Position numbers and translations under genes: made by a program. Below are positions 1-58,949 of a stretch of DNA of 58,949 nt, in pieces. Below the pieces are notes generated by a model. It did not search any database. It had not been told where the DNA came from and saw nothing but the letters and a program-made list of their open reading frames with translations. How positions within the stretch are numbered: the stretch's first letter is position 1; each line of letters starts with the position of its first letter. Source of the stretch: a virus; IMG/VR virus record IMGVR_UViG_3300032086_003047, positions 1 to 58,949 of that record. The stretch is one strand, 5' to 3'.

Positions 1-378
1 TTAGCTTTAAACAAGTTGGGGTTTGATGAGCCTTGTGTTGCAGTTTATTATGGGAATTATGATGAACGTGACTTTGAAAATGGTATAGCTTTAGAATATA
101 GGCAATCACAGTATTATGCTCAAAAAGGTTGGTCTAAAGGTTTGTTAGCACCACTATACCAACAAGCATTTAGATGGTTTAGGGAGGAGTATAAATTATT
201 TGGTGAAGTTTGTCTTACAACTAAACAAGAAGATTGTGAGGTATTTGAGTTTTTTGTGTTAAATATAAATGAACCTCTATTTGAATCAGATGATTATACT
301 GTTTATGAAAAAGCTAAACTTGCTTGTCTTAGAAAACTAATTGAAATAGTAAACCAAAACAAAGATGAAAACAATTAA
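1..378 (+). CDS. Hypothetical protein, 5'-truncated by window edge
   Basis: The frame is open from base 1, so the true start lies upstream; a TTG at position 16 is unlikely to be the start. The visible 125 residues are soluble and rich in aromatic and acidic residues (for example FRWFREEYKLFGE). I recognise no family. The C-terminus ends IVNQNKDENN because the last codons run through a repeated start-site cassette (351-368), and the stop falls 14 bases inside the next gene. It belongs to the run of small accessory genes. That it is coding is well supported by its full-length open frame; its function is unknown. Confidence 0.75.
   Translation, partial: LALNKLGFDEPCVAVYYGNYDERDFENGIALEYRQSQYYAQKGWSKGLLAPLYQQAFRWFREEYKLFGEVCLTTKQEDCEVFEFFVLNINEPLFESDDYTVYEKAKLACLRKLIEIVNQNKDENN
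351..368 (+). repeat. Gene-junction cassette, perfect copy 1 (AAACCAAAACAAAGATGA)
   Basis: This 18-base sequence occurs identically at 351-368, 522-539 and 1958-1975, with variants at 1368, 1653 and 1762. In each copy the ATG near its end is the start codon of the next gene. It has no Shine-Dalgarno-like purine run; the A-rich leader is in keeping with translation initiation in Bacteroidota, where Shine-Dalgarno pairing matters little. In this copy the cassette also encodes the tail NQNKD of the upstream protein. Confidence 0.8.
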
Positions 379-523
379 AGCAGAGGAGAAGATGATTCCT
401 TTAAGTGAGATTAGACGTATTCTCATAAAATTCTATCAAGGGTTAAAAGGTTTGACAGAAGAGAAGGATAGAATGCATCTAACTTACGATGAATTAGACA
501 AATGGATTGAAGAAAACCTTTAA
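365..523 (+). CDS. Small hypothetical protein (52 aa)
   Basis: An ATG in the repeated cassette at 351-368 opens a 52-codon frame beginning MKTIKAEEKMIPLSEIRRIL and ending WIEENL at TAA 521-523. It overlaps the previous gene by 14 bases and is followed 12 bases later by the next cassette start. The product is charged, probably helical and has no membrane segment. No family is recognised. Its reality is supported by the perfect position of its start in the cassette and by the tight packing with both neighbours. Confidence 0.7.
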   Translation: MKTIKAEEKMIPLSEIRRILIKFYQGLKGLTEEKDRMHLTYDELDKWIEENL

Positions 524-539
524 ACCAAAACAAAGATGA
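522..539 (+). repeat. Gene-junction cassette, perfect copy 2
   Basis: Identical to 351-368. Its ATG at 536 starts the radical SAM-like gene. Here the upstream stop codon overlaps the first bases, so the cassette is not coding for the upstream protein. This shows the sequence is kept for its role at the start, not for its peptide. Confidence 0.8.
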
Positions 540-1369
540 TAAAGCACCAGAAAACTAAAACTCTGGTCACCAAACCCAATAACAATAGTGCAAATTGTAT
601 AGCACCAAACTTAGTTTATGGTTGTTTTGGTGGCTGTATAGATACATACTGTTATATGTCTAGATACAATGGACATAGAGTATTTGTAAATGAAAACGTT
701 GATGATATATTTAACTCTGTTGTAGAGTGGGAGAAAACATTTACTAAGGAACCTGATCAACAGGATCCTATATACACAATGGTAGATATTGCTTGTAATA
801 CTGACTTAGTATTAATGCAGAAACATTTACCAGAACCCTTGATAGATTATCTTAAGAGATATGATAATCATCCACAGCTTAATACAACTATGGCTACTAA
901 GTATCCAAACCTATTAAACTTGGATGTAAGAGATTTTAATAAATCACCAAGAGTAAGAGTGAGTTTAATGCCTCAAAAGTTTGCTGATATACTTGAGCCT
1001 AAGATGCAAAAGATTGAAAGCAGGATACATGAGATAAACAGATTAAAAGATTTAGGATGGGAAGTTCATATAAACTATAGCCCATTGGTATTTACTAATG
1101 GTTGGAAAGATGAATATAGAGATCTATTTGAAGCTGTTAAAGAGATAGCAGGAGTTAATAAATGTGAAGTAATTGCATTAACTAATCATCACTATCAAAT
1201 GGAAAAAGCTTCACCAGAAGCACAGGAGTTAATGAAATATTCTTGTGAAGTGAAGAATAACTCAGGAGTAATGCGTTATCCACTCAAATGGAAAACAGGT
1301 TGGCTCAATGAGTTTAAGAAAGAATATGAGAAGTTCTTTCCATTAGATACAATTAGATACATATTTTAA
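536..1369 (+). CDS. Spore photoproduct lyase-like radical SAM protein
   Basis: This 277-aa protein resembles the spore photoproduct lyase (SplB) family of radical SAM enzymes, which repair UV-induced thymine dimers in spore DNA. An N-terminal cysteine cluster (GCFGGCIDTYCY, residues about 30-41) is placed like the [4Fe-4S]-binding loop and followed by a basic/aromatic stretch. The later segments TKYPNL, RVRVSLMPQ, RIHEINRLKDLGWEVHINYSP and GWKDEYRDLF follow the order seen in SPL-like proteins. The cluster spacing is C-x3-C-x4-C, whereas SPL normally has C-x3-C-x2-C. The start is set by the cassette at 522-539. What it repairs or modifies cannot be told from sequence; a different radical SAM reaction is possible. 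Confidence 0.65.
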   Translation: MIKHQKTKTLVTKPNNNSANCIAPNLVYGCFGGCIDTYCYMSRYNGHRVFVNENVDDIFNSVVEWEKTFTKEPDQQDPIYTMVDIACNTDLVLMQKHLPEPLIDYLKRYDNHPQLNTTMATKYPNLLNLDVRDFNKSPRVRVSLMPQKFADILEPKMQKIESRIHEINRLKDLGWEVHINYSPLVFTNGWKDEYRDLFEAVKEIAGVNKCEVIALTNHHYQMEKASPEAQELMKYSCEVKNNSGVMRYPLKWKTGWLNEFKKEYEKFFPLDTIRYIF

Positions 1370-1384
1370 ACCAAAAGAAGATGA
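1368..1384 (+). repeat. Gene-junction cassette, variant copy
   Basis: AAACCAAAAGAAGATGA is a shortened version of the 18-base cassette. Its ATG (1381) starts the next gene, and the stop of the radical SAM-like gene overlaps its beginning. Confidence 0.6.
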
Positions 1385-1677
1385 AGATTAAACAAAAGGA
1401 CATAACAATTGATGATGTATTTCCTGAATATAAAAAAGCTCATGCTGGGGTAAAAAGACAAATGAGACATGTTTTTGCAAAAGAAAGCAGACCTTTATAC
1501 TGTCCCGTATGTCACAGAGAACATACGGGAAATGAGTTAAAGCTTAATGGTATGCAGTGTCATGGATATGGCATAGAACTAATAGTACCTGGATGGGGAT
1601 CACCTAGAATAATGCCTGACAAGGATGCTAGAGAACAACTTATTAAATTAATAACCCAAAACAAAGATGATTTCTAA
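1381..1677 (+). CDS. Small putative zinc-ribbon protein (98 aa)
   Basis: The product has a CPVCHREHTG segment (near residue 41) and a later MQCHGYG, together giving Cys/His ligands for one zinc. The rest is charged, with no membrane segment. The C-terminus ITQNKDDF is encoded by another copy of the start cassette, and the gene overlaps the next one by 11 bases. The DNA encoding the zinc loop contains a perfect inverted repeat (1504-1529). The family is not recognised; a nucleic-acid-binding or structural zinc role is only an inference from the motif. Confidence 0.65.
   Translation: MKIKQKDITIDDVFPEYKKAHAGVKRQMRHVFAKESRPLYCPVCHREHTGNELKLNGMQCHGYGIELIVPGWGSPRIMPDKDAREQLIKLITQNKDDF
1504..1529. 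repeat. Perfect inverted repeat inside a coding region
   Basis: CCCGTATGT (1504-1512) and ACATACGGG (1521-1529) are perfect 9-base complements separated by 8 bases. They lie inside the zinc-ribbon-like gene, over the CPVCHREHT codons. The arms are more GC-rich than their surroundings. No T-run follows, so this is not an intrinsic terminator. Confidence 0.6.
1653..1670 (+). repeat. Gene-junction cassette, variant copy
   Basis: AACCCAAAACAAAGATGA differs from the 18-base cassette at one position. Its ATG (1667) starts a tiny membrane protein gene, while the same bases encode TQNKD at the end of the upstream protein. Confidence 0.65.
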
Positions 1678-1786
1678 AATAGTTGAACGCATAGTAGATG
1701 CAATAGGTATAATAGTAATAATGCCAATTCTTGTAATAATAGGCACTATTGATATGTGGATAAACAAAAACAAAGAAGATGAATAG
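1667..1786 (+). CDS. Tiny single-pass membrane protein (39 aa)
   Basis: A 39-codon frame starts in the cassette at 1653-1670 and ends at TAG 1784-1786. It overlaps the upstream gene by 11 bases and the downstream gene by 8. It begins MISKIVERIVDA, then has about 17 strongly hydrophobic residues (IGIIVIMPILVIIGTI), then a charged tail ending NKNKEDE that is again encoded by a cassette variant. It should be a one-helix inner-membrane peptide. No family is recognised. Very small membrane proteins recur in this cluster (3187 and 4367). Confidence 0.65.
   Translation: MISKIVERIVDAIGIIVIMPILVIIGTIDMWINKNKEDE
1762..1782 (+). repeat. Gene-junction cassette, variant copy
   Basis: AAACAAAAACAAAGAAGATGA is a longer, looser version of the 18-base cassette. 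Its ATG (1779) starts the next gene. Confidence 0.5.
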
Positions 1787-1985
1787 ATTAAAATATAAAC
1801 ATGAAATACCTTCCTATGAAGAAAAGGCAAAAGTTCTTAAAGAAAATGGTTGGGAAACTTGGTATGATGATGACAACTGGATAAAAACAGAATGGCGTGA
1901 CCAAGGTAAAAAGATTGATATGATGGGAAGGTCAACTGAATCAGCCTATAAAATTGTAAACCAAAACAAAGATGAGTTGGACTGA
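1779..1985 (+). CDS. Hypothetical protein (68 aa)
   Basis: A small, charged, aromatic-rich protein (KENGWETWYDDDNWIKTEWRD near its middle) with no membrane segment or metal motif. Its start lies in a cassette variant and its end IVNQNKDELD in a perfect cassette copy, giving a 14-base overlap with the next gene. The segment 'NGWETWYDDDNWI' looks like a compact beta-rich surface, but I recognise no family. The coding call rests on the junctions at both ends. Confidence 0.65.
   Translation: MNRLKYKHEIPSYEEKAKVLKENGWETWYDDDNWIKTEWRDQGKKIDMMGRSTESAYKIVNQNKDELD
1958..1975 (+). repeat. Gene-junction cassette, perfect copy 3
   Basis: Identical over 18 bases to 351-368 and 522-539. Its ATG (1972) starts the next gene, and it encodes VNQNKDE at the end of the upstream protein. 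Confidence 0.8.
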
Positions 1986-2340
1986 TAAGGATATGCTACG
2001 TTTTGCACGTATTGCTAGTGGAGGTGCATACGGATTATATTCTGGGTGCAAATCACTAGAGAGTAAATTAAGTAGATACAAAAAACTAAGTAAAACTATG
2101 AGCAGGTATATTAAAGAATTAGAAAATGGAAAGACTGTAGCATATGGATATGATCATGTGTTAGGTTATTTCTTTGATGTGTTTGATGTTCCAGATGATG
2201 ATGGAGTAGAGAATCTATTAATAGAAGAATCATCACTATTAACTAAGATGAGCAATGGCAAAATGCTAGAGCTTATGAATGTTTATGAACTTCCAGAATC
2301 ACATATAGAACAAGTAGCAATGGATTTACCAATTAAATAA
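1972..2340 (+). CDS. Hypothetical protein (122 aa)
   Basis: A soluble protein of 122 residues. The N-terminal half is basic and probably helical (SLESKLSRYKKLSKTMSRYI); the C-terminal half is acidic (FDVPDDDGVENLLIEE) and ends with a proline/isoleucine segment. The start is fixed by the third perfect cassette copy. No family is recognised. It is the last gene of the cassette-joined run; the next gene starts 8 bases after its stop with a different upstream sequence. Confidence 0.65.
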   Translation: MSWTDKDMLRFARIASGGAYGLYSGCKSLESKLSRYKKLSKTMSRYIKELENGKTVAYGYDHVLGYFFDVFDVPDDDGVENLLIEESSLLTKMSNGKMLELMNVYELPESHIEQVAMDLPIK

Positions 2341-2347
2341 GTAAGTT

Positions 2348-2530
2348 ATGAGATGTGTATTATGTAACTATGATATAAAAGGAGATGTGATTAATGGAGA
2401 GGCTAAAGTCTATGGTCATAACCCAGCTCCTTTAGCTGATGAAGGCAGATGTTGTGATCAATGCAACTATACTAAAGTAATTCAAGCTAGGATTAAACAG
2501 TTAAAAGATTCTAATAAAGAGAGTGCCTAG
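2348..2530 (+). CDS. Small zinc-ribbon phage protein (60 aa)
   Basis: Two Cys pairs, CVLC at residues 3-6 and CCDQC near residue 37, frame a segment with GHNPAPL. The arrangement CxxC, then GHNP.PL, then RCCDxCN and VIQARI, resembles small uncharacterised zinc-binding proteins common in phages of many hosts. It probably binds one zinc. Its function in those phages is unknown to me. It has no cassette upstream; the ATG follows GTAAGTT. The last codons are part of an inverted repeat (2518-2580). Confidence 0.7.
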   Translation: MRCVLCNYDIKGDVINGEAKVYGHNPAPLADEGRCCDQCNYTKVIQARIKQLKDSNKESA

Positions 2531-2580
2531 CCATCAGCACCACCTGATTATATTGCAAAATTGCATGCAAGACACTCTCT
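2518..2580. repeat. Inverted repeat around the end of the zinc-ribbon gene
   Basis: AGAGAGTG (2518-2525) pairs with CACTCTCT (2573-2580) across 47 bases, and the inner part contains TTGCATGCAA-like self-complementary sequence. It spans the stop codon and most of the 89-base gap before the HTH gene. No T-run follows, so it is not a classical intrinsic terminator. It could be an mRNA 3'-end stem or an operator-like site. Confidence 0.4.
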
Positions 2581-2619
2581 CACCAGTATTAACTAAATAC
2601 AATATAAATCTAATAAATT

Positions 2620-2988
2620 ATGGGGAATAAACCGCCAAAACAAAATACAGAATGGACTGAGGAAATGAATCAGTACATAGTAAAGAATTATCTTTTAAAA
2701 GGTATAAGAGCAGTAGCTAAAGATTTAGGTAGAACTAAAGATGCTGTAAGAAGTCATATAAGCACGTTAAGAAATGAAGGTTACTTTGATAATATGTTTG
2801 ATGGCTTAAGTAGGGAAAAGCTGATATTTTATATACATACAATGCAAGAGTTCCATTATGATCTTCTAAATGATTTTAATAAAAGAGAAGAAGAGACTAA
2901 AAAGTGGATTGAAATGAATTTAGAAATGCATCATCTTATTTATAAGCAACTACTTAAAGATGTAATGGAAGAGAAAGAGAAAGTATAA
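2620..2988 (+). CDS. Helix-turn-helix (Myb/SANT-like) DNA-binding protein
   Basis: Residues about 12-50 (WTEEMNQYI, then AVAKDLGRTKDAVRSHISTL) read as a three-helix Myb/SANT or homeodomain-like DNA-binding fold. The second and third helices look like a helix-turn-helix with the usual 'LGRTKDAV' turn. The rest is a long, charged, probably coiled helix (REEETKKWIEMNLEMHH). A role as a phage transcription regulator is plausible but inferred. It is preceded by 89 bases without a gene, the longest gap in this cluster, so a promoter may lie there; I see no convincing promoter boxes. Start codon choice: the ATG right after AATAAATT. Confidence 0.65.
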   Translation: MGNKPPKQNTEWTEEMNQYIVKNYLLKGIRAVAKDLGRTKDAVRSHISTLRNEGYFDNMFDGLSREKLIFYIHTMQEFHYDLLNDFNKREEETKKWIEMNLEMHHLIYKQLLKDVMEEKEKV

Positions 2989-2989
2989 A

Positions 2990-3190
2990 ATGAAATTAGA
3001 TAGGTACAAAGAAAATCTAAAGATTGAAGACGATAAGGTAATAAGTTATGTTACACATGTCGCTACAATTGTAGATAATAAATATCTGGTAGTACATGGA
3101 TATTGGAGCAAAACAACATCAAAACATATCAATTATGTTGCAAAAGTGAAAAATTTAATCGTTACTAGTGATTTAGGAATTAAATCATGA
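2990..3190 (+). CDS. Hypothetical protein (66 aa)
   Basis: A small, basic protein with beta-strand character (VISYVTHVATIVDNKYLVVHGYW). It starts one base after the HTH gene stop and its TGA overlaps the ATG of the next tiny membrane protein in the ATGA arrangement. Such tight coupling supports coding on both sides. No family is recognised. Confidence 0.6.
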   Translation: MKLDRYKENLKIEDDKVISYVTHVATIVDNKYLVVHGYWSKTTSKHINYVAKVKNLIVTSDLGIKS

Positions 3191-3282
3191 TTGGACCGTT
3201 TATATTGTTTCTTATGCTAGTTGTATTCTTTGCTGCATTATCTATGCTAGATGATTTAAACAAAAAAGACAAGGAGGAATAA
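3187..3282 (+). CDS. Tiny membrane protein (31 aa)
   Basis: A 31-codon frame from ATG 3187 (overlapping the upstream TGA) to TAA 3280-3282. It begins with MIGPFILFLMLVVFFAALSM, one clear transmembrane segment, followed by a short charged tail ending KKDKEE. That tail is encoded by the AAGGAGGAATAATTATG cassette serving the next gene. One-helix peptide of unknown role. Confidence 0.6.
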   Translation: MIGPFILFLMLVVFFAALSMLDDLNKKDKEE

Positions 3283-3287
3283 TTATG
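3271..3287 (+). promoter_or_regulatory. Strong Shine-Dalgarno start cassette, copy 1
   Basis: AAGGAGGAATAATTATG, with AAGGAGGA as a near-perfect Shine-Dalgarno sequence 6 bases before the ATG at 3285. The same sequence occurs at 3654 (one base different) and 3956 (identical), each before one of three paralogous genes. It stands out because almost all other starts in this window lack a Shine-Dalgarno sequence. Confidence 0.75.
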
Positions 3288-3665
3288 GCACTAAATAAAA
3301 ACATAGCAAAAGCAATCAAGAGAAGACAGGAAAATGAATTGCGTGAGAATAACAAACTCATAGCAGAGTTTATGGGACTAATTATAAGAGATGAAGAAGG
3401 AGATCTACCTGTAAGCAGTCAACAACATAAACTATTCATAGAAGAAGAATGGGGTAAACTAGATATATGCAGCCCTTATAGTCCTAATGGAGTAGATTAC
3501 CACACCTCTTGGGATTACCTAATGCCTGTGGTAGAGAAGATAGGCAAAGAAGTTGCCCCTCACTTTGACGAAATTGTTGGCTTGGGTCTATTGAGTACAA
3601 GAAATCAGGTATATAGAGCAGTGGTAGAGTATATTAAAGAATATAACAAAAAGAAGGAGGACTAA
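3285..3665 (+). CDS. Tandem paralogue family, member 1 (126 aa)
   Basis: First of three adjacent related genes. The shared pattern is ENNKLIAEFMG (residues about 21-31 here), then a variable middle, then SWDYLMPVVEKI, then a C-terminal helix. This copy has an extra basic N-terminus (IAKAIKRRQENELR) and an insert in the middle. It is soluble, with no catalytic motif visible. A strong Shine-Dalgarno cassette precedes it. The 'N-LIAEFMG...SWDYLMPV' signature is common in small hypothetical proteins of Bacteroidota phages; the function is unknown. Confidence 0.7.
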   Translation: MALNKNIAKAIKRRQENELRENNKLIAEFMGLIIRDEEGDLPVSSQQHKLFIEEEWGKLDICSPYSPNGVDYHTSWDYLMPVVEKIGKEVAPHFDEIVGLGLLSTRNQVYRAVVEYIKEYNKKKED

Positions 3666-3670
3666 TTATG
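3654..3670 (+). promoter_or_regulatory. Strong Shine-Dalgarno start cassette, copy 2
   Basis: AAGGAGGACTAATTATG, one base different from 3271-3287, placed at the start (3668) of the second paralogue and encoding the KED end of the first. Confidence 0.75.
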
Positions 3671-3967
3671 GACACAATAGAAAATAATAAACTTATAGCG
3701 GAGTTTATGGGATATGAATTGACTGTAACAGAAGCCATGGTACTGCCAGGTAGATCATATGGAGTTAACTTAAACCGCTTTGAAGAATCATGGGATTATC
3801 TGATGCCTGTAATAAAAGAGGTATCCGAATCTGAAGAAGCGTATGACATGGAATTAGACTTTCATGAGATTGCTTGTGAGATGCTTGATAATGATATTGA
3901 ACAAACTTACAAGTTGGTAGTACATACTATTAAACTAATTAATGAAAGCAGAGATAAGGAGGAATAA
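3668..3967 (+). CDS. Tandem paralogue family, member 2 (99 aa)
   Basis: It shares with its left neighbour ENNKLIAEFMG at residues about 5-15 and SWDYLMPVIKEV at about 41-52, in the same order and spacing class; the middle and C-terminus have diverged. It is acidic, soluble and has no known motif. The start is set by the repeated Shine-Dalgarno cassette, 2 bases after the previous stop. It arose, I infer, by duplication of the gene together with its start cassette. Function unknown. Confidence 0.7.
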   Translation: MDTIENNKLIAEFMGYELTVTEAMVLPGRSYGVNLNRFEESWDYLMPVIKEVSESEEAYDMELDFHEIACEMLDNDIEQTYKLVVHTIKLINESRDKEE

Positions 3968-3972
3968 TTATG
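3956..3972 (+). promoter_or_regulatory. Strong Shine-Dalgarno start cassette, copy 3
   Basis: AAGGAGGAATAATTATG, identical to 3271-3287, at the start (3970) of the third paralogue and encoding the KEE end of the second. Confidence 0.75.
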
Positions 3973-4383
3973 ACAACAGATGAAAGAAACATATTAATGG
4001 CTGAATTTAAAGGCTGGAAATACAATGAAGAAACTGAAAAGTTTACAAAAGGATCATTGACTTTTCGTTTAGCATCATTTGAATATCACAAAAGCTGGAA
4101 TCAGCTAGTGCAAATCGTTAATCTTTGTAACAGAAGGGTTACTCTTATGGCAATTTGTCCTGAAGATCCACAATTTAAGTACTGGGATCAGCAAATAATG
4201 GAAAATCTTATTTTCGATTTCAATGATATGATTGAAGCTTATGGTTTAGCCTTTGTAAGTGATGATATAACACAAGCTCATAAAATAACAGCTGAGTGGA
4301 TTATTCAGTACATGGATGGCTATGAAGACGCTAGAAAGCAATATGAAGCTGATAAATATGAAGGCTATGAAAAAGATTATTAA
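3970..4383 (+). CDS. Tandem paralogue family, member 3 (137 aa), diverged
   Basis: The most diverged of the three: ERNILMAEFKGWKYNEE at the N-terminus and KSWNQLVQIVN in the middle align with ENNKLIAEFMG and SWDYLMPV of the other two. It is longer and ends in a charged, tyrosine-rich tail (YEADKYEGYEKDY). It overlaps the following tiny membrane gene by 17 bases. The 'EFKGW...SW' pattern is typical of small Bacteroidota phage proteins; function unknown. Confidence 0.7.
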   Translation: MTTDERNILMAEFKGWKYNEETEKFTKGSLTFRLASFEYHKSWNQLVQIVNLCNRRVTLMAICPEDPQFKYWDQQIMENLIFDFNDMIEAYGLAFVSDDITQAHKITAEWIIQYMDGYEDARKQYEADKYEGYEKDY

Positions 4384-4459
4384 ATATTGGCGATTTATCC
4401 TTCTATTCGTAATACTAATTGGGTTACTAATCTATTCTAAATACATAATACATGTCTAA
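4367..4459 (+). CDS. Tiny single-pass membrane protein (30 aa)
   Basis: ATG 4367 to TAA 4457-4459 encodes 30 residues: a basic start (MKKIIKYWR), a hydrophobic helix (FILLFVILIGLLIY), and a short tail. It overlaps the gene before by 17 bases and the gene after by 8 bases. Positive charges before the helix suggest the N-terminus stays in the cytoplasm. Function unknown; the third such peptide in this cluster. Confidence 0.55.
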   Translation: MKKIIKYWRFILLFVILIGLLIYSKYIIHV

Positions 4460-4793
4460 TCTTATAAAAGCTACTAAAGTTAAGATGAAAGAGGCGATAA
4501 AGATATTTAACGCTGGTGCAAGCAAACAGACTATTATGAATTTATTGGACATTGATGAGTTGGAGTACTACAAGTTCATTAAGATGATGTTAGGACTAAT
4601 TATTTATTACGAAGAGGGAGGTAAAAGGAAGCAATTTCCTTTGTATCAGAGATCTAAAACATTGCATTCTGTATTGAGAGATATGGACATGTATTTGATA
4701 GATGAAGACAGCTATGGTGGAGTGCAAGGTAAACTGCCTGAATATTCCATCTTAAGTGAAAGTGATGAAACGGTTGGGAATTATAAGCAATAA
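4452..4793 (+). CDS. HTH-like hypothetical protein (113 aa)
   Basis: Residues about 9-45 (KVKMKEAIKIFNAGASKQTIMNLLDIDELEYYKFI) look like a helix-turn-helix of the kind used by small phage regulators ('A-S-K-Q-T-I-...-L-D-I-D'). The C-terminal half is polar and without known motif. It lies just before the replication genes. A regulatory role is an inference. The start overlaps the preceding tiny gene by 8 bases; no Shine-Dalgarno sequence. Confidence 0.55.
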   Translation: MSNLIKATKVKMKEAIKIFNAGASKQTIMNLLDIDELEYYKFIKMMLGLIIYYEEGGKRKQFPLYQRSKTLHSVLRDMDMYLIDEDSYGGVQGKLPEYSILSESDETVGNYKQ

Positions 4794-4827
4794 TGTTGTA
4801 TATTAGGGAGTTGCTGAAAAAAATGAC

Positions 4828-5730
4828 ATGTTAGTAGAGAATCAACCTAATGTGCATTCTTATCACCATGACTTAAAATCTATAAACGATAAGGTGCATA
4901 TTCTTATAGTTCCCGATATTCATTTCGACAATCCTAAATGTAGAAGGGACATCCTAAAAAAAGATCTTGATGAGGCGTTAGAAAAGAACGCAAGAATATT
5001 AATCCCAGGGGATTTGTTTTGTTTAATGCAAGGCAGATATGATCCAAGAAAATCAAAAGGTGATATTTTACCTCAACACAATGTAGATAACTACATTGAT
5101 GCTGTTGTGGAAGAAGCTGTAGAATGGTTTAAGCCATATGCTGAGAATATAGACGTAGTAGGTTACGGTAACCACGAGACAAATATTCTTAAACGTATAG
5201 AAACCAATGTCATAGAACGATTTGTATCTATGCTTAATTTTATAGCTAAACCAGAAAGTAAAGTATGTACTGGAGGTTATGGTGGATGGTATATTGTGAG
5301 AACTAAGAATCATGGTCGTAGTTTACCATATAACATTAAGTATTTTCACGGTAGTGGTGGTGGAGCTCCTGTAACTAAAGGAACCATTCAACACAACCGT
5401 ATGTCTACATACATACAAAATGCAGATGCTATTGTAATGGGACACGTACATAATGATTATGAAGTGACCTATTCGGTTGAGCTATTTGATAATAATCTCT
5501 CAAAAGTAAAGCATAAGGACGTTGTTATGTTACGATGCTCTACTTACAAGGATGAATATTTCAATCTTAAAGCAGGACCAGGATCATTAGGATGGCATAT
5601 TGAAAGAGGTGCTGCACCAAAGCCTATTGGGGGCAGATGGTTAGAACTTACTTACACTAGAGTTGAGACTGTCAACAAACCAGCTGTACATACTGTAAAA
5701 GGTAGATCTTACCGTACATCAAATTCTTAA
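4828..5730 (+). CDS. Calcineurin-like metallophosphoesterase
   Basis: This 300-aa protein contains the ordered metal-binding motifs of the calcineurin-like phosphoesterase superfamily: D30-x-H32 (PDIHF), G61-D62 (IPGDLF), G114-N115-H116-E117 (GNHE) and G205-H206-V207-H208 (GHVH), with HG near residue 174. These proteins use two metal ions to cut phosphoester bonds. In phages this fold serves as a DNA nuclease or phosphatase; its position just upstream of the DNA polymerase suggests DNA processing or nucleotide clean-up, but the substrate cannot be told. It starts 34 bases after the previous stop. Confidence 0.85.
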   Translation: MLVENQPNVHSYHHDLKSINDKVHILIVPDIHFDNPKCRRDILKKDLDEALEKNARILIPGDLFCLMQGRYDPRKSKGDILPQHNVDNYIDAVVEEAVEWFKPYAENIDVVGYGNHETNILKRIETNVIERFVSMLNFIAKPESKVCTGGYGGWYIVRTKNHGRSLPYNIKYFHGSGGGAPVTKGTIQHNRMSTYIQNADAIVMGHVHNDYEVTYSVELFDNNLSKVKHKDVVMLRCSTYKDEYFNLKAGPGSLGWHIERGAAPKPIGGRWLELTYTRVETVNKPAVHTVKGRSYRTSNS

Positions 5731-5747
5731 ATTCAAATCAATTAATT

Positions 5748-5981
5748 ATGAAACACTATTCATTTGTGCTATTTTTAGCTACAGAGCTTATATCACTTTG
5801 GTGTATTTATCTAATATTCACTAATCCTGATCATGAGTTGTTAAAAAAGTTAGCGTTAAGTTTACTTACTGTTTTTTCACTTAACCTAGTATTATTTTTA
5901 ATCTACTTATTTATAGCATATGTCAAAGAAAAAACAACCCAAGACCAAAGTCACAAGCTGGCAGGACGAGATACTAAATAA
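5748..5981 (+). CDS. Two-helix membrane protein (77 aa)
   Basis: Two hydrophobic segments (FVLFLATELISLWCIYLIF, about 5-24, and LALSLLTVFSLNLVLFLIYLF, about 35-56) are followed by a polar tail. It overlaps the next gene by 62 bases in another frame, unusually long for this genome; the overlap covers only the polar tail, so the tail may be dispensable. A holin-like shape, but far from the lysis region at the other end of the window, so I do not call it a holin. Confidence 0.55.
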   Translation: MKHYSFVLFLATELISLWCIYLIFTNPDHELLKKLALSLLTVFSLNLVLFLIYLFIAYVKEKTTQDQSHKLAGRDTK

Positions 5982-6345
5982 CGATGAGCAGCAATCAGGC
6001 TTTTTCAAAGAGATTGAAAACAGAAGAGTAGATCCTATTTTCGAAACACTAATAAGTGTATCAATGCTTTCAGAGCTGTTGATAGATGAAATGTGTAAGT
6101 TAAAGGGTACTGGATTATACAGAGATGATGTAAGAACACATGGAAAACAATTCCATTATTCCTTAATGAGTGCTACAATTGCATACATTCAGCAGTATGG
6201 TCCAGATGTAGCAAAGTATTTCGAAGAATTGGGAAGAGAAATGGCTGATGTATTTGATGTTATTATTCAGATGTCATCAGAACAACGTAAAGAATTACAC
6301 GATAACTTATTTAAAAAATACAATAATGGAAATTTTAGTGACTGA
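5920..6345 (+). CDS. Conserved-type hypothetical protein before PolB (141 aa)
   Basis: Soluble, mostly helical protein with a basic N-terminus (MSKKKQPKTKVTSWQDEIL) and a long acidic helical body (YFEELGREMADVFDVIIQM). It overlaps the membrane protein upstream by 62 bases and the DNA polymerase downstream by 20 bases. The translational coupling to PolB suggests a replication accessory role, but no motif supports this. Family not recognised. Confidence 0.65.
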   Translation: MSKKKQPKTKVTSWQDEILNNDEQQSGFFKEIENRRVDPIFETLISVSMLSELLIDEMCKLKGTGLYRDDVRTHGKQFHYSLMSATIAYIQQYGPDVAKYFEELGREMADVFDVIIQMSSEQRKELHDNLFKKYNNGNFSD

Positions 6346-8200
6346 CATTGAACAATTTAAAAATTTCCACTCCGCAGTATTTTACAACATTAAAACCAAA
6401 GAAACATTTGATTTCGTAGTGCACGAAAGCAGAAATGAATTCAAAGAGTATGTTGAATTCCTTGAAAGCTGTAAGAAGAATACAGGATTGATAGGATTTA
6501 ACATCATTGATTACGATTATCCTTTGTTTCACTATATACTTACTAATAAAAAACGACTACTAACACTAGACGTCACACATCTTGTTGCAGACCTGTTTAC
6601 TAAAAGTTGTCAGATCATTAATGATGAATTTAGTGCTGTCCCATATTGGAAGTGGAAAATCAAGCTATTGGACCTGTTCAGAATACACCACTTCAACAAT
6701 AAAGCACGACGTACATCACTGAAAGCTTTGCAGGTCGCAATGAGATGGCCAAAGGTACAGGACTTACCATTTCACTATACACATGTAGTTAAGGAATCAG
6801 AAATAGATGATATACAGAGCTATTGTAGAAATGATGTGATGAGTACATATCAGTTCTTTTGTGAAAGTAGTGATAAGATCAAGTTCAGGAAGAGGATGAA
6901 GAAAGAATACAAAGTAGACTTTGCAAACTTTCCTGATGTGAAGATAGGTGAAGAACTTTTGATAATTGAAAATGCTAAAGCATTGGATATGAGCATTAAA
7001 GAATTCAAAGAATTACGTACCCACCGTGGTATTATTCCTTTGAAAGATGTCATACTTCCATATATCAATTTCAAATCAAAGCATTTTAATGATGCGTTGA
7101 AGTATTTCAATAAGTCTGAAATAGATGCTAAGAATACAAAAGGTGCATTGGAGTATTCTGTTCTTTATGGTGGTGTTAAGTATGATTATGGTTTAGGTGG
7201 TATTCACGGTACTTGTGGAAGTGGAGTTTATAAGAGTGATGATAATGGAAATCTTATTCTTGTAGACGTAAGCTCTTATTATCCTAATCTGGCTATTCAA
7301 AATGAATTTTATCCAGCACATCTATCAAGCGTATTTTGTGACGTAGGTAGAGGTATGTATGAAAAACGTATGAAAGCAAGAGAGGAAGGAGATAAAGAGA
7401 TGGTAGATGCTATTAAGTTAGCATTGAATGGTGCATTGTTTGGTAAAAGCAATGATGAGTATAGTCCTATGTACGATACTAAGTTTATGTTGTCCATTAC
7501 AATAAATGGTCAGCTGTTGCTTACAATGCTTGCTGAACGAATATGTGATGCAGGTATAAAAATCATACAGATAAATACAGACGGTATCCTTGTAAAATGT
7601 GGAAAACATCAAAGAAAAACATTGGATAATCTCTGTGAAAAGTGGATGAAACTTACTAAATTAAAGCTTGATTACGATCATTTCAACGTAGTTGCACAGA
7701 GGGATGTAAACAACTATTTGGCACAATACACTAACGGTAAGATAAAGTACAAAGGTACTTTCGAGATCTATAAGCAATGGCATAAAGACCATTCTATGAG
7801 AATCGTATCTAAAGCCGTGAGTAATTATTTTGTAAATAGTACGCCTGTACGTGAAACTATAGAATCTTGTAATGATATCTATGACTTTTGTATTTCACAA
7901 AAGGTAGGTAGTCAGTTTATAACAGAACATCATCACATTGTAGATGGTAGAAAGCGTATAGATGAGCTACAGAAGATAAATAGATTCTTTGTTACAAAGA
8001 GTGGCGGAGCATTAATCAAACGAAAGAAAGAAACAGGTCAGATCAACAGACTTGTAGCAGGTAATCAAATAAAGCTGTTCAATGACTTCTATGAAGACAG
8101 TATGGACGGTTATAATGTACAGTATGATTTCTATGTAGCGGAAGCTAATAAGATAATCAATGCTGTATCGAGTGGACAGATGGATCTGTTCGATGTGTAA
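6326..8200 (+). CDS. Family B DNA polymerase with 3'-5' exonuclease
   Basis: The phage replicative polymerase, 624 aa if started at ATG 6326. I prefer this start over an in-frame ATG at 6248 because it begins directly with the exonuclease motif. Exo I is D7-I-E9, Exo II GFNIIDYD (57-64), Exo III Y166-CRND170. Polymerase motif A is D314VSSYYP, motif B K364LALNGALFG, motif C NTDG with D419. Motif C has N-T-D in place of the usual D-T-D. It is short for a PolB. crAss-like phages carry either PolA or PolB; this one has PolB. It overlaps the gene before by 20 bases and is followed 17 bases later by a helicase. Confidence 0.93.
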   Translation: MEILVTDIEQFKNFHSAVFYNIKTKETFDFVVHESRNEFKEYVEFLESCKKNTGLIGFNIIDYDYPLFHYILTNKKRLLTLDVTHLVADLFTKSCQIINDEFSAVPYWKWKIKLLDLFRIHHFNNKARRTSLKALQVAMRWPKVQDLPFHYTHVVKESEIDDIQSYCRNDVMSTYQFFCESSDKIKFRKRMKKEYKVDFANFPDVKIGEELLIIENAKALDMSIKEFKELRTHRGIIPLKDVILPYINFKSKHFNDALKYFNKSEIDAKNTKGALEYSVLYGGVKYDYGLGGIHGTCGSGVYKSDDNGNLILVDVSSYYPNLAIQNEFYPAHLSSVFCDVGRGMYEKRMKAREEGDKEMVDAIKLALNGALFGKSNDEYSPMYDTKFMLSITINGQLLLTMLAERICDAGIKIIQINTDGILVKCGKHQRKTLDNLCEKWMKLTKLKLDYDHFNVVAQRDVNNYLAQYTNGKIKYKGTFEIYKQWHKDHSMRIVSKAVSNYFVNSTPVRETIESCNDIYDFCISQKVGSQFITEHHHIVDGRKRIDELQKINRFFVTKSGGALIKRKKETGQINRLVAGNQIKLFNDFYEDSMDGYNVQYDFYVAEANKIINAVSSGQMDLFDV

Positions 8201-8217
8201 TAATAAAATTAGAGATC

Positions 8218-9498
8218 ATGAATATCAATAAAAGAAAATCTGAATGTCAGAGCGAAGCATTGAATGCTTGGCACAAAAGAGGATGTCGTGGTACATTACA
8301 ACTTTGCACAGGAGCAGGTAAAACATATGCCGCACTAAGAGCCATTAAATGGGTTTTTGGTTTTAAACCTGATGCAAAAGTATTGATCATTTGTCCTACA
8401 GAAATAATACGAGATGATACATTTCCAAAGGAGTTTAAGAAATGGAAGATGACAGCTCTATTAAAGAAAGTAGAAATTGCATGTATACAAACGGTATACA
8501 AATACAAAGACGAACACTATGACCTCATCGTAGCAGATGAGTTTCATAATTATATTCCCGAAAAGGATGACTACAAGAGTAGACTATATGAATATCATAA
8601 ATTCTTTGAAAGAAATTCATTTGATAAGATCTTAGGTCTGTCAGCATGGATTCCAGATAAGAAGAAGATGGTAGTTCGTAAGATTGCTCCTGTTTGTTTT
8701 ACACTTACAACTGATGAAGGTGTACGTAAGGGAATAATCTCTCCATATATAGAATTCAACATTCCAGTAACATTGAATGAAGAAGAGAAATCTGCATATG
8801 CGAGGGTACAAATGGCTTATTTTAACCTTGAAAGACAGCTTGGTGGATTTAAAGCGTTTGATAATGCGAGTTACTTGATGAAGACTATAGGTGCTATAGC
8901 AGTTAAAGACAGAACCGAGAAACAAAGTCGTGATTATCAAACAGCGATTCAATTCTACAAGACGATGCATAAGCGTAAAACGTTGCTTTACAATGTAGCT
9001 TCTAAGGAAGATGCAGTAAAGGAATTGATTGACAAGCTTAAGATCGAGAAGTCTGTTATTTTCTCACAATCTACTTTATTTGCCGATAAGGTATGTTTCG
9101 GTAGAAATGACATTATACCTTATCATTCTAAGGTAAAAGATCGTGTTAAAGTAATGAAACGCTTTAATGATAAGCGAACCAAGATAAATCATCTATCTAC
9201 ATGTATGGCTGTAAACGAGGGTATGGATTTACCCAAGCTTCCAGTTATTATCATAGCTGCACGTACCAGTGGAGCTAAGAATCACATACAGCGTAGAGGT
9301 AGATGTCTTCGGTTTGAAGAAGGTAAGGTAAGCTATGTATTCAATTTGTATTTAAAAGATACTCAGGATGAGAAATGGCTTATGAAGTCACAATCAACTA
9401 CAGATCCTGATAATATAATTTTCGTTAATTCCGTTGATGAAGTTTTGGAGAAGGTGAATAATCTGAATAAGGAGTTAACAAGTCTTGATGTAGAATAA
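8218..9498 (+). CDS. Superfamily 2 DNA helicase
   Basis: This 426-aa protein has the SF2 motif series: T31-GAGKT36 (Walker A, K35), D107-E-F-H110 (DEAH-type motif II), LGLSAW (motif III-like), IFSQST (motif IV), CMAVNEGMDLP (motif V) and Q358RRGR362 (motif VI). It is of the DEAD/restriction-helicase type without extra domains. SF2 helicases in crAss-like phages sit in the replication block, as here, directly after DNA polymerase. It probably unwinds or remodels replication or recombination intermediates. ATG 8218 follows TTAGAGATC. Confidence 0.9.
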   Translation: MNINKRKSECQSEALNAWHKRGCRGTLQLCTGAGKTYAALRAIKWVFGFKPDAKVLIICPTEIIRDDTFPKEFKKWKMTALLKKVEIACIQTVYKYKDEHYDLIVADEFHNYIPEKDDYKSRLYEYHKFFERNSFDKILGLSAWIPDKKKMVVRKIAPVCFTLTTDEGVRKGIISPYIEFNIPVTLNEEEKSAYARVQMAYFNLERQLGGFKAFDNASYLMKTIGAIAVKDRTEKQSRDYQTAIQFYKTMHKRKTLLYNVASKEDAVKELIDKLKIEKSVIFSQSTLFADKVCFGRNDIIPYHSKVKDRVKVMKRFNDKRTKINHLSTCMAVNEGMDLPKLPVIIIAARTSGAKNHIQRRGRCLRFEEGKVSYVFNLYLKDTQDEKWLMKSQSTTDPDNIIFVNSVDEVLEKVNNLNKELTSLDVE

Positions 9499-9510
9499 TA
9501 AATTGTCATT

Positions 9511-9580
9511 GGCAAGGGCGAGGCGAACGGATCCTGGGAACCTAGCAGTAAAAGATAGTGCCTTTAGGTAAGATTGCCCT
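9511..9580 (+). ncRNA. Candidate structured RNA element
   Basis: In the 108-base gap between helicase and next gene lies a stretch visibly more GC-rich than its surroundings. AGGGCGA (9515-9521) can pair with TTGCCCT (9574-9580), a 7-bp stem with one G-U, and ACCTAG (9540-9545) with TTAGGT (9564-9569), 6 bp with one G-U. The interior contains GGCGAACGGATCCTGGGA and AGTAAAAGATAG. Strand is set by the flanking genes. It could be a small RNA, a leader regulating the downstream gene, or a processing site. It does not fold as a tRNA (no T-arm TTC) and I could not match it to a known riboswitch. Confidence 0.45.
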
Positions 9581-9606
9581 ACGTCAGGATTATAAATAGA
9601 ATAGAA

Positions 9607-9906
9607 ATGGAAAATCATTTAATAAAAAACAAAAAAGATGTATCAAAATATTCAAGAGACAGTCTTGGGTTAATGACTGATCTAGTGGAGAGTAAGTATC
9701 CTTCTGACGAGAGAGATACTTACTCGAAGCTAGTTAATTTGATAAACAAGGAATTCGATATGAATTTTACAGAAGATGACCTTGTGAATCAGAACATCTT
9801 AGGTATGGAAATAGAAGATAGAATACTAACTTATAAACACGCAACGGGGTACGATGGAAGTAGTTATCAATACCGAGATATTAATGGAGAGTCAGCTGAA
9901 GGCTGA
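9607..9906 (+). CDS. Hypothetical protein (99 aa)
   Basis: A charged, soluble protein beginning MENHLIKNKKDVSKYSRDSL. I chose ATG 9607 because the longer frame would have to start at a TTG inside the GC-rich RNA-like element. It ends NGESAEG and overlaps the next gene by 23 bases. Family not recognised; it lies between helicase genes, so it may be a replication accessory. Confidence 0.6.
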   Translation: MENHLIKNKKDVSKYSRDSLGLMTDLVESKYPSDERDTYSKLVNLINKEFDMNFTEDDLVNQNILGMEIEDRILTYKHATGYDGSSYQYRDINGESAEG

Positions 9907-10411
9907 AGAATTTATAGCTCTCTATTTAATATGGAAAGAAGAACATGGATTGTGTCATGAAATGTATCCTGATATGGATTTTAAAAGCCTTGAAAAAAAA
10001 GGTTTTATGAAACGATTATCAGATGATATGACAGAATGGGTTGTCAGAGATAAATTTAAAGTTCTTGTTACTACAGATGATAGTCATATGTGGTATCAGT
10101 TCTGTAAAACAATGCCGTTTAAAGTTCCTAACGGATATGGCGGTAACAGAATACTAAGAGCTAAAGATCCTGACGCAGGTACAAATCTTAAGATAAAGAA
10201 GAAGTATCTGCAGATAGTATCTGGTAAACCTGCATTACACAAGACAATCTTGAAATGTATTGATATTCAATTACGTGAGATGAGGCATAGTATGCAATAT
10301 CTTCAAAATACGGATACCTGGTTAAATCAAAGAACATGGGAAAAATACGAACATTTAATAAACGAAGAACATGGACCTAGGCAGGATAGCTATGGAGCAA
10401 AGCTCATCTAA
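9884..10411 (+). CDS. Hypothetical protein between helicase genes (175 aa)
   Basis: Begins MESQLKAEEFIALYLIWKEE. An in-frame ATG at 9854 would add 10 residues but deepen the overlap to 53 bases; both are possible. The N-terminal half (AEEFIALYLI, FKSLEKKGFMKRL) looks like a small winged-helix or HTH fold, often seen in phage replication proteins next to a DnaB-like helicase. That would fit a helicase loader or initiator, but the resemblance is weak. The C-terminal half is helical with tryptophans (QNTDTWLNQRTWEKYEHL). It overlaps the downstream helicase by 20-41 bases. Confidence 0.6.
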   Translation: MESQLKAEEFIALYLIWKEEHGLCHEMYPDMDFKSLEKKGFMKRLSDDMTEWVVRDKFKVLVTTDDSHMWYQFCKTMPFKVPNGYGGNRILRAKDPDAGTNLKIKKKYLQIVSGKPALHKTILKCIDIQLREMRHSMQYLQNTDTWLNQRTWEKYEHLINEEHGPRQDSYGAKLI

Positions 10412-11378
10412 GAAGCTGAAGATCAAATCGATCAAACAAGCTGCTGCGGAAGAGCTTAAGTACATGAAAATGCGTAAGGAAGGTAAGATAACTTCCTTAA
10501 AGACTCGTTGGAATAAGTTCAATCAGGTTTCTATGAACGGTTTAGAATGGGGCAGTATTACCACTATCGCAGGAATGTCTGGTAGTGGTAAGACTGCTAT
10601 TCTAAATGAAATGGAAACATCATTGTTTGAGTTAAATCCTAAAGAGGACTTTGCTGTATTGTCATTTAACTTTGAGATGGTTGCAAGAAGATTGGTTGGT
10701 AGAAAGATATCAGCCAAGCTGAATAAGACTATGAAGCAATTGTATTCTGCAGATATGATGGATGTGCATTCTAATATTACAAATGAAGAATATGCAGAAG
10801 CTCAGAAATATGTAGAGTCAATTGAGAATATGGCAGTGAATTATGTTGATATGCCTGGTACTACTAAAGAGATAGAAGAAGCCATATATGCATTCAATGA
10901 AATGCCTGAAAACAGATACAAGGGTGTATTGGTTACATTAGACCACAGTATTCTTGTTAAGAAAATGGCACAGATGAATCAGCAGGAAACATTATATGAC
11001 CTAATGTTTCGTTTTAATAGGGTTAAGAAAAGAGTGAAGAGTTCCTTTGTAGTTGTTTCTCAGCTAAATAGGACTATAGAGACTGTAGATCGTATACAGA
11101 ATACAGATATGCATTATCCAATGAAGACAGATATCTTCGGTGCAGATGCATTGTATCAGTATTCAGATGTGGTATTGGTTAGTCATCGTCCAGAAATGCT
11201 TGGCATTAGGGAGTATGGACCTGATAAGCTACCAACTAAAGATCTCATTTACTGGCATTATCTAAAGGTACGTGACGGTGATCCTATTATTGCTCAGATG
11301 GTTAATAATTTGAAACATAATCAAGTCCTTGAAGTTGAACCAAAAAAGAAAGTTAAGTGGTCAACTGATGACTTTTAA
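10392..11378 (+). CDS. DnaB-like replicative helicase (RecA-fold ATPase)
   Basis: A RecA-fold ATPase of the DnaB/gp4 helicase type, without the usual N-terminal domain. ITTIAGMSGSGKTAILNE carries Walker A (K67 from this start). FAVLSFNFEMVARRLVGRKI matches the 'SLEMs...l..R' element of DnaB. LVTLDHSIL is Walker B, and SFVVVSQLNR is the H4-like sensor motif. About 328 residues, so roughly the size of the DnaB C-terminal domain alone. It should be the hexameric fork helicase. An in-frame ATG at 10371 would add 7 residues. The overlap with the upstream gene suggests coupled translation. Confidence 0.85.
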   Translation: MEQSSSKKLKIKSIKQAAAEELKYMKMRKEGKITSLKTRWNKFNQVSMNGLEWGSITTIAGMSGSGKTAILNEMETSLFELNPKEDFAVLSFNFEMVARRLVGRKISAKLNKTMKQLYSADMMDVHSNITNEEYAEAQKYVESIENMAVNYVDMPGTTKEIEEAIYAFNEMPENRYKGVLVTLDHSILVKKMAQMNQQETLYDLMFRFNRVKKRVKSSFVVVSQLNRTIETVDRIQNTDMHYPMKTDIFGADALYQYSDVVLVSHRPEMLGIREYGPDKLPTKDLIYWHYLKVRDGDPIIAQMVNNLKHNQVLEVEPKKKVKWSTDDF

Positions 11379-11387
11379 AATTTGCAT

Positions 11388-11729
11388 ATGGCACGTAAAA
11401 TCACTAAATTTAAGGATATAGTTCTTGACATATTGGAAAATCACCCTAGGTCAAGAGACGACGACAACATTCTTTATTTTTATTTAGTTCAAGAGTTAGA
11501 CAAGAACAATCCACTTATGAATTATTTGGACTTGTCCCTGAAGGATTATCTTAAAGCAGTTGTAAAAGGAGAGCTTCCTTCTATTCCTGTGATATCCAGA
11601 GCTAGAAGATTGATTCAGGAGAAGGCTGCAAAAGATCCTGATAAAAAATATCTATGCGGCAATAGAAAAGTTAAAAAAGAATTAGCTGATGAGGTTTCAG
11701 CTGAAATTATAAATGAAAAAACAAAGTAG
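11388..11729 (+). CDS. Phage protein of the 'RARRLIQE' type (113 aa)
   Basis: A small basic protein beginning MARKITKFKDIVLDILENHP. The pattern 'ILENHPRSRDDDNIL...', then 'VISRARRLIQEKAAKDPDKKYL' resembles a small uncharacterised family found in many phages, where it often lies among replication genes. The basic helix with RARRLIQEK may bind nucleic acid. I chose ATG 11388; a TTG six bases upstream is unlikely. It ends 3 bases before the next start. Confidence 0.6.
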   Translation: MARKITKFKDIVLDILENHPRSRDDDNILYFYLVQELDKNNPLMNYLDLSLKDYLKAVVKGELPSIPVISRARRLIQEKAAKDPDKKYLCGNRKVKKELADEVSAEIINEKTK

Positions 11730-11732
11730 AAC

Positions 11733-12524
11733 ATGGAGATTAAACTACCAACAAAAAAGATGACGGCAACGTATGTTGATCCACACATTATGCTTTTTTA
11801 TGGTCCCCCTAAAGTAGGTAAGACAACTGTGTTAAGTCAGTTGGATGATTGTTTGATAATAGACCTTGAAGACGGTACTAAGTATCTTGATTCAATGCGA
11901 GTTCAGGTAATAGGTTTGAAAAAACCTGTAGAATCTGATAAAGCTTTGGCTGAAAGGCAAGAGAAGAATCAATACTATCTGGATGAGATAGGTAAAGCTA
12001 TTCACGAAAAGGGTAAACCATATAAGTATGTGGCTATTGACACGGTTACCAAGTTGGAAGAATGGTGTGAGTGGGAAGGTACAAGTATGTACATGAGCTC
12101 AGTCCAGGGTAAGAATTTTAACAGAGATAATAAGGGTAATATTTTACCTAGAAGTAAATGGAACTCTGTTTTGACTTTACCAAACGGTGCAGGTTATATG
12201 TGGTTAAGATCAGCTATGAAAGATTGGCTTGATAAAATCTACACACTTGCTCCACATATTATTCTTGTAGGTCACTTGCTGGATAAGATGATCGAAAAGA
12301 AAGGTAAAGAAGTTAATGCAAAAGATTTAGATCTTACGGGTAAATTGAAACGTATTGTATGTGCACAAGCAGATGCTATAGGTTATCTTTATCGTACTGA
12401 TGAGAAACTGTATATTAATTTTCAATCTGCAGATGAGGTGAACTGTGGCTCCAGATGTGATCATTTGAGAGGACAGAACATTGAGTTTTCGTGGGAGAAA
12501 ATTTATACATCAACGAGTAAATAG
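11733..12524 (+). CDS. AAA_24 / Sak4-like RecA-fold ATPase
   Basis: This 263-aa protein opens with a basic strand, then MLFYGPPKVGKTTVLSQ (Walker A, K30), then CLIIDLEDGTKYLDS, the element typical of the AAA_24 family of phage nucleotide-binding proteins. YVAIDTVTKLEEW holds Walker B (D103), and IILVGHL resembles the sensor strand. Members of this family include Sak4-like recombinases, which promote single-strand annealing with an SSB partner. The gene directly after this one is SSB-like, which fits. Whether it anneals DNA or has another RecA-like role cannot be decided from sequence. Confidence 0.78.
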   Translation: MEIKLPTKKMTATYVDPHIMLFYGPPKVGKTTVLSQLDDCLIIDLEDGTKYLDSMRVQVIGLKKPVESDKALAERQEKNQYYLDEIGKAIHEKGKPYKYVAIDTVTKLEEWCEWEGTSMYMSSVQGKNFNRDNKGNILPRSKWNSVLTLPNGAGYMWLRSAMKDWLDKIYTLAPHIILVGHLLDKMIEKKGKEVNAKDLDLTGKLKRIVCAQADAIGYLYRTDEKLYINFQSADEVNCGSRCDHLRGQNIEFSWEKIYTSTSK

Positions 12525-12551
12525 TAATTATTAATTTTTAAATTTGAATTT

Positions 12552-13118
12552 ATGTACACAACAGCTGGTACAGCAGAAAGAACGTTCGTAAGTAAATACA
12601 TCGAACCAGGAGTTCACAGAGTTAGAATTGCAGGTATTGAGGGTGTAGACTCAGATACAGGTGCTTCTTATGTTCAGATAACATTTGAAGATGTTAATGA
12701 GAGAACTGCACAGATCCGATTTTATATGAGTGAACGAGCTATGGCACGATCTATACAAAAGATCAAGCATCTTGCAACAAAGATGGTTACAGAAGAAAAG
12801 ATCGATGCAATTGAGGCAGATAATCTTGAAGACTATGGTTCAGCATTGGACACATTGCTTGGAGGTAAATCCTGTAGAGTTAAATTTACAGGTGAGGAAG
12901 TAGACGGCAACAAAGGTAGCTGGTGGAAAGCAGGTATTGGATTACCAACATTTGCAGAAGCTACTAAGGAAGGTGCGGAATACGATCCTGTAAGTGACGA
13001 AGACACTAAGCTAGTCTTAGATAAAACTAACAAGTATGATTGGAAGCCTCTTCCTACTGCTGATGTTGAGATCTCTGATGAGGTTGAAGAAGCAGCAGAA
13101 GATGATGCCCCTTTCTAA
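12552..13118 (+). CDS. Putative single-stranded DNA-binding protein
   Basis: A 188-aa protein with a beta-rich N-terminal half (VHRVRIAGIEGVDSD, YVQITFEDV, AQIRFYMSE, SCRVKFTGEE), as expected for an OB-fold, and a highly acidic C-terminus ending EEAAEDDAPF. That tail resembles the DDDIPF tail by which bacterial SSB recruits replication and repair partners. The gene lies between the Sak4-like ATPase and the primase-like gene. No close family name is certain, but tail, size and place agree with SSB. An intrinsic terminator follows 20 bases after the stop. Confidence 0.7.
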   Translation: MYTTAGTAERTFVSKYIEPGVHRVRIAGIEGVDSDTGASYVQITFEDVNERTAQIRFYMSERAMARSIQKIKHLATKMVTEEKIDAIEADNLEDYGSALDTLLGGKSCRVKFTGEEVDGNKGSWWKAGIGLPTFAEATKEGAEYDPVSDEDTKLVLDKTNKYDWKPLPTADVEISDEVEEAAEDDAPF

Positions 13119-13137
13119 TTTTTACAGTTAATCAGCG

Positions 13138-13170
13138 AAAAGGGGAGAATTAGTGCTTCTCCCCTTTTTT
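13138..13170 (+). terminator. Intrinsic terminator after SSB-like gene
   Basis: AAAAGGGGAGA (13138-13148) pairs perfectly with TCTCCCCTTTT (13158-13168) around a 9-base loop, followed by a T-run. It lies between the SSB-like stop (13118) and the primase start (13183), so it separates the SSB unit from the primase unit, or allows partial read-through. Confidence 0.88.
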
Positions 13171-13182
13171 ATTTTCAATAAT

Positions 13183-14175
13183 ATGTATAGTACCAAAGAT
13201 GTAAAAGATCTTACTACTGTTGAAATATTGAAGCGGATATCGGAATACGATATCTTTAGCTATTATATAGGTAGTAAGTTTAAGATAGGTACTATATCAT
13301 CTCCATTCAGAAAAGATAAAAATCCATCGTTTGACATATTTTACAGTCCTAATACGATTCGTAAAATAATGTACAAAGACCACGGTACAGGCGAATCAGG
13401 TAGTTGTTTTGACCTTGTTATGAGACTGTATGCAGTTTCATTTGGACAATGTTTGAAGATCATAGATAATGATTTCCAGCTTGGTTTGAATCCAGATAAT
13501 TTTGAAAAGGATTTAACCAAGGGCTATGTGGGAGTAACTACGGGAGTAGATGCTTCAAAGCTACATGTTCCTTGTAAAATACGTGTGTGCAGAAGAAAGT
13601 GGAATTCAACAACAGACAGAGATTACTGGAAGCCATATGGTATTTCGGTGAGTATTCTTAATAAGTTTGGTGTTAGTCCTGTCTCTGCAGTAAATGTAAA
13701 TAATCGATGGTTCAGATATAGAAAAGATCATCCTGTATATTGTTACCATTTTGGGAACTATATGTACAAGATCTATCAGCCTTATTCTGAAGAATACAAA
13801 TGGCTTACCAATTGTTCTCAAAGTGTTATCCAGGGATGGGCACAACTGCCAGAGAACGGTGAGTTTGTAATTATAACAAAAAGCTTAAAAGACGTAATGG
13901 TCTATGATAGTTTAGGTGTTCCTGCTATTGCCCCACAGGCAGAAAGCGTAATACCAAACACAGAGATTATAGAACAGCTCTCTGAAAGATTCACGTATGT
14001 AATATCAAATTACGACTACGATCGCATGGGAATGTTATCTTCACAGAAGATGCGTAAGCTATATGGCATTCAGCCTATAATGTTTACGCCAGAGTATGGG
14101 TCTAAAGATGCAAGCGATTTTGTTAAAAACAATGGGATTGTAGAATTGAAAGAAATAATTGATTCAATAATATGA
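13183..14175 (+). CDS. TOPRIM (DnaG-like) primase-type protein
   Basis: About 330 residues from ATG 13183; a GTG at 13153 is rejected because it lies inside the terminator. The N-terminal part (SSPFRKDKNPSFDIFY, GSCFDLVMRLY) matches the region after the DnaG zinc-binding domain, but no CHC2 zinc site is visible. The TOPRIM segment is FVIITKSLKDV (227-238), APQAES with E254, YDYDR (D278, D280) and KDASDFV. The canonical TOPRIM glutamate is replaced by K233, with E254 perhaps taking its place. It overlaps the RusA-like gene by 4 bases. Primase activity is inferred from fold and context. Confidence 0.78.
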   Translation: MYSTKDVKDLTTVEILKRISEYDIFSYYIGSKFKIGTISSPFRKDKNPSFDIFYSPNTIRKIMYKDHGTGESGSCFDLVMRLYAVSFGQCLKIIDNDFQLGLNPDNFEKDLTKGYVGVTTGVDASKLHVPCKIRVCRRKWNSTTDRDYWKPYGISVSILNKFGVSPVSAVNVNNRWFRYRKDHPVYCYHFGNYMYKIYQPYSEEYKWLTNCSQSVIQGWAQLPENGEFVIITKSLKDVMVYDSLGVPAIAPQAESVIPNTEIIEQLSERFTYVISNYDYDRMGMLSSQKMRKLYGIQPIMFTPEYGSKDASDFVKNNGIVELKEIIDSII

Positions 14176-14615
14176 AAGTACGGAATGCAATTTTCATTCC
14201 AGGTAATGTTCCATCATCTAAGAATTCCAAAATAAAAACCAAGCATGGGATATTTGCGTCAAAGACAGTTAAGAAGTATCTACACAGTCTAGGGATTCAG
14301 CGTTATTCAGTATCTAAAAAAGAAGTCATGGGTTATGCCAGACGAGATAATGAATTCGCAAAATTCAAAGACGAGTTTAAATCACTTGTTGATAAGTCCA
14401 AGGGCGATATGATTATATCTTTTCATTTTGTCAGAGCAACCAAGCATAAATTTGATTTCCATAATATGGTGCAAATTATTGCTGATCTGCTTGTGGCTCA
14501 TGATTTTATTAAGGATGATGATATGGACCATTTTATACCAATGCCTTTCAAAGTAAAAGGTGAGTGGTATACCTACGATAAGGAAAATCCTGGAGTATGG
14601 ATTAAAGTAAATTAA
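14172..14615 (+). CDS. RusA-like Holliday junction resolvase
   Basis: This 147-aa protein has the layout of RusA-family endodeoxyribonucleases: IPGNVPSSKNSKI near the N-terminus (the 'P.sKN' strand), then FHFVRATKHKFDFHNMV and ADLLVAHDFIKDDDMDHF. The aspartates of FDFHN and KDDD correspond to the acidic residues that bind metal in RusA. Such enzymes resolve four-way junctions before packaging. It overlaps the primase-like gene by 4 bases (ATGA), so the two are probably co-translated. Confidence 0.82.
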   Translation: MKVRNAIFIPGNVPSSKNSKIKTKHGIFASKTVKKYLHSLGIQRYSVSKKEVMGYARRDNEFAKFKDEFKSLVDKSKGDMIISFHFVRATKHKFDFHNMVQIIADLLVAHDFIKDDDMDHFIPMPFKVKGEWYTYDKENPGVWIKVN

Positions 14616-14631
14616 AAATAGAAAATCAAAA

Positions 14632-17289
14632 ATGGCAATACAGGAAATCGAAGTTAGTTCCGCACAGGGGACTAAAGGCTTTGCTAAGAAAATCGATTCT
14701 GGTGCAAAGCGTATGGTGTTTGATATCTTGCAGGCAACGCAATATCAAAAGCCAGAGGAAAGTACGGTTCGAGAGCTGGCTTCCAATGCAGTAGATTCTC
14801 AGCGTGAGAAGAACATTGCTATAGATATCTTGCGAGATAAAGCAAGTCCATCTAAATATTTTATCGAGAGAGACGGTGAAAAGTATAAGGATAGTAATTG
14901 GGATCCTACATACTATGACCTAAATCATCTTGATATGGAAAACAACCATGTTGAAATACAATACACAGAGAATGAAGGTGTGGGATTTTGTGATACACTC
15001 ACAATTAAAGATTTTGGTGTGGGTATTGGTGATTCAAGAATAGAAGGTGTTATCTCTTTAGGTTATTCAACCAAGAGAAATAACAAAGCTGTTCTTGGTG
15101 CATGGGGTTTAGGTGCAAAGGTTGCACTATCAATGAGATCTGACTATTATAAGATAGAAACTGTACACAATGGAAGAAAATTTATCTTCAATTGTTATGC
15201 ATATAAGACAGATTTTGCGATAGGTAAATTCAATCTAAACACAGGAGAGAATAATGAATACATCACACTTTCTGATGGTACTGAAGTGTATTATGAGAAT
15301 ACTGATGAAAAGAATTATACCAAAGTAACTGTCTTTTGTAAAAGACATCATAGAAGTAATATCAAGAATGCTGTAAGATCTCAGCTATTGTATTTCAATA
15401 ATGTTACATTTGACTATAGGTATGAAAATGAAGAAGCAAGTGAAAGTGTTGACTTTCTTGCAGATGTTATTTACAATTCTGACAATATCATTATCTCCAA
15501 CAATCATCAATTTAGTAAACCACACGTAGTTATTGTAAAAGGTGATGATTCATTTGATACTACGGGTGTATGTTACGGTTATATTGATTTTACTCAGCTT
15601 GAGATGGAGAATCTCAGGGGTAATATTGGTATCAAATGTCCTATACGTTCTACAGTTCGTGATGAAATCACTGGTGAGGAAACGGTTCTTATTGATGGTG
15701 TATCGGTTACTCCGTCAAGAGAGTCAGTGATATGGGATGATCATACAAGAGAATTCTTGTTGAAGAAACTACAGGACGTGGTTAATGAGGCAAGTATTCT
15801 TGTAGCTAAAGAGCTTGTAGAAGATGACTTTATTGAGTGGTTGGAAAAATGTAGAACTGTGATCAGTAATGTTGACAGGTCAAGTGTTATAGGTAGAATG
15901 TCTATGCTTATAGATAAGTCTAAACTAAAACCAGCATTTCAACCTGAACCTTTATTAAAGTATACCAACGTTAATGAATTGTTTTGGTCTTATAATATAA
16001 GACGAGTAAATTCTCACTTTGATAGAAGTAAGAAGAAAACAGTTGTAACAAGAGATGATGTTGAGTTTTGGCATGATCTTAATACTGAAAGGTTATTCTA
16101 TAAGAAGGGTCCGACAAGTAAGTACAAGGATGAATACATCATTCAAACTATGGGTCAATTTACTATGATTGAAATGGGAGAAATACCCAAGGAGTTCAAT
16201 GTAAAAGATCTTAGTGATGATGCAAACGATAGTGATATTGCTAAAATGAAAAAGCATTACATTAAACGTAGAGATCTTGTATATGAATATCTTGTTAAAT
16301 CAAAGCTCTATAAAGATTACGATAGTCTTGAAGTTCCTGAAGACTGGCAGAAAAAGATAGATGATCGTGATGAAGAAGAAGGTAAGCTTGCAGAACATGA
16401 GGAGCTAACTCCTGCAGAATTACGTAAGCTTGAGAATAAGATACCTGTAAAGTATATTGTACGTTATTGGAAGAATACTCAATGGAGTAAAGATGATTAT
16501 GATTCTAGATTTCATCATTGGAAAATGACAGACATCAAAATTCCAGAGCTACAACAGAGTGAAGACATAATTTATTATGGTCATAATGCAGATGATAAGA
16601 AGTTATGCTTTGCTGCTCATTTTGTAGTTAGAGGTAAGAGTCATTATGAATTTGAAAAATGGGATACATTTAAACCTAATACAGATTCTGAAAACCCATA
16701 CAAGTTTCTTAAAATAAGTAATATCAATAAGAAGTATTTGAATGAGTTTCTACATATTGATAGATTCTTTAAGATAATGATAAACGATACAATTACGATG
16801 GATAATAAATTAGTAAACTGGCATACTGCTAGATTGATATCCGATCAGTTGAAAAATCTTAGGATGTTTAGAAATTTTGAAGCATTCAATTCTGATCTTT
16901 CAGAAAAGTATGAGAAGCTAGTAAAGTTCTATGACCAACATCAGCATGCATTTGGATGGTATTCATATTCTACTACAGAAATGAAAGATGAACTAATGGA
17001 ATACTTTGACAAGGTTCTCAACTTTCAATTATTCGTAAAGGATAATCCAAATGATCCTGAAGCTATAGCAGAGAGATCAATGCAGTTATTCTCTATAGAT
17101 GATGCAAAGAATGCAATAGCTGTAGATATCGAAATGTATGATATTCTACAGGAGCTGTTGGAATATGCTGAAGAGGTAGGTCCATTATTGAATAATGTTG
17201 AATTTTTATTTCAAACTAAAGATATTTCTAATGAACAAGAAGTTCTTGTAAAAGACATTTTATTGTCTAAACGTTTGGAAATCAGTTAA
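14632..17289 (+). CDS. GHKL ATPase, rIIA-like
   Basis: An 885-aa protein with the Bergerat ATP-binding fold: VRELASNAVDS (E48, N52, D55), KDFGVGIGD (D127, G129, G131) and GAWGLGAKVAL (G156-K163). The rest has no recognised motif. It is followed, after one small gene, by a protein clearly like T4 rIIB (17631), so it is best read as the rIIA partner, though longer than T4 rIIA (725 aa). In T4 the rII proteins act at the membrane and matter for exclusion by lambda Rex; their biochemical role is unclear. No Shine-Dalgarno sequence; 16 bases after the previous stop. Confidence 0.8.
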   Translation: MAIQEIEVSSAQGTKGFAKKIDSGAKRMVFDILQATQYQKPEESTVRELASNAVDSQREKNIAIDILRDKASPSKYFIERDGEKYKDSNWDPTYYDLNHLDMENNHVEIQYTENEGVGFCDTLTIKDFGVGIGDSRIEGVISLGYSTKRNNKAVLGAWGLGAKVALSMRSDYYKIETVHNGRKFIFNCYAYKTDFAIGKFNLNTGENNEYITLSDGTEVYYENTDEKNYTKVTVFCKRHHRSNIKNAVRSQLLYFNNVTFDYRYENEEASESVDFLADVIYNSDNIIISNNHQFSKPHVVIVKGDDSFDTTGVCYGYIDFTQLEMENLRGNIGIKCPIRSTVRDEITGEETVLIDGVSVTPSRESVIWDDHTREFLLKKLQDVVNEASILVAKELVEDDFIEWLEKCRTVISNVDRSSVIGRMSMLIDKSKLKPAFQPEPLLKYTNVNELFWSYNIRRVNSHFDRSKKKTVVTRDDVEFWHDLNTERLFYKKGPTSKYKDEYIIQTMGQFTMIEMGEIPKEFNVKDLSDDANDSDIAKMKKHYIKRRDLVYEYLVKSKLYKDYDSLEVPEDWQKKIDDRDEEEGKLAEHEELTPAELRKLENKIPVKYIVRYWKNTQWSKDDYDSRFHHWKMTDIKIPELQQSEDIIYYGHNADDKKLCFAAHFVVRGKSHYEFEKWDTFKPNTDSENPYKFLKISNINKKYLNEFLHIDRFFKIMINDTITMDNKLVNWHTARLISDQLKNLRMFRNFEAFNSDLSEKYEKLVKFYDQHQHAFGWYSYSTTEMKDELMEYFDKVLNFQLFVKDNPNDPEAIAERSMQLFSIDDAKNAIAVDIEMYDILQELLEYAEEVGPLLNNVEFLFQTKDISNEQEVLVKDILLSKRLEIS

Positions 17290-17324
17290 ATAAACCGTAA
17301 ATTAATAATAAATAAATATAAATC

Positions 17325-17624
17325 ATGAGTTCAAAAATTAAAACGATTGAAGTTACAAAAAGAGCATTGGCAACTTACAAAGGTCTAGGTCAGACTAATG
17401 CTCAAATCGCCAAGAGATTCGGAATTACATCATCTGAAGTTATGGATGGTTTAATTACTTTTGGAATGGTGAAAGGTAAGAGTTTAAAGAAAAACTACGA
17501 GGTGAAATACGTGGACGATCTTAATTTTGATACGGAAGAAGAAACTACTGAGGAAACATCAGAGTTTGAAACTGCCGATCAGGAAGAGGTTGAAGACGCA
17601 GAGTATGCATACGAAGAAAACTAA
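17325..17624 (+). CDS. Small HTH protein resembling the rIIB N-terminus (99 aa)
   Basis: Residues about 10-50 (RALATYKGLGQTNAQIAKRFGITSSEVMDGLI) form a helix-turn-helix with the same layout as the N-terminal HTH of T4 rIIB. The C-terminal third is highly acidic (EEETTEETSEFETADQEEVED). It stops 6 bases before the rIIB-like gene, which lacks an HTH of its own. So the rIIB module appears split over two genes here. The acidic tail probably is disordered and may bind a partner or mimic nucleic acid. Confidence 0.72.
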   Translation: MSSKIKTIEVTKRALATYKGLGQTNAQIAKRFGITSSEVMDGLITFGMVKGKSLKKNYEVKYVDDLNFDTEEETTEETSEFETADQEEVEDAEYAYEEN

Positions 17625-17630
17625 AACTAA

Positions 17631-18827
17631 ATGTCATATATTTCAATTAATCGAATTGGTGATTCCATAACAGGTAGTTATGGGAACACCAACTTCGGTG
17701 TTTCCTTTAATGAGGAACGCTGGAGTAAAATGCAGGAGCTGGAAGAAGCTTCTCTCAACGCATCAAGTGTTGATGAGATCAACCAGATTCTTGAGGATTT
17801 TGCAGAACTTGCAAAAGAAGACTTCAAAACTATTATTGAGTCTGAATACCCTAACATCTATGTGAATAAAGCAACAGGTCAATTTCATCTTAAGGTTGGT
17901 GATAAGGTAAGCTCCGTAGCTATGCCTAAGTCATTCGTCGAAAGAATAAAGGATTCTATCGATAAAGGTATCGATCCAGAGCCTTTGATAAAGTTCTGGA
18001 CCAGATGGCTAAGAAATCCTGTTCTTAGAAGAAAGAATACAGCTAGTCAGCTTGACTTCTCTGATAGAGTAGTGAATTATGTTAATGCATTGTTCATGGA
18101 CGATGAGGTGAAAGAACAGCTTGTAGAAGAACATGGTATAACACCAGATCTTGCTGAAGAAAGAGCAAAGGTTCTACAGGTAAAGATTACCAAAGAGGGA
18201 TTGTTATGTACTTACAAAGTATCTACAGAAGTTACCGAGAAGTTTGCATTGGATGAAGATGGTAATCCAATAACTGTTTCAAGATACAATAAAGTTATTG
18301 ATCCTGATACAGGTATTGTAAGCTATGATGAACCAGAGCATGTAGAAAAGCGAGTATTCAAGCCTGCTATTATGGGTAACAGCGGAGATGCATTCTATTG
18401 CGAAGGTGATAATGGTTATGAAGATCCAGGTCATTTTATCAAAGTAGGTTGTACACATAGATTACCAGATTGGTCTTATGTGAATACAAATAATGATGCT
18501 TCTTGTGTTAAAGGTTTGCATGTTGGTGGATTATCTTACATAAGGGGGTATCAGACTGGTGATAGAGTTACTCACAATGTATTCATAGATCCTATGCATA
18601 TTGGTGCTATTCCTAACTGTCATACTGATGGAGATGGAGCATTAAGATGTTTGCAATACTTTGTTCATTCTTCATTTGCTGGAGTTAATGGTTCTATTTA
18701 CCATTCTTCAGAATACGCTGCTTTAACTGATGCTCAGTGGATTAAGATGCGTGAAGAGATCATCAAAGAATTTGGTGAACTTGAAGAAGTGAGAGAAGAC
18801 GAGCTTAATGAGCTCAATGCATTGTAA
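17631..18827 (+). CDS. rIIB-like protein
   Basis: A 398-aa protein matching T4 rIIB in several ordered blocks: VERIKDSIDKG followed by PLIKFWTRWLRNP corresponds to rIIB 'VDRILDSMEKG...FLENLLENP'. The later LLCTYKV corresponds to 'YFYAFKV'; C292VKGLHVGGLSYIRG to 'CSRGLHVCSKSYIR'; then HIGAIP and RCLQYFV to 'DVVSIP' and 'RTCQYEV'. The N-terminal HTH of T4 rIIB is absent; a separate HTH gene lies just upstream. It probably forms a functional set with the GHKL ATPase. A terminator follows within 25 bases of its stop. Confidence 0.83.
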   Translation: MSYISINRIGDSITGSYGNTNFGVSFNEERWSKMQELEEASLNASSVDEINQILEDFAELAKEDFKTIIESEYPNIYVNKATGQFHLKVGDKVSSVAMPKSFVERIKDSIDKGIDPEPLIKFWTRWLRNPVLRRKNTASQLDFSDRVVNYVNALFMDDEVKEQLVEEHGITPDLAEERAKVLQVKITKEGLLCTYKVSTEVTEKFALDEDGNPITVSRYNKVIDPDTGIVSYDEPEHVEKRVFKPAIMGNSGDAFYCEGDNGYEDPGHFIKVGCTHRLPDWSYVNTNNDASCVKGLHVGGLSYIRGYQTGDRVTHNVFIDPMHIGAIPNCHTDGDGALRCLQYFVHSSFAGVNGSIYHSSEYAALTDAQWIKMREEIIKEFGELEEVREDELNELNAL

Positions 18828-18850
18828 TTTAATTATTAATTCTTAACTAT

Positions 18851-18876
18851 AGGGGAGTGTAATGCTCCCCTTTTTA
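18851..18876 (+). terminator. Intrinsic terminator after rIIB-like gene
   Basis: AGGGGAG (18851-18857) pairs with CTCCCCT (18865-18871) around TGTAATG, followed by TTTT. It lies between the rIIB-like stop and the exonuclease start only 4 bases further on, so the downstream unit must have its own promoter or depend on read-through. Its stem is much like the one at 13138. Confidence 0.88.
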
Positions 18877-18880
18877 TATT

Positions 18881-20038
18881 ATGGCAAATAAAATGAAATT
18901 TCTAACATTTGAACAATTTCGAGAAACTGATGCAATTTCTGTTTCAAGACTGAATGACCTTTCTTATTCTCCGTTATTGTACAAACAAAACCTTGAGGCT
19001 GTAGAAAAAGAACCTACTGCAGCTATGAGATTCGGTAGTGCTGTAGATTGTATGATCACACAGGATTCCAGTGAGTTTCAAGAAAGGTATTATGTGAGTA
19101 GCATAAGCGAACCACCTTCAGAAACAATTCAAAAGATCGTTACTGGAGTATACAATGAAATTGATACAGCAGATTCTCTTCATGCTTTTTCAGAGCTCTC
19201 TGATTTTTCTAATGAGATATTAGAACATGCGGCTTATCAGCAGTATGGTCAATCCTGGAAACCTGAAACGCTTGTAAAGAAAGTTGTTGATGCAGGTAGC
19301 AGCTATTTCAATGAGCTATTTGATTCAAACGGTAAAGAGATTCTTAAACAAGAAGAGTTTGAATCTATAGTAGCTGTAGTTGAAAGTTTGAATAACAATG
19401 AGTTTACCAAAATCTTTATTAGTGGAGATGAGTATGAGAGATGGTGGCAATTGCCTATTGTATTTGACTACAAGGTAGATGATGAAACAATAACGTGTAA
19501 GGCGTTACTTGATCTTCTTATTATTGATCATAAGAATAAAGAGATTCGAGTATTTGATATCAAGACTACTGGACAAAGTGTTTATTCATTTAGCTCAAGC
19601 TATATGAAGTTTGGATACTTCCGTCAAGGTTCTTTCTATTTTCGTGCAGCAACTAATTTCCTAAGAAATGTATTTCCTGATTATACAGTGATGAATCCAG
19701 AATTCATTGTTGCAGAACAGGCTAATATAAATCCTCCTATGATCTACAAGATGTCCACACAGGATATTATGACAGGCGAGCATGGTGGAGTTACTACATT
19801 TGGTAAGGAAGTTAAGGGCTATCGTCAATTGATAAAGGATCTTATATGGCACAGAGAGACAGATAAGTGGGATTATCATCGTGAGGTATATCAAAATAAC
19901 GGTGTTACTGTTATTGATAATTTCAGAAATGATGGTACGAATGTAAATCTTCCAGTTCCAGCACAGGAAATGGTAGATGATCTGTTCGAGACTCTAGCTA
20001 ATATTACTAAACCCGATTCTAATAATTCTGCAAACTAA
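18881..20038 (+). CDS. PD-(D/E)XK exonuclease, RecE/Exo VIII-like
   Basis: A 385-aa protein with the plan of RecE-type/YqaJ-like phage exonucleases. The N-terminal AISVSRLNDLSYSPLLYKQN and MRFGSAVDCMI match the usual 'S.S.lk...sP..y...GsavH' blocks. The catalytic core is D211 (LLDLL), then D226-I-K228 (VFDIKTTG), and YFRQGSFYFRA with the conserved Gln. Such enzymes chew one DNA strand to feed an annealing protein; the Sak4-like ATPase and the SSB-like protein upstream would complete the pathway. Metal-dependent, cytoplasmic. Starts right behind the terminator. Confidence 0.82.
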   Translation: MANKMKFLTFEQFRETDAISVSRLNDLSYSPLLYKQNLEAVEKEPTAAMRFGSAVDCMITQDSSEFQERYYVSSISEPPSETIQKIVTGVYNEIDTADSLHAFSELSDFSNEILEHAAYQQYGQSWKPETLVKKVVDAGSSYFNELFDSNGKEILKQEEFESIVAVVESLNNNEFTKIFISGDEYERWWQLPIVFDYKVDDETITCKALLDLLIIDHKNKEIRVFDIKTTGQSVYSFSSSYMKFGYFRQGSFYFRAATNFLRNVFPDYTVMNPEFIVAEQANINPPMIYKMSTQDIMTGEHGGVTTFGKEVKGYRQLIKDLIWHRETDKWDYHREVYQNNGVTVIDNFRNDGTNVNLPVPAQEMVDDLFETLANITKPDSNNSAN

Positions 20039-20042
20039 TGTA

Positions 20043-20879
20043 ATGAAGAGAACTACACTAAAGACAGGGACAAATCAGTTTGTAATACTGACTCCACTTA
20101 ATGCAAGATCTGTTTCAGTTAGTTCTATGAGAATAAAACCTACAGCTCTTCTCAATGATAATGATGAGACTGTAAAGTTGATATATGACAAGTCATTTAT
20201 CTTAGAGAGGGGTAGTCAGGTTAGTCTTGGGAAAGAACCATTCAAAATTAGTTACATTGAAAATGCAGATCCTGATTTTTTATTACATGCATCGAAACTA
20301 ACTAAGGCTAGTTATTTTCTAATGCCGACTATAGGGGAAACCAGGAGTTATTTTATGTGGTCTAAGCACTTTGTTAATTGTTTTATTAGTACGGAGAGTG
20401 ATATATACCTGGATCACGGTTGTGATCTACCGTGTGTTTATTTATTGTATAGATTTTCTAAGAGCATGCAGTATAGTAATTTTGAGAAGAAGATACAGAA
20501 TAATGAATTATTCATTAAGATGTATGATGTAGATCCTTTTCATGTATTATATGTGCTCAAGATACCAGAACATCTATTTGATGAATATGAACATTTTATG
20601 AAAGGTAAGTATTCCAAATTCCATATTAAATACAAAGAGCAAATATTGACATTTCATAATGCTCCAAGAACATCTGATCTATATGGTATTCTGTGGAAGA
20701 CAAGACAGTTTCGGGAGAAGCTGGAAACGAAGCTTACAGGTATTGTAGAGAGGGAATCAGATATAATTAAGATCGATCCTGCTGCAGAGTTACATGATCC
20801 TCCATTATTTGAAGAAGAAATGTATCTGGAGAAGTATAAGATCAAAAAAATAATTAAACCAAATGTCGAATATGAATAA
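20043..20879 (+). CDS. Hypothetical protein (278 aa)
   Basis: A soluble protein between the exonuclease and uracil-DNA glycosylase genes, starting 4 bases after the former and overlapping the latter by 17 bases. The N-terminal part is beta-rich (NQFVILTPLNARSVSVSSM), the C-terminal part helical and charged (MYLEKYKIKKIIKPN). No motif recognised. Its position suggests a role in DNA metabolism, but nothing in the sequence proves this. Confidence 0.6.
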   Translation: MKRTTLKTGTNQFVILTPLNARSVSVSSMRIKPTALLNDNDETVKLIYDKSFILERGSQVSLGKEPFKISYIENADPDFLLHASKLTKASYFLMPTIGETRSYFMWSKHFVNCFISTESDIYLDHGCDLPCVYLLYRFSKSMQYSNFEKKIQNNELFIKMYDVDPFHVLYVLKIPEHLFDEYEHFMKGKYSKFHIKYKEQILTFHNAPRTSDLYGILWKTRQFREKLETKLTGIVERESDIIKIDPAAELHDPPLFEEEMYLEKYKIKKIIKPNVEYE

Positions 20880-21567
20880 AGAAGCATTTGAAAAAATAAT
20901 GGATAAGAAATGGCTAGAGTTACTCTGGCCTTTTCTATCCTCAGAGGAAATGGTAAATAATTTCAAAGCAATTAAGGGTAAGAAAACATTTAGTATTGTT
21001 TATCCTTCATTTGAAGATTGTTTTAGGGCGTTTAAGCTCACTCCATTTGATGAAGTAAGAGTTGTTATAGTAGGACAGGACCCGTATCACGATGGATCTG
21101 CAGATGGGTTAGCCTTTAGCGGTTCCCGTAATACAAAATGTCCTAAATCTCTTGCTAATATACTACTGGAGGTAGAAGATGATTGCTATAATGGCCTTAA
21201 TCTTGACAGAGCAAGTAACTATGACCTTTCAGGTTGGGCTAAACAGGGTGTGTTGTTGTTAAATACAGCATTCACTGTTGAAAAGAGAAAACCTGGTAGT
21301 CATAAGAAATACTGGCAAAGTTTTACTAAGGAAGTATTTCGTTTATTGCGTGAAGAGAAGCAAGGATTGATCTATTTATTATGGGGCAATCATGCTAAAG
21401 ACTACAAGCAATACATTTCCGAAAAGATGAACTATATTCTAGAGGCTGGACATCCCAGTCCCTTGAATACTACAACGCCATTTAGGGGTTGTAAACACTT
21501 TAGCAAAACCAATGATATAATTACCCAGAATAACGGGGCTGAAAGTTGTATTAATTGGGGTATATAA
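20863..21567 (+). CDS. ung: Uracil-DNA glycosylase (family 1)
   Basis: Removes uracil from DNA. The protein (234 aa) has all hallmarks of family 1 UDG: G71QDPYH76 with catalytic D73, GLAFS, LLLNTAFTV with Asn, LLWGNHAKDYK, and the DNA-intercalation loop H197PSPLN202. UDG is common in crAss-like phages. It may simply proofread dUMP, or protect against host dUTP. An alternative start ATG 20872 would remove the first three residues and reduce the overlap with the preceding gene. Confidence 0.95.
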   Translation: MSNMNKEAFEKIMDKKWLELLWPFLSSEEMVNNFKAIKGKKTFSIVYPSFEDCFRAFKLTPFDEVRVVIVGQDPYHDGSADGLAFSGSRNTKCPKSLANILLEVEDDCYNGLNLDRASNYDLSGWAKQGVLLLNTAFTVEKRKPGSHKKYWQSFTKEVFRLLREEKQGLIYLLWGNHAKDYKQYISEKMNYILEAGHPSPLNTTTPFRGCKHFSKTNDIITQNNGAESCINWGI

Positions 21568-21582
21568 TTTAAAAAGAACAAG
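21568..21582 (+). repeat. Repeat TTTAAAAAGAACAAG, copy 1 (no ATG)
   Basis: This 15-base sequence is repeated at 21683-21697, where it stands directly before the ATG of the next gene. Here it is followed by TTTAATG in place of ATG. Downstream, 21583-21687 is an open frame of 34 codons (ISEYKQKYKQEHTHALNHE in its middle) without an ATG at its head; a TTG lies at 21601. It may be a small gene with a non-ATG or lost start. Confidence 0.5.
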
Positions 21583-21600
21583 TTTAATGTCCATGAGACA

Positions 21601-21687
21601 TTGATTTCTGAATATAAGCAAAAATACAAACAAGAACATACGCATGCACTTAATCATGAAATGAGCAAGAATTTATCTAACTTTTAA
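21601..21687 (+). CDS. Possible small gene with TTG start or lost ATG
   Basis: The frame 21583-21687 is open, polar and ends at TAA, and a start-associated repeat lies exactly before it. The first codon position holds TTT rather than ATG. The only plausible in-frame starts are TTG 21601 (28 codons) or ATG 21661 (8 codons). I list it as a weak candidate; it may equally be decayed. The 130-base interval 21568-21697 contains nothing else I can recognise. Confidence 0.25.
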   Translation: MISEYKQKYKQEHTHALNHEMSKNLSNF

Positions 21688-21697
21688 AAAGAACAAG
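21683..21697 (+). repeat. Repeat TTTAAAAAGAACAAG, copy 2
   Basis: Identical to 21568-21582 and placed directly before ATG 21698, like the A-rich start cassettes at 351-1975. It probably serves as the upstream part of a translation start. Confidence 0.6.
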
Positions 21698-21904
21698 ATG
21701 GATTTATTTCGATGGTTATTAAGTAATCATGAAGCTTTCTACAGATTACTATTGCTTCACATAGTATGTTTAGGCGGAATAGTGTTGCTATTTCTTGTAA
21801 TCCTTCCATTATACTTTGAGATAGCAGTTGCTATGTCGTTTATGATAGTATTGATGAGACAGTGGTATGTTGTTGTAAAGCTTTATGAGAATGAGAAATC
21901 ATGA
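21698..21904 (+). CDS. Two-helix membrane protein (68 aa)
   Basis: Residues about 15-60 are almost wholly hydrophobic in two segments (LLLLHIVCLGGIVLLFLVIL and YFEIAVAMSFMIVLM), with a short charged tail. Its TGA overlaps the next ATG (ATGA). It lies at the end of the early block. Function unknown; the shape alone would fit a holin or another small inner-membrane protein, but the lysis genes are elsewhere. Confidence 0.6.
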   Translation: MDLFRWLLSNHEAFYRLLLLHIVCLGGIVLLFLVILPLYFEIAVAMSFMIVLMRQWYVVVKLYENEKS

Positions 21905-22146
21905 TTTGGATGTTGTCTTGTTCTTTTTTTTATATTAGTGATATGTTTGAAAAAGAAACCGTTGTAGCAGATAAGCAATGTAGTGAAGCATTGGCTTATT
22001 TTCATATCATGGCTCAGATCAGAGAACGGGAGTATTCAGTTGAGATGTTGTGCAGTAAAGGATACGATACACTATGGTCCATCAATGACGATAATTGGTG
22101 TACATTCGTTGCATTTCCCACCGATGACCTGGAGTGCTTGAACTAA
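21901..22146 (+). CDS. Hypothetical protein, last gene of the rightward block (81 aa)
   Basis: Starts in the ATGA overlap with the membrane protein gene; a second ATG at 21943 (MFEKETVVADK) could be the true start, removing a hydrophobic stretch that otherwise looks like a poor signal. The body is acidic and has four cysteines but no paired motif. Family not recognised. It is followed by the 175-base convergent gap. Confidence 0.5.
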   Translation: MIWMLSCSFFYISDMFEKETVVADKQCSEALAYFHIMAQIREREYSVEMLCSKGYDTLWSINDDNWCTFVAFPTDDLECLN

Positions 22147-22188
22147 TACGTTAGGGGCCGTTTACTTTTTTTTTATTTGCTATTTAAG

Positions 22189-22216
22189 AAAAAACCCCCT
22201 ACCTGGCGGTAGAGGG
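22189..22216 (-). terminator. Intrinsic terminator closing the leftward block
   Basis: CCCCCTACC (22195-22203) pairs with GGTAGAGGG (22208-22216) with one mismatch around TGGC. On the minus strand the stem is followed by U6 (the A-run 22189-22194), so it ends transcription arriving from the giant genes. The rest of the convergent gap (22147-22321) holds a T-run at about 22166-22174 (which may help end rightward transcription) and AT-rich sequence without features. Confidence 0.82.
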
Positions 22217-22321
22217 CTTGCTAGATGAGCAATTATAAATCAAATCAAAACAATTAACAATCAGAAATTATTAATTATGAAAAACAGAAATTAGAAAATC
22301 GACTACTAATGTAGGACAATA

Positions 22322-25300
22322 TTATAAACTTTCCAAATATTTTGCAACATCATATGGAGTAAGTATTCTTTCCAGCTGACTTGAGTATGGTATTAGCTTT
22401 TTAACTGCTACGCCTACTTTGGTTTTACCTTTATGTTTACCACGTTCATACCTTTCATATTCCATCCAGTCTTCTCCAAAGTTAAATGCTGGACCAAATG
22501 AAGTCTTGAATGCTTTTCCTACTGCTTCTATAGTACTCATAGCAGCTGAAGGAGATCGTAGTATTTCCATTGCTGATCCTGGATTTCTGTAGAAAGATAT
22601 TTCTGAATCAAGCCTGTGCAGCTGGTATACTAACATTGATCTCATCCAATCATCTTCATCATCACCTTCAAGACTTCCTAAAAGTGTAAGTAATAATAGT
22701 ACTGCTCCACCTATTGCGAATTCAGCTACTGTCTTTTTGATCTGTGATTTTTTCCATGCGGGTAACTTATTCCAGTTTTCTTTAAGCATACCCATTGCAA
22801 GCCCATGCTGTTTTACCTGCTTAACGTATTCACTTAAAAATCTATAGGTTACTACATAGTATCCTCCAGTTTTAGCACCCAGTCTTTGGTTGTATACTTC
22901 TCTGTTATCAAAGGTATCTTTACCCCATCTTCTTTTCCATCCAGGCATTAGCCACTTACGGAATAAAACAAGAAGTCTTCCCATTGCTTTTTGCTGTAAT
23001 GCAGCTGCATCATTTTTAGAATAGTTACCGTGTAGATATTGATAGACACCTTTGATCCGTTCTGTAAACTTGATCATTTCATTTTTAGTAACTCCTTCTG
23101 TCCATGACACACCATCTTTTACACCTATAGATTCTCTTACTGTCTTATAGCTTTCTTCAAATTCTTTTTTGCTTGCCTTAGTATCTGGTTTACTTGGGTT
23201 AGCTTCTAACCAGTCCTGATAGCTCATTATCTTTCCTTTAACGATTCTATGACTACGTGCCATAGCTACAGCAACTTCAGTTTGTATCATGTGCTCTCCA
23301 GAGCTTTGCATAATAAAGGTTACCTTACCTGCCATACGTTTAATAAAAGACTTTGATGGTATTCTGTTACCGTACTGATCAAACTCTTGAAAGATATCAT
23401 ACGAGTCCATCCATATACTTAGGTCATTCTCTGGAAACTCTGATACTGCATCTTTTACAAATCCATATATGTTCTTAGCGTAATCTGCTTTAGCTTGTCG
23501 TAAATGTTTTCTTTCATAGAACTGTCCACCAGCTCCTTCGATCATGTTCATTACATTTGCTACAGATACGTTGTTGATACCTGAATACAAGTTAAATGCA
23601 AGTGATCGTATGGATGTATATTTACCAAGCAGGTCAAGAGTTTTTGCTTTGTCTAATGAGTCGAATAATAAGTTACCTTCATCTTTCTTTCGCTCACCAA
23701 ACATTTGCATGTCAAGATATGTTTTCAATTGCTTGTACGCATTACTTGTAATCCCTGCTTCAGTAACTTCTTTTCTTTCTTCACCACCTATTAGCTTACT
23801 GACGCCAGTCACCATTTTTTTAGTTCCTTTCTTTTGAGTAACTCTTCTTTCAGCTACAAGATCTTGAACTATCATTAGCTCTGTTGCGACGTCTCTCATT
23901 CCTGAATAGTTCTTAGACATAGTCATAAACATTTCTAAGCTTTCCATTAAGTTTAGAGATATGTCTTCTGGATTAAGACCTTTATCCTTTTCTCTACTTA
24001 TTGTTGAGGTGTATTTTATTGGAATGAATTTAAATTCTCTACCTTGCTCATCTGTAGTAACTTCTACATAATCTTTTTCATCTTCTCTTCTTTTTACTAA
24101 GTCTCCCAATGTTTTACCTGCAGCATTAACTGCTGATGAAACTCCTTTTACATCTTGAAATGCTCTTTCACTTCCTGATTTTAGAATTGCTGGTAGTTGG
24201 TATCGTCTTTGAAATCCTGGAGGTAAATTCTTTTGATGCTCTTGATAGTTTTCATGAAACAGATCATAAAATGCTTTTTGAGCAGCGGTTAATCTTTTGT
24301 ATTTGGGTGAATCTTTTTCTAGGTAGTTTCCAGTGAGCCTTCCTTTGTCATCACGCTCTAACATAAAGTCGTAAAACTTTTCATGGTTATTTGAAGAAGC
24401 AGATTGTGTTTTTTCGAGATCTTTAATTGCTTTCTTCATTTTGGTATTCCTAAAGGTTACCATTGCAAAGTTTATATCTGCTTTCTTCTTTTTTATAACC
24501 TTATCAACTAGAGCCAGTACTTGATCGTTTGAATCAGCTAAAGAATCTGCCAGGTATGTTATAAATCCAACATCATCATGTACATGAGTGAGCATTCGCT
24601 CAATATCTTTTTTAGAAAGATCTGCATCACTGTTATATTCATTTAAGAAATCAGCTATTAACGGACGAGATAGCCTAATGTATTTACCATTTAACATGTT
24701 TATACTTCCCATTACAGGATCTACAAACTCTTTTCTTAATGCTTCTTCACTTAAATTTAAATTTGCAAGAGCTTCTCTATCTTTTATTGCTTCAACTATA
24801 TCGGTTACCATGCTAAATACTGAAGTATAATCTTTAGCGTTAGCTAATCTTCTCAGTATTATTTTCTTTTCTTTTTTGGTTCCTTTTGAGTTTTTAATAG
24901 ATTGCTCAATATCCAACATTCCTCTATCAACTGTTTCAATTGCAGTTTTAGCGAATTCCATGAACTTGTGCAATACAAGTAGATTTCTTTCTGGATCACT
25001 TAGTGCAGCTATGTCTAATGGGTCATTTGTACGCTTAAGTCCCCCTCTGATTCTTTTAAGTTCTTTTATTTGACCAGATAATGTTTCAACAAGATCACCA
25101 CCTCTTTTCTTTTTGTCTTTTTTCTCTTCTTTTCTTTTTATGATTTCAAGCTTTTTCTCAAGAGATTGTATTGTTGTAATTGCAAGCTTTTCTAATTCTT
25201 CATCTCTTGTTATCTCTTCTTCGCTTTTATCTACTTCAAGTTCTATTTCTTCTGCCTCTTCTTCTTTTGTGACTAATGTAACTCCTCTACCTGCACTTGC

Positions 25301-25915
25301 AAAATGTGCAACACTTTCATCATTTATTGTTGCAATTACATCATCAAATAAAGAAGTATCGTCATCTGTAATGGTTCCATCTTCTGTTGTTTTTATATTC
25401 AAAAAGATTGGAACAGTCTTTCCTTTTTTAACTACTGGTAACGTACCTTCGTAATCTTCAGGTGTTTCGTATAGTCCTGCTTTGTCAAGATCTGTTGTGA
25501 ATGTATTTTCACCTATCTGATAAAAAAGCAAGGGTTCTCCTTGACTATTAACGGTCTTTGCTACTGAGTCATCTGATGGCAATACGAGCTCTACGGTAAA
25601 CTCATCTCCATCTTTAACTACTACAGCACTACCGTCTCCGTAAATATTATTGATTCTTTCTACTTCTGACTTTGCTGTTTCTTCTGTATATGAATCCTTT
25701 AATTCTTTTTTCTGAATAGCATCAAAGTTATAATACAGTCTAAAGTTTCCAAACTCAGCTTTGAACTCATCACTATTTATTTTAGTGTATGCAATATCAG
25801 CAAGGTCTTCTTTACCTAATATTAGATCTAGATCCTTATAGAGCTTACTGTCTTCTCTTACGATATTACCTTTATCGTCTAAAGTCTCTACTTGAAATTT
25901 ACATGATATTGCCAT
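22322..25915 (-). CDS. Giant virion-type protein (1197 aa) downstream of RNA polymerase
   Basis: The last gene of the leftward block. An N-terminal segment (GEPLLFYQIG, then TVPIFLNIKTT, about 120-175) resembles the degenerate ADP-ribosyltransferase-like domain found in large injected phage 'polyvalent' proteins. Then follow acidic and lysine-rich coiled-coil stretches (EEAEEIELEVDKSEEEITRDEE). A long helical part precedes one strongly hydrophobic segment (FAIGGAVLLLLTLLGSL, 1066-1082) and a basic C-terminus (ERGKHKGKTKVGVAVKKLIP). Such large proteins next to the RNA polymerase are packaged cargo in crAss-like phages; that is inference here. No RNA polymerase motif seen. Confidence 0.7.
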   Translation of the reverse strand: MAISCKFQVETLDDKGNIVREDSKLYKDLDLILGKEDLADIAYTKINSDEFKAEFGNFRLYYNFDAIQKKELKDSYTEETAKSEVERINNIYGDGSAVVVKDGDEFTVELVLPSDDSVAKTVNSQGEPLLFYQIGENTFTTDLDKAGLYETPEDYEGTLPVVKKGKTVPIFLNIKTTEDGTITDDDTSLFDDVIATINDESVAHFASAGRGVTLVTKEEEAEEIELEVDKSEEEITRDEELEKLAITTIQSLEKKLEIIKRKEEKKDKKKRGGDLVETLSGQIKELKRIRGGLKRTNDPLDIAALSDPERNLLVLHKFMEFAKTAIETVDRGMLDIEQSIKNSKGTKKEKKIILRRLANAKDYTSVFSMVTDIVEAIKDREALANLNLSEEALRKEFVDPVMGSINMLNGKYIRLSRPLIADFLNEYNSDADLSKKDIERMLTHVHDDVGFITYLADSLADSNDQVLALVDKVIKKKKADINFAMVTFRNTKMKKAIKDLEKTQSASSNNHEKFYDFMLERDDKGRLTGNYLEKDSPKYKRLTAAQKAFYDLFHENYQEHQKNLPPGFQRRYQLPAILKSGSERAFQDVKGVSSAVNAAGKTLGDLVKRREDEKDYVEVTTDEQGREFKFIPIKYTSTISREKDKGLNPEDISLNLMESLEMFMTMSKNYSGMRDVATELMIVQDLVAERRVTQKKGTKKMVTGVSKLIGGEERKEVTEAGITSNAYKQLKTYLDMQMFGERKKDEGNLLFDSLDKAKTLDLLGKYTSIRSLAFNLYSGINNVSVANVMNMIEGAGGQFYERKHLRQAKADYAKNIYGFVKDAVSEFPENDLSIWMDSYDIFQEFDQYGNRIPSKSFIKRMAGKVTFIMQSSGEHMIQTEVAVAMARSHRIVKGKIMSYQDWLEANPSKPDTKASKKEFEESYKTVRESIGVKDGVSWTEGVTKNEMIKFTERIKGVYQYLHGNYSKNDAAALQQKAMGRLLVLFRKWLMPGWKRRWGKDTFDNREVYNQRLGAKTGGYYVVTYRFLSEYVKQVKQHGLAMGMLKENWNKLPAWKKSQIKKTVAEFAIGGAVLLLLTLLGSLEGDDEDDWMRSMLVYQLHRLDSEISFYRNPGSAMEILRSPSAAMSTIEAVGKAFKTSFGPAFNFGEDWMEYERYERGKHKGKTKVGVAVKKLIPYSSQLERILTPYDVAKYLESL

Positions 25916-25927
25916 TGCTAGTTATAT

Positions 25928-28900
25928 TTAAAATGCACAGATAAATCTTTGATCCTGTTCGTCGTTTCTATCTTTATTAGATGTTAGTTTGGCTTTATCT
26001 TCCAAAGTTTCAATATTGTATCTTTGGAATCTCCACATGTCATTTGTTTTACCTCCAGTTGTTTTATTGTAAAGTTTATATCTAGCATCAGTTGTTTCTC
26101 CACTTGCACTAGACCTTACTAAAAGAACAAATTTACCTTCACTCATAGTTTTAACAAACTTAGGAAATACTCCTAATTGTTTTTTAAATACGTATGGTAA
26201 ACTTATTGAGCCATTTTGTTTAAGTTTTTCCATTTCACTTTTCTTGACTCTTACCTTTCTGATCATAAACGGAGTTGCACTTCTATGAACAATGAAGTTT
26301 TCAATAAAATTATCAAAAAACTTTGGATCCTTAAAGTAATCAAATTGGAACTCTCGTATGTATTCATTGAATGAAATTGGGTCCTGTACTAAGTTTCCTT
26401 CTTCATCTTTTTTATACAGTAGAGACATTCCTGGATCATTCCATACTTCATTTGGAATTATATCAACAAATGCATTTACACCATTATCAAATCCTCTAGA
26501 TAATATGTGGTAGTATACAAGGTTTTTTGCAAACTCTCTTACTTTTTCATTTTCATGAGTTAACATGTTCAGGAACCCCTGAGTCATTGCATCCTTCTCT
26601 TCTTTACTATATGCAAAACTTGAATCAAATGATAATGTTTTGTGTTCGTATCTGTCAACTTCTTTTATTTCTTGATTTTTTTCTATTTGTTTAGGATCTG
26701 TTACTTTGGAAATATTATACAAGTGCATTGATTTCTTTTTCCCTTTAGCATCAAGTTTGCCTTCAATGAAATTCTTTACTCCTTTAGTTGCTCTATACTT
26801 ATTGCCTTTGCTGTCTTCTACAATGTAAACGCGATTTTTACCAATGAAATTTACAGTTCTATCTCTTCTTGTTAGTGGTACTATTTGTTTAGGATCTACT
26901 TTTTTTAGTGCCAGCTTAGTAATTATATCATCTATTTTTGATCTTCCTTCTTTAGCTTTTATTGTATCAATTGTTTGATTACCAGCATAAGTAACTTTAA
27001 AAAATGCATTACCTACTTTAATTGTTTTTTGACTATCTATATTTGCAAACTCACTAGATTTTTTTGTTTTTAAGAATAATGTTTTAGGTCGTTTGATATT
27101 TCTCATCATTCTTTTTTCAGCACTTGTTATATGAAAAGTCTTCTTAAGCATAGTTCTCAAACCTTCTGCTGTAATTGAACTAGTTTTATCCTTTAATGAA
27201 TTATCTTCATTTTCATCAAGTTTACTAAAGAACTTATACTCTGCTTTTCCAGGCGTAACCAGATTTCGTATAGGATCTGTTAGGTCTGATTCATTTATCT
27301 CAGCCAATAAATTTCTAAACTGTACAGCAATGTTATTGTCTCCAGTTAATAGCTTGTCTTCCCATTGTTTTGAGAATAATGGAGCAAACGGAGATGGTAC
27401 ATATCCTTCCTGCTTTTGACTTACTAGGTGCATGAAAGAATCTTTATTCACTGCTTTTAGTTGATCTAAAGATAACGTCTCAACTCCAAGCTCGCTGGCA
27501 AGAGCAGTTTTTGTTGCTTCTAAACCAAACTCAAAGTAAGGGAAGAACTTTGACACTAACACTTTAGCTGTACCTATCATGTTAATGTAGGAATTTGCTA
27601 TAGGATAATCTCCTTCAAGTATACTTGAGATGTCATCAATACCACGAGTAGGTATGTATTTAACATCTGTTTTCATTTCTATTTTACCTTGCGGTCTAAC
27701 TATTCCAGATATGTTTTTATACATGTCTGATTCAGAGACTCCATCTTCAGCTAGCTTACCTGAAATAATGTTGTAAAGAATATTTGGTATTGATTCCTCA
27801 AGTTCTTCTGCACTATTAAATGGATTTTTACCTTGTTTAATTTCTTCTAGTGTGGCTTTAGCATCTTTTCCGTTTGCAATTCTATCTTTTATTGAAGTCT
27901 CTTCTTTTGACAATAAAGGAATTGATGTAAATTCAGATGCAAGCAATAACTTGTTTTCTTTTTTATTTATCCAACCAGGGTATATTGAGTTTATGTATTT
28001 TTCAATTTCTTTTGAAAAAGTAGTTTGTTTAGTTTCTTCAACTGCTCTAAGTCTTTCTGTAATTACTTTTTTTCTTTCGAAGTAATCTATAAGATCAAGA
28101 TGTGCTTCAATACCTGCAGGATTATTAAAGTCTTTGATTCTGTCACTATTTATTAGCGTGTTTGCTTTACTTAAATCACCTGCTGTTTGAGTAAACATTT
28201 GTACAAATAAACCAAGTACGTTTAATTGTGTTTCGTTAAAGTTTGCATCTTTATTGTCTAATGTTTTATCAAAGTGCTCTAAAAGATTTTCACTATTAAT
28301 AGGTATATCGTCTCTTAAAAATTCATCAAGAGTTTTATATCCTCTACTTCGCATTCTACTACCCATCTCTGAAGTTAAAACACTTTCGGCAATTTGTACT
28401 AGTTTCCCAGGACTACCTTCTTTATCTATATACTCTTCATATAGTTTTCTGATTATTGGCTGGTTCATAAAAAATGAAGCCCATACAATTGAATCACCTT
28501 TAGCTGACTTAAAAAGCTCACTATATTCTTTTGTATCAATTCCCTTTTCCTTTAATATTTTTTTAAGATTATCTCCTTTCATGCTCTCATGTGTAATTCC
28601 TAAAGACATGATTGTATTACGTACACCAGACGTAAAACCATTATCCATTAGGAAAAGCATTATAGGATCTTTTGCATTATCTACAGATATAGTAAGATGT
28701 TGTTGTAGTTGATAGCTTATGTCATTACCTTCTTTATCTTCAGTAATTGTTAAATCATCATACTTATTGCCATCAATGATATAAGGAATTCCTATTTTAA
28801 TTTTTGTAAACTGTCTTCCTGCTTGAGCTGTAGTTGCAGTTGCATAAATACCCACACCAGTTTTACCAGCTTTATTTCTTTCTTCTAGTTTTCTTTCTGC

Positions 28901-31900
28901 ATCAACATCATTGGGATCAATTACAGTTGCATATTCAGGTATATTCGTTTTAAAGAACTTAGCTAGTTCAGGTGCAAGATTTGAATCAATAGTCTTAAGT
29001 ACTTCATCTATGTGATATGGGCTTGTAAGCATTGCGTGTGCCATATCTATATATGCATTTTCAAGACCTTTTTTAGTAGCACTCTTAAGATCATTTATAT
29101 CGTATTGTACTTTAGATATGGTCCAGTCTTTAAGATTATTAAGTGCTCTTAATGTTTTCTTTTTAGCCTGCATTGCTGCACTTTGTACTGCAGTTTCTTC
29201 ATCTGCATCTAAACCATCGATTTCAAGGTAATACTCAGTATCTTCAAGCAACAATGATATCTGCTTGTCTGTTAGCTTGATGTCTTTAGGTAAGTTCTTT
29301 AGTAGCTCACTTTTATAAGTATCAAACCAATCAAACTTTTGTCCATCTTTCAATGTACCTTTTACCTTTAGATTAGGTATCATTGTGAATAGTTTATCAA
29401 TATCAAAGTCAGATCCCATTTGAGTAGTGATCTCTGCAGGAACCATTATCATTTTTGACATTGATTTAGGAAGTATCTTAACTATCTTTAACGGTAGCAT
29501 CGAGTTCTTACCTTGTGTAGGTATACGATATCCGATAAGCGTTAATACATCTTCAGGTACTGAACTAATATCATACTCACCATCTTTATTTTTTGGTAGA
29601 TTAAGACGCTCTGCAAACTCCCAAGGCATGGCAATCTCTGCACTAACTATTTTTTGAATTTTTATCTTATCGCCTCTTCTTTCTTTTACAGTCCAGTATT
29701 CATTATTATATTGTACAATCTTTTCATAGAAAGTTTCTTTCCCTGTTGCATCATCTACATCTTTAACGACATTTTTTACAGCACTAGTACTTACTGTTTC
29801 TTCTTTTCCTTTTATAAATTGAAGTCCTTCAGCACCATCCTCATCTGTTTTGATCTTACCTATCTCTGCTATTTGCACAAGACCTTGTCCATTAATGTTG
29901 ATTTTCATAAAGCCTCTTTTGGCTATAGAAGAAAATACGCTTTGGAATTTTTCTGCAAATGCAGGCATAGATAACGGGCTATTGAAGTCATAATCTTTTT
30001 CATTACTTTCTTCAACCTTTACAATGTTTAATGCTTTGATGTATGTGTCAGGAAGTTCTCTTTCTTCTATTGAATTGTTAAACACTTTACGTATGCTGTT
30101 TAACATTTTTAATGTTTCACTATCGTTTTTAAATAGATTGTCTACATTGTATAAGCCTTCTTGATTTTTAGGTATACCTAATTCTTCAAATACTTTTCGT
30201 ACACCCATCTCAAGCTGTAGGTTTATTACTTCACCGTATTTTTCATAAAGCTGCTGACCAGTAATAACGTTATTGCCTACAACATATGGATTAGTTAGAT
30301 TCTTTTTTAGGTTCGTAGTTAGTAACTTCATGAACTGTGAACCTATTCGTGATTCTTTTGCAGTGTCTGGAATTATCTGAGGCATTCTTAAGAAATGTGT
30401 ATCCAGCTCTATTCCCTGCATTTTAGATAGTGACTCTACTGAAGGATTACCATCATTATCCAATTCGAGATCTATGGCGTTGTGCAATCCTGACTTTATT
30501 GCAGAATCCATATTTATCTCATGTATAGGATTAAGACCTTTACCTTTAAATTCACCTGATACTTCCATTCGCATTCTGATATTGTCGAATCCTGTACCCT
30601 TTGTAAATTCAGCAAGCAATGGAAAGGTTGAGTGCTTAACCATTATTCTTACTTTCTTTTTTACTCCATTGCCAAAATCCTTTAGGTACAATCCATCAGA
30701 ATATGTTTTTAATGGTTTAAGCTTTACTTGCTTTCCTTTGTTATCTACAAATCTTCCTCCGTTTGTTTGGTAATTAGCATATGCTTCTTTTTGTAGATCT
30801 CCCCATGTACCAATACCTTCAGCAATATGCTTGTACCTATCAAGTGTTACCAGCCCCATAGCATCTGCTACATTTGAACCTTGTTTATCGTTTCCTTCTT
30901 TGTATGCGTCTAATACACTTTTGTCAGTTACTATCTTATCAAGTGATTCTAGAAGCTCTTTGTTTTTTCTAAAAATATCATTGATCACACCCATCTGATA
31001 AGTTGGAGTATTACCATATGAGTCAGGTGTATCTTGTATCCTAGTTTCGATTCCAGGAGTAGCTAAACTACCGTATCGTTTACTTTGATCTTCTACAGTG
31101 TTTATTTGTTCTTCATTACTTTTAAGACTATCCTTATATAAACCTGGATCACCTGAAGTTAACTTTTGAATTTCATTTTTAAAGATCATTGTATTTACTA
31201 CATAATCTCGAATAAGCATGTTTACTTTTTCATTTCTGCTTGGGTTAGTTTCAGGATCATCATACAATTTGTTTAATGTCTCATCTGAAATGTTTTTACC
31301 AACTGATTTAAATTCTGAAGTTTTTTCTTCTATTTGATTTTTAACATACTTGTTTATTTCACTTTGTACTTCTCCCATTAACTTATCTATATCTTCAGAA
31401 GCATTTGTAAGCTGGACATCTGGATTGGCAAGAGCATATTCCATTAATTTTTTGCCTGCTTCTGTTTCATTTAGAAAAGGAAGTTGTCTAAAGAATTTAT
31501 AGTTTTTACTATAGTTCTTTATTTTGATTTTCATCTTTTCACCGTTCTGTGCGTCTTTTAGATCTTGTATTACATAACGCATGAAAATTGGATAATCTCC
31601 AATATTGTCAGTTAGTCTTCTGGTATCTGTAAAATTATATCCACTAGTGTTACTAAAATTATGACTTAGTCTAGGTAAGGTCATCATTATCATTCTACCT
31701 CTGTCTGCAAGAGTAGGTATGACAATAAGCATTTCATTTTTGTTACCATTGTTACCAAAAGCATTTAGTCTGTGAATTAGTGATAAGTTAGGACTTAGTG
31801 AATCAAATGTATTTTTACTTACAAACTCATTTCTCTTTTTGTATGCATCAAAATCTGATATCTCAATTGTATTTCTAAGTACATTTGATTGACTATTCAA

Positions 31901-34900
31901 GATTTCACTTGCTAATAAGTCATCATATTCACTATTTTTTTTGTCTCCTTTACTTGGCATGTAAAGAGGATCTTCTTTAAATTCTCTTAACCATCTATCC
32001 CAGAATTCTGTAGATGTAGGATCATAAGTTTTTATGGCACTTATAGTTCTGTCTAATGTGGTAAATGTATTTATCGGATGAACAGATTTATTTGCTGCGT
32101 TTATAAATGATCCGTGAATGTCTTTTTCAAAAGAAGAAGTAACCAGTGCAAACTTCTTTATTACACTTAAGTATTCTACGTATGGGTCTTTTATGAATCC
32201 ATTACTGTCTTCTTTTATCATTGTTGCAACTGGACTTCCAATTGTCTTTTCTTCATATAGTGGTAATTTAAAAGGATCGGCTATTCTTGAATTACCACCT
32301 GTAAGATATCCGAAAAGATCATACCCCTTTACTTCTTTGTTGTCAATTATTATTCCGTTGTTAAAAGCCAACTCAAAAGTTTCTCTTGGTATGTCCATAC
32401 CTAATAGGTTTGCAAAGTCAGTTATTGCATCTATCTCTTCATCTGTAGGTATTCCACTTAATTTTAGGAATGGTCTTTCTCTTTTTCCATCTTTTTGAAT
32501 AGGTCCCTTATAGTAATTCATTAATACGTTACCTATTGAATCCTCAGATGAATCATTTAATTTTTCAAGAACTTCTTCGTTTGCAACAGTTTCATTTTCA
32601 TCAGAATTGATTAATAATCCTGTACCGTCACTTGATCTTGATTTGTTTTTCCATCTCTTAAGAAGCTTTTTCTCTGCTCTATTTAGATTTGAGTTATAAT
32701 ATGTTACTTTTACTCCTGCTACATTACCTTCTTTATCAACTAAAACTTCTTCAATAGCTCCAATAAAGTTGTTATAGGTATTTGCCATTGCAGCATAGAA
32801 CTTTGATTTAAACGCTTCGTCTTTTTGTTTTGATTTTAGCTCGTTAAGTACAGATTTTATTTCTGGAAAATTCTTACTTTTTTTCTCAAGCTTGCTAATC
32901 ATGTCATCATAGCTCTTACTTTCTGTAAGTGAGAAAGAAATATTACTGTATATTTCATCAAACGTGTAGTATACATCGTTACCAAATATTCCTATTTTCT
33001 TTCTAAAGACATTTTCATTTCCATCTTTTTCCAATTCTAACATAGGAATAAACGTCAGGAATTCTTTTATGTCTTTTGATAAAGTGTCTTTTCTACTTTC
33101 TTCTAAGTGTGACTTGTCGTATATTTTTTCTGCTACATCTTGATCTTCATAAATAGTTACCTCATCACCGTATACTTTGTATCCAAATCTTTGTAGTCCA
33201 ACTTTTGCTTTGTATAGAATACCACGATCTTTTACATTACCATATTCTGCTGAAGCATCTTCCCACAATGCGTCAACTAACAATAATGTATTTCCAATGT
33301 TTGTTCCATTTGCTCTTTCAGTAAATAGAAGATTATTGGTTCGCATATACTGCATAGCTTCCTCTGTCATATCCAGATTATCACTCATCAGCTCTGTAAT
33401 AGCATCTATGTGTTTTTGTAGTGTTTTAGAATCTGTTACTCTTTCATCAACTATTTTATTTTCTTTTTTTACAGGATCGTATTTCTCTACTCTTTTTACA
33501 AAGATGCCTTTTCTAAGTGCTCTTCTAATTGTAGCATATACTTGATTTGGTGTATCTGTAGGATATTGTTTACTACGCTTTATGAAAGCACTATTTATGT
33601 CATTTACAATATTTCTTATTGGTCCTTCGTCAAATCTGTTGTAAAGCTTACTATCGTTTCTATTGAAAGAAGCAGCTGCTCCTTTAGAAGCAAATCTCAT
33701 ATTGAGATTCTTTTTATTGATTCTACCTTTGTCAATATTGAAGAACAATCTGTCGATTGTCATTTTGTTTGAGAAGTAATACTTGATATACTTCAATAAG
33801 TCGTTGAAGAATTTCTGAATCTTTTCACTGGTTGATTTTACTTTTTGATTTGATATTACATAAGATCTGAATTGTTCAGCAAGTCTTTCTTCAAGAACTA
33901 ATCGTTCTAACTCTTCTCCAGTAATAATTGTAGGTTCGCCTTTTCCTTTTGCTTTTACATCAATGTTCTTATAGATCTTTCCATCATCCCCTATTCTAAA
34001 GTATCCTGCTTGTTCAAGCTCATCAAGTTCTTCCTGACTTACAGGTCGTTGCTTTTTAGATTCAGCAAGTATTGCATCTTGTTGCTCATCTGTAAGGAAC
34101 ATTCTAAACACTGCATGGAATGCTTCGTGATATTCTGTACCCTTAGTTGCATACTTAGATAAGTAGATAACACCTTCTGAGAATAATCCTTCTGTTCCAG
34201 ATGGCATTCCTTTGGCTATTTCAATAGTTTGTTCAGCCATATTAAAAGGAAGACCTCTTGCCTCAAGCCATTGTTTAGCGTCATCTAGATCTATCTGATT
34301 AGGATTTAACGAACCAAACTTTGTGTACTTACGTCCCTTATCTCGCATTGCTTGTACATTTGGTGCGTAAGGAGACTTGTATTGTATTATACCTTCATAT
34401 CCTTTCTCTAATGCTTTCCTTTGTACAATAGCACCTATATCTTCAGCAGGGGACATGGGTGACATTTGCTTGTATGTATCACTTGTAACGTAATCGTACT
34501 CATACTTAGCTTCTCTCAGTATCTGTTCGTAAACAAGCATATCATTAGTAGCTATCCCACTTTCTTGAGCTTGTGTAATATCAAGTGTTCTTGAAGGATC
34601 AATTACGAGTTCTATTTCAGTAGGCTTACCTTTTGGTTTTTTATCCAGGTCATATTCTTTCTGACCATCTTTAGTCTTTGAAGTTCTAAATGCTTTTATT
34701 GGTTTTGCTGTTTTAGCTTCAGCGGTAGGTATACTAACAGCAGTATCTGCAGGTACATAGTCTAATGTTGTAATTTCTAGTTCATCAGCTGAAGCAGGAA
34801 ACTCATCTAGCTCACGCTTATTACGATCTTGCCAAGACTTTATTTTAGCAGCTAAAATATGCTCGTTAAGCCCTGTTTGTTTTTTGAGATCTATGAATTC

Positions 34901-34933
34901 AGGGGATAATACGTTTATACAACCTAATGCCAT
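25928..34933 (-). CDS. crAss-like virion RNA polymerase giant with zincin motif (3001 aa)
   Basis: The signature is R1803IPTQ followed by GSD1842FDID1846KLF. This corresponds to the catalytic double-psi beta-barrel of RNA polymerase (compare NADFDGD of bacterial beta') in the DFDID variant known from crAss-like phages, whose single-chain polymerase enters the cell with the DNA. An N-terminal segment (GYEGIIQY at 178, FGSLNPNQ near 207) is ADP-ribosyltransferase-like in pattern. H269EAFH273 is an HExxH zincin protease motif, perhaps for self-cleavage. It starts at a one-base stop/start overlap (TAATG) with the 2211-aa gene. The polymerase transcribes early genes, by analogy. Confidence 0.88.
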   Translation of the reverse strand: MALGCINVLSPEFIDLKKQTGLNEHILAAKIKSWQDRNKRELDEFPASADELEITTLDYVPADTAVSIPTAEAKTAKPIKAFRTSKTKDGQKEYDLDKKPKGKPTEIELVIDPSRTLDITQAQESGIATNDMLVYEQILREAKYEYDYVTSDTYKQMSPMSPAEDIGAIVQRKALEKGYEGIIQYKSPYAPNVQAMRDKGRKYTKFGSLNPNQIDLDDAKQWLEARGLPFNMAEQTIEIAKGMPSGTEGLFSEGVIYLSKYATKGTEYHEAFHAVFRMFLTDEQQDAILAESKKQRPVSQEELDELEQAGYFRIGDDGKIYKNIDVKAKGKGEPTIITGEELERLVLEERLAEQFRSYVISNQKVKSTSEKIQKFFNDLLKYIKYYFSNKMTIDRLFFNIDKGRINKKNLNMRFASKGAAASFNRNDSKLYNRFDEGPIRNIVNDINSAFIKRSKQYPTDTPNQVYATIRRALRKGIFVKRVEKYDPVKKENKIVDERVTDSKTLQKHIDAITELMSDNLDMTEEAMQYMRTNNLLFTERANGTNIGNTLLLVDALWEDASAEYGNVKDRGILYKAKVGLQRFGYKVYGDEVTIYEDQDVAEKIYDKSHLEESRKDTLSKDIKEFLTFIPMLELEKDGNENVFRKKIGIFGNDVYYTFDEIYSNISFSLTESKSYDDMISKLEKKSKNFPEIKSVLNELKSKQKDEAFKSKFYAAMANTYNNFIGAIEEVLVDKEGNVAGVKVTYYNSNLNRAEKKLLKRWKNKSRSSDGTGLLINSDENETVANEEVLEKLNDSSEDSIGNVLMNYYKGPIQKDGKRERPFLKLSGIPTDEEIDAITDFANLLGMDIPRETFELAFNNGIIIDNKEVKGYDLFGYLTGGNSRIADPFKLPLYEEKTIGSPVATMIKEDSNGFIKDPYVEYLSVIKKFALVTSSFEKDIHGSFINAANKSVHPINTFTTLDRTISAIKTYDPTSTEFWDRWLREFKEDPLYMPSKGDKKNSEYDDLLASEILNSQSNVLRNTIEISDFDAYKKRNEFVSKNTFDSLSPNLSLIHRLNAFGNNGNKNEMLIVIPTLADRGRMIMMTLPRLSHNFSNTSGYNFTDTRRLTDNIGDYPIFMRYVIQDLKDAQNGEKMKIKIKNYSKNYKFFRQLPFLNETEAGKKLMEYALANPDVQLTNASEDIDKLMGEVQSEINKYVKNQIEEKTSEFKSVGKNISDETLNKLYDDPETNPSRNEKVNMLIRDYVVNTMIFKNEIQKLTSGDPGLYKDSLKSNEEQINTVEDQSKRYGSLATPGIETRIQDTPDSYGNTPTYQMGVINDIFRKNKELLESLDKIVTDKSVLDAYKEGNDKQGSNVADAMGLVTLDRYKHIAEGIGTWGDLQKEAYANYQTNGGRFVDNKGKQVKLKPLKTYSDGLYLKDFGNGVKKKVRIMVKHSTFPLLAEFTKGTGFDNIRMRMEVSGEFKGKGLNPIHEINMDSAIKSGLHNAIDLELDNDGNPSVESLSKMQGIELDTHFLRMPQIIPDTAKESRIGSQFMKLLTTNLKKNLTNPYVVGNNVITGQQLYEKYGEVINLQLEMGVRKVFEELGIPKNQEGLYNVDNLFKNDSETLKMLNSIRKVFNNSIEERELPDTYIKALNIVKVEESNEKDYDFNSPLSMPAFAEKFQSVFSSIAKRGFMKININGQGLVQIAEIGKIKTDEDGAEGLQFIKGKEETVSTSAVKNVVKDVDDATGKETFYEKIVQYNNEYWTVKERRGDKIKIQKIVSAEIAMPWEFAERLNLPKNKDGEYDISSVPEDVLTLIGYRIPTQGKNSMLPLKIVKILPKSMSKMIMVPAEITTQMGSDFDIDKLFTMIPNLKVKGTLKDGQKFDWFDTYKSELLKNLPKDIKLTDKQISLLLEDTEYYLEIDGLDADEETAVQSAAMQAKKKTLRALNNLKDWTISKVQYDINDLKSATKKGLENAYIDMAHAMLTSPYHIDEVLKTIDSNLAPELAKFFKTNIPEYATVIDPNDVDAERKLEERNKAGKTGVGIYATATTAQAGRQFTKIKIGIPYIIDGNKYDDLTITEDKEGNDISYQLQQHLTISVDNAKDPIMLFLMDNGFTSGVRNTIMSLGITHESMKGDNLKKILKEKGIDTKEYSELFKSAKGDSIVWASFFMNQPIIRKLYEEYIDKEGSPGKLVQIAESVLTSEMGSRMRSRGYKTLDEFLRDDIPINSENLLEHFDKTLDNKDANFNETQLNVLGLFVQMFTQTAGDLSKANTLINSDRIKDFNNPAGIEAHLDLIDYFERKKVITERLRAVEETKQTTFSKEIEKYINSIYPGWINKKENKLLLASEFTSIPLLSKEETSIKDRIANGKDAKATLEEIKQGKNPFNSAEELEESIPNILYNIISGKLAEDGVSESDMYKNISGIVRPQGKIEMKTDVKYIPTRGIDDISSILEGDYPIANSYINMIGTAKVLVSKFFPYFEFGLEATKTALASELGVETLSLDQLKAVNKDSFMHLVSQKQEGYVPSPFAPLFSKQWEDKLLTGDNNIAVQFRNLLAEINESDLTDPIRNLVTPGKAEYKFFSKLDENEDNSLKDKTSSITAEGLRTMLKKTFHITSAEKRMMRNIKRPKTLFLKTKKSSEFANIDSQKTIKVGNAFFKVTYAGNQTIDTIKAKEGRSKIDDIITKLALKKVDPKQIVPLTRRDRTVNFIGKNRVYIVEDSKGNKYRATKGVKNFIEGKLDAKGKKKSMHLYNISKVTDPKQIEKNQEIKEVDRYEHKTLSFDSSFAYSKEEKDAMTQGFLNMLTHENEKVREFAKNLVYYHILSRGFDNGVNAFVDIIPNEVWNDPGMSLLYKKDEEGNLVQDPISFNEYIREFQFDYFKDPKFFDNFIENFIVHRSATPFMIRKVRVKKSEMEKLKQNGSISLPYVFKKQLGVFPKFVKTMSEGKFVLLVRSSASGETTDARYKLYNKTTGGKTNDMWRFQRYNIETLEDKAKLTSNKDRNDEQDQRFICAF

Positions 34934-37900
34934 TAGTTACAATTTATAATGTTTTCTTTCTCTTTACGTGGAAGAGTTGCCCATTGAATAGGAGTTATTC
35001 CAAGCTGGAATATTGTTCTTCCAGTTCTAGTACGTGTAGTTTGATAAGGGTAATCCGTCTTAATTGGTTTTACTCTACTCAATTTCAATTTAAAGTTAGG
35101 ATTATTTGATGGACTGTTGTTCTTTACTAATGCTTTTTTTGCTGATGGATCATACAGATACAATGATCCATTAGTAGATACTCTTCCTTCTAGTCCAAAT
35201 ACTTTAGCTTCATTTTTAAACTGCTGTGTTATTTGTGATACCTTTCCTGGTTTCATCGAGCTAAACCCTGATAGTTGAATATTGAATTTGTTAAGGAACA
35301 TATTGAATCTTCCTAGAGGTGACATTGAAGGTATGCCTCCTATAGTTCCAAGTGGATCCGTAGATGCCTGTACATCTGGGAACATGTCAAAGTCGTCCTT
35401 GTCTTCATCAATCTCTTCTTTCTCAGCAACTTCTTTCTCAACTTTGGAATCTTCTTCTTGAAATCTTTGTTCTCCGATTTCAATTTGTAGTTGTGAATCA
35501 TAGAAATAATTTCCTCCATCTGATGGCTGGACATCGGTTTGTAGAATGGATCCTCCTGCAAATTCTGTGTTTTCATTTCCGTTTATATCTGGTCTTCCAA
35601 TTAAGTAGTCGTTATAAGTATTGTATTCTTTATTCGTAATAGGACTTGTGTATTGTGTACCTGCTTTTGTATTTAACTTATCTCCTTGAACGTTGTATTT
35701 CTTATTTGCTATAATTTTAGAAATTATGGCTAAAGGTGAAATTCCATTAAAATCATTAGCTAAAATTTGATCTATTGTAACAGAATCATCTACTGTAATT
35801 TTTTGGTTTCCTACTGGTCCTTCAATTTTCTTTCTTGCAATATTAGGTCGTTCTTTATTTAATTCTGATATGTTTAAAGAGTAGATCTTTTTATTATGTA
35901 TGAATTGAATGTATGGTTGATTAGTTTTTGTATTTAATAGTATCTGAATAACAGGATCAATTGTTTTTGTTTTTTCATCAGTACTTATTAATAGATCCAT
36001 TTTCTCTATTAGTTCATCATTTGAATATTGAACGTAAATGATTTCCTGTATACGTTTTAAATCTTTTTCTGTAAACTTTTCACTTGTTAATAAACCTGTT
36101 ATAGTTTCTTGTGCATTAAGATCTATGTTAGAAGTTGATAGTTTTACAGGAACATAATCTCCATTACCATTTAATACGAATCCATATATCTGTCCAGCTT
36201 GTCCAGAATCAACTTTTGTATTCTTAGCTGCAGTTTCTAGTAATACATCTGCCGCAGGAACATTTAGTGTAGGAGCTGCTTCTTTTGGTCTTGTTACATA
36301 TCCAAACTTAAACTCTATGTCTTCATTTTTACGCAGTACAATGTTACCAGAGTCATCGTATTGATACATTGCTTTCCATCTATCTGCTATAGGTTTAAGT
36401 ACAGATTTAGCAGGGCGAATTATTTGCTGATCCCAATCTAAATCCATTGCTTCACGATCTTTTACTGTTCTAAGGTTAGGACCACGATTAAATCCTACTA
36501 GGGTTCCATTATCATTAAGTGTAAGATTACCTACCGTATATCCACTTTTGTTATTGTTTTTCCAGTTATCGTATATTGCTTTACGAATGTTACGTTCTTC
36601 TTCTTCAAGTAGACTAGCTAGACCTGTTTCTATTACTCCTACAGCTTCTTTTTCACCATTTTCATTTTCAAGATATACTATTATTGGAATCGTTAAAAAG
36701 TACCCTGTTTCAGATTTATATTCGTTTTTTATATACTTTTTTGTAAACCAATCATTTTCAAGAGGCTGTAGATATAGTTTACCTCCTTCTTTTATTAGAT
36801 TAGGATTTGCTAGCAAGTCATCATTAATTTCTACTCCTATTGATTCTTTTCGTATTGGGTTATCATTTGAGTCAAAATCTAAAACTATTTGAGTTGCAGT
36901 GGCAAGAGTTCGATATAAATATGTTGATGTTGATATACTTCCATCAACTCTATCTGTGTTCTGTTGAGTAGATCTTGATCTTCTACTATCTTCTGCAGGC
37001 TCAGTACTTTCTAGTTCAAATGATGGTTCAGTATCTTCAACTTCCAATGTAGAAGGAGGAACATCAGTAGTACCTGTAAAGACAGCACTTCTTTTTCTTT
37101 CTATTTCAACATCTCCAATTTCAACATCTTCATCTATTAATACAGTAGATTCTCTTTTAAGTTTTTCTTCTGCTTCTAGTTGAGCTTTAATTGCTTCATC
37201 TTTTATTGTAGCAAATTCTGTTTTTACTTTACTTATAAAGTCTTTGATTCTTATAATATCAGCTTCTAGTTGATCTCTTTCTTCAGCATTTAGTGATGAC
37301 TCAGTAGCACCTTCCATTGGTGTAACAGTCTCAAATGTATTTATTTCATCACCCTCTACTACAGCTACAGTTTCCACTGTACCTCTAACCTCATCTGGAA
37401 TTATTATACTTCCATCTTCAGCTACTCCTTCTTTAAGAACATTAGCACTACCTGCAAGCTCTTGTTGTTTTTCATTCAATAGTCCTTCTAGATCCTCAAT
37501 AGATTGAGCATCTTTAAGTTCTTCAGTTAGTTTTGATGCACTTGGTTCAATGTCCTCAAATACTTTACTGATAGCTTTAGTCTGGAGTTCAGCGTCTGAT
37601 ATATCTGGATCAGTAAATTGATCTGTTATTTCTTCCTCTGTTTTAGGATTTTTCGTACTCTCTCTCTTGGGTTTAGTTTCATCAGGTTTCTTTTTGTCTG
37701 TTGGTCCTCCAGGAGGTTCAGTAGGTACGTCTTCGGTGTCTGTGACTTCTTCATTTTGTTCTTTTAATATCCATTTATTAGTTCCTTTAATTGCATATCT
37801 GGATTTTTCTGCTAGTTCAGCTTTACGTTGCTCATCTTCTTTTTGTTGTTGTCTTTCTTGACTAATTTTTTCTAATGTTGCTGTTCTTTCAGCTTCAGAT

Positions 37901-40900
37901 ATATTTGGATCTTCTAATCTCTTCTGTAGTTTTACTATTTCATTCTCTCTATTTTTTACGCTTATTCCACGAGTATCTCCAGTTCTTAATGCGTATTCTT
38001 CTTTTGTTTCTCCTTTTCGTTTTGCTAATGGTCCTTCTCCTCTTTCTATATACTCACGTACAGTTTCTCTTTCTTTTTGAATTCTTGGAGCAAACTCTAC
38101 ATCGCCTTCAGTATATCCTACAATATCTTTAGCTAACTGTTCTCTGAATTGACCAGTAATTTCATTTAAGATACGACCTTTTTTATTATGACTCCCGTCT
38201 TTATTGTAAATGTTTCTTTTACCTGGCAATACTTCTTCGGTCATAAGTATCTCACCTTTCTCATCCCGCAAAACTTCAAATACTTTAGATTGCATTGGAT
38301 TAGTTGCATTAAAGTCTACCTGATACTCTTTACCACCTGACGTAAATGTTTGGTCTTTACCTAAGAATTGTTCTATTGCCAGTTGATATACAAGTAACAT
38401 ATCAGCTACTTCATACATTAAAATCTCACCAGTTATTTCAACTTCTTCGCCTTTACCATTAATAAGTGTTACAGATTTTAGATTACCTGCCTCATCATAG
38501 TTTAATGATTCTTGCGGCATGGTTCCAATATGACTGAGCTCACTATCACCTATCCATATACTTGCATTATCACCTGATAAACCAAAGCTAGTATAATTTT
38601 CAGCAGTAGAAATTGATGCTATGATTTCACCAGTTTCTTCATCTTTTACTAACTTCTTTTTACCGTTTATTACAAAGTCTACAGGAAAATATGAATCTTT
38701 TAATACACCTAGATTTAGATTTGATACAGTGTCTTCAAGACTACCGCTGACTATGAATTCTTCACCAGAGCTTGATGATTGGAATACTAGTTCAGCTGTA
38801 TCATCACTTTTGTATAGTATTCCTCTTTCACCATTATGGAATACTGGAAGCACATCTGTATTCTTAAAGAATAGCTCTCCTAGCGGAGTATCATCATATG
38901 CATGATCTATCATTGCATATTGATCATATGCTAATGCTACTTCTGTAGCAATCTCTTTAGTTATCCTACCTTTTGCTGCAGCATTTAATCTCTTTATTTT
39001 ATTTAGCCTCTTATTCTCTAATTCTTGTAATGCTTTTGCTTTTCTTGCTTCTTGTCTTTGGAATCTGGATATACCGTCTCTTACGACTGTTTCCATTTCC
39101 TCAATCATCTTAGCAATATTCTCTCTATCCTTTTCATCAGTAGTTCTTGCTAAGATCTCTTTAGCCTCATCGATTGCAGCCTGCTTTTCTTTAGGTGTGA
39201 GCTCTACTTCATATCGTTGAGTTAGTTCTTCTGCATTTTCCCAATCTTCAGATTCTTCTTTTATAGGTTTACCATCTTCATCAAAACCTATTGTTTTACG
39301 CTTACCTAATATTTCTTCTTTAGCACCTTTGTATATCTGAGTGTATAGATCCTGTACTCGTCTAAAGTCTTCTCTTCCTTTGTCAAGATTAGCTTTATGT
39401 TTTGCAGCTTCTTTTATTATCTCACGGTTAGTAAGCTTATTAAGCCTCATAATATGAGCATCTATGAGCTGATCTTGCCAAGATAATTTTTCCATATTAG
39501 AAACTGTTTCACCTATGATTGCATCATTGTTCAACAGCTTTAATATTTCTTTATCTGAATCAGGTAACGTAATACTATCATCGGATTCAATTGCACTTAC
39601 TTCTGCATTTCCTGCAGCAATAATTGCTTCTTGTTGATTTATGTATTCCTGAATTCTTTCTTTTTGCTCTTCTGTAAGTTTTCTGCTTTTATCAGCTAAT
39701 ATCTTCTTTGCATGCTCTACACCTTTCTCTGCAGACTTTATTTTTAGTTTTGCATCAAATACATTTCTACCATCAGCACTTAACTCATTGTATCTGTGGA
39801 TACTATTTCTATCCTCATTTATTTGATTGATTAATTTACCTCGATCATTATCAAGTTTTGATATGATAAATTTACTTTGAACAACTTGTGGTAGTATAGA
39901 TGGATCAAATCTTCTATTGTTCTTATTCCATATTGTTTCTATTGCTTTAGCATCAGATATTAATCGATCTATATTTTCAGTGAATGTTTCATCAACACCC
40001 ATTTTTTCTCTTGTCTCAGCATCTGCAGTTTTTAATCCTTCAAGTTGTTTTATATAGTGTCCAAGATTTTCTTCTCTTGCTGCAGTTACTGCCATGTCAG
40101 TTGATGCATCAAGCATAGCTTGTTCATATACATCAGGTAGTCCACTTTCTGCTGCAGCTCTTAATTTCTTATTATGGTATGCAAACTTAGCTCCTCTTTC
40201 TTCAAGTTCTTTTATTCTACTGTCTTCTGTTGTTTTACCTCGTATTTTATCAAATACTGGTTTTGTTCCCTGCATTACTCCTGCACCTATAGCACCAAAG
40301 AAACCTGATGTCCAGAATTCACCATCACTTACATACTCTCCAAACCTTGATGTGAAGTTACTATCTTCAGCAATTCCAGCCATTACATCACCGAAATGCA
40401 TAGCTTCTTCACCTATAACAAACTGATAAGCTTCTTCACCAAATTCACTTGCCATATCTGCTATATATCTTCCAGCAGATTGCATTGCACCTTTTGTTCC
40501 TGATTCACCTGCAGCAAGCATTTGTGCACGACCATTAAAAGCTTTTGTTGCTTTCATTCCTCTACCTAGTAGAAAATATTGAGGAATATCTTGCAGAAGC
40601 ATTATTGAATTACCTCTGTATGAAAATGCTGCAGCTTCTGATGCGGCTAATTTTGCTTTTAACTCATCACCAGTTTCAGCAAGTACTTTATCATATTCTT
40701 CTTTGTATACTCCAGACGCTTCCATATTTGATTCAATATGTCTGGAAACAATACCTTGGTGTACAGCATTTAAAGCTCTACTTCTTGTTGCTTGATCATA
40801 GATCTTAGAAAACTTATTTCTATATGCCATTCCTGCTCTTACAGCATCATCTATATTATTAAGACCGCCAAGTCCTTTTGCAGCCTTACCTGCTCTTGCT

Positions 40901-41568
40901 GTATAGTTTAGTGCTCTTACTCCTTTTGCAGCAGCTGCACCTAATTTTCCTGCCATCCCAACACCTCTTGCCCATCCAGCTACAGGAATCATAATTGATA
41001 CAGCACTCGCTACAGATGGTGTATTAGAAAACCACCATTCAGTAGACCATGGTGCAAATTTACCTTCTGTTTCAGGATCAACATGTATAGGTGTAACCTC
41101 TCTTGTCCAATCTTTAATTGCTGTACCTACATTAGAAAACCAATTACCTTCCCCAAAAGTACCATCAGTCATGGATTGAAAATCAAGTAAGTACCCTATA
41201 CCTTCAATTGTACCACCTACTATTTCTGCTGCAGCTTGTGTAATTGCTCCACCAATTTCTCCTGCCAGTCCTTGTTCTTCAGCTTTTTGTTTTGCTAGAC
41301 TTATTTCATGATTCTTTTGAGCAATTTTATACATTTCCTGAAAGTCAGGTCTATCAGGTCTAAAATCTGTACCCATTATCTCCCTACCTTTAAAAGGGTC
41401 TAATGTGTAAGTTTTAGTTTCAATAAAATCATCATTGGGAGCTGACAGCTTTCTTGATTTCTCGAATAGATCAAGTCGTGAACCAGATTTTGGCTCAGAG
41501 TCATCGCCTGCTACTTCATTGGAATCCAGTAACTCATCGTTATCTATAACTTCTTCTTCGTCTGCCAT
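34933..41568 (-). CDS. Giant virion cargo protein (2211 aa)
   Basis: A very large protein with an acidic N-terminus (MADEEEVIDNDELLDSNEVA) and two glycine/alanine-rich hydrophobic parts (101-130 with EIVGGTIEGIGYLL; 184-220 with SIMIPVAGWARGVGMAGKLG). Long charged coiled-coil regions and a threonine/proline-rich linker (TEPPGGPTDKKKPDETKPKR) follow; the C-terminal third appears beta-rich. The hydrophobic N-terminal parts would suit insertion into the host membrane during DNA entry. It is located directly before the RNA polymerase, as giant cargo proteins are in crAss-like phages. I find no catalytic motif. Confidence 0.7.
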   Translation of the reverse strand: MADEEEVIDNDELLDSNEVAGDDSEPKSGSRLDLFEKSRKLSAPNDDFIETKTYTLDPFKGREIMGTDFRPDRPDFQEMYKIAQKNHEISLAKQKAEEQGLAGEIGGAITQAAAEIVGGTIEGIGYLLDFQSMTDGTFGEGNWFSNVGTAIKDWTREVTPIHVDPETEGKFAPWSTEWWFSNTPSVASAVSIMIPVAGWARGVGMAGKLGAAAAKGVRALNYTARAGKAAKGLGGLNNIDDAVRAGMAYRNKFSKIYDQATRSRALNAVHQGIVSRHIESNMEASGVYKEEYDKVLAETGDELKAKLAASEAAAFSYRGNSIMLLQDIPQYFLLGRGMKATKAFNGRAQMLAAGESGTKGAMQSAGRYIADMASEFGEEAYQFVIGEEAMHFGDVMAGIAEDSNFTSRFGEYVSDGEFWTSGFFGAIGAGVMQGTKPVFDKIRGKTTEDSRIKELEERGAKFAYHNKKLRAAAESGLPDVYEQAMLDASTDMAVTAAREENLGHYIKQLEGLKTADAETREKMGVDETFTENIDRLISDAKAIETIWNKNNRRFDPSILPQVVQSKFIISKLDNDRGKLINQINEDRNSIHRYNELSADGRNVFDAKLKIKSAEKGVEHAKKILADKSRKLTEEQKERIQEYINQQEAIIAAGNAEVSAIESDDSITLPDSDKEILKLLNNDAIIGETVSNMEKLSWQDQLIDAHIMRLNKLTNREIIKEAAKHKANLDKGREDFRRVQDLYTQIYKGAKEEILGKRKTIGFDEDGKPIKEESEDWENAEELTQRYEVELTPKEKQAAIDEAKEILARTTDEKDRENIAKMIEEMETVVRDGISRFQRQEARKAKALQELENKRLNKIKRLNAAAKGRITKEIATEVALAYDQYAMIDHAYDDTPLGELFFKNTDVLPVFHNGERGILYKSDDTAELVFQSSSSGEEFIVSGSLEDTVSNLNLGVLKDSYFPVDFVINGKKKLVKDEETGEIIASISTAENYTSFGLSGDNASIWIGDSELSHIGTMPQESLNYDEAGNLKSVTLINGKGEEVEITGEILMYEVADMLLVYQLAIEQFLGKDQTFTSGGKEYQVDFNATNPMQSKVFEVLRDEKGEILMTEEVLPGKRNIYNKDGSHNKKGRILNEITGQFREQLAKDIVGYTEGDVEFAPRIQKERETVREYIERGEGPLAKRKGETKEEYALRTGDTRGISVKNRENEIVKLQKRLEDPNISEAERTATLEKISQERQQQKEDEQRKAELAEKSRYAIKGTNKWILKEQNEEVTDTEDVPTEPPGGPTDKKKPDETKPKRESTKNPKTEEEITDQFTDPDISDAELQTKAISKVFEDIEPSASKLTEELKDAQSIEDLEGLLNEKQQELAGSANVLKEGVAEDGSIIIPDEVRGTVETVAVVEGDEINTFETVTPMEGATESSLNAEERDQLEADIIRIKDFISKVKTEFATIKDEAIKAQLEAEEKLKRESTVLIDEDVEIGDVEIERKRSAVFTGTTDVPPSTLEVEDTEPSFELESTEPAEDSRRSRSTQQNTDRVDGSISTSTYLYRTLATATQIVLDFDSNDNPIRKESIGVEINDDLLANPNLIKEGGKLYLQPLENDWFTKKYIKNEYKSETGYFLTIPIIVYLENENGEKEAVGVIETGLASLLEEEERNIRKAIYDNWKNNNKSGYTVGNLTLNDNGTLVGFNRGPNLRTVKDREAMDLDWDQQIIRPAKSVLKPIADRWKAMYQYDDSGNIVLRKNEDIEFKFGYVTRPKEAAPTLNVPAADVLLETAAKNTKVDSGQAGQIYGFVLNGNGDYVPVKLSTSNIDLNAQETITGLLTSEKFTEKDLKRIQEIIYVQYSNDELIEKMDLLISTDEKTKTIDPVIQILLNTKTNQPYIQFIHNKKIYSLNISELNKERPNIARKKIEGPVGNQKITVDDSVTIDQILANDFNGISPLAIISKIIANKKYNVQGDKLNTKAGTQYTSPITNKEYNTYNDYLIGRPDINGNENTEFAGGSILQTDVQPSDGGNYFYDSQLQIEIGEQRFQEEDSKVEKEVAEKEEIDEDKDDFDMFPDVQASTDPLGTIGGIPSMSPLGRFNMFLNKFNIQLSGFSSMKPGKVSQITQQFKNEAKVFGLEGRVSTNGSLYLYDPSAKKALVKNNSPSNNPNFKLKLSRVKPIKTDYPYQTTRTRTGRTIFQLGITPIQWATLPRKEKENIINCN

Positions 41569-41577
41569 TTTATCTAG

Positions 41578-44544
41578 TTATTGATATTCTTCGTATTCTT
41601 CAGATATTTGATCCATTAATTCAATTGATCTATCAGAATCAGTTTCTCTACCTAATATTATAGAGCTTTCATCTTCTCTTATTAGTCTTCTATAATTGTA
41701 GATTTCATTCATTGCTATAGCATAATTGTCATATGGACCATATGTTTTTGATACAGCTTCAGTTGTTTCTCCGTCTTCATTTATTGATATACTTTTAAAA
41801 GTAAGATTAAATAAGCCATCATTATCTCTCTTAATTTCAAAAACTTCATTTGCTTCACCTCCTTCTATAACACTAGACATCTGTATTCTTTGAGGTTTAT
41901 CAGGACTTACTGACATAGTTTGCTTTAAGTTAGACATCTGACGATAAAATACAGGATCATCAAGTCTGGCTATCTCAAGACTGTTTTCATTTTGGAAGTT
42001 TACTTTTGCTTCTAGTAAGTTTAATCTTTCTCTATCAGTTTTTGCATCTTTGTAAGATTTTCTGAAATCTTTTTCATATTCAGCATTATCTTGAATTTTT
42101 CTAGAAATTAAATTATCAACATATGTTTGAGTCTTTATATTTTGTCCAGTTGAAATATTTACTGGTCCTGAATTAAAGTCATATTTTTGAGTTTTTCCAT
42201 CGGCATCAATATAACTTACATTAAAATCAATAGTGCCATCAAATCTTATATCTGAGTATACATCAGGGTTAAGAAGTCGTTTATTCCAATTTGTTTTATT
42301 AGAAGTGAGAGATACTATTTTTGAAGGATCTATACCTATGTTATTTGCTATTTGAGCCTTTAAGTTTTCTTCAGTTATTACTTCACCGTTTTTATCTCTA
42401 ACTACAGCATCAGTAAGTATGCTTTTTGGTGGAAACAATTTATTTAAATCTTCTTCTTCACCTGAGTATAATACTTCAGCATATTGTACATCTGTTCCAG
42501 TAACAACTGCATTAAATGTTTCTCGATATGTGTCAGTGAATTTTCCAACCCCACTAGCAGAATCTTCTGGTTTTTCTTCCCATTTAAGATCATCAACTTT
42601 ATCGTCTAATCTAATTTGTTTAGATACCGTGTTATATTCATCTGCCTTGCTTTGTAGATCTTCCCATGAAGTATTACCTTTTGCATCATATAGATTGCTA
42701 ATTACTTGCCTTGCTTGATTTATTGTCTCTTCACTGTATTTAGACTTATCTGCAAATACTCTGTCAAATGCGTTTAAAACCTGTTCTTTATTATCATATT
42801 GATTTAATGTATTGTTAGTTTTAAAGTCTGCAAGTATTGCATTTCGTGTCCATATTGAATTTTCTCCTGGACTATACTCTTCCCCTATAGTAACTATACC
42901 ATCTTCGTATTGATAATTGCTAGCATCTAAATATGCATTTAACTGATTAGCTTTAGTTAATACTTTACCTTCGCCTTTATAACTTTCTGCTAATTGTTCT
43001 TTAACAGAATTGCCAATCATTAGTTCAGTCATCATTTCAGACATTGGTCCAGTTGGAAGCCACCCTAAACCTTTTTCTATAATAGATATTGCATTAATTA
43101 CCCCATCATAAGTTACTCCACCTTCTGCCCCTAATGCTTCAACTACTTTGTTTCTCATCTGCTCACGTTGTTTTCCTGCAGGCATTCTTTCAATAGCTTT
43201 ATCAATTTCTGTTTTTATAACATCGAGTTCTTCAGTTGTATAAAGCTTATTTAGATCTGTATTTAGTTCGTTAGCATATTCTCCATTTTCTAAAGTTAGT
43301 TTGGAGTCTGTATGAACTTTATCCCATTCTTCTTTATTGCTAACTACTTTTTGTTGTACAGCAAATTCTTTTGTAGTTTGTCTTACTCTTGTATTAAGAT
43401 TATCTACTTGAGTTTTCATTTGAGTAATAGCATCACTTGCAACCTCTAATTCTCTTTGCTGTGCCTTTGTTCTTTCATCTACTGGAATTGCTTCTAACTC
43501 TTTTTTCTTTTCTTTTAAACTACGAAACTGTCTTTGAAGGTCTCTATTAGTTATTGATTTTTCAGCAGCTGAAACACCAACAGTTGCTGCTACATTAGTT
43601 CCTCCAGCGTCTCCAATTTTTACAAATGAGTCTTTACCTTTAGTACCATCGTCAGCATCTTCTACTTTTACTCCAACTCTTTGCAATCCTGTATTTCTAA
43701 AGATATCGTATACATATTGTTTTTTACCCAATAGATACTTATCGTATTCACTATACATAATTGGGTTTCCTTCCGCATCTTTAACTGCATTTCCGTTTTG
43801 ATCTAAACGTACTTCATTTTTTTCTCTACTTAGATTAGCAATACTTCCTGCCCATTGTTCTTGTTCAGCATCATATCTTTTCATTAGTTGCTGACCTGCA
43901 GCATCACCTAAAAACAGATTAAACATTCTTTGAGCTTCTCCATCTATTCTATCAACAGATATTCCCCATCCTTGAGGATCCTGTGTACTATTTTTTGCTA
44001 CATTTTCAAAAAACTTTTGAGTTCTATCAATTACATCTACTCCAGGACTAATATCACCTACACCTAAAAGTCTTACATCTCCTTTATATCCTTTTCCTTG
44101 AATGTATTCTTTTAGTCTTCTGTCTGCTTCATACCATACTTCAGGCATAGATTCTAAAGTCTTACCTTCTGCAATCCAGTCTTCCTTCATTTTTTGAAGC
44201 TCTTGTTGTTTGGCATATGCAGATTGTACTGCAGCAAGGTCTTTGTCTTTTTTAATTTCTCTTTCTAGTGCTGTAAACTCACGGGCAAATTCAGAAGATC
44301 CTATATCTCTACCTACAGAAGCATCTACAAAGTCATCTATTTTTTTCTTTACTGCTTGGGCTTTTTTTGTATCCTCACCCTGTAATGCGTTGAACTCTTT
44401 ATCGGATAATTGATCCATTGCCAATTGTGTAGCATCCCATTTAGCTTGCTTGGACTCTAATGCTTTTTGCATAAAGTCTAAGGGCATAGGAACATATTGA
44501 CTTTGGTATTGAGTTGCTCTAGGTTGATAATATAAATCTGCCAT
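41578..44544 (-). CDS. Coiled-coil virion cargo protein (988 aa)
   Basis: Begins MADLYYQPRATQYQSQYVPM, followed by long helical, charged stretches (FMQKALESKQAKWDATQLAM; KKKELEAIPVDERTKAQQRE). No membrane segment or catalytic motif. The N-terminal 'Y.P....FMQK.L..KQ' pattern is common in crAss-like cargo proteins located between tail and RNA polymerase genes. It is most likely packed in the capsid or tail and ejected with the DNA. The start follows AACTAGTC, as in its neighbours. No alternative role suggested by sequence. Confidence 0.65.
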   Translation of the reverse strand: MADLYYQPRATQYQSQYVPMPLDFMQKALESKQAKWDATQLAMDQLSDKEFNALQGEDTKKAQAVKKKIDDFVDASVGRDIGSSEFAREFTALEREIKKDKDLAAVQSAYAKQQELQKMKEDWIAEGKTLESMPEVWYEADRRLKEYIQGKGYKGDVRLLGVGDISPGVDVIDRTQKFFENVAKNSTQDPQGWGISVDRIDGEAQRMFNLFLGDAAGQQLMKRYDAEQEQWAGSIANLSREKNEVRLDQNGNAVKDAEGNPIMYSEYDKYLLGKKQYVYDIFRNTGLQRVGVKVEDADDGTKGKDSFVKIGDAGGTNVAATVGVSAAEKSITNRDLQRQFRSLKEKKKELEAIPVDERTKAQQRELEVASDAITQMKTQVDNLNTRVRQTTKEFAVQQKVVSNKEEWDKVHTDSKLTLENGEYANELNTDLNKLYTTEELDVIKTEIDKAIERMPAGKQREQMRNKVVEALGAEGGVTYDGVINAISIIEKGLGWLPTGPMSEMMTELMIGNSVKEQLAESYKGEGKVLTKANQLNAYLDASNYQYEDGIVTIGEEYSPGENSIWTRNAILADFKTNNTLNQYDNKEQVLNAFDRVFADKSKYSEETINQARQVISNLYDAKGNTSWEDLQSKADEYNTVSKQIRLDDKVDDLKWEEKPEDSASGVGKFTDTYRETFNAVVTGTDVQYAEVLYSGEEEDLNKLFPPKSILTDAVVRDKNGEVITEENLKAQIANNIGIDPSKIVSLTSNKTNWNKRLLNPDVYSDIRFDGTIDFNVSYIDADGKTQKYDFNSGPVNISTGQNIKTQTYVDNLISRKIQDNAEYEKDFRKSYKDAKTDRERLNLLEAKVNFQNENSLEIARLDDPVFYRQMSNLKQTMSVSPDKPQRIQMSSVIEGGEANEVFEIKRDNDGLFNLTFKSISINEDGETTEAVSKTYGPYDNYAIAMNEIYNYRRLIREDESSIILGRETDSDRSIELMDQISEEYEEYQ

Positions 44545-44553
44545 GACTAGTTG

Positions 44554-46227
44554 TTAAATTTTTGGAACAATTGTTATGCTTCCGTCAGCATTTCTTTTGA
44601 ATGTATAGTTTTCAGTACCTAGCATGTTTGCAATCTGAGCTTCCATTGCCATGGTTTTCTTATCTCTTCTCATGCCAGCATATGTACCACCTAAATTTGT
44701 AAGATGTGTACTAATTGCCATTTGTCGCATATCTTCTGCTTGACGATCCATTTCTTGAGCTCTTAGGTTGTATCGTTCAGCTTCTGCTTCTGATGTAGCA
44801 TTTGCCGCATCTATTCTGAATTTCTGTGCTGCTTTTTCATTTGCTATTGCAGTTCTCATTGCAGTGCTTGATGCAATCTGTGCAGATAGTGAAGCATTAG
44901 GATTAGCTCTGGATAGTGCTCTTGTAGCAAGATCTCCTTGTGCGATTGCTTTATCGTATATAGTAGGATCAAATTCTAAAGTTCTTGCAGTAACTGTACC
45001 TCTTGGAGCAGGTTTTTTCATAGCGTATGCTAATCCAGATATATCACCTGCTGATTGAGCCAAACCTCCCATTATATCACCAGCACTTAGTTTTCCTTCG
45101 AATGTATCTCCTTCAGGATCTGTAGGGTCTTTAGGTTCCAGCCCTTCTTCTTCTGTTTTTTCTGCGTCTTGATAAGCTTTAAGAAAATCAAGTTCTTCTT
45201 GAGTAGTAAAATTATTTGCATTTAGAAAATAGTTATCTTCAAGATTAGCATCAAGAGAATAATCTTCTTCATTTATTGGACCATATGGTTGAAACGTTCT
45301 AGGTACATATCCATATGGTGCTGGGATGTCTGGTGCATTAAGTTCTATATCAAATTCTCCACCATTATAGTATCTCTTCCTCATGTCTCCACCATATTTC
45401 ATTTCATTCATGTCTCCACCGTATCCCCAAGTAGCCCTAGCATATGCTCTGAAATGAGGATTATTTTTTAGGTTTTGTGCATGCCTTGAATAAAATGCAT
45501 CTTTAGCATCTTTGTCTTTAGGTTTGTTTTTTAAATTAGGATCACCAAAATATTTTACTGTACCATCAGGTCCAGTTACTTTATGAGTTTTACCTTTTCG
45601 TTCATTTGATTTTGTAACTACATAACCTCCTTTTCCATACATGTATCCTCCATCCATGTAACTATTTACATACTCATCAGCAGCTTCTTTAGACATATGA
45701 GATTCTGCTCTAGCTCTTAAAACTTCTTTTGGTATCTTACCTCCATACGCATACATATCTCCACCATACCCCATACTAGAATTATCCATCATTCCTCCAT
45801 ATGCGTTTTTAGATCTTTCTAACGCTTCATCTGTAGGAGCACCTTTACTACCAGGACTTCTCATTGTCTCTCCTGAACCAGCTGCTATTCTTTTTCTTTT
45901 TGCGTGTATGTTTGCCCACAATCCTCCGTTTTTATATTCTGTAGTATCACCGTGGTACGCACCAGGCATCATAGAACCATCTGGCATTTGATGCATTGGC
46001 ATTTGATCTCCCATCATTTCAGGAGCTTGTGGCTCATTATATCCTAAAGAATTTAATGTGTCCATTGCATCTCTAGCCATTTGTTCACGTTCCATTTCTT
46101 GCTGTTCTTTTAAAGCTTGTAGCTCTCTATTCATAGCTGTTTTAGAAGCATTGTCATCTGGACGATTCCCATACTTTTTGATTATTGCTTTTGCTTGATC
46201 TGCAAACGATGTAACTCTTTTAGCCAT
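44554..46227 (-). CDS. YGG-repeat virion protein with phage peptide modules (557 aa)
   Basis: A glycine/tyrosine/methionine-rich protein. Residues 101-132 (GGLWANIHAKRKRI, then GSKGAPT) form a module that I know from many unrelated phage proteins. Residues 216-267 (KVTGPDGTVKYFGDP, then FYSRHAQNL, then ARATW) are a second such module, like 'VKFGDP...fraRH...W'. Between and after them lie YGG motifs (143, 154, 161 and further). The C-terminal third is alanine-rich and helical. Located among cargo genes, so a packaged virion protein is likely. The biochemical role of these modules is unknown to me. Confidence 0.65.
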   Translation of the reverse strand: MAKRVTSFADQAKAIIKKYGNRPDDNASKTAMNRELQALKEQQEMEREQMARDAMDTLNSLGYNEPQAPEMMGDQMPMHQMPDGSMMPGAYHGDTTEYKNGGLWANIHAKRKRIAAGSGETMRSPGSKGAPTDEALERSKNAYGGMMDNSSMGYGGDMYAYGGKIPKEVLRARAESHMSKEAADEYVNSYMDGGYMYGKGGYVVTKSNERKGKTHKVTGPDGTVKYFGDPNLKNKPKDKDAKDAFYSRHAQNLKNNPHFRAYARATWGYGGDMNEMKYGGDMRKRYYNGGEFDIELNAPDIPAPYGYVPRTFQPYGPINEEDYSLDANLEDNYFLNANNFTTQEELDFLKAYQDAEKTEEEGLEPKDPTDPEGDTFEGKLSAGDIMGGLAQSAGDISGLAYAMKKPAPRGTVTARTLEFDPTIYDKAIAQGDLATRALSRANPNASLSAQIASSTAMRTAIANEKAAQKFRIDAANATSEAEAERYNLRAQEMDRQAEDMRQMAISTHLTNLGGTYAGMRRDKKTMAMEAQIANMLGTENYTFKRNADGSITIVPKI

Positions 46228-46229
46228 AA

Positions 46230-48935
46230 TTACTTCTTTTTAGAATTTATGTAAGGTATTCTATCTGAGAATATGTAAGATTCGCCATCGGGTGTATCCC
46301 ATCTTATTTCACCATCCTCTACTTCATTGTTTGTATCTCCTAGTGGAATTCCGCCCGTTTCATGTCTATTGCCATTGTACTCTGTTAAGTCTCCTCCTGC
46401 TTGATACATTTTATCCATTTTACCACCATAGGCAAAACCAGAACTATATCGTCCACCTTCAGCTTCAATTTTTCTTGTTTTTGTAAACATGTCGCCTAAC
46501 GGATTAATGAATTTTCTTTCACCTGTAGTTAGATTTGTTCGAGTAGATCTTCCTGCATTTCTTTGAGGATTGTATACTCTTTCCATGTATCCTTGTAAAT
46601 ATTCTGGATCATAGTTTACATGTGACTGTACCCCAGGTGTATTTACTGGTAAAGGTTGAGGAGCCATCATTGGCATTTGTTTTAATGGATCTCCATAGTA
46701 ATCCATATCTCCACCATAAGCCATTTGAATGTTGGGTATAATACCCGTGCTTTCTGATTCTGGAATATACATTTCAGGTGCAGGAGGTGTTTTTCGAGGA
46801 GTAATCATAACTGGAGGTAACTCTTGAGTTTGAAATCCAGGATACTTAGACATATCAACGTATTTTCTTTTTTCTTTATACGCATCAAATTCTGATTCAA
46901 TCTGAGATAATTTCTCTGGATTTATATCAGGTGATAGTTCTTTGTATTTTTTCTTGAATTCAAAATGATGATGAGGTGCAGTTCCTTTACTTCCTACTTT
47001 CTTTCTTTTTGCTGCAGATGTTTCATCTAAGTACTTTACACCAAAATCACTCATCCATTTTTTACCTTGATCAGTATTTACCCAATCTATAAATCCTTTA
47101 CTATCTTCTTTAGCAGATACGTCAAAAGCTTTACCTACATTATGCTTAGATCCTTTTTTGTATACTTTATCTTTTTTTCCTCTAAGCATTGAAGTTAATA
47201 CAGCTGGATCTCCCTGATAACCATAATCTCCAATTGAACTTAAAGCCGTAAATGCTTCTTTTCCTAAGTAAGGTTTACTTACACCTCTAAGCTTCATGCC
47301 TAATATGAAATCTCTGATTCGTCCTGGATTTTCATTCATAGGTCCACCATTTGCATATAGATTGCCTCCATATGCACCATAGTTAAATTGTGTTGTATCT
47401 GTAGGCATTGGTATATCTTTTCCTTTGTCTTTGTATAATCCATAGAAGTCATCTCCTGCACCTGCCCATCCTAAAGCAAGATTGCTTGCTAGACCCATAG
47501 CTTTGTCACCTGCTGTTTTTCTTGGATCTGAAACTACTTCCATTTTCCCTGCCATTGGATCAGCTATATACGATAAAGCGTCACCAGCTGGTCCTCCCAT
47601 TTGTTCTCCTGCTTTTTTAGCTCCTTTTCCAATAGCAGCAAATCCTTGTACAGCTTGACCCCAACCAGGAATTGCTCCCATTGCACTAACTACTGCATCT
47701 TTACCTGCTTCATACTGACTCATTGTTTTTCGTTGTTCTTCAGTAAGATCAGTTCTTTGTTGTTCAGGTAGTGCACTTGACGCTATATTTGCAGCCATCG
47801 CACCATATCCTAATGCATCGCTTCCTGACATTTTATTTTCGTCTGTGTTACCATAATCGTCAGCATAATAACTCATATCAAGTTCTGGTGCTTCACCATA
47901 ATTTGTGGCAAGTGTACCAGTTGGTGTTTGATAATAATTTGTAGGAATAGCAGTTAGTTCGCCACCGTATGCATTCCACTTAGATGCATTGCGTGCAAAG
48001 TTTGCTTGTTTTCTTGTAGCAGGTGAATAAGTTCCTTCTTTAGCACTAAGAACTTTAGATGCAAATTCTTGAACTCCCATTCCTGCCGCATTAGCTTTAG
48101 CTGTAAACTTACCACGATTCTCAGGCTTAATACGTATCTTTCCACCATATGCAAATGGTGATTGATCCATTAGTACTTTATCAGCCCATTGTTGTTTTGG
48201 TGCAGTCATTTCATCTACTGTTGTTGCACCTTGAACTTCTTCAGCTGCTTCAATATCATATCTTTCAGGATCTCCAGCAACTGCACCTCTTTGTTCTGCA
48301 ACACCTTGTTCCCAAGGAATAGTAATCCTACCTTCATCAAAAGCTTTCTTATATGCATCATATGCTATTTGACCGCTTTGTCTGTAATCAAACATGCCAG
48401 GTCTTCCAGGTACTGGAAATTGCATTTCGAATGTTCTTCTACCTGTTCGATCTATATCTACTTTTTCAGGTGACCATTCAAAGCTACCATATCTTGTTGA
48501 TGCATGCTGTGGACCTAATAATTGTTGTCTTAGTGGCGTACTCAAACCTTCTTTAGCTCCTGCTAATCCTATTTGAAAATCATTAAGGTTTTTTGTTAGT
48601 GGTGCAACATTTTCACTCATCCATTCTAAAGACGTGTAGTAATCTTCAGGATCATATCCTTCTCTTTCAGCAAAGCTTGCAAATTCTTCAGGTGTTAGTT
48701 CTGTGTCTCTTTTTCCTACCTGATAATACGGAAGCCCTGTGTTTTCAATACCTGCCTGCTCATACAATCCCAAGTTCTGTATTTCTTGCCCTCTTTTGAT
48801 TATATCCATTCTTCTTTGATATTCATCATAATCAAAGTCTTCTGGTGCTGCTATTTGAGCAGTTCTATAATCAGTTATACTATCTGGTTGATAAGCACTT
48901 AAGGAGAGTATTCTATATTTATCGTTCTCAGGCAT
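46230..48935 (-). CDS. YGG-repeat virion protein with M15 peptidase domain (901 aa)
   Basis: Contains a likely peptidoglycan-cutting domain of the M15 (VanX/D-Ala-D-Ala) type: KKGSKH598NVGKAFD605V and APH655HHFEF, giving the zinc triad H598, D605 and one of H655-657. Residues 265-320 (KIRIKPENRGKFTAKA, ending RKQANFARNASKW) form another widespread phage module. YGG motifs recur (FAYGGKI, NAYGGEL, GAYGGNL, MAYGGDM). The C-terminus (HETGGIPLG, EVEDGEIRW) is a known terminal module of Bacteroidota phage virion proteins. It probably opens the cell wall during entry. Next gene starts 2 bases after it. Confidence 0.7.
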   Translation of the reverse strand: MPENDKYRILSLSAYQPDSITDYRTAQIAAPEDFDYDEYQRRMDIIKRGQEIQNLGLYEQAGIENTGLPYYQVGKRDTELTPEEFASFAEREGYDPEDYYTSLEWMSENVAPLTKNLNDFQIGLAGAKEGLSTPLRQQLLGPQHASTRYGSFEWSPEKVDIDRTGRRTFEMQFPVPGRPGMFDYRQSGQIAYDAYKKAFDEGRITIPWEQGVAEQRGAVAGDPERYDIEAAEEVQGATTVDEMTAPKQQWADKVLMDQSPFAYGGKIRIKPENRGKFTAKANAAGMGVQEFASKVLSAKEGTYSPATRKQANFARNASKWNAYGGELTAIPTNYYQTPTGTLATNYGEAPELDMSYYADDYGNTDENKMSGSDALGYGAMAANIASSALPEQQRTDLTEEQRKTMSQYEAGKDAVVSAMGAIPGWGQAVQGFAAIGKGAKKAGEQMGGPAGDALSYIADPMAGKMEVVSDPRKTAGDKAMGLASNLALGWAGAGDDFYGLYKDKGKDIPMPTDTTQFNYGAYGGNLYANGGPMNENPGRIRDFILGMKLRGVSKPYLGKEAFTALSSIGDYGYQGDPAVLTSMLRGKKDKVYKKGSKHNVGKAFDVSAKEDSKGFIDWVNTDQGKKWMSDFGVKYLDETSAAKRKKVGSKGTAPHHHFEFKKKYKELSPDINPEKLSQIESEFDAYKEKRKYVDMSKYPGFQTQELPPVMITPRKTPPAPEMYIPESESTGIIPNIQMAYGGDMDYYGDPLKQMPMMAPQPLPVNTPGVQSHVNYDPEYLQGYMERVYNPQRNAGRSTRTNLTTGERKFINPLGDMFTKTRKIEAEGGRYSSGFAYGGKMDKMYQAGGDLTEYNGNRHETGGIPLGDTNNEVEDGEIRWDTPDGESYIFSDRIPYINSKKK

Positions 48936-48994
48936 GGCTATAATTTTATAAAAATAATTGATAATCTAACATCGTTCAAATAATTTATCTAACG

Positions 48995-51900
48995 TTACAT
49001 ATTAGCTGGTCTAAAACTTACTTCAATATCGTGTAATACGAGTCTTCTATTATTCGCATTATTCTCAAACTCAAGCTCTAAGAATATGTACGAATCTCTC
49101 ATTCTTGGCTTTGGAGATGCAGCTGGGTCTGTTGCATCTCTAGGTATAGTTGATCTGTACTTACGCATTCTTCGTATTACATTTGTTCCAAGCGTAAGTG
49201 GTATTATTCCAGTATCTTGATAGTCATTGTAGAATCGCATTTGTTTTAATGCTTCATTTGGTGCATCAATGTCATCTATTGATATCTCTGCATTGTACTC
49301 TATGTTATCGAATACTTTGATAATGTCAGCTCCAGGTGCAAGTATTAAAGTTATTTTCGAGTTGTAATAGTCATTATAGAACTTTCCATAATCATCTACA
49401 TCGTGTTCAAATACTTCACCGTCGTTTGTGAATGAGTTTACAGATAATAATCTCCTGCCCGTGTGCAGGTAGATATTTGGTTTGTAATCATGAAAGGATT
49501 CAAATGCATTCATCATTTCATTGTACGATAGAGTAAATCCATTTAGGAATGTATTGTTTCCAAATTTATCTACAATAGGTTGGAGATTAGGATCAGTTGA
49601 TGGAACTAATGGAGGATCTGGAGCAGTAAATGCTGTAGTTACTCTGTAGTATATTCCACCAAAGAATATGATATCTCCTACTTCATATGTTTTATTGGCT
49701 ATGGTTGAATCATAGATTTTATAGTTCAGGAATGTCATTAGCACTCTATTGTGCCTTCTATCGTACATTCCATGTACGCCTAGATTCTTAAGTGTAACAT
49801 CATTCTCTTCAAGACTCCCGTCTATTTTACCAAAGAATGCAGATAGTCCTTTTATGTCACTTATTGGTTGCATTCCTTCAGAAAGTCTGAACATTTTCTT
49901 TAATCTATCATCGTAGTGGTAAATACTTCCGCCAGATGTAACTACTGAATGTTGATGTATACTTCCAGTCTCCGTAGTCATGTAGCTGTAATCACTTATT
50001 ACTTCACCTGTACCCAATACGATTTCTACTCCTGATTCGGATACCTGAGTTACACGATCGTTTATTGCAGCAACACCTACAGCTGAATCCTGGTAGAAGA
50101 AAACATTACTTCTTAGGTTGACTATTTTATTGATTTGACCATGAATTCCTTCTACAGGTAGTTCATTTAACGGCAAGAATATTTTCCAGTTATCTATTAG
50201 CTCACCATCTACTTTTGCGTTAGATACCTTAATAGTAAATCTTTGTTCTTCTGAAAGATTGACTAATGCGTCTTTTGCAAAGAATTGAGTCTTTACGTTA
50301 TTTTCTTGATTGTAAGCATAGAGTATCTTATAATCTTCAAATTGATATGCTCCCATATCAGGCGTAACATTATCTCTATCTGTAGAAAAATGCTTCCCAA
50401 ATCGTAATTCAGTATTGATGCTACTTTCACACGGATACATAAGACCAACTGCAAGTTTTGAATTAGCAGGACCATCATATGGATTTACTTGACTCCAGTA
50501 TTGAGTTATGTATTCTTCATCGTAATAGGTTACGAACATGTCTCCACCAAATACTTTGAAGGTAAAATTAGAACCAAGGCTTGATACTTCAGCTGTTGCT
50601 TGGAAATGACCTGTAGATATGTATACAGATTTACTTCTATCTATGTACGCATCCCCACCATATTGCTTTAGTAGAAATCTGTTATAAGATGCTTCTTTAA
50701 ACTTTAGAAAGTTATCACTTCTTCCTGCAGTAGTACCACCTGTTAGATTAAGAAATTCTTGTTTTCCGTCAATTGGAAGACTTGCTCCAGCTGTATCATA
50801 GAACATTCCTGATACAGAACCTGTTGGATATTGTGCAGCATCCCACCAATTATCAGGAATAAGACCTGTACTACTACCATCAGTATTCAATACTAATAAT
50901 TGTTTAGTGTTACCCATCCCCAAAGGAACATTAGTTCCAGAACCAGATTTTCTTGAATATGATGCATTGATCAGAAAGTTCTGACCATTTACTCTACCTC
51001 CAGCATTATCAAATGCGGGATTAGTTGTTCCAATTGATTGAGCTGCAGTCATTTGTATTTCTGCGTCAATTAAGAATTTTTGATAACCGTCTGGATTATT
51101 TGTTGGATATACAGCACTATTTATTAATGTAGCTGGGGCATATTCTCTCATCTTATACCATGCTCCCATACTTTTATTACCAAAATCATCATAGAATACT
51201 TCTGCGTATCCATTATAATAACCCGTAGTTTGTATGTAATCTCTTCTTCTAAATTTATAGTTTGAAGCTAATCTAAATGGACCAAGTGGAGAACAGAATG
51301 TAGCAAGTGATCTACTATGACTGTCATCGCTTAAAGGTGTTCCTGCTGAATGCCAATCTGTAAATCCAGGTCTATCCATTAATGTAATACAAGGTTCACC
51401 ACTACCGTCTATATCAATATTGGTTGATTTAACATCTTGACTGTATTGTGCATTAAATACACTTGTTAATGAATTACCATTGTCTTCATGATTAAAATGC
51501 ATTACCAATCCAGTACCCAATCTTGTTTTATCTTCCTCTTCTCTTTGAACTCGTACAATAGAGAACCCAGATATCTTATCAGCAATGCTTGATATGTCTA
51601 CTGAAAACTCTATCCCTAATGAAAATAGATTAGATACTCCCGAATTAAAGTTTATAAGCTTATAAGTATTTGTTATCCCTGATGTAGCATCATCTGTAGT
51701 ATCAAATATTTCAGGGAACTTAATATCACCTATCCATTTTACAAAGCTTGGATTACCTTTGAGATCATAGAACGTAATTCCAAATCTATATACTTCACCA
51801 CGAGCGTATCCTCTTAAGACTCCATTTATTTTTGCAGAAGCCATGTTTTTAATTTCTCCCCCTCTTGGATACTCTACATTACTTCCATCTAAGTTTTTAT

Positions 51901-53623
51901 CTCCTAATAATAATGGAGAATCTGATGCTAGATATCTATCTACTTTAGTAAATGGTCTGTATACAGGTGTAGGATTAGCATATAGGTCATTGCCTGAATA
52001 ACCTTGAGTAACAAACTTGTAGCTTACATTTGGACCTTCACCACCAAGATAACTTTGACCTGGAGCATATTTATATTGATCTGCAGTTGCCCAATCAGCA
52101 TTTACATCTGGGTCTTGTTGATTGTAAGGATTTATTGCATCGTGTTCTTCTGGAATTGTATCCCAGTTTCCAGTATTGTATGAATTAGATGTACCATCGC
52201 TATTATAAATATCAAATGATGTACCTCCTGCAACTTTACTTCGATAAGCCCTTGCATCAAAATCAATATCAAATATGGGTTCTTTGATATTTGCCGCAAC
52301 TAATCTATCATCTTTGGATGTTAATGTTTTGGCTACTAATGGATTGGTTAATGCGTTGTATTCTACTGTTGTTATTGGAAGATCGTCTTCTGATCCATCA
52401 TGTATTACAGTAAGTGTTCCATTACTTGGTACAAATTCTTCTTTGAACTTATATACTACTGGATTGTCTCTTGTGCTCCATAGTATGTAGTAATGCTCAA
52501 TTACATCGTAGTCAGTATCAATTCCTTCGATCGTATATGTAACTGGTCCACCAGATGCATTGTTTATACTATCTGCTCCTATAAATGCTGTACCACCACC
52601 TGCTCCGTGATGAGTTGTCGAAGGTGAATCATTTTTTGTAAGCGTAACTAATGTTGATGCAGGTGAGAATATTGTAGTATTTCCTTGGGTTTGATTGATA
52701 AGTCTGTATGCATATTGTACAGTAGAACCTGCAGGAATAGATCCTGTTCCAACACCCAATGATTGTATTACAGGTTTTGATAAACTTACATCTGATACTA
52801 TGTCCAGGTTTCCAGGAGGTAGTATCCATAAGTTATCATCGAATATATTTATCGATCTAAGCGGATTGTAATTATCAGTGAAATATACACGTCCTATCTT
52901 ATCTGTTTCATACCGTGTAATTGGTTCTTCTATACGATGATGAGTGGATAATCTTAGTTGATTGTTATAGATGAGGTGTGTAGATGGTACAAGTAATCCA
53001 CCTACTACGCCTTCAACTGTATTTGAATACTCATTGTATTTAAGCTTCCATATCTGATCTCCCGTACTTGATGTAGGATTTTCTGCAGTTTCAGATGTTG
53101 TAAATACAACTATCCATTGATCCAGATATCCCATTCCACATATCTTGAGATTGCTTTGAGCTTCAGCTACAGTTGTCAATGTACAGTCTGTACCTACTAC
53201 AGTTACAGTGAGTGGTGAATTTAATCCGATGAAGTATACAAAGTTATCATCTTCTATCAGCTTAAGTGTATTTGCTGTAATCAATGCTTGTATAGTAGCA
53301 TTAGCATTCAGGAATGCAAATAGGTCTGCATTTGTTAGAATATTATCTGAAGCTGTATACGATATTGGTGTTCCAAGAACATCTATTGTTTCACTACCAG
53401 CTACTGCATCTACATCAGTTCGTCTTAGCTTATACGATCTGGATGTACTAGGAATCTTAAATGTCAGTTTGTTACCTCTTTCATTTTCAAGAGCTCCTGT
53501 AGAAGAACCGTCCTCAGTAACTACTTTAAAGTTATGTGCTTCAAAGTAAGAAGTTTGTTTGTATTTCAGTTTAGACGTGTCCTGATCAATACCACCTATA
53601 TATGTTTGTTTTGCTTTAGGCAT
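48995..53623 (-). CDS. Large tail protein, crAss-like muzzle type (1542 aa)
   Basis: A 1542-aa, beta-rich protein beginning with YIGGIDQDTSKLKYKQTSYF and EAHNFKVVTEDGSSTGALEN. This N-terminal signature is common in the large tail-tube-end ('muzzle') proteins of crAss-like phages, encoded before the cargo genes, as here. The middle has many Thr/Ser/Asn/Gly-rich strands and no catalytic motif. It should form the wide end of the short tail. It overlaps the 302-aa gene by one base. Identification rests on signature and order, not on a fold calculation. Confidence 0.65.
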   Translation of the reverse strand: MPKAKQTYIGGIDQDTSKLKYKQTSYFEAHNFKVVTEDGSSTGALENERGNKLTFKIPSTSRSYKLRRTDVDAVAGSETIDVLGTPISYTASDNILTNADLFAFLNANATIQALITANTLKLIEDDNFVYFIGLNSPLTVTVVGTDCTLTTVAEAQSNLKICGMGYLDQWIVVFTTSETAENPTSSTGDQIWKLKYNEYSNTVEGVVGGLLVPSTHLIYNNQLRLSTHHRIEEPITRYETDKIGRVYFTDNYNPLRSINIFDDNLWILPPGNLDIVSDVSLSKPVIQSLGVGTGSIPAGSTVQYAYRLINQTQGNTTIFSPASTLVTLTKNDSPSTTHHGAGGGTAFIGADSINNASGGPVTYTIEGIDTDYDVIEHYYILWSTRDNPVVYKFKEEFVPSNGTLTVIHDGSEDDLPITTVEYNALTNPLVAKTLTSKDDRLVAANIKEPIFDIDFDARAYRSKVAGGTSFDIYNSDGTSNSYNTGNWDTIPEEHDAINPYNQQDPDVNADWATADQYKYAPGQSYLGGEGPNVSYKFVTQGYSGNDLYANPTPVYRPFTKVDRYLASDSPLLLGDKNLDGSNVEYPRGGEIKNMASAKINGVLRGYARGEVYRFGITFYDLKGNPSFVKWIGDIKFPEIFDTTDDATSGITNTYKLINFNSGVSNLFSLGIEFSVDISSIADKISGFSIVRVQREEEDKTRLGTGLVMHFNHEDNGNSLTSVFNAQYSQDVKSTNIDIDGSGEPCITLMDRPGFTDWHSAGTPLSDDSHSRSLATFCSPLGPFRLASNYKFRRRDYIQTTGYYNGYAEVFYDDFGNKSMGAWYKMREYAPATLINSAVYPTNNPDGYQKFLIDAEIQMTAAQSIGTTNPAFDNAGGRVNGQNFLINASYSRKSGSGTNVPLGMGNTKQLLVLNTDGSSTGLIPDNWWDAAQYPTGSVSGMFYDTAGASLPIDGKQEFLNLTGGTTAGRSDNFLKFKEASYNRFLLKQYGGDAYIDRSKSVYISTGHFQATAEVSSLGSNFTFKVFGGDMFVTYYDEEYITQYWSQVNPYDGPANSKLAVGLMYPCESSINTELRFGKHFSTDRDNVTPDMGAYQFEDYKILYAYNQENNVKTQFFAKDALVNLSEEQRFTIKVSNAKVDGELIDNWKIFLPLNELPVEGIHGQINKIVNLRSNVFFYQDSAVGVAAINDRVTQVSESGVEIVLGTGEVISDYSYMTTETGSIHQHSVVTSGGSIYHYDDRLKKMFRLSEGMQPISDIKGLSAFFGKIDGSLEENDVTLKNLGVHGMYDRRHNRVLMTFLNYKIYDSTIANKTYEVGDIIFFGGIYYRVTTAFTAPDPPLVPSTDPNLQPIVDKFGNNTFLNGFTLSYNEMMNAFESFHDYKPNIYLHTGRRLLSVNSFTNDGEVFEHDVDDYGKFYNDYYNSKITLILAPGADIIKVFDNIEYNAEISIDDIDAPNEALKQMRFYNDYQDTGIIPLTLGTNVIRRMRKYRSTIPRDATDPAASPKPRMRDSYIFLELEFENNANNRRLVLHDIEVSFRPANM

Positions 53624-54531
53624 TATCTTGCATTATATATTCTACGTTCTTCACCTTCATTAAGGCTTCTAAATCCACTTCTATGTTCTTCAATGTTTGG
53701 TATAGTTCTAAGCCATTGGTTCTTTAATGCTTCCATTTGATCAATGGATGGAATTCTAGCTTTGATATTTGCAGATGCACAATAGAACAACCATTCCTGT
53801 TCTAGCTTATCAGCTATTGCTCCAGGCAATCTTCCTTGTATTGAAAGCTTTAAGGATATTCTATGTGCAAGATAATTCTTGCATGCTTCCTGATATCTTG
53901 TATCTGCAGGTATAAGCGGTAAGCCGTTTTCTGCAGTAGGTACTGCCCAGTATGCCATTTCTACCTGACCTTCTTTAAATGATGTGAAGATCTTACCTCC
54001 ATTTACTGTGTAGCTCAATTCCTTGTTATAATCTATTGTTTGCACTGATGGTTGATTCGCACCAAATGCTGTATTAGATGTAGGATTAGGATTGAAGTTG
54101 AAAAACGGATTACAATGTTTATTGTCATCTATTTCCGTTGATGGAGAAGCATCAATTACTTTATCTACACATCCACTACTAGTTGTGCAGTTGACCGTGT
54201 CTGGAGAATTCGAGATGTACAATCCCGCATGAAAATTATCTGTATTATGCAGCATTGGTATCTTAGAACAGAACTCTCTTGTTTGTACAATTACATGTAG
54301 GTCACAAGGAAGATCTCCTCTATGATTTTTTATTACAATAGGATCAGGATTACCAAGTGCAGTAGAACCATCTGTTACTTTTGGCATATATGCTCGTGGA
54401 GCTCCTATGAGATCTAATGCATCTGCAACCCATTCGATTGCATCATTCCAATCAAAATCTTCTTCAAATCCATAATCCCTGTATACTCTTTCTATAATCC
54501 CTTCTATGGGTACATATCTACCATTTAACAT
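53623..54531 (-). CDS. Putative ring/tail adaptor protein (302 aa)
   Basis: N-terminal IIERVYRDYGFEEDFDWNDA followed by WVADALDLIGAP and the motif VIKNHRGDLPCDLH is a pattern seen repeatedly in crAss-like structural proteins encoded next to the large tail protein. These form rings between portal and tail. The remainder is mixed, with a helical, charged C-terminus (NQWLRTIPNIEEHRSGFR). No enzyme motif. The role is inferred from sequence pattern and gene order. Confidence 0.62.
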   Translation of the reverse strand: MLNGRYVPIEGIIERVYRDYGFEEDFDWNDAIEWVADALDLIGAPRAYMPKVTDGSTALGNPDPIVIKNHRGDLPCDLHVIVQTREFCSKIPMLHNTDNFHAGLYISNSPDTVNCTTSSGCVDKVIDASPSTEIDDNKHCNPFFNFNPNPTSNTAFGANQPSVQTIDYNKELSYTVNGGKIFTSFKEGQVEMAYWAVPTAENGLPLIPADTRYQEACKNYLAHRISLKLSIQGRLPGAIADKLEQEWLFYCASANIKARIPSIDQMEALKNQWLRTIPNIEEHRSGFRSLNEGEERRIYNAR

Positions 54532-54541
54532 AACTTACGTT

Positions 54542-54859
54542 TTAATACATTGAATCACCTCCGCCAAGGTTATTAAATATTCCTTTTAAACTATCAATTG
54601 GTCCTTTCTCTTCTTTCTCTTCTTTTTCATCGTCAGCTAATGGATTTTCTGTAGATATCCATTCTTCTTGTTCGCTGAAGTATTCACCATCTTCTTTAGA
54701 ACCGTATTTGGTTTTACATATAATAAAGCCATTCGACACTTCCCTTACTTCTATCGAAGTACAGACACCGTCTTTTTCAGTTTTTACGGACCAAGACTTT
54801 TTTTTGTCTTTGTTTCCTTTCATCATACCATGCATAATTATCATATTATTATTATTCAA
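54542..54859 (-). CDS. Small acidic hypothetical protein (105 aa)
   Basis: Lies between two structural genes; overlaps the upstream one by 8 bases. The N-terminus is methionine/asparagine-rich (MNNNNMIIMHGMMKG), the middle beta-rich (SIEVREVSNGFIICKTKYG) and the tail acidic (DDEKEEKEEKGPID) ending GGGDSMY. No family known. Likely a minor virion or assembly factor from position only. Confidence 0.6.
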   Translation of the reverse strand: MNNNNMIIMHGMMKGNKDKKKSWSVKTEKDGVCTSIEVREVSNGFIICKTKYGSKEDGEYFSEQEEWISTENPLADDEKEEKEEKGPIDSLKGIFNNLGGGDSMY

Positions 54860-55349
54860 AAAAATCTATTTCAATATCTTCATCCTTAAGAGCTTTAGCT
54901 AAAGTTCTCTTGTTGAATCTAGACGGTATAAAACAATACGCAGAATGATTAGGAATGTTTGATGTTCTTTTTTCCCAGAACCATCTGTGCTGGTATCCGT
55001 TCGTATGATCGTTCAGATGAAATACTAGTTTCTTATTTTCTTTGGCTTCTTCGTTAGTAGACCATAGTTTCTTAGTACTTGCATAATCAATAAATAACCT
55101 GCTTTTATCTATAGTACCATCCGCATTTACTTTGATTTTTGGTTTGTATTTTCTTATGCGAAGTCTTCCTAACCTGTAAGGCATTCTGAATTCAAACGTG
55201 TTGAATATTATCATGTTTGAAATCTCTTTATAGAATTCCTTAATGATCTGTGTGAAGACACTATAACTAATAGGATTATCACTTGTATCTTCATAATACA
55301 AGTAAGCATCCTTTATTCCAAAATGTGTTTTATGCTTGGACATTACCAA
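54852..55349 (-). CDS. Conserved crAss-like structural-region protein (165 aa)
   Basis: A basic protein with the pattern FTQIIKEFYKEI, then FRMPYRLGRLRIRKYKPK, then 'STKKLW', 'HTNGYQHRWFWEK' and PNHSAYCFIPSRF. This order ('PYRLG.L.I.K.KP...W...HT.GY.....W.K......N...Y.F.PSR') recurs in proteins encoded beside ring proteins of crAss-like phages. I do not know its precise role; it may be a minor virion component. ATG 55349 or 55343 (third codon) could be the start; it overlaps the ring-type gene by 20 bases. Confidence 0.62.
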   Translation of the reverse strand: MVMSKHKTHFGIKDAYLYYEDTSDNPISYSVFTQIIKEFYKEISNMIIFNTFEFRMPYRLGRLRIRKYKPKIKVNADGTIDKSRLFIDYASTKKLWSTNEEAKENKKLVFHLNDHTNGYQHRWFWEKRTSNIPNHSAYCFIPSRFNKRTLAKALKDEDIEIDFFE

Positions 55350-56034
55350 CTACTTTACCGTCTCCATCATTTACGCTATCGCTTGGAGCCATTAATTTAA
55401 ATCTTAAATCACTTTTTACTATCTCAGCTTTCATGTAGTTTACCATACTTCTACTTACTGGATATTTTGAATCTTTTGAGTAACATACGTTTCCGTTCTC
55501 ATCTGTAAATGCTGCTACTTCTGTTGGATCTTCAAATACTCCTCTGATATTTACATGTGTGAGTAGTTTTGCTAATTCGTTATCTGTATTGAATTTTAAA
55601 TGAATTCTATCATTGAGTAAGAATGCATATACAGTACTTTGTGACAATCTGCCGTTTCCTGAGAAGATGGCTCGATTGTATGGTACAAAAGAGAATGGTC
55701 GTTGAGTTCTATTTACTGGACCTACTCTGGTAATTGCAGACGTATGATGCAGATCTATAGTATCAGGTATAGTTTTCTTTGTTCTAAGAATGCTACATCC
55801 TACAGGAAAATCTGTACAGCTTGATGCATCTGCTAATTCTAATTCAACACAACCCAGGTCTTGTACAAGATCATCATCTATAGATCTGAAACGATTCATT
55901 TCATTCTTTAACCATAATGCTCTTTGATTGTGTATCCAGTATTCTATCTGTCTTAAGTCCAATTCATCATCATCGGTTATATTACCTCTGATGAGCTCAA
56001 GCAAATCGTATGTGAGTTTATTTAGTGTAATCAT
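55330..56034 (-). CDS. Putative ring protein (234 aa)
   Basis: N-terminus LTYDLLELIRGNITDDDELD, then LRQIEYWIHNQRALWLKNEM, a helical pattern typical of crAss-like structural proteins placed first in the ring/tail adaptor group. The middle contains VELELADASSC and LRTKKTIP; the C-terminus is less conserved. No enzyme motif. Its start overlaps the upstream gene stop by 4 bases (ATGA). Likely a portal-side ring protein, by inference from order. Confidence 0.62.
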   Translation of the reverse strand: MITLNKLTYDLLELIRGNITDDDELDLRQIEYWIHNQRALWLKNEMNRFRSIDDDLVQDLGCVELELADASSCTDFPVGCSILRTKKTIPDTIDLHHTSAITRVGPVNRTQRPFSFVPYNRAIFSGNGRLSQSTVYAFLLNDRIHLKFNTDNELAKLLTHVNIRGVFEDPTEVAAFTDENGNVCYSKDSKYPVSRSMVNYMKAEIVKSDLRFKLMAPSDSVNDGDGKVVGNVQA

Positions 56035-56633
56035 TTCTTAAACGGGTTTGTTATCTTAAAAGATACGCCAATATTATGAGTATTCAGTATAACATCATAC
56101 CTATAGTTGTATAGGATATCTTTTTTGGTTTTTAAACTGATCTTAGGACCTATTGAGAAGGTATTCATGTTTCCACCTACCTCTGCACCAACAAATACTT
56201 TATTACGTATTTGTTCTTTGATAGTTTCTTTATCAACTATCAACGTATCAACTCTTGTTATGTATTTTGGAAACTTTGGTGTGTAATCGAAATTCTGATC
56301 TATAATAGTACATTTAGGAAGCTCGATTGTCGTACTCAGGTCCCCTGAAATTAAAGAATCGTCTATTTCTGAATGATAGATTCTTACAGATAGATTGTCT
56401 TCTGTTGTAGTATCAATGTACTTGTATTTTACTATCTGTGTTGAGATAGTATCTGTGAATCGAATAGTATCTGTTTTACCTTTTCTGAATACTGTGTCTA
56501 CAGTGTGTATTACAAAATGACCATCAGTGCCATCTGGTTTAGGTTCGGATGAGCATTTTTCAAGTAGAAATAATATGAACATTCCTACTAGCATTGCCAG
56601 GAATAATATTCTTTCTCTTTTTCTTGCAATCAT
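56031..56633 (-). CDS. Membrane-anchored periplasmic protein, spanin candidate (200 aa)
   Basis: A single N-terminal hydrophobic segment (ILFLAMLVGMFILFLL, about 9-24) is followed by a Cys and a polar, beta-rich periplasmic part rich in DT repeats (DTVFRKGKTDTIRFTDTIST). The C-terminal 50 residues look like amphipathic strands (VFVGAEVGGNMNTFSIGPKI). The Cys context (LLEKC) does not fit a lipobox, so it is probably a membrane anchor. Position beside the M15 peptidase fits a spanin linking inner and outer membranes, but this is not certain. Confidence 0.55.
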   Translation of the reverse strand: MIARKRERILFLAMLVGMFILFLLEKCSSEPKPDGTDGHFVIHTVDTVFRKGKTDTIRFTDTISTQIVKYKYIDTTTEDNLSVRIYHSEIDDSLISGDLSTTIELPKCTIIDQNFDYTPKFPKYITRVDTLIVDKETIKEQIRNKVFVGAEVGGNMNTFSIGPKISLKTKKDILYNYRYDVILNTHNIGVSFKITNPFKK

Positions 56634-56658
56634 CCATATACAGATTATTAAATTGAAA

Positions 56659-57126
56659 TTAGTCTTCCCAATTTAAATATTTAGTTCTTCCATTTATTTT
56701 ACACGCCTTCAATATGTTTTTTCTATTTCCTTCTTCTTTGTATGATACATGTATCCAGTTTGGATTATCATCAGTACCAAACTCCCAGATTAGCTGATCA
56801 AAATCCAGATTGTCCTTAATATAGTGAAACATTTGTGCATTAGTCTTATGACCATAGGTATCATCCAAGTCCATAGCCGCACCATTGTTTGCCATATGTT
56901 GTGACGATTTTGATCCACCAATACGTGTGTTAAGTTCTTCACTTCTAAAGCAACTATTAATTTTTATAGGTCCGCCAACCCATTCTCTTAATGGCTCAAA
57001 CAAATTGTTAGCCAAAAGAATGATCCTATCCATTTGACTTCGGTTAGGATCATTCTTTATGTCATTTCTTATAGCCGTTTGGCTATATGTAACTTCTTTA
57101 TAACTTACGTGGTTACTAACCTTCAT
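56659..57126 (-). CDS. M15 peptidase, probable endolysin (155 aa)
   Basis: A compact enzyme with the M15A pattern: INSCFRSEELNTRIGGSKSS, then QH77MANNGAAMD86, then FDQLIWEFG and WIH126VSY. H77, D86 and H126 would bind the zinc; the spacing between H77 and D86 is two residues longer than in the usual SxHxxGxAxD. It has no signal sequence, so it needs a holin to reach the wall. Acts on peptide crosslinks of peptidoglycan. It overlaps a small membrane protein gene by 11 bases, a typical lysis cassette. Confidence 0.83.
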   Translation of the reverse strand: MKVSNHVSYKEVTYSQTAIRNDIKNDPNRSQMDRIILLANNLFEPLREWVGGPIKINSCFRSEELNTRIGGSKSSQHMANNGAAMDLDDTYGHKTNAQMFHYIKDNLDFDQLIWEFGTDDNPNWIHVSYKEEGNRKNILKACKINGRTKYLNWED

Positions 57127-57313
57127 CTCCTTCTTTCTTAGGAGTTAGTCCAATTAAAGAATCTTTAGATCTCAAAAAGATCAAAGCTACTGCTCCAAGC
57201 TCCGCTGCTTCCATCTTTGTATGTTCTTTCGACATATACAAATAGACAGTGCCAGCTAATAGCAATACACCAATAATTGTAGTTATTAATCCACTTTTAA
57301 ATAATCGTTCCAT
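57116..57313 (-). CDS. Small membrane protein, holin candidate (65 aa)
   Basis: Two hydrophobic segments: LITTIIGVLLLAGTVYLYM (about 9-27) and a shorter AAELGAVALIFL (about 36-47), with a charged C-terminus (PKKEGDEG). It overlaps the M15 peptidase gene by 11 bases, and precedes it in transcription. Size, topology and neighbour fit a class II holin; the same shape also fits other small membrane proteins. Confidence 0.55.
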   Translation of the reverse strand: MERLFKSGLITTIIGVLLLAGTVYLYMSKEHTKMEAAELGAVALIFLRSKDSLIGLTPKKEGDEG

Positions 57314-57335
57314 GATTTTTAGTTTAATTAATCCT

Positions 57336-57644
57336 TCATAAAGTTAATAGATATTCTTCGAATTCCAGTATAACTTTATGTTTGAATCTCCAAGGTTGCT
57401 TGGAACATTCAACAATTTTTTTTATTTCAGCCTCTTCAAACTCTATTATTTCATCTGCTTTTGCTGCTTCAACTTTCTCTTCAATCTTTATACGAGATCT
57501 CATTTCAGAAGTTGTCCAGGCTCCATTTGCAGGTGGAGTATTCATACAGATCACTACTAGATCTCCATAAGTCATTTGTTTTAAATCTTGGTCATTTTCG
57601 CCTGCCATGACCAGCTCCGTAGATTTATTTTTGAATTTTACCAT
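57336..57644 (-). CDS. Hypothetical protein in the lysis region (102 aa)
   Basis: A soluble, charged protein with a helical, acidic middle (IEEKVEAAKADEIIEFEEAE) and C-terminus HKVILEFEEYLLTL. No motif or membrane segment. The family is not recognised. A second in-frame ATG 12 codons in (MAGENDQD) is possible but less favoured. It lies between two membrane protein genes of the lysis region and may be an assembly or lysis accessory. Confidence 0.6.
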   Translation of the reverse strand: MVKFKNKSTELVMAGENDQDLKQMTYGDLVVICMNTPPANGAWTTSEMRSRIKIEEKVEAAKADEIIEFEEAEIKKIVECSKQPWRFKHKVILEFEEYLLTL

Positions 57645-57648
57645 TTTA

Positions 57649-58092
57649 TTAATTTTGACTTTTATTCATTAAAATTTGTACCATTCCCTTAATCTCAGAC
57701 GTATCAGTCTTGATTGCGGTGATTTGGTCGTTAATGTTCTTTATCTCAGTAGCGTTTTCTTTTTGAAACTCCTTTAGGTCGGTCTTTACTATGTCTACCC
57801 TTTTGTTCATAAGTTCAGTCAAATCTTTCATCTCTTCTTGAAGCTGCTTTCTTATACCAACCCTGCTGTGTTTAGCTGCTAACTGTTCTTCTTTAGCATC
57901 TGCTTGACAAGTATCAATATGTTTGTCAACCACTACCATTCTGTCTTTTAGCTTTTCTACAGAACCTTTCAGAGTAAACCAACCAGCTAATGCACTAACT
58001 AATAGCGTAACAATATAAATGACATCCTTCATGTTGAAATGAACATCATCCATTCCATTAACAACTTCTCCTGTAGCCTGTAGTAAATCCAT
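57649..58092 (-). CDS. Membrane-anchored coiled-coil protein (147 aa)
   Basis: One hydrophobic helix (DVIYIVTLLVSALAGWFTL, about 23-41) followed by a long, charged coiled coil to the end (KQLQEEMKDLTELMNKRVDI). This layout, short N-terminus, membrane helix, coiled coil, occurs in i-spanins and in membrane-bound phage lysis accessories. It overlaps the upstream gene by one base. Function assigned only by shape and neighbours. Confidence 0.6.
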   Translation of the reverse strand: MDLLQATGEVVNGMDDVHFNMKDVIYIVTLLVSALAGWFTLKGSVEKLKDRMVVVDKHIDTCQADAKEEQLAAKHSRVGIRKQLQEEMKDLTELMNKRVDIVKTDLKEFQKENATEIKNINDQITAIKTDTSEIKGMVQILMNKSQN

Positions 58093-58310
58093 TATTCTTC
58101 TTCTTCAGAAAATAAACATTCAGCAGACCATTCAGTGAACAGTATTATTTGTTCAGGTATCCATATTTCGGGGTCTGCTATACCCAATACTGTTACCATA
58201 CACTCCAATATTTTTGTCCAATTGTGTTTGGTAATTCCGTCAACACATTGCTCTACTTCAGAGCCATAGTGATTGACTATCTTCTTTTGCATGCACTTAG
58301 TCCAACTCAT
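58092..58310 (-). CDS. Small hypothetical protein (72 aa)
   Basis: A small protein beginning MSWTKCMQKKIVNHYGSEVE, with four cysteines but no paired metal motif, and a very acidic end (FSEEEE). It is linked by a one-base overlap with the coiled-coil gene and 3 bases from the gene upstream. No family recognised; structural or lysis related by position only. Confidence 0.55.
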   Translation of the reverse strand: MSWTKCMQKKIVNHYGSEVEQCVDGITKHNWTKILECMVTVLGIADPEIWIPEQIILFTEWSAECLFSEEEE

Positions 58311-58313
58311 ATC

Positions 58314-58700
58314 TTACAACAATACTGTACTTGGGATGATTGCTATATCATCATCAGTCAAGTACCCATTAGAATTAGCTACTATTTCATCTTTAAGCCA
58401 TCCCTCTACTTTAGAGAATGCTCCAGCTTCTGCTTCAAGAGATGCTTGTTCTTCAACAGTCATTTCTCTAAAATAAGCAGATAACATATCTTTTATCTGG
58501 CCTGACATTGTTGGTTCAGGTGCTCCCTCTACTCCATTCCAGTAGTCATCTCTATCTGAAGGAGATAGAAAAACAAATAGAGGTCTGAACTCTATTCTTC
58601 TGCTACCAGCTATGAAACAAGTAGTCCAAGATATTGCAGCTCCTGATGGTATTGTTAAGCCATCAGTTCTGTTTAATTGTTTATTTATTTGTAATCCCAT
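58314..58700 (-). CDS. Hypothetical protein, probably virion-associated (128 aa)
   Basis: Begins MGLQINKQLNRTDGLTIPSG, then a beta-rich part (FIAGSRRIEFRPLFVFLSPS), then an acidic helical part ('MLSAYFREMTVEEQASLEAE') and ILPSTVLL-like end. It is preceded upstream by the truncated gene at the window edge. The N-terminal 'L.R.DGLTIPSGA' pattern occurs in short phage structural proteins. No enzyme motif. Confidence 0.58.
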   Translation of the reverse strand: MGLQINKQLNRTDGLTIPSGAAISWTTCFIAGSRRIEFRPLFVFLSPSDRDDYWNGVEGAPEPTMSGQIKDMLSAYFREMTVEEQASLEAEAGAFSKVEGWLKDEIVANSNGYLTDDDIAIIPSTVLL

Positions 58701-58714
58701 TTTATTATTTATTT

Positions 58715-58949
58715 TTAAAACTGATACCCATTTAATACTAAGTCAGTAACTGTTACATCACTTGCAGTGCTACTTTCAAATTCTATATCAAATACATCTC
58801 CTTGTGATGCAACTCCTAAAACACTAAATGATAATACCTGAGAATTACCAGATCTAATTTCAACTACTCCTACAGGAGCAGATATAGGTACACCATTAGC
58901 TCTTAACCTGCAAGTAATAAAAGCATTACCTATTTGAAGTACAGTTGCA
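58715..58949 (-). CDS. Beta-rich protein, 5'-truncated by window edge
   Basis: The minus-strand frame is open from the window edge to TAA at 58715-58717. The visible 77 residues are beta-rich, small and polar (VGVVEIRSGNSQVLSFSVLG; SSTASDVTVTDLVLNGYQF at the end), typical of phage tail or head-fibre and decoration proteins. The start lies beyond the window. No specific family can be assigned from this fragment. Confidence 0.6.
   Translation of the reverse strand, partial: ATVLQIGNAFITCRLRANGVPISAPVGVVEIRSGNSQVLSFSVLGVASQGDVFDIEFESSTASDVTVTDLVLNGYQF

Follow-up and report, generated by a model that had tools for sequence, protein, structure and literature searches.

A short sequence joining stop and start codons marks probable sites of small-gene exchange in crAss-like and T4-like phages

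A short repeated sequence, referred to here as the box, is very likely a frame-independent stop–start joint of tailed phages with probable Bacteroidota hosts, and also a target of recombination. To judge from the sequences compared here, the box stands at the starts of small accessory genes and mostly brings stop codons in all three frames to within about 20 nt of its ATG. Homology between phages breaks within the box, and single genes seem to have been traded from box to box, also between crAss-like and T4-like phages.

Results

The window, i.e. the whole stretch of DNA that was analyzed, is IMG/VR record IMGVR_UViG_3300032086_003047 (58,949 nt, positions 1 to 58,949). The original prediction, made from its letters, was that an 18-base start cassette with its own ATG is repeated near one end, and this was confirmed at six sites. 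The 18-mer, AAACCAAAACAAAGATGA, occurs unchanged at 351, 522 and 1958, with one mismatch at 1653, with two mismatches at 1762, and, shortened by a small deletion to TAAACCAAAAGAAG-ATG, at 1367/1368. The ATGs at 365, 536, 1381, 1667, 1779 and 1972 each open an ORF, of 52, 277, 98, 39, 68 and 122 aa, respectively. All six boxes are on the plus strand within the first 2 kb; neither the rest of the 58,949-base record nor its minus strand has a further copy of the 18-mer. When up to three mismatches are allowed, the window has five matches, a number reached by none of 100 dinucleotide shuffles (mean 0.31). The box extends beyond these 18 bases: in other phages, conservation also includes T at −15 and the AGTAA that follows the ATG.

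The genes joined by these boxes, all on the plus strand, follow one another closely. The gene upstream of box 1 (16..378), whose real start may be outside the record, reads through box 1 (350..367; TAAACCAAAACAAAG-ATG) and stops at +11. Box 1 starts a 52-aa cassette gene of unknown function with no Pfam match (365..523), the stop of which, TAA at 521–523, belongs to box 2 (521..538). The ATG of box 2 at 536 starts a gene for a spore-photoproduct-lyase-like (SPL-like) radical SAM protein (536..1369; PF20903, E = 2e-16), whose stop is in turn the TAA of box 3 (1367..1383), the short-deletion variant. Box 3 opens a 98-aa cassette gene (1381..1677), and box 4 (1652..1669; one mismatch, TAACCCAAAACAAAG-ATG) a 39-aa gene (1667..1786) with a relative in L155 that is likewise boxed. 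Box 5 (1761..1781), which belongs to a +3 subtype, TAAACAAAAACAAAG-AAG-ATG, and in which the upstream ORF stops at +5 (TAG), opens a 68-aa gene (1779..1985), and box 6 (1957..1974) a 122-aa gene (1972..2340). The latter is also boxed in L036/L237, where its upstream neighbor is different. Elsewhere, homologues of 1972–2340 start at the Met equivalent to residue 43, either with a box (L224, L236, L060) or without one; compared with them, the window form has an additional N-terminal part.

Three of the upstream proteins had been said to carry an NQNKD tail encoded by the box. This held for two of them (ending at 378 and 1985); the third (ending at 1677) has TQNKD, and a fourth (ending at 1786) has NKNKED. 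Such tails result from one upstream frame (frame 2) running into the box, and the frame-2 stops in the window range from +5 to +11 and are not uniformly at +5. The upstream stop had also been said to precede the repeated bases in some genes; at 522 and 1367, the upstream gene ends on a TAA that makes up the first codon of the box. When homologues of the SPL-like gene 536–1369 were checked in 59 other viral loci, none had a box, indicating that the box does not belong to that gene as such; a tie to particular genes was thus ruled out. A second repeated start context, AAGGAGGA(A/C)TAATTATG, is found at 3267–3300, 3650–3683 and 3952–3985, before three tandem, partly paralogous genes. It is a strong Shine–Dalgarno (SD) sequence and adjoins the SD-less box genes; the host of the phage is itself probably SD-less.

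Across phages the box consensus is TTAAACCAAAACAAAG-ATG-AGTAA, which has a stop codon for each frame: TAA at −15, in frame with the ATG, then TGA at +1 and finally TAA at +5. All three stops are present in 54% of 336 boxes but in only 4.1% of 1,391 other starts on the same contigs; when stops at +8 and +11 are allowed, three-frame stops are found in 72% of boxes and 7.3% of control starts. The spacing between box and ATG varies by −1 and +3, and the +3 subtype is present in 31 viral stretches. In 23 previously unused loci, found by the +3 variant, three-frame stops were present in 53%. Among 183 consecutive cassettes, the upstream gene ends at one of the box stops in 135 cases (+5 in 54, +1 in 45, −15 in 29 and −18 in 7), and all three upstream frames are used (93/50/40). 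Box stops that the actual upstream neighbor does not need are conserved too. With stops in all three frames, the box terminates an upstream gene whatever its frame and starts the one that follows. The original prediction had missed the three-frame stop, as it had the sharing of the box with T4-like phages.

No Shine–Dalgarno sequence was found in 335 boxes. The frequency of A at −3, −6, −12 and −13 is 0.99, 0.99, 0.99 and 0.91 in boxes, compared with 0.63, 0.55, 0.65 and 0.59 at control starts, and structure is weak (mean MFE over −30 to +20, −1.4 kcal/mol, compared with −2.4 at control starts). In Flavobacterium johnsoniae, A at these same four positions raises translation (PMC6847099). The surmise of a non-Shine–Dalgarno start is therefore supported at the level of sequence, by the lack of SD and by A at the positions favored in Flavobacterium, and the box appears to fit the A-rich (Kozak-like) start rule of Bacteroidota. 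C at −11, −10 and −5 is 74–82% conserved, although the Kozak-like rule does not require C there.

At least 119 viral stretches contain an exact match to the 15-mer ACCAAAACAAAGATG, and the 19-mer TAAACCAAAACAAAGATGA likewise gave at least 119; some of the 15-mer matches are single chance hits away from starts, the signal being the arrays. Carriers, most of which are metagenome assemblies, often have 3–20 copies per contig on one strand, and many hold arrays; a 380-kb record, for example, has 20 hits, and a record of 242 kb has 23. In G004, a box occurs every 100–800 bases across 5 kb. Box copies are strand-consistent within arrays, and a reversed-pattern control gave 2 hits in total in 26 records. 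At 18–26 kb of G023 (L071/L172), two opposite-strand arrays face each other (18.1–19.6 kb, plus; 22.2–25.7 kb, minus). ORFs of at least 30 codons are opened by 91% of box ATGs but by 30% of all ATGs, showing that in other phages, too, the 18-mer is tied to starts and not randomly placed, as had been predicted. The 321 cassette ORFs fall into 219 families, mostly without known function. Some cassettes encode known enzymes, namely thymidylate synthase, the UV endonuclease UvdE, a cytosine methylase, an SPL-like protein and a PD-(D/E)XK nuclease (L156:7477–8583 and others).

In 257 Gb of bacterial genomes, exact matches were limited to 32 stretches and, outside the phage-like arrays L191 and L197, showed no evident tendency to lie at gene starts; a host-wide start signal was rejected on these grounds. 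No cultured carrier was found in the sources checked: Cellulophaga phage phi14:2 has no box, and a 32-nt query of INPHARED gave chance-level hits only, the match in Flavobacterium immuto falling inside a gene. A text search for the 15-mer, whose scope left out most subscription journals, found no paper.

The carriers belong to two phage lineages. A structural protein of the window has matches in 48 phage records, of which the identified ones are crAss-like, the nearest being phi14:2 (Steigviridae); by this sequence relationship, the window is assigned to the crAss-like phages (Crassvirales). The 50 larger carriers include 12 with a crAss-like portal and 11 with a T4-like gp23 (major capsid protein), and none has both. 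The T4-like capsid protein is nearest to those of uncultured, Microcystis, Flavobacterium and Rhodothermus phages; judging from such relatives only, the hosts of the carriers are likely to be Bacteroidota. Window cassette 1779–1985 matches a box cassette in a 380-kb T4-like jumbo phage record (G001; L049:10968) over 172 nt at 88% nucleotide identity. This identity begins at the ATG and stops where the next box of the window, box 6, begins, and box 6 truncates the window gene, which has 68 residues compared with 105 in the T4-like homologue. Only three further cases of genes truncated by a box were found. In a weaker second cross-lineage case (L104/L123), identity is 79% over 81 nt; one strong and one weaker case thus form the basis for exchange between the lineages.

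Alignments between contigs at 85% identity or more begin at the left edge of a box and end at the right edge of a box. Two-sided breaks at boxes account for 139 of 350 internal HSP ends, compared with 2 at 317 matched boxless small-gene starts of the same arrays, and boxes had 139 broken junctions to 28 passed through, boxless starts 2 to 27; because HSPs share ancestry, these counts are a strong pattern and not independent events, and odds ratios exaggerate how many events there were. The box breaks are drawn from 168 box copies at 85 loci and represent 117 distinct alternative-neighbor pairs. In 41 alignments, a single gene is cut out exactly from box to box. In the 23 previously unused loci, 12 of 22 left ends and 9 of 24 right ends lie at boxes. 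Comparison of flanks needs box masking, since the unmasked version is dominated by box-to-box matches. With a less strict, asymmetric control the contrast was smaller (0.83 versus 0.64), since degenerate boxes are present at many of the starts that it counted as "boxless". The predicted excess of box junctions between genomes is thus evident, with single genes moving from box to box, and the idea that small genes are shuffled at the box appears to be largely right. Of the proposed mobile or recombining gene-joining unit, the recombining part is supported: a self-moving element found no support, and the box looks like a recombination joint. We also observed that 19 of 41 contigs, including the window (positions 1–2000), carry a box no more than 3 kb from one of their ends, compared with 5.6 expected, which suggests that the arrays vary within populations and break assembly.

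Discussion

We propose that the ATG of the box would be recognized without a Shine–Dalgarno sequence, through the A-rich start rule of Bacteroidota ribosomes, and that initiation there is probably reinitiation by a ribosome that terminated a few bases away. Stop codons no more than about 20 nt from the ATG suit termination–reinitiation (PMC6728339). Selection on the start would keep some 20 nt identical, and this identity could in turn offer a target for annealing-type homologous recombination. The recombinase is assumed to be Sak4-like in the crAss-like phage and of the RecA/UvsX type in the T4-like ones. Sak4 proteins carry out single-strand annealing and promote recombination of divergent DNA (PMC5928155, PMC5499656). 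In the window, the AAA_24 (PF13479) ATPase encoded at 11733..12524 on the plus strand (E = 9e-22), a domain of the Sak4-type recombinase group, is a candidate for exchange between boxes. Since each crossover in a box would give a working gene pair, shuffling there should cost little.

The conserved A at −3, −6, −12 and −13 fits measured determinants of translation and is among the most conserved positions, so the box might be only a strong non-Shine–Dalgarno start, a convergent optimum of Bacteroidota ribosomes, with exchange occurring at gene boundaries anyway and the box taking no part in it. We consider this unlikely, because two-sided breaks at boxless small-gene starts of the same arrays number 2 against 139, because 32 exact-match stretches in 257 Gb of bacterial genomes indicate that the host optimum does not yield the box sequence, and because the C positions and the TAA and AGTAA ends are unnecessary for initiation. 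The sharp breaks at box edges, the single-gene cassettes and the openness of the cassette pool (321 ORFs in 219 families) are also what would be expected if the box were the site of a dedicated site-specific recombinase, as in an integron-like gene cassette system. Such a system is quite improbable, given that the box has no inverted-repeat or stem–loop architecture (mean MFE as above, −1.4 kcal/mol over −30 to +20), that no integrase gene was recognized among the window proteins scanned, that the spacing between box and ATG varies (−1, +3), and that the carriers come from two unrelated lineages.

We find it very hard to see the box as a transcription element, either a promoter or a processing site, repeated for each gene like the PeSLs of T4: its register to the ATG is fixed, with the ATG and the second codon inside the conserved block, and it overlaps the upstream coding end, lacks a stem–loop and occurs in arrays of co-directed, overlapping genes. 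Promoter-bearing mobile regulatory cassettes do, however, mediate shuffling in T4-like phages (cited in PMC4503421). Short repeats can break or join contigs, and the excess of boxes near contig ends (19 of 41 contigs within 3 kb, against 5.6 expected) might be taken to mean that the variety of junctions is an artefact of assembly, but we attach next to no weight to this explanation. The same junction order was found in separate assemblies (L028/L056/L110; L067/L091; L040/L102), a GenBank MAG contig (L191) shows the same pattern, and many exchanged copies are 5–20% divergent, indicating that those exchanges are old.

We therefore favor the stop–start joint that is also a recombination target. 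A wider proposal, which we put forward tentatively and regard as rather doubtful, is that the box is a "gene socket" standard: unrelated lineages with related hosts would keep one joint and trade host-takeover or anti-defence genes as single-gene cassettes, and a dedicated protein might recognize the box in DNA or mRNA.

Phage mosaicism is usually ascribed to random illegitimate recombination followed by a filter of selection. The box would make exchange nearly damage-free, since it ends the upstream gene in whichever frame that gene arrives and starts the following one, with the breaks falling just there, and the old question of boundary sequences as drivers of mosaicism would become directly testable. 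The box may also serve as a handle for finding small accessory genes in crAss-like and jumbo phages that have not been cultured, and as a frame-independent gene joint for expression work in Bacteroidota.

The nearest known kinds of sequence are the SAS of cluster K mycobacteriophages and the PeSLs of T4-like phages. The SAS/ESAS of cluster K are short asymmetric sequences directly before many small gene starts (Pope et al. 2011, PMC3203893), and their authors suggested them as a possible target of homologous recombination. Like the SAS, the box is repeated right upstream of many, often unrelated, small genes, mostly in one orientation. However, the SAS is a 13-bp sequence, GGGATAGGAGCCC, with an AGGAG Shine–Dalgarno core, and about half of the SAS have a 17-bp inverted repeat (PMC3203893), whereas the box is unrelated in sequence and had no SD in any of the 335 copies. 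The box furthermore includes the ATG, the second codon and three-frame stops, and exchange at the box was measured here. The PeSLs are mobile regulatory cassettes (Arbiol et al. 2010; Comeau et al. 2014; cited in PMC4503421). They are repeated intergenic elements that mediate small-gene shuffling in hypervariable regions, and the box marks shuffling sites too. By contrast, a PeSL consists of an early promoter and a stem–loop terminator and acts at the level of transcription, whereas the box, an unstructured sequence, spans the stop and start codons and is common to unrelated phage lineages.

Other comparisons concern parts of the box. In termination–reinitiation at ATGA overlaps, stop and start lie a few bases apart, as they do in the box, but the known pairs use one frame, whereas the box has stops in three frames around one start (PMC6728339). 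Integron-like systems combine a tyrosine recombinase with structured attC sites, and the box has no structured site. The Kozak-like, SD-less starts of Bacteroidota share with the box low structure and A at −3, −6, −12 and −13, but they reflect a general nucleotide preference, whereas the box is one fixed sequence that is missing from bacterial gene starts (PMC6847099).
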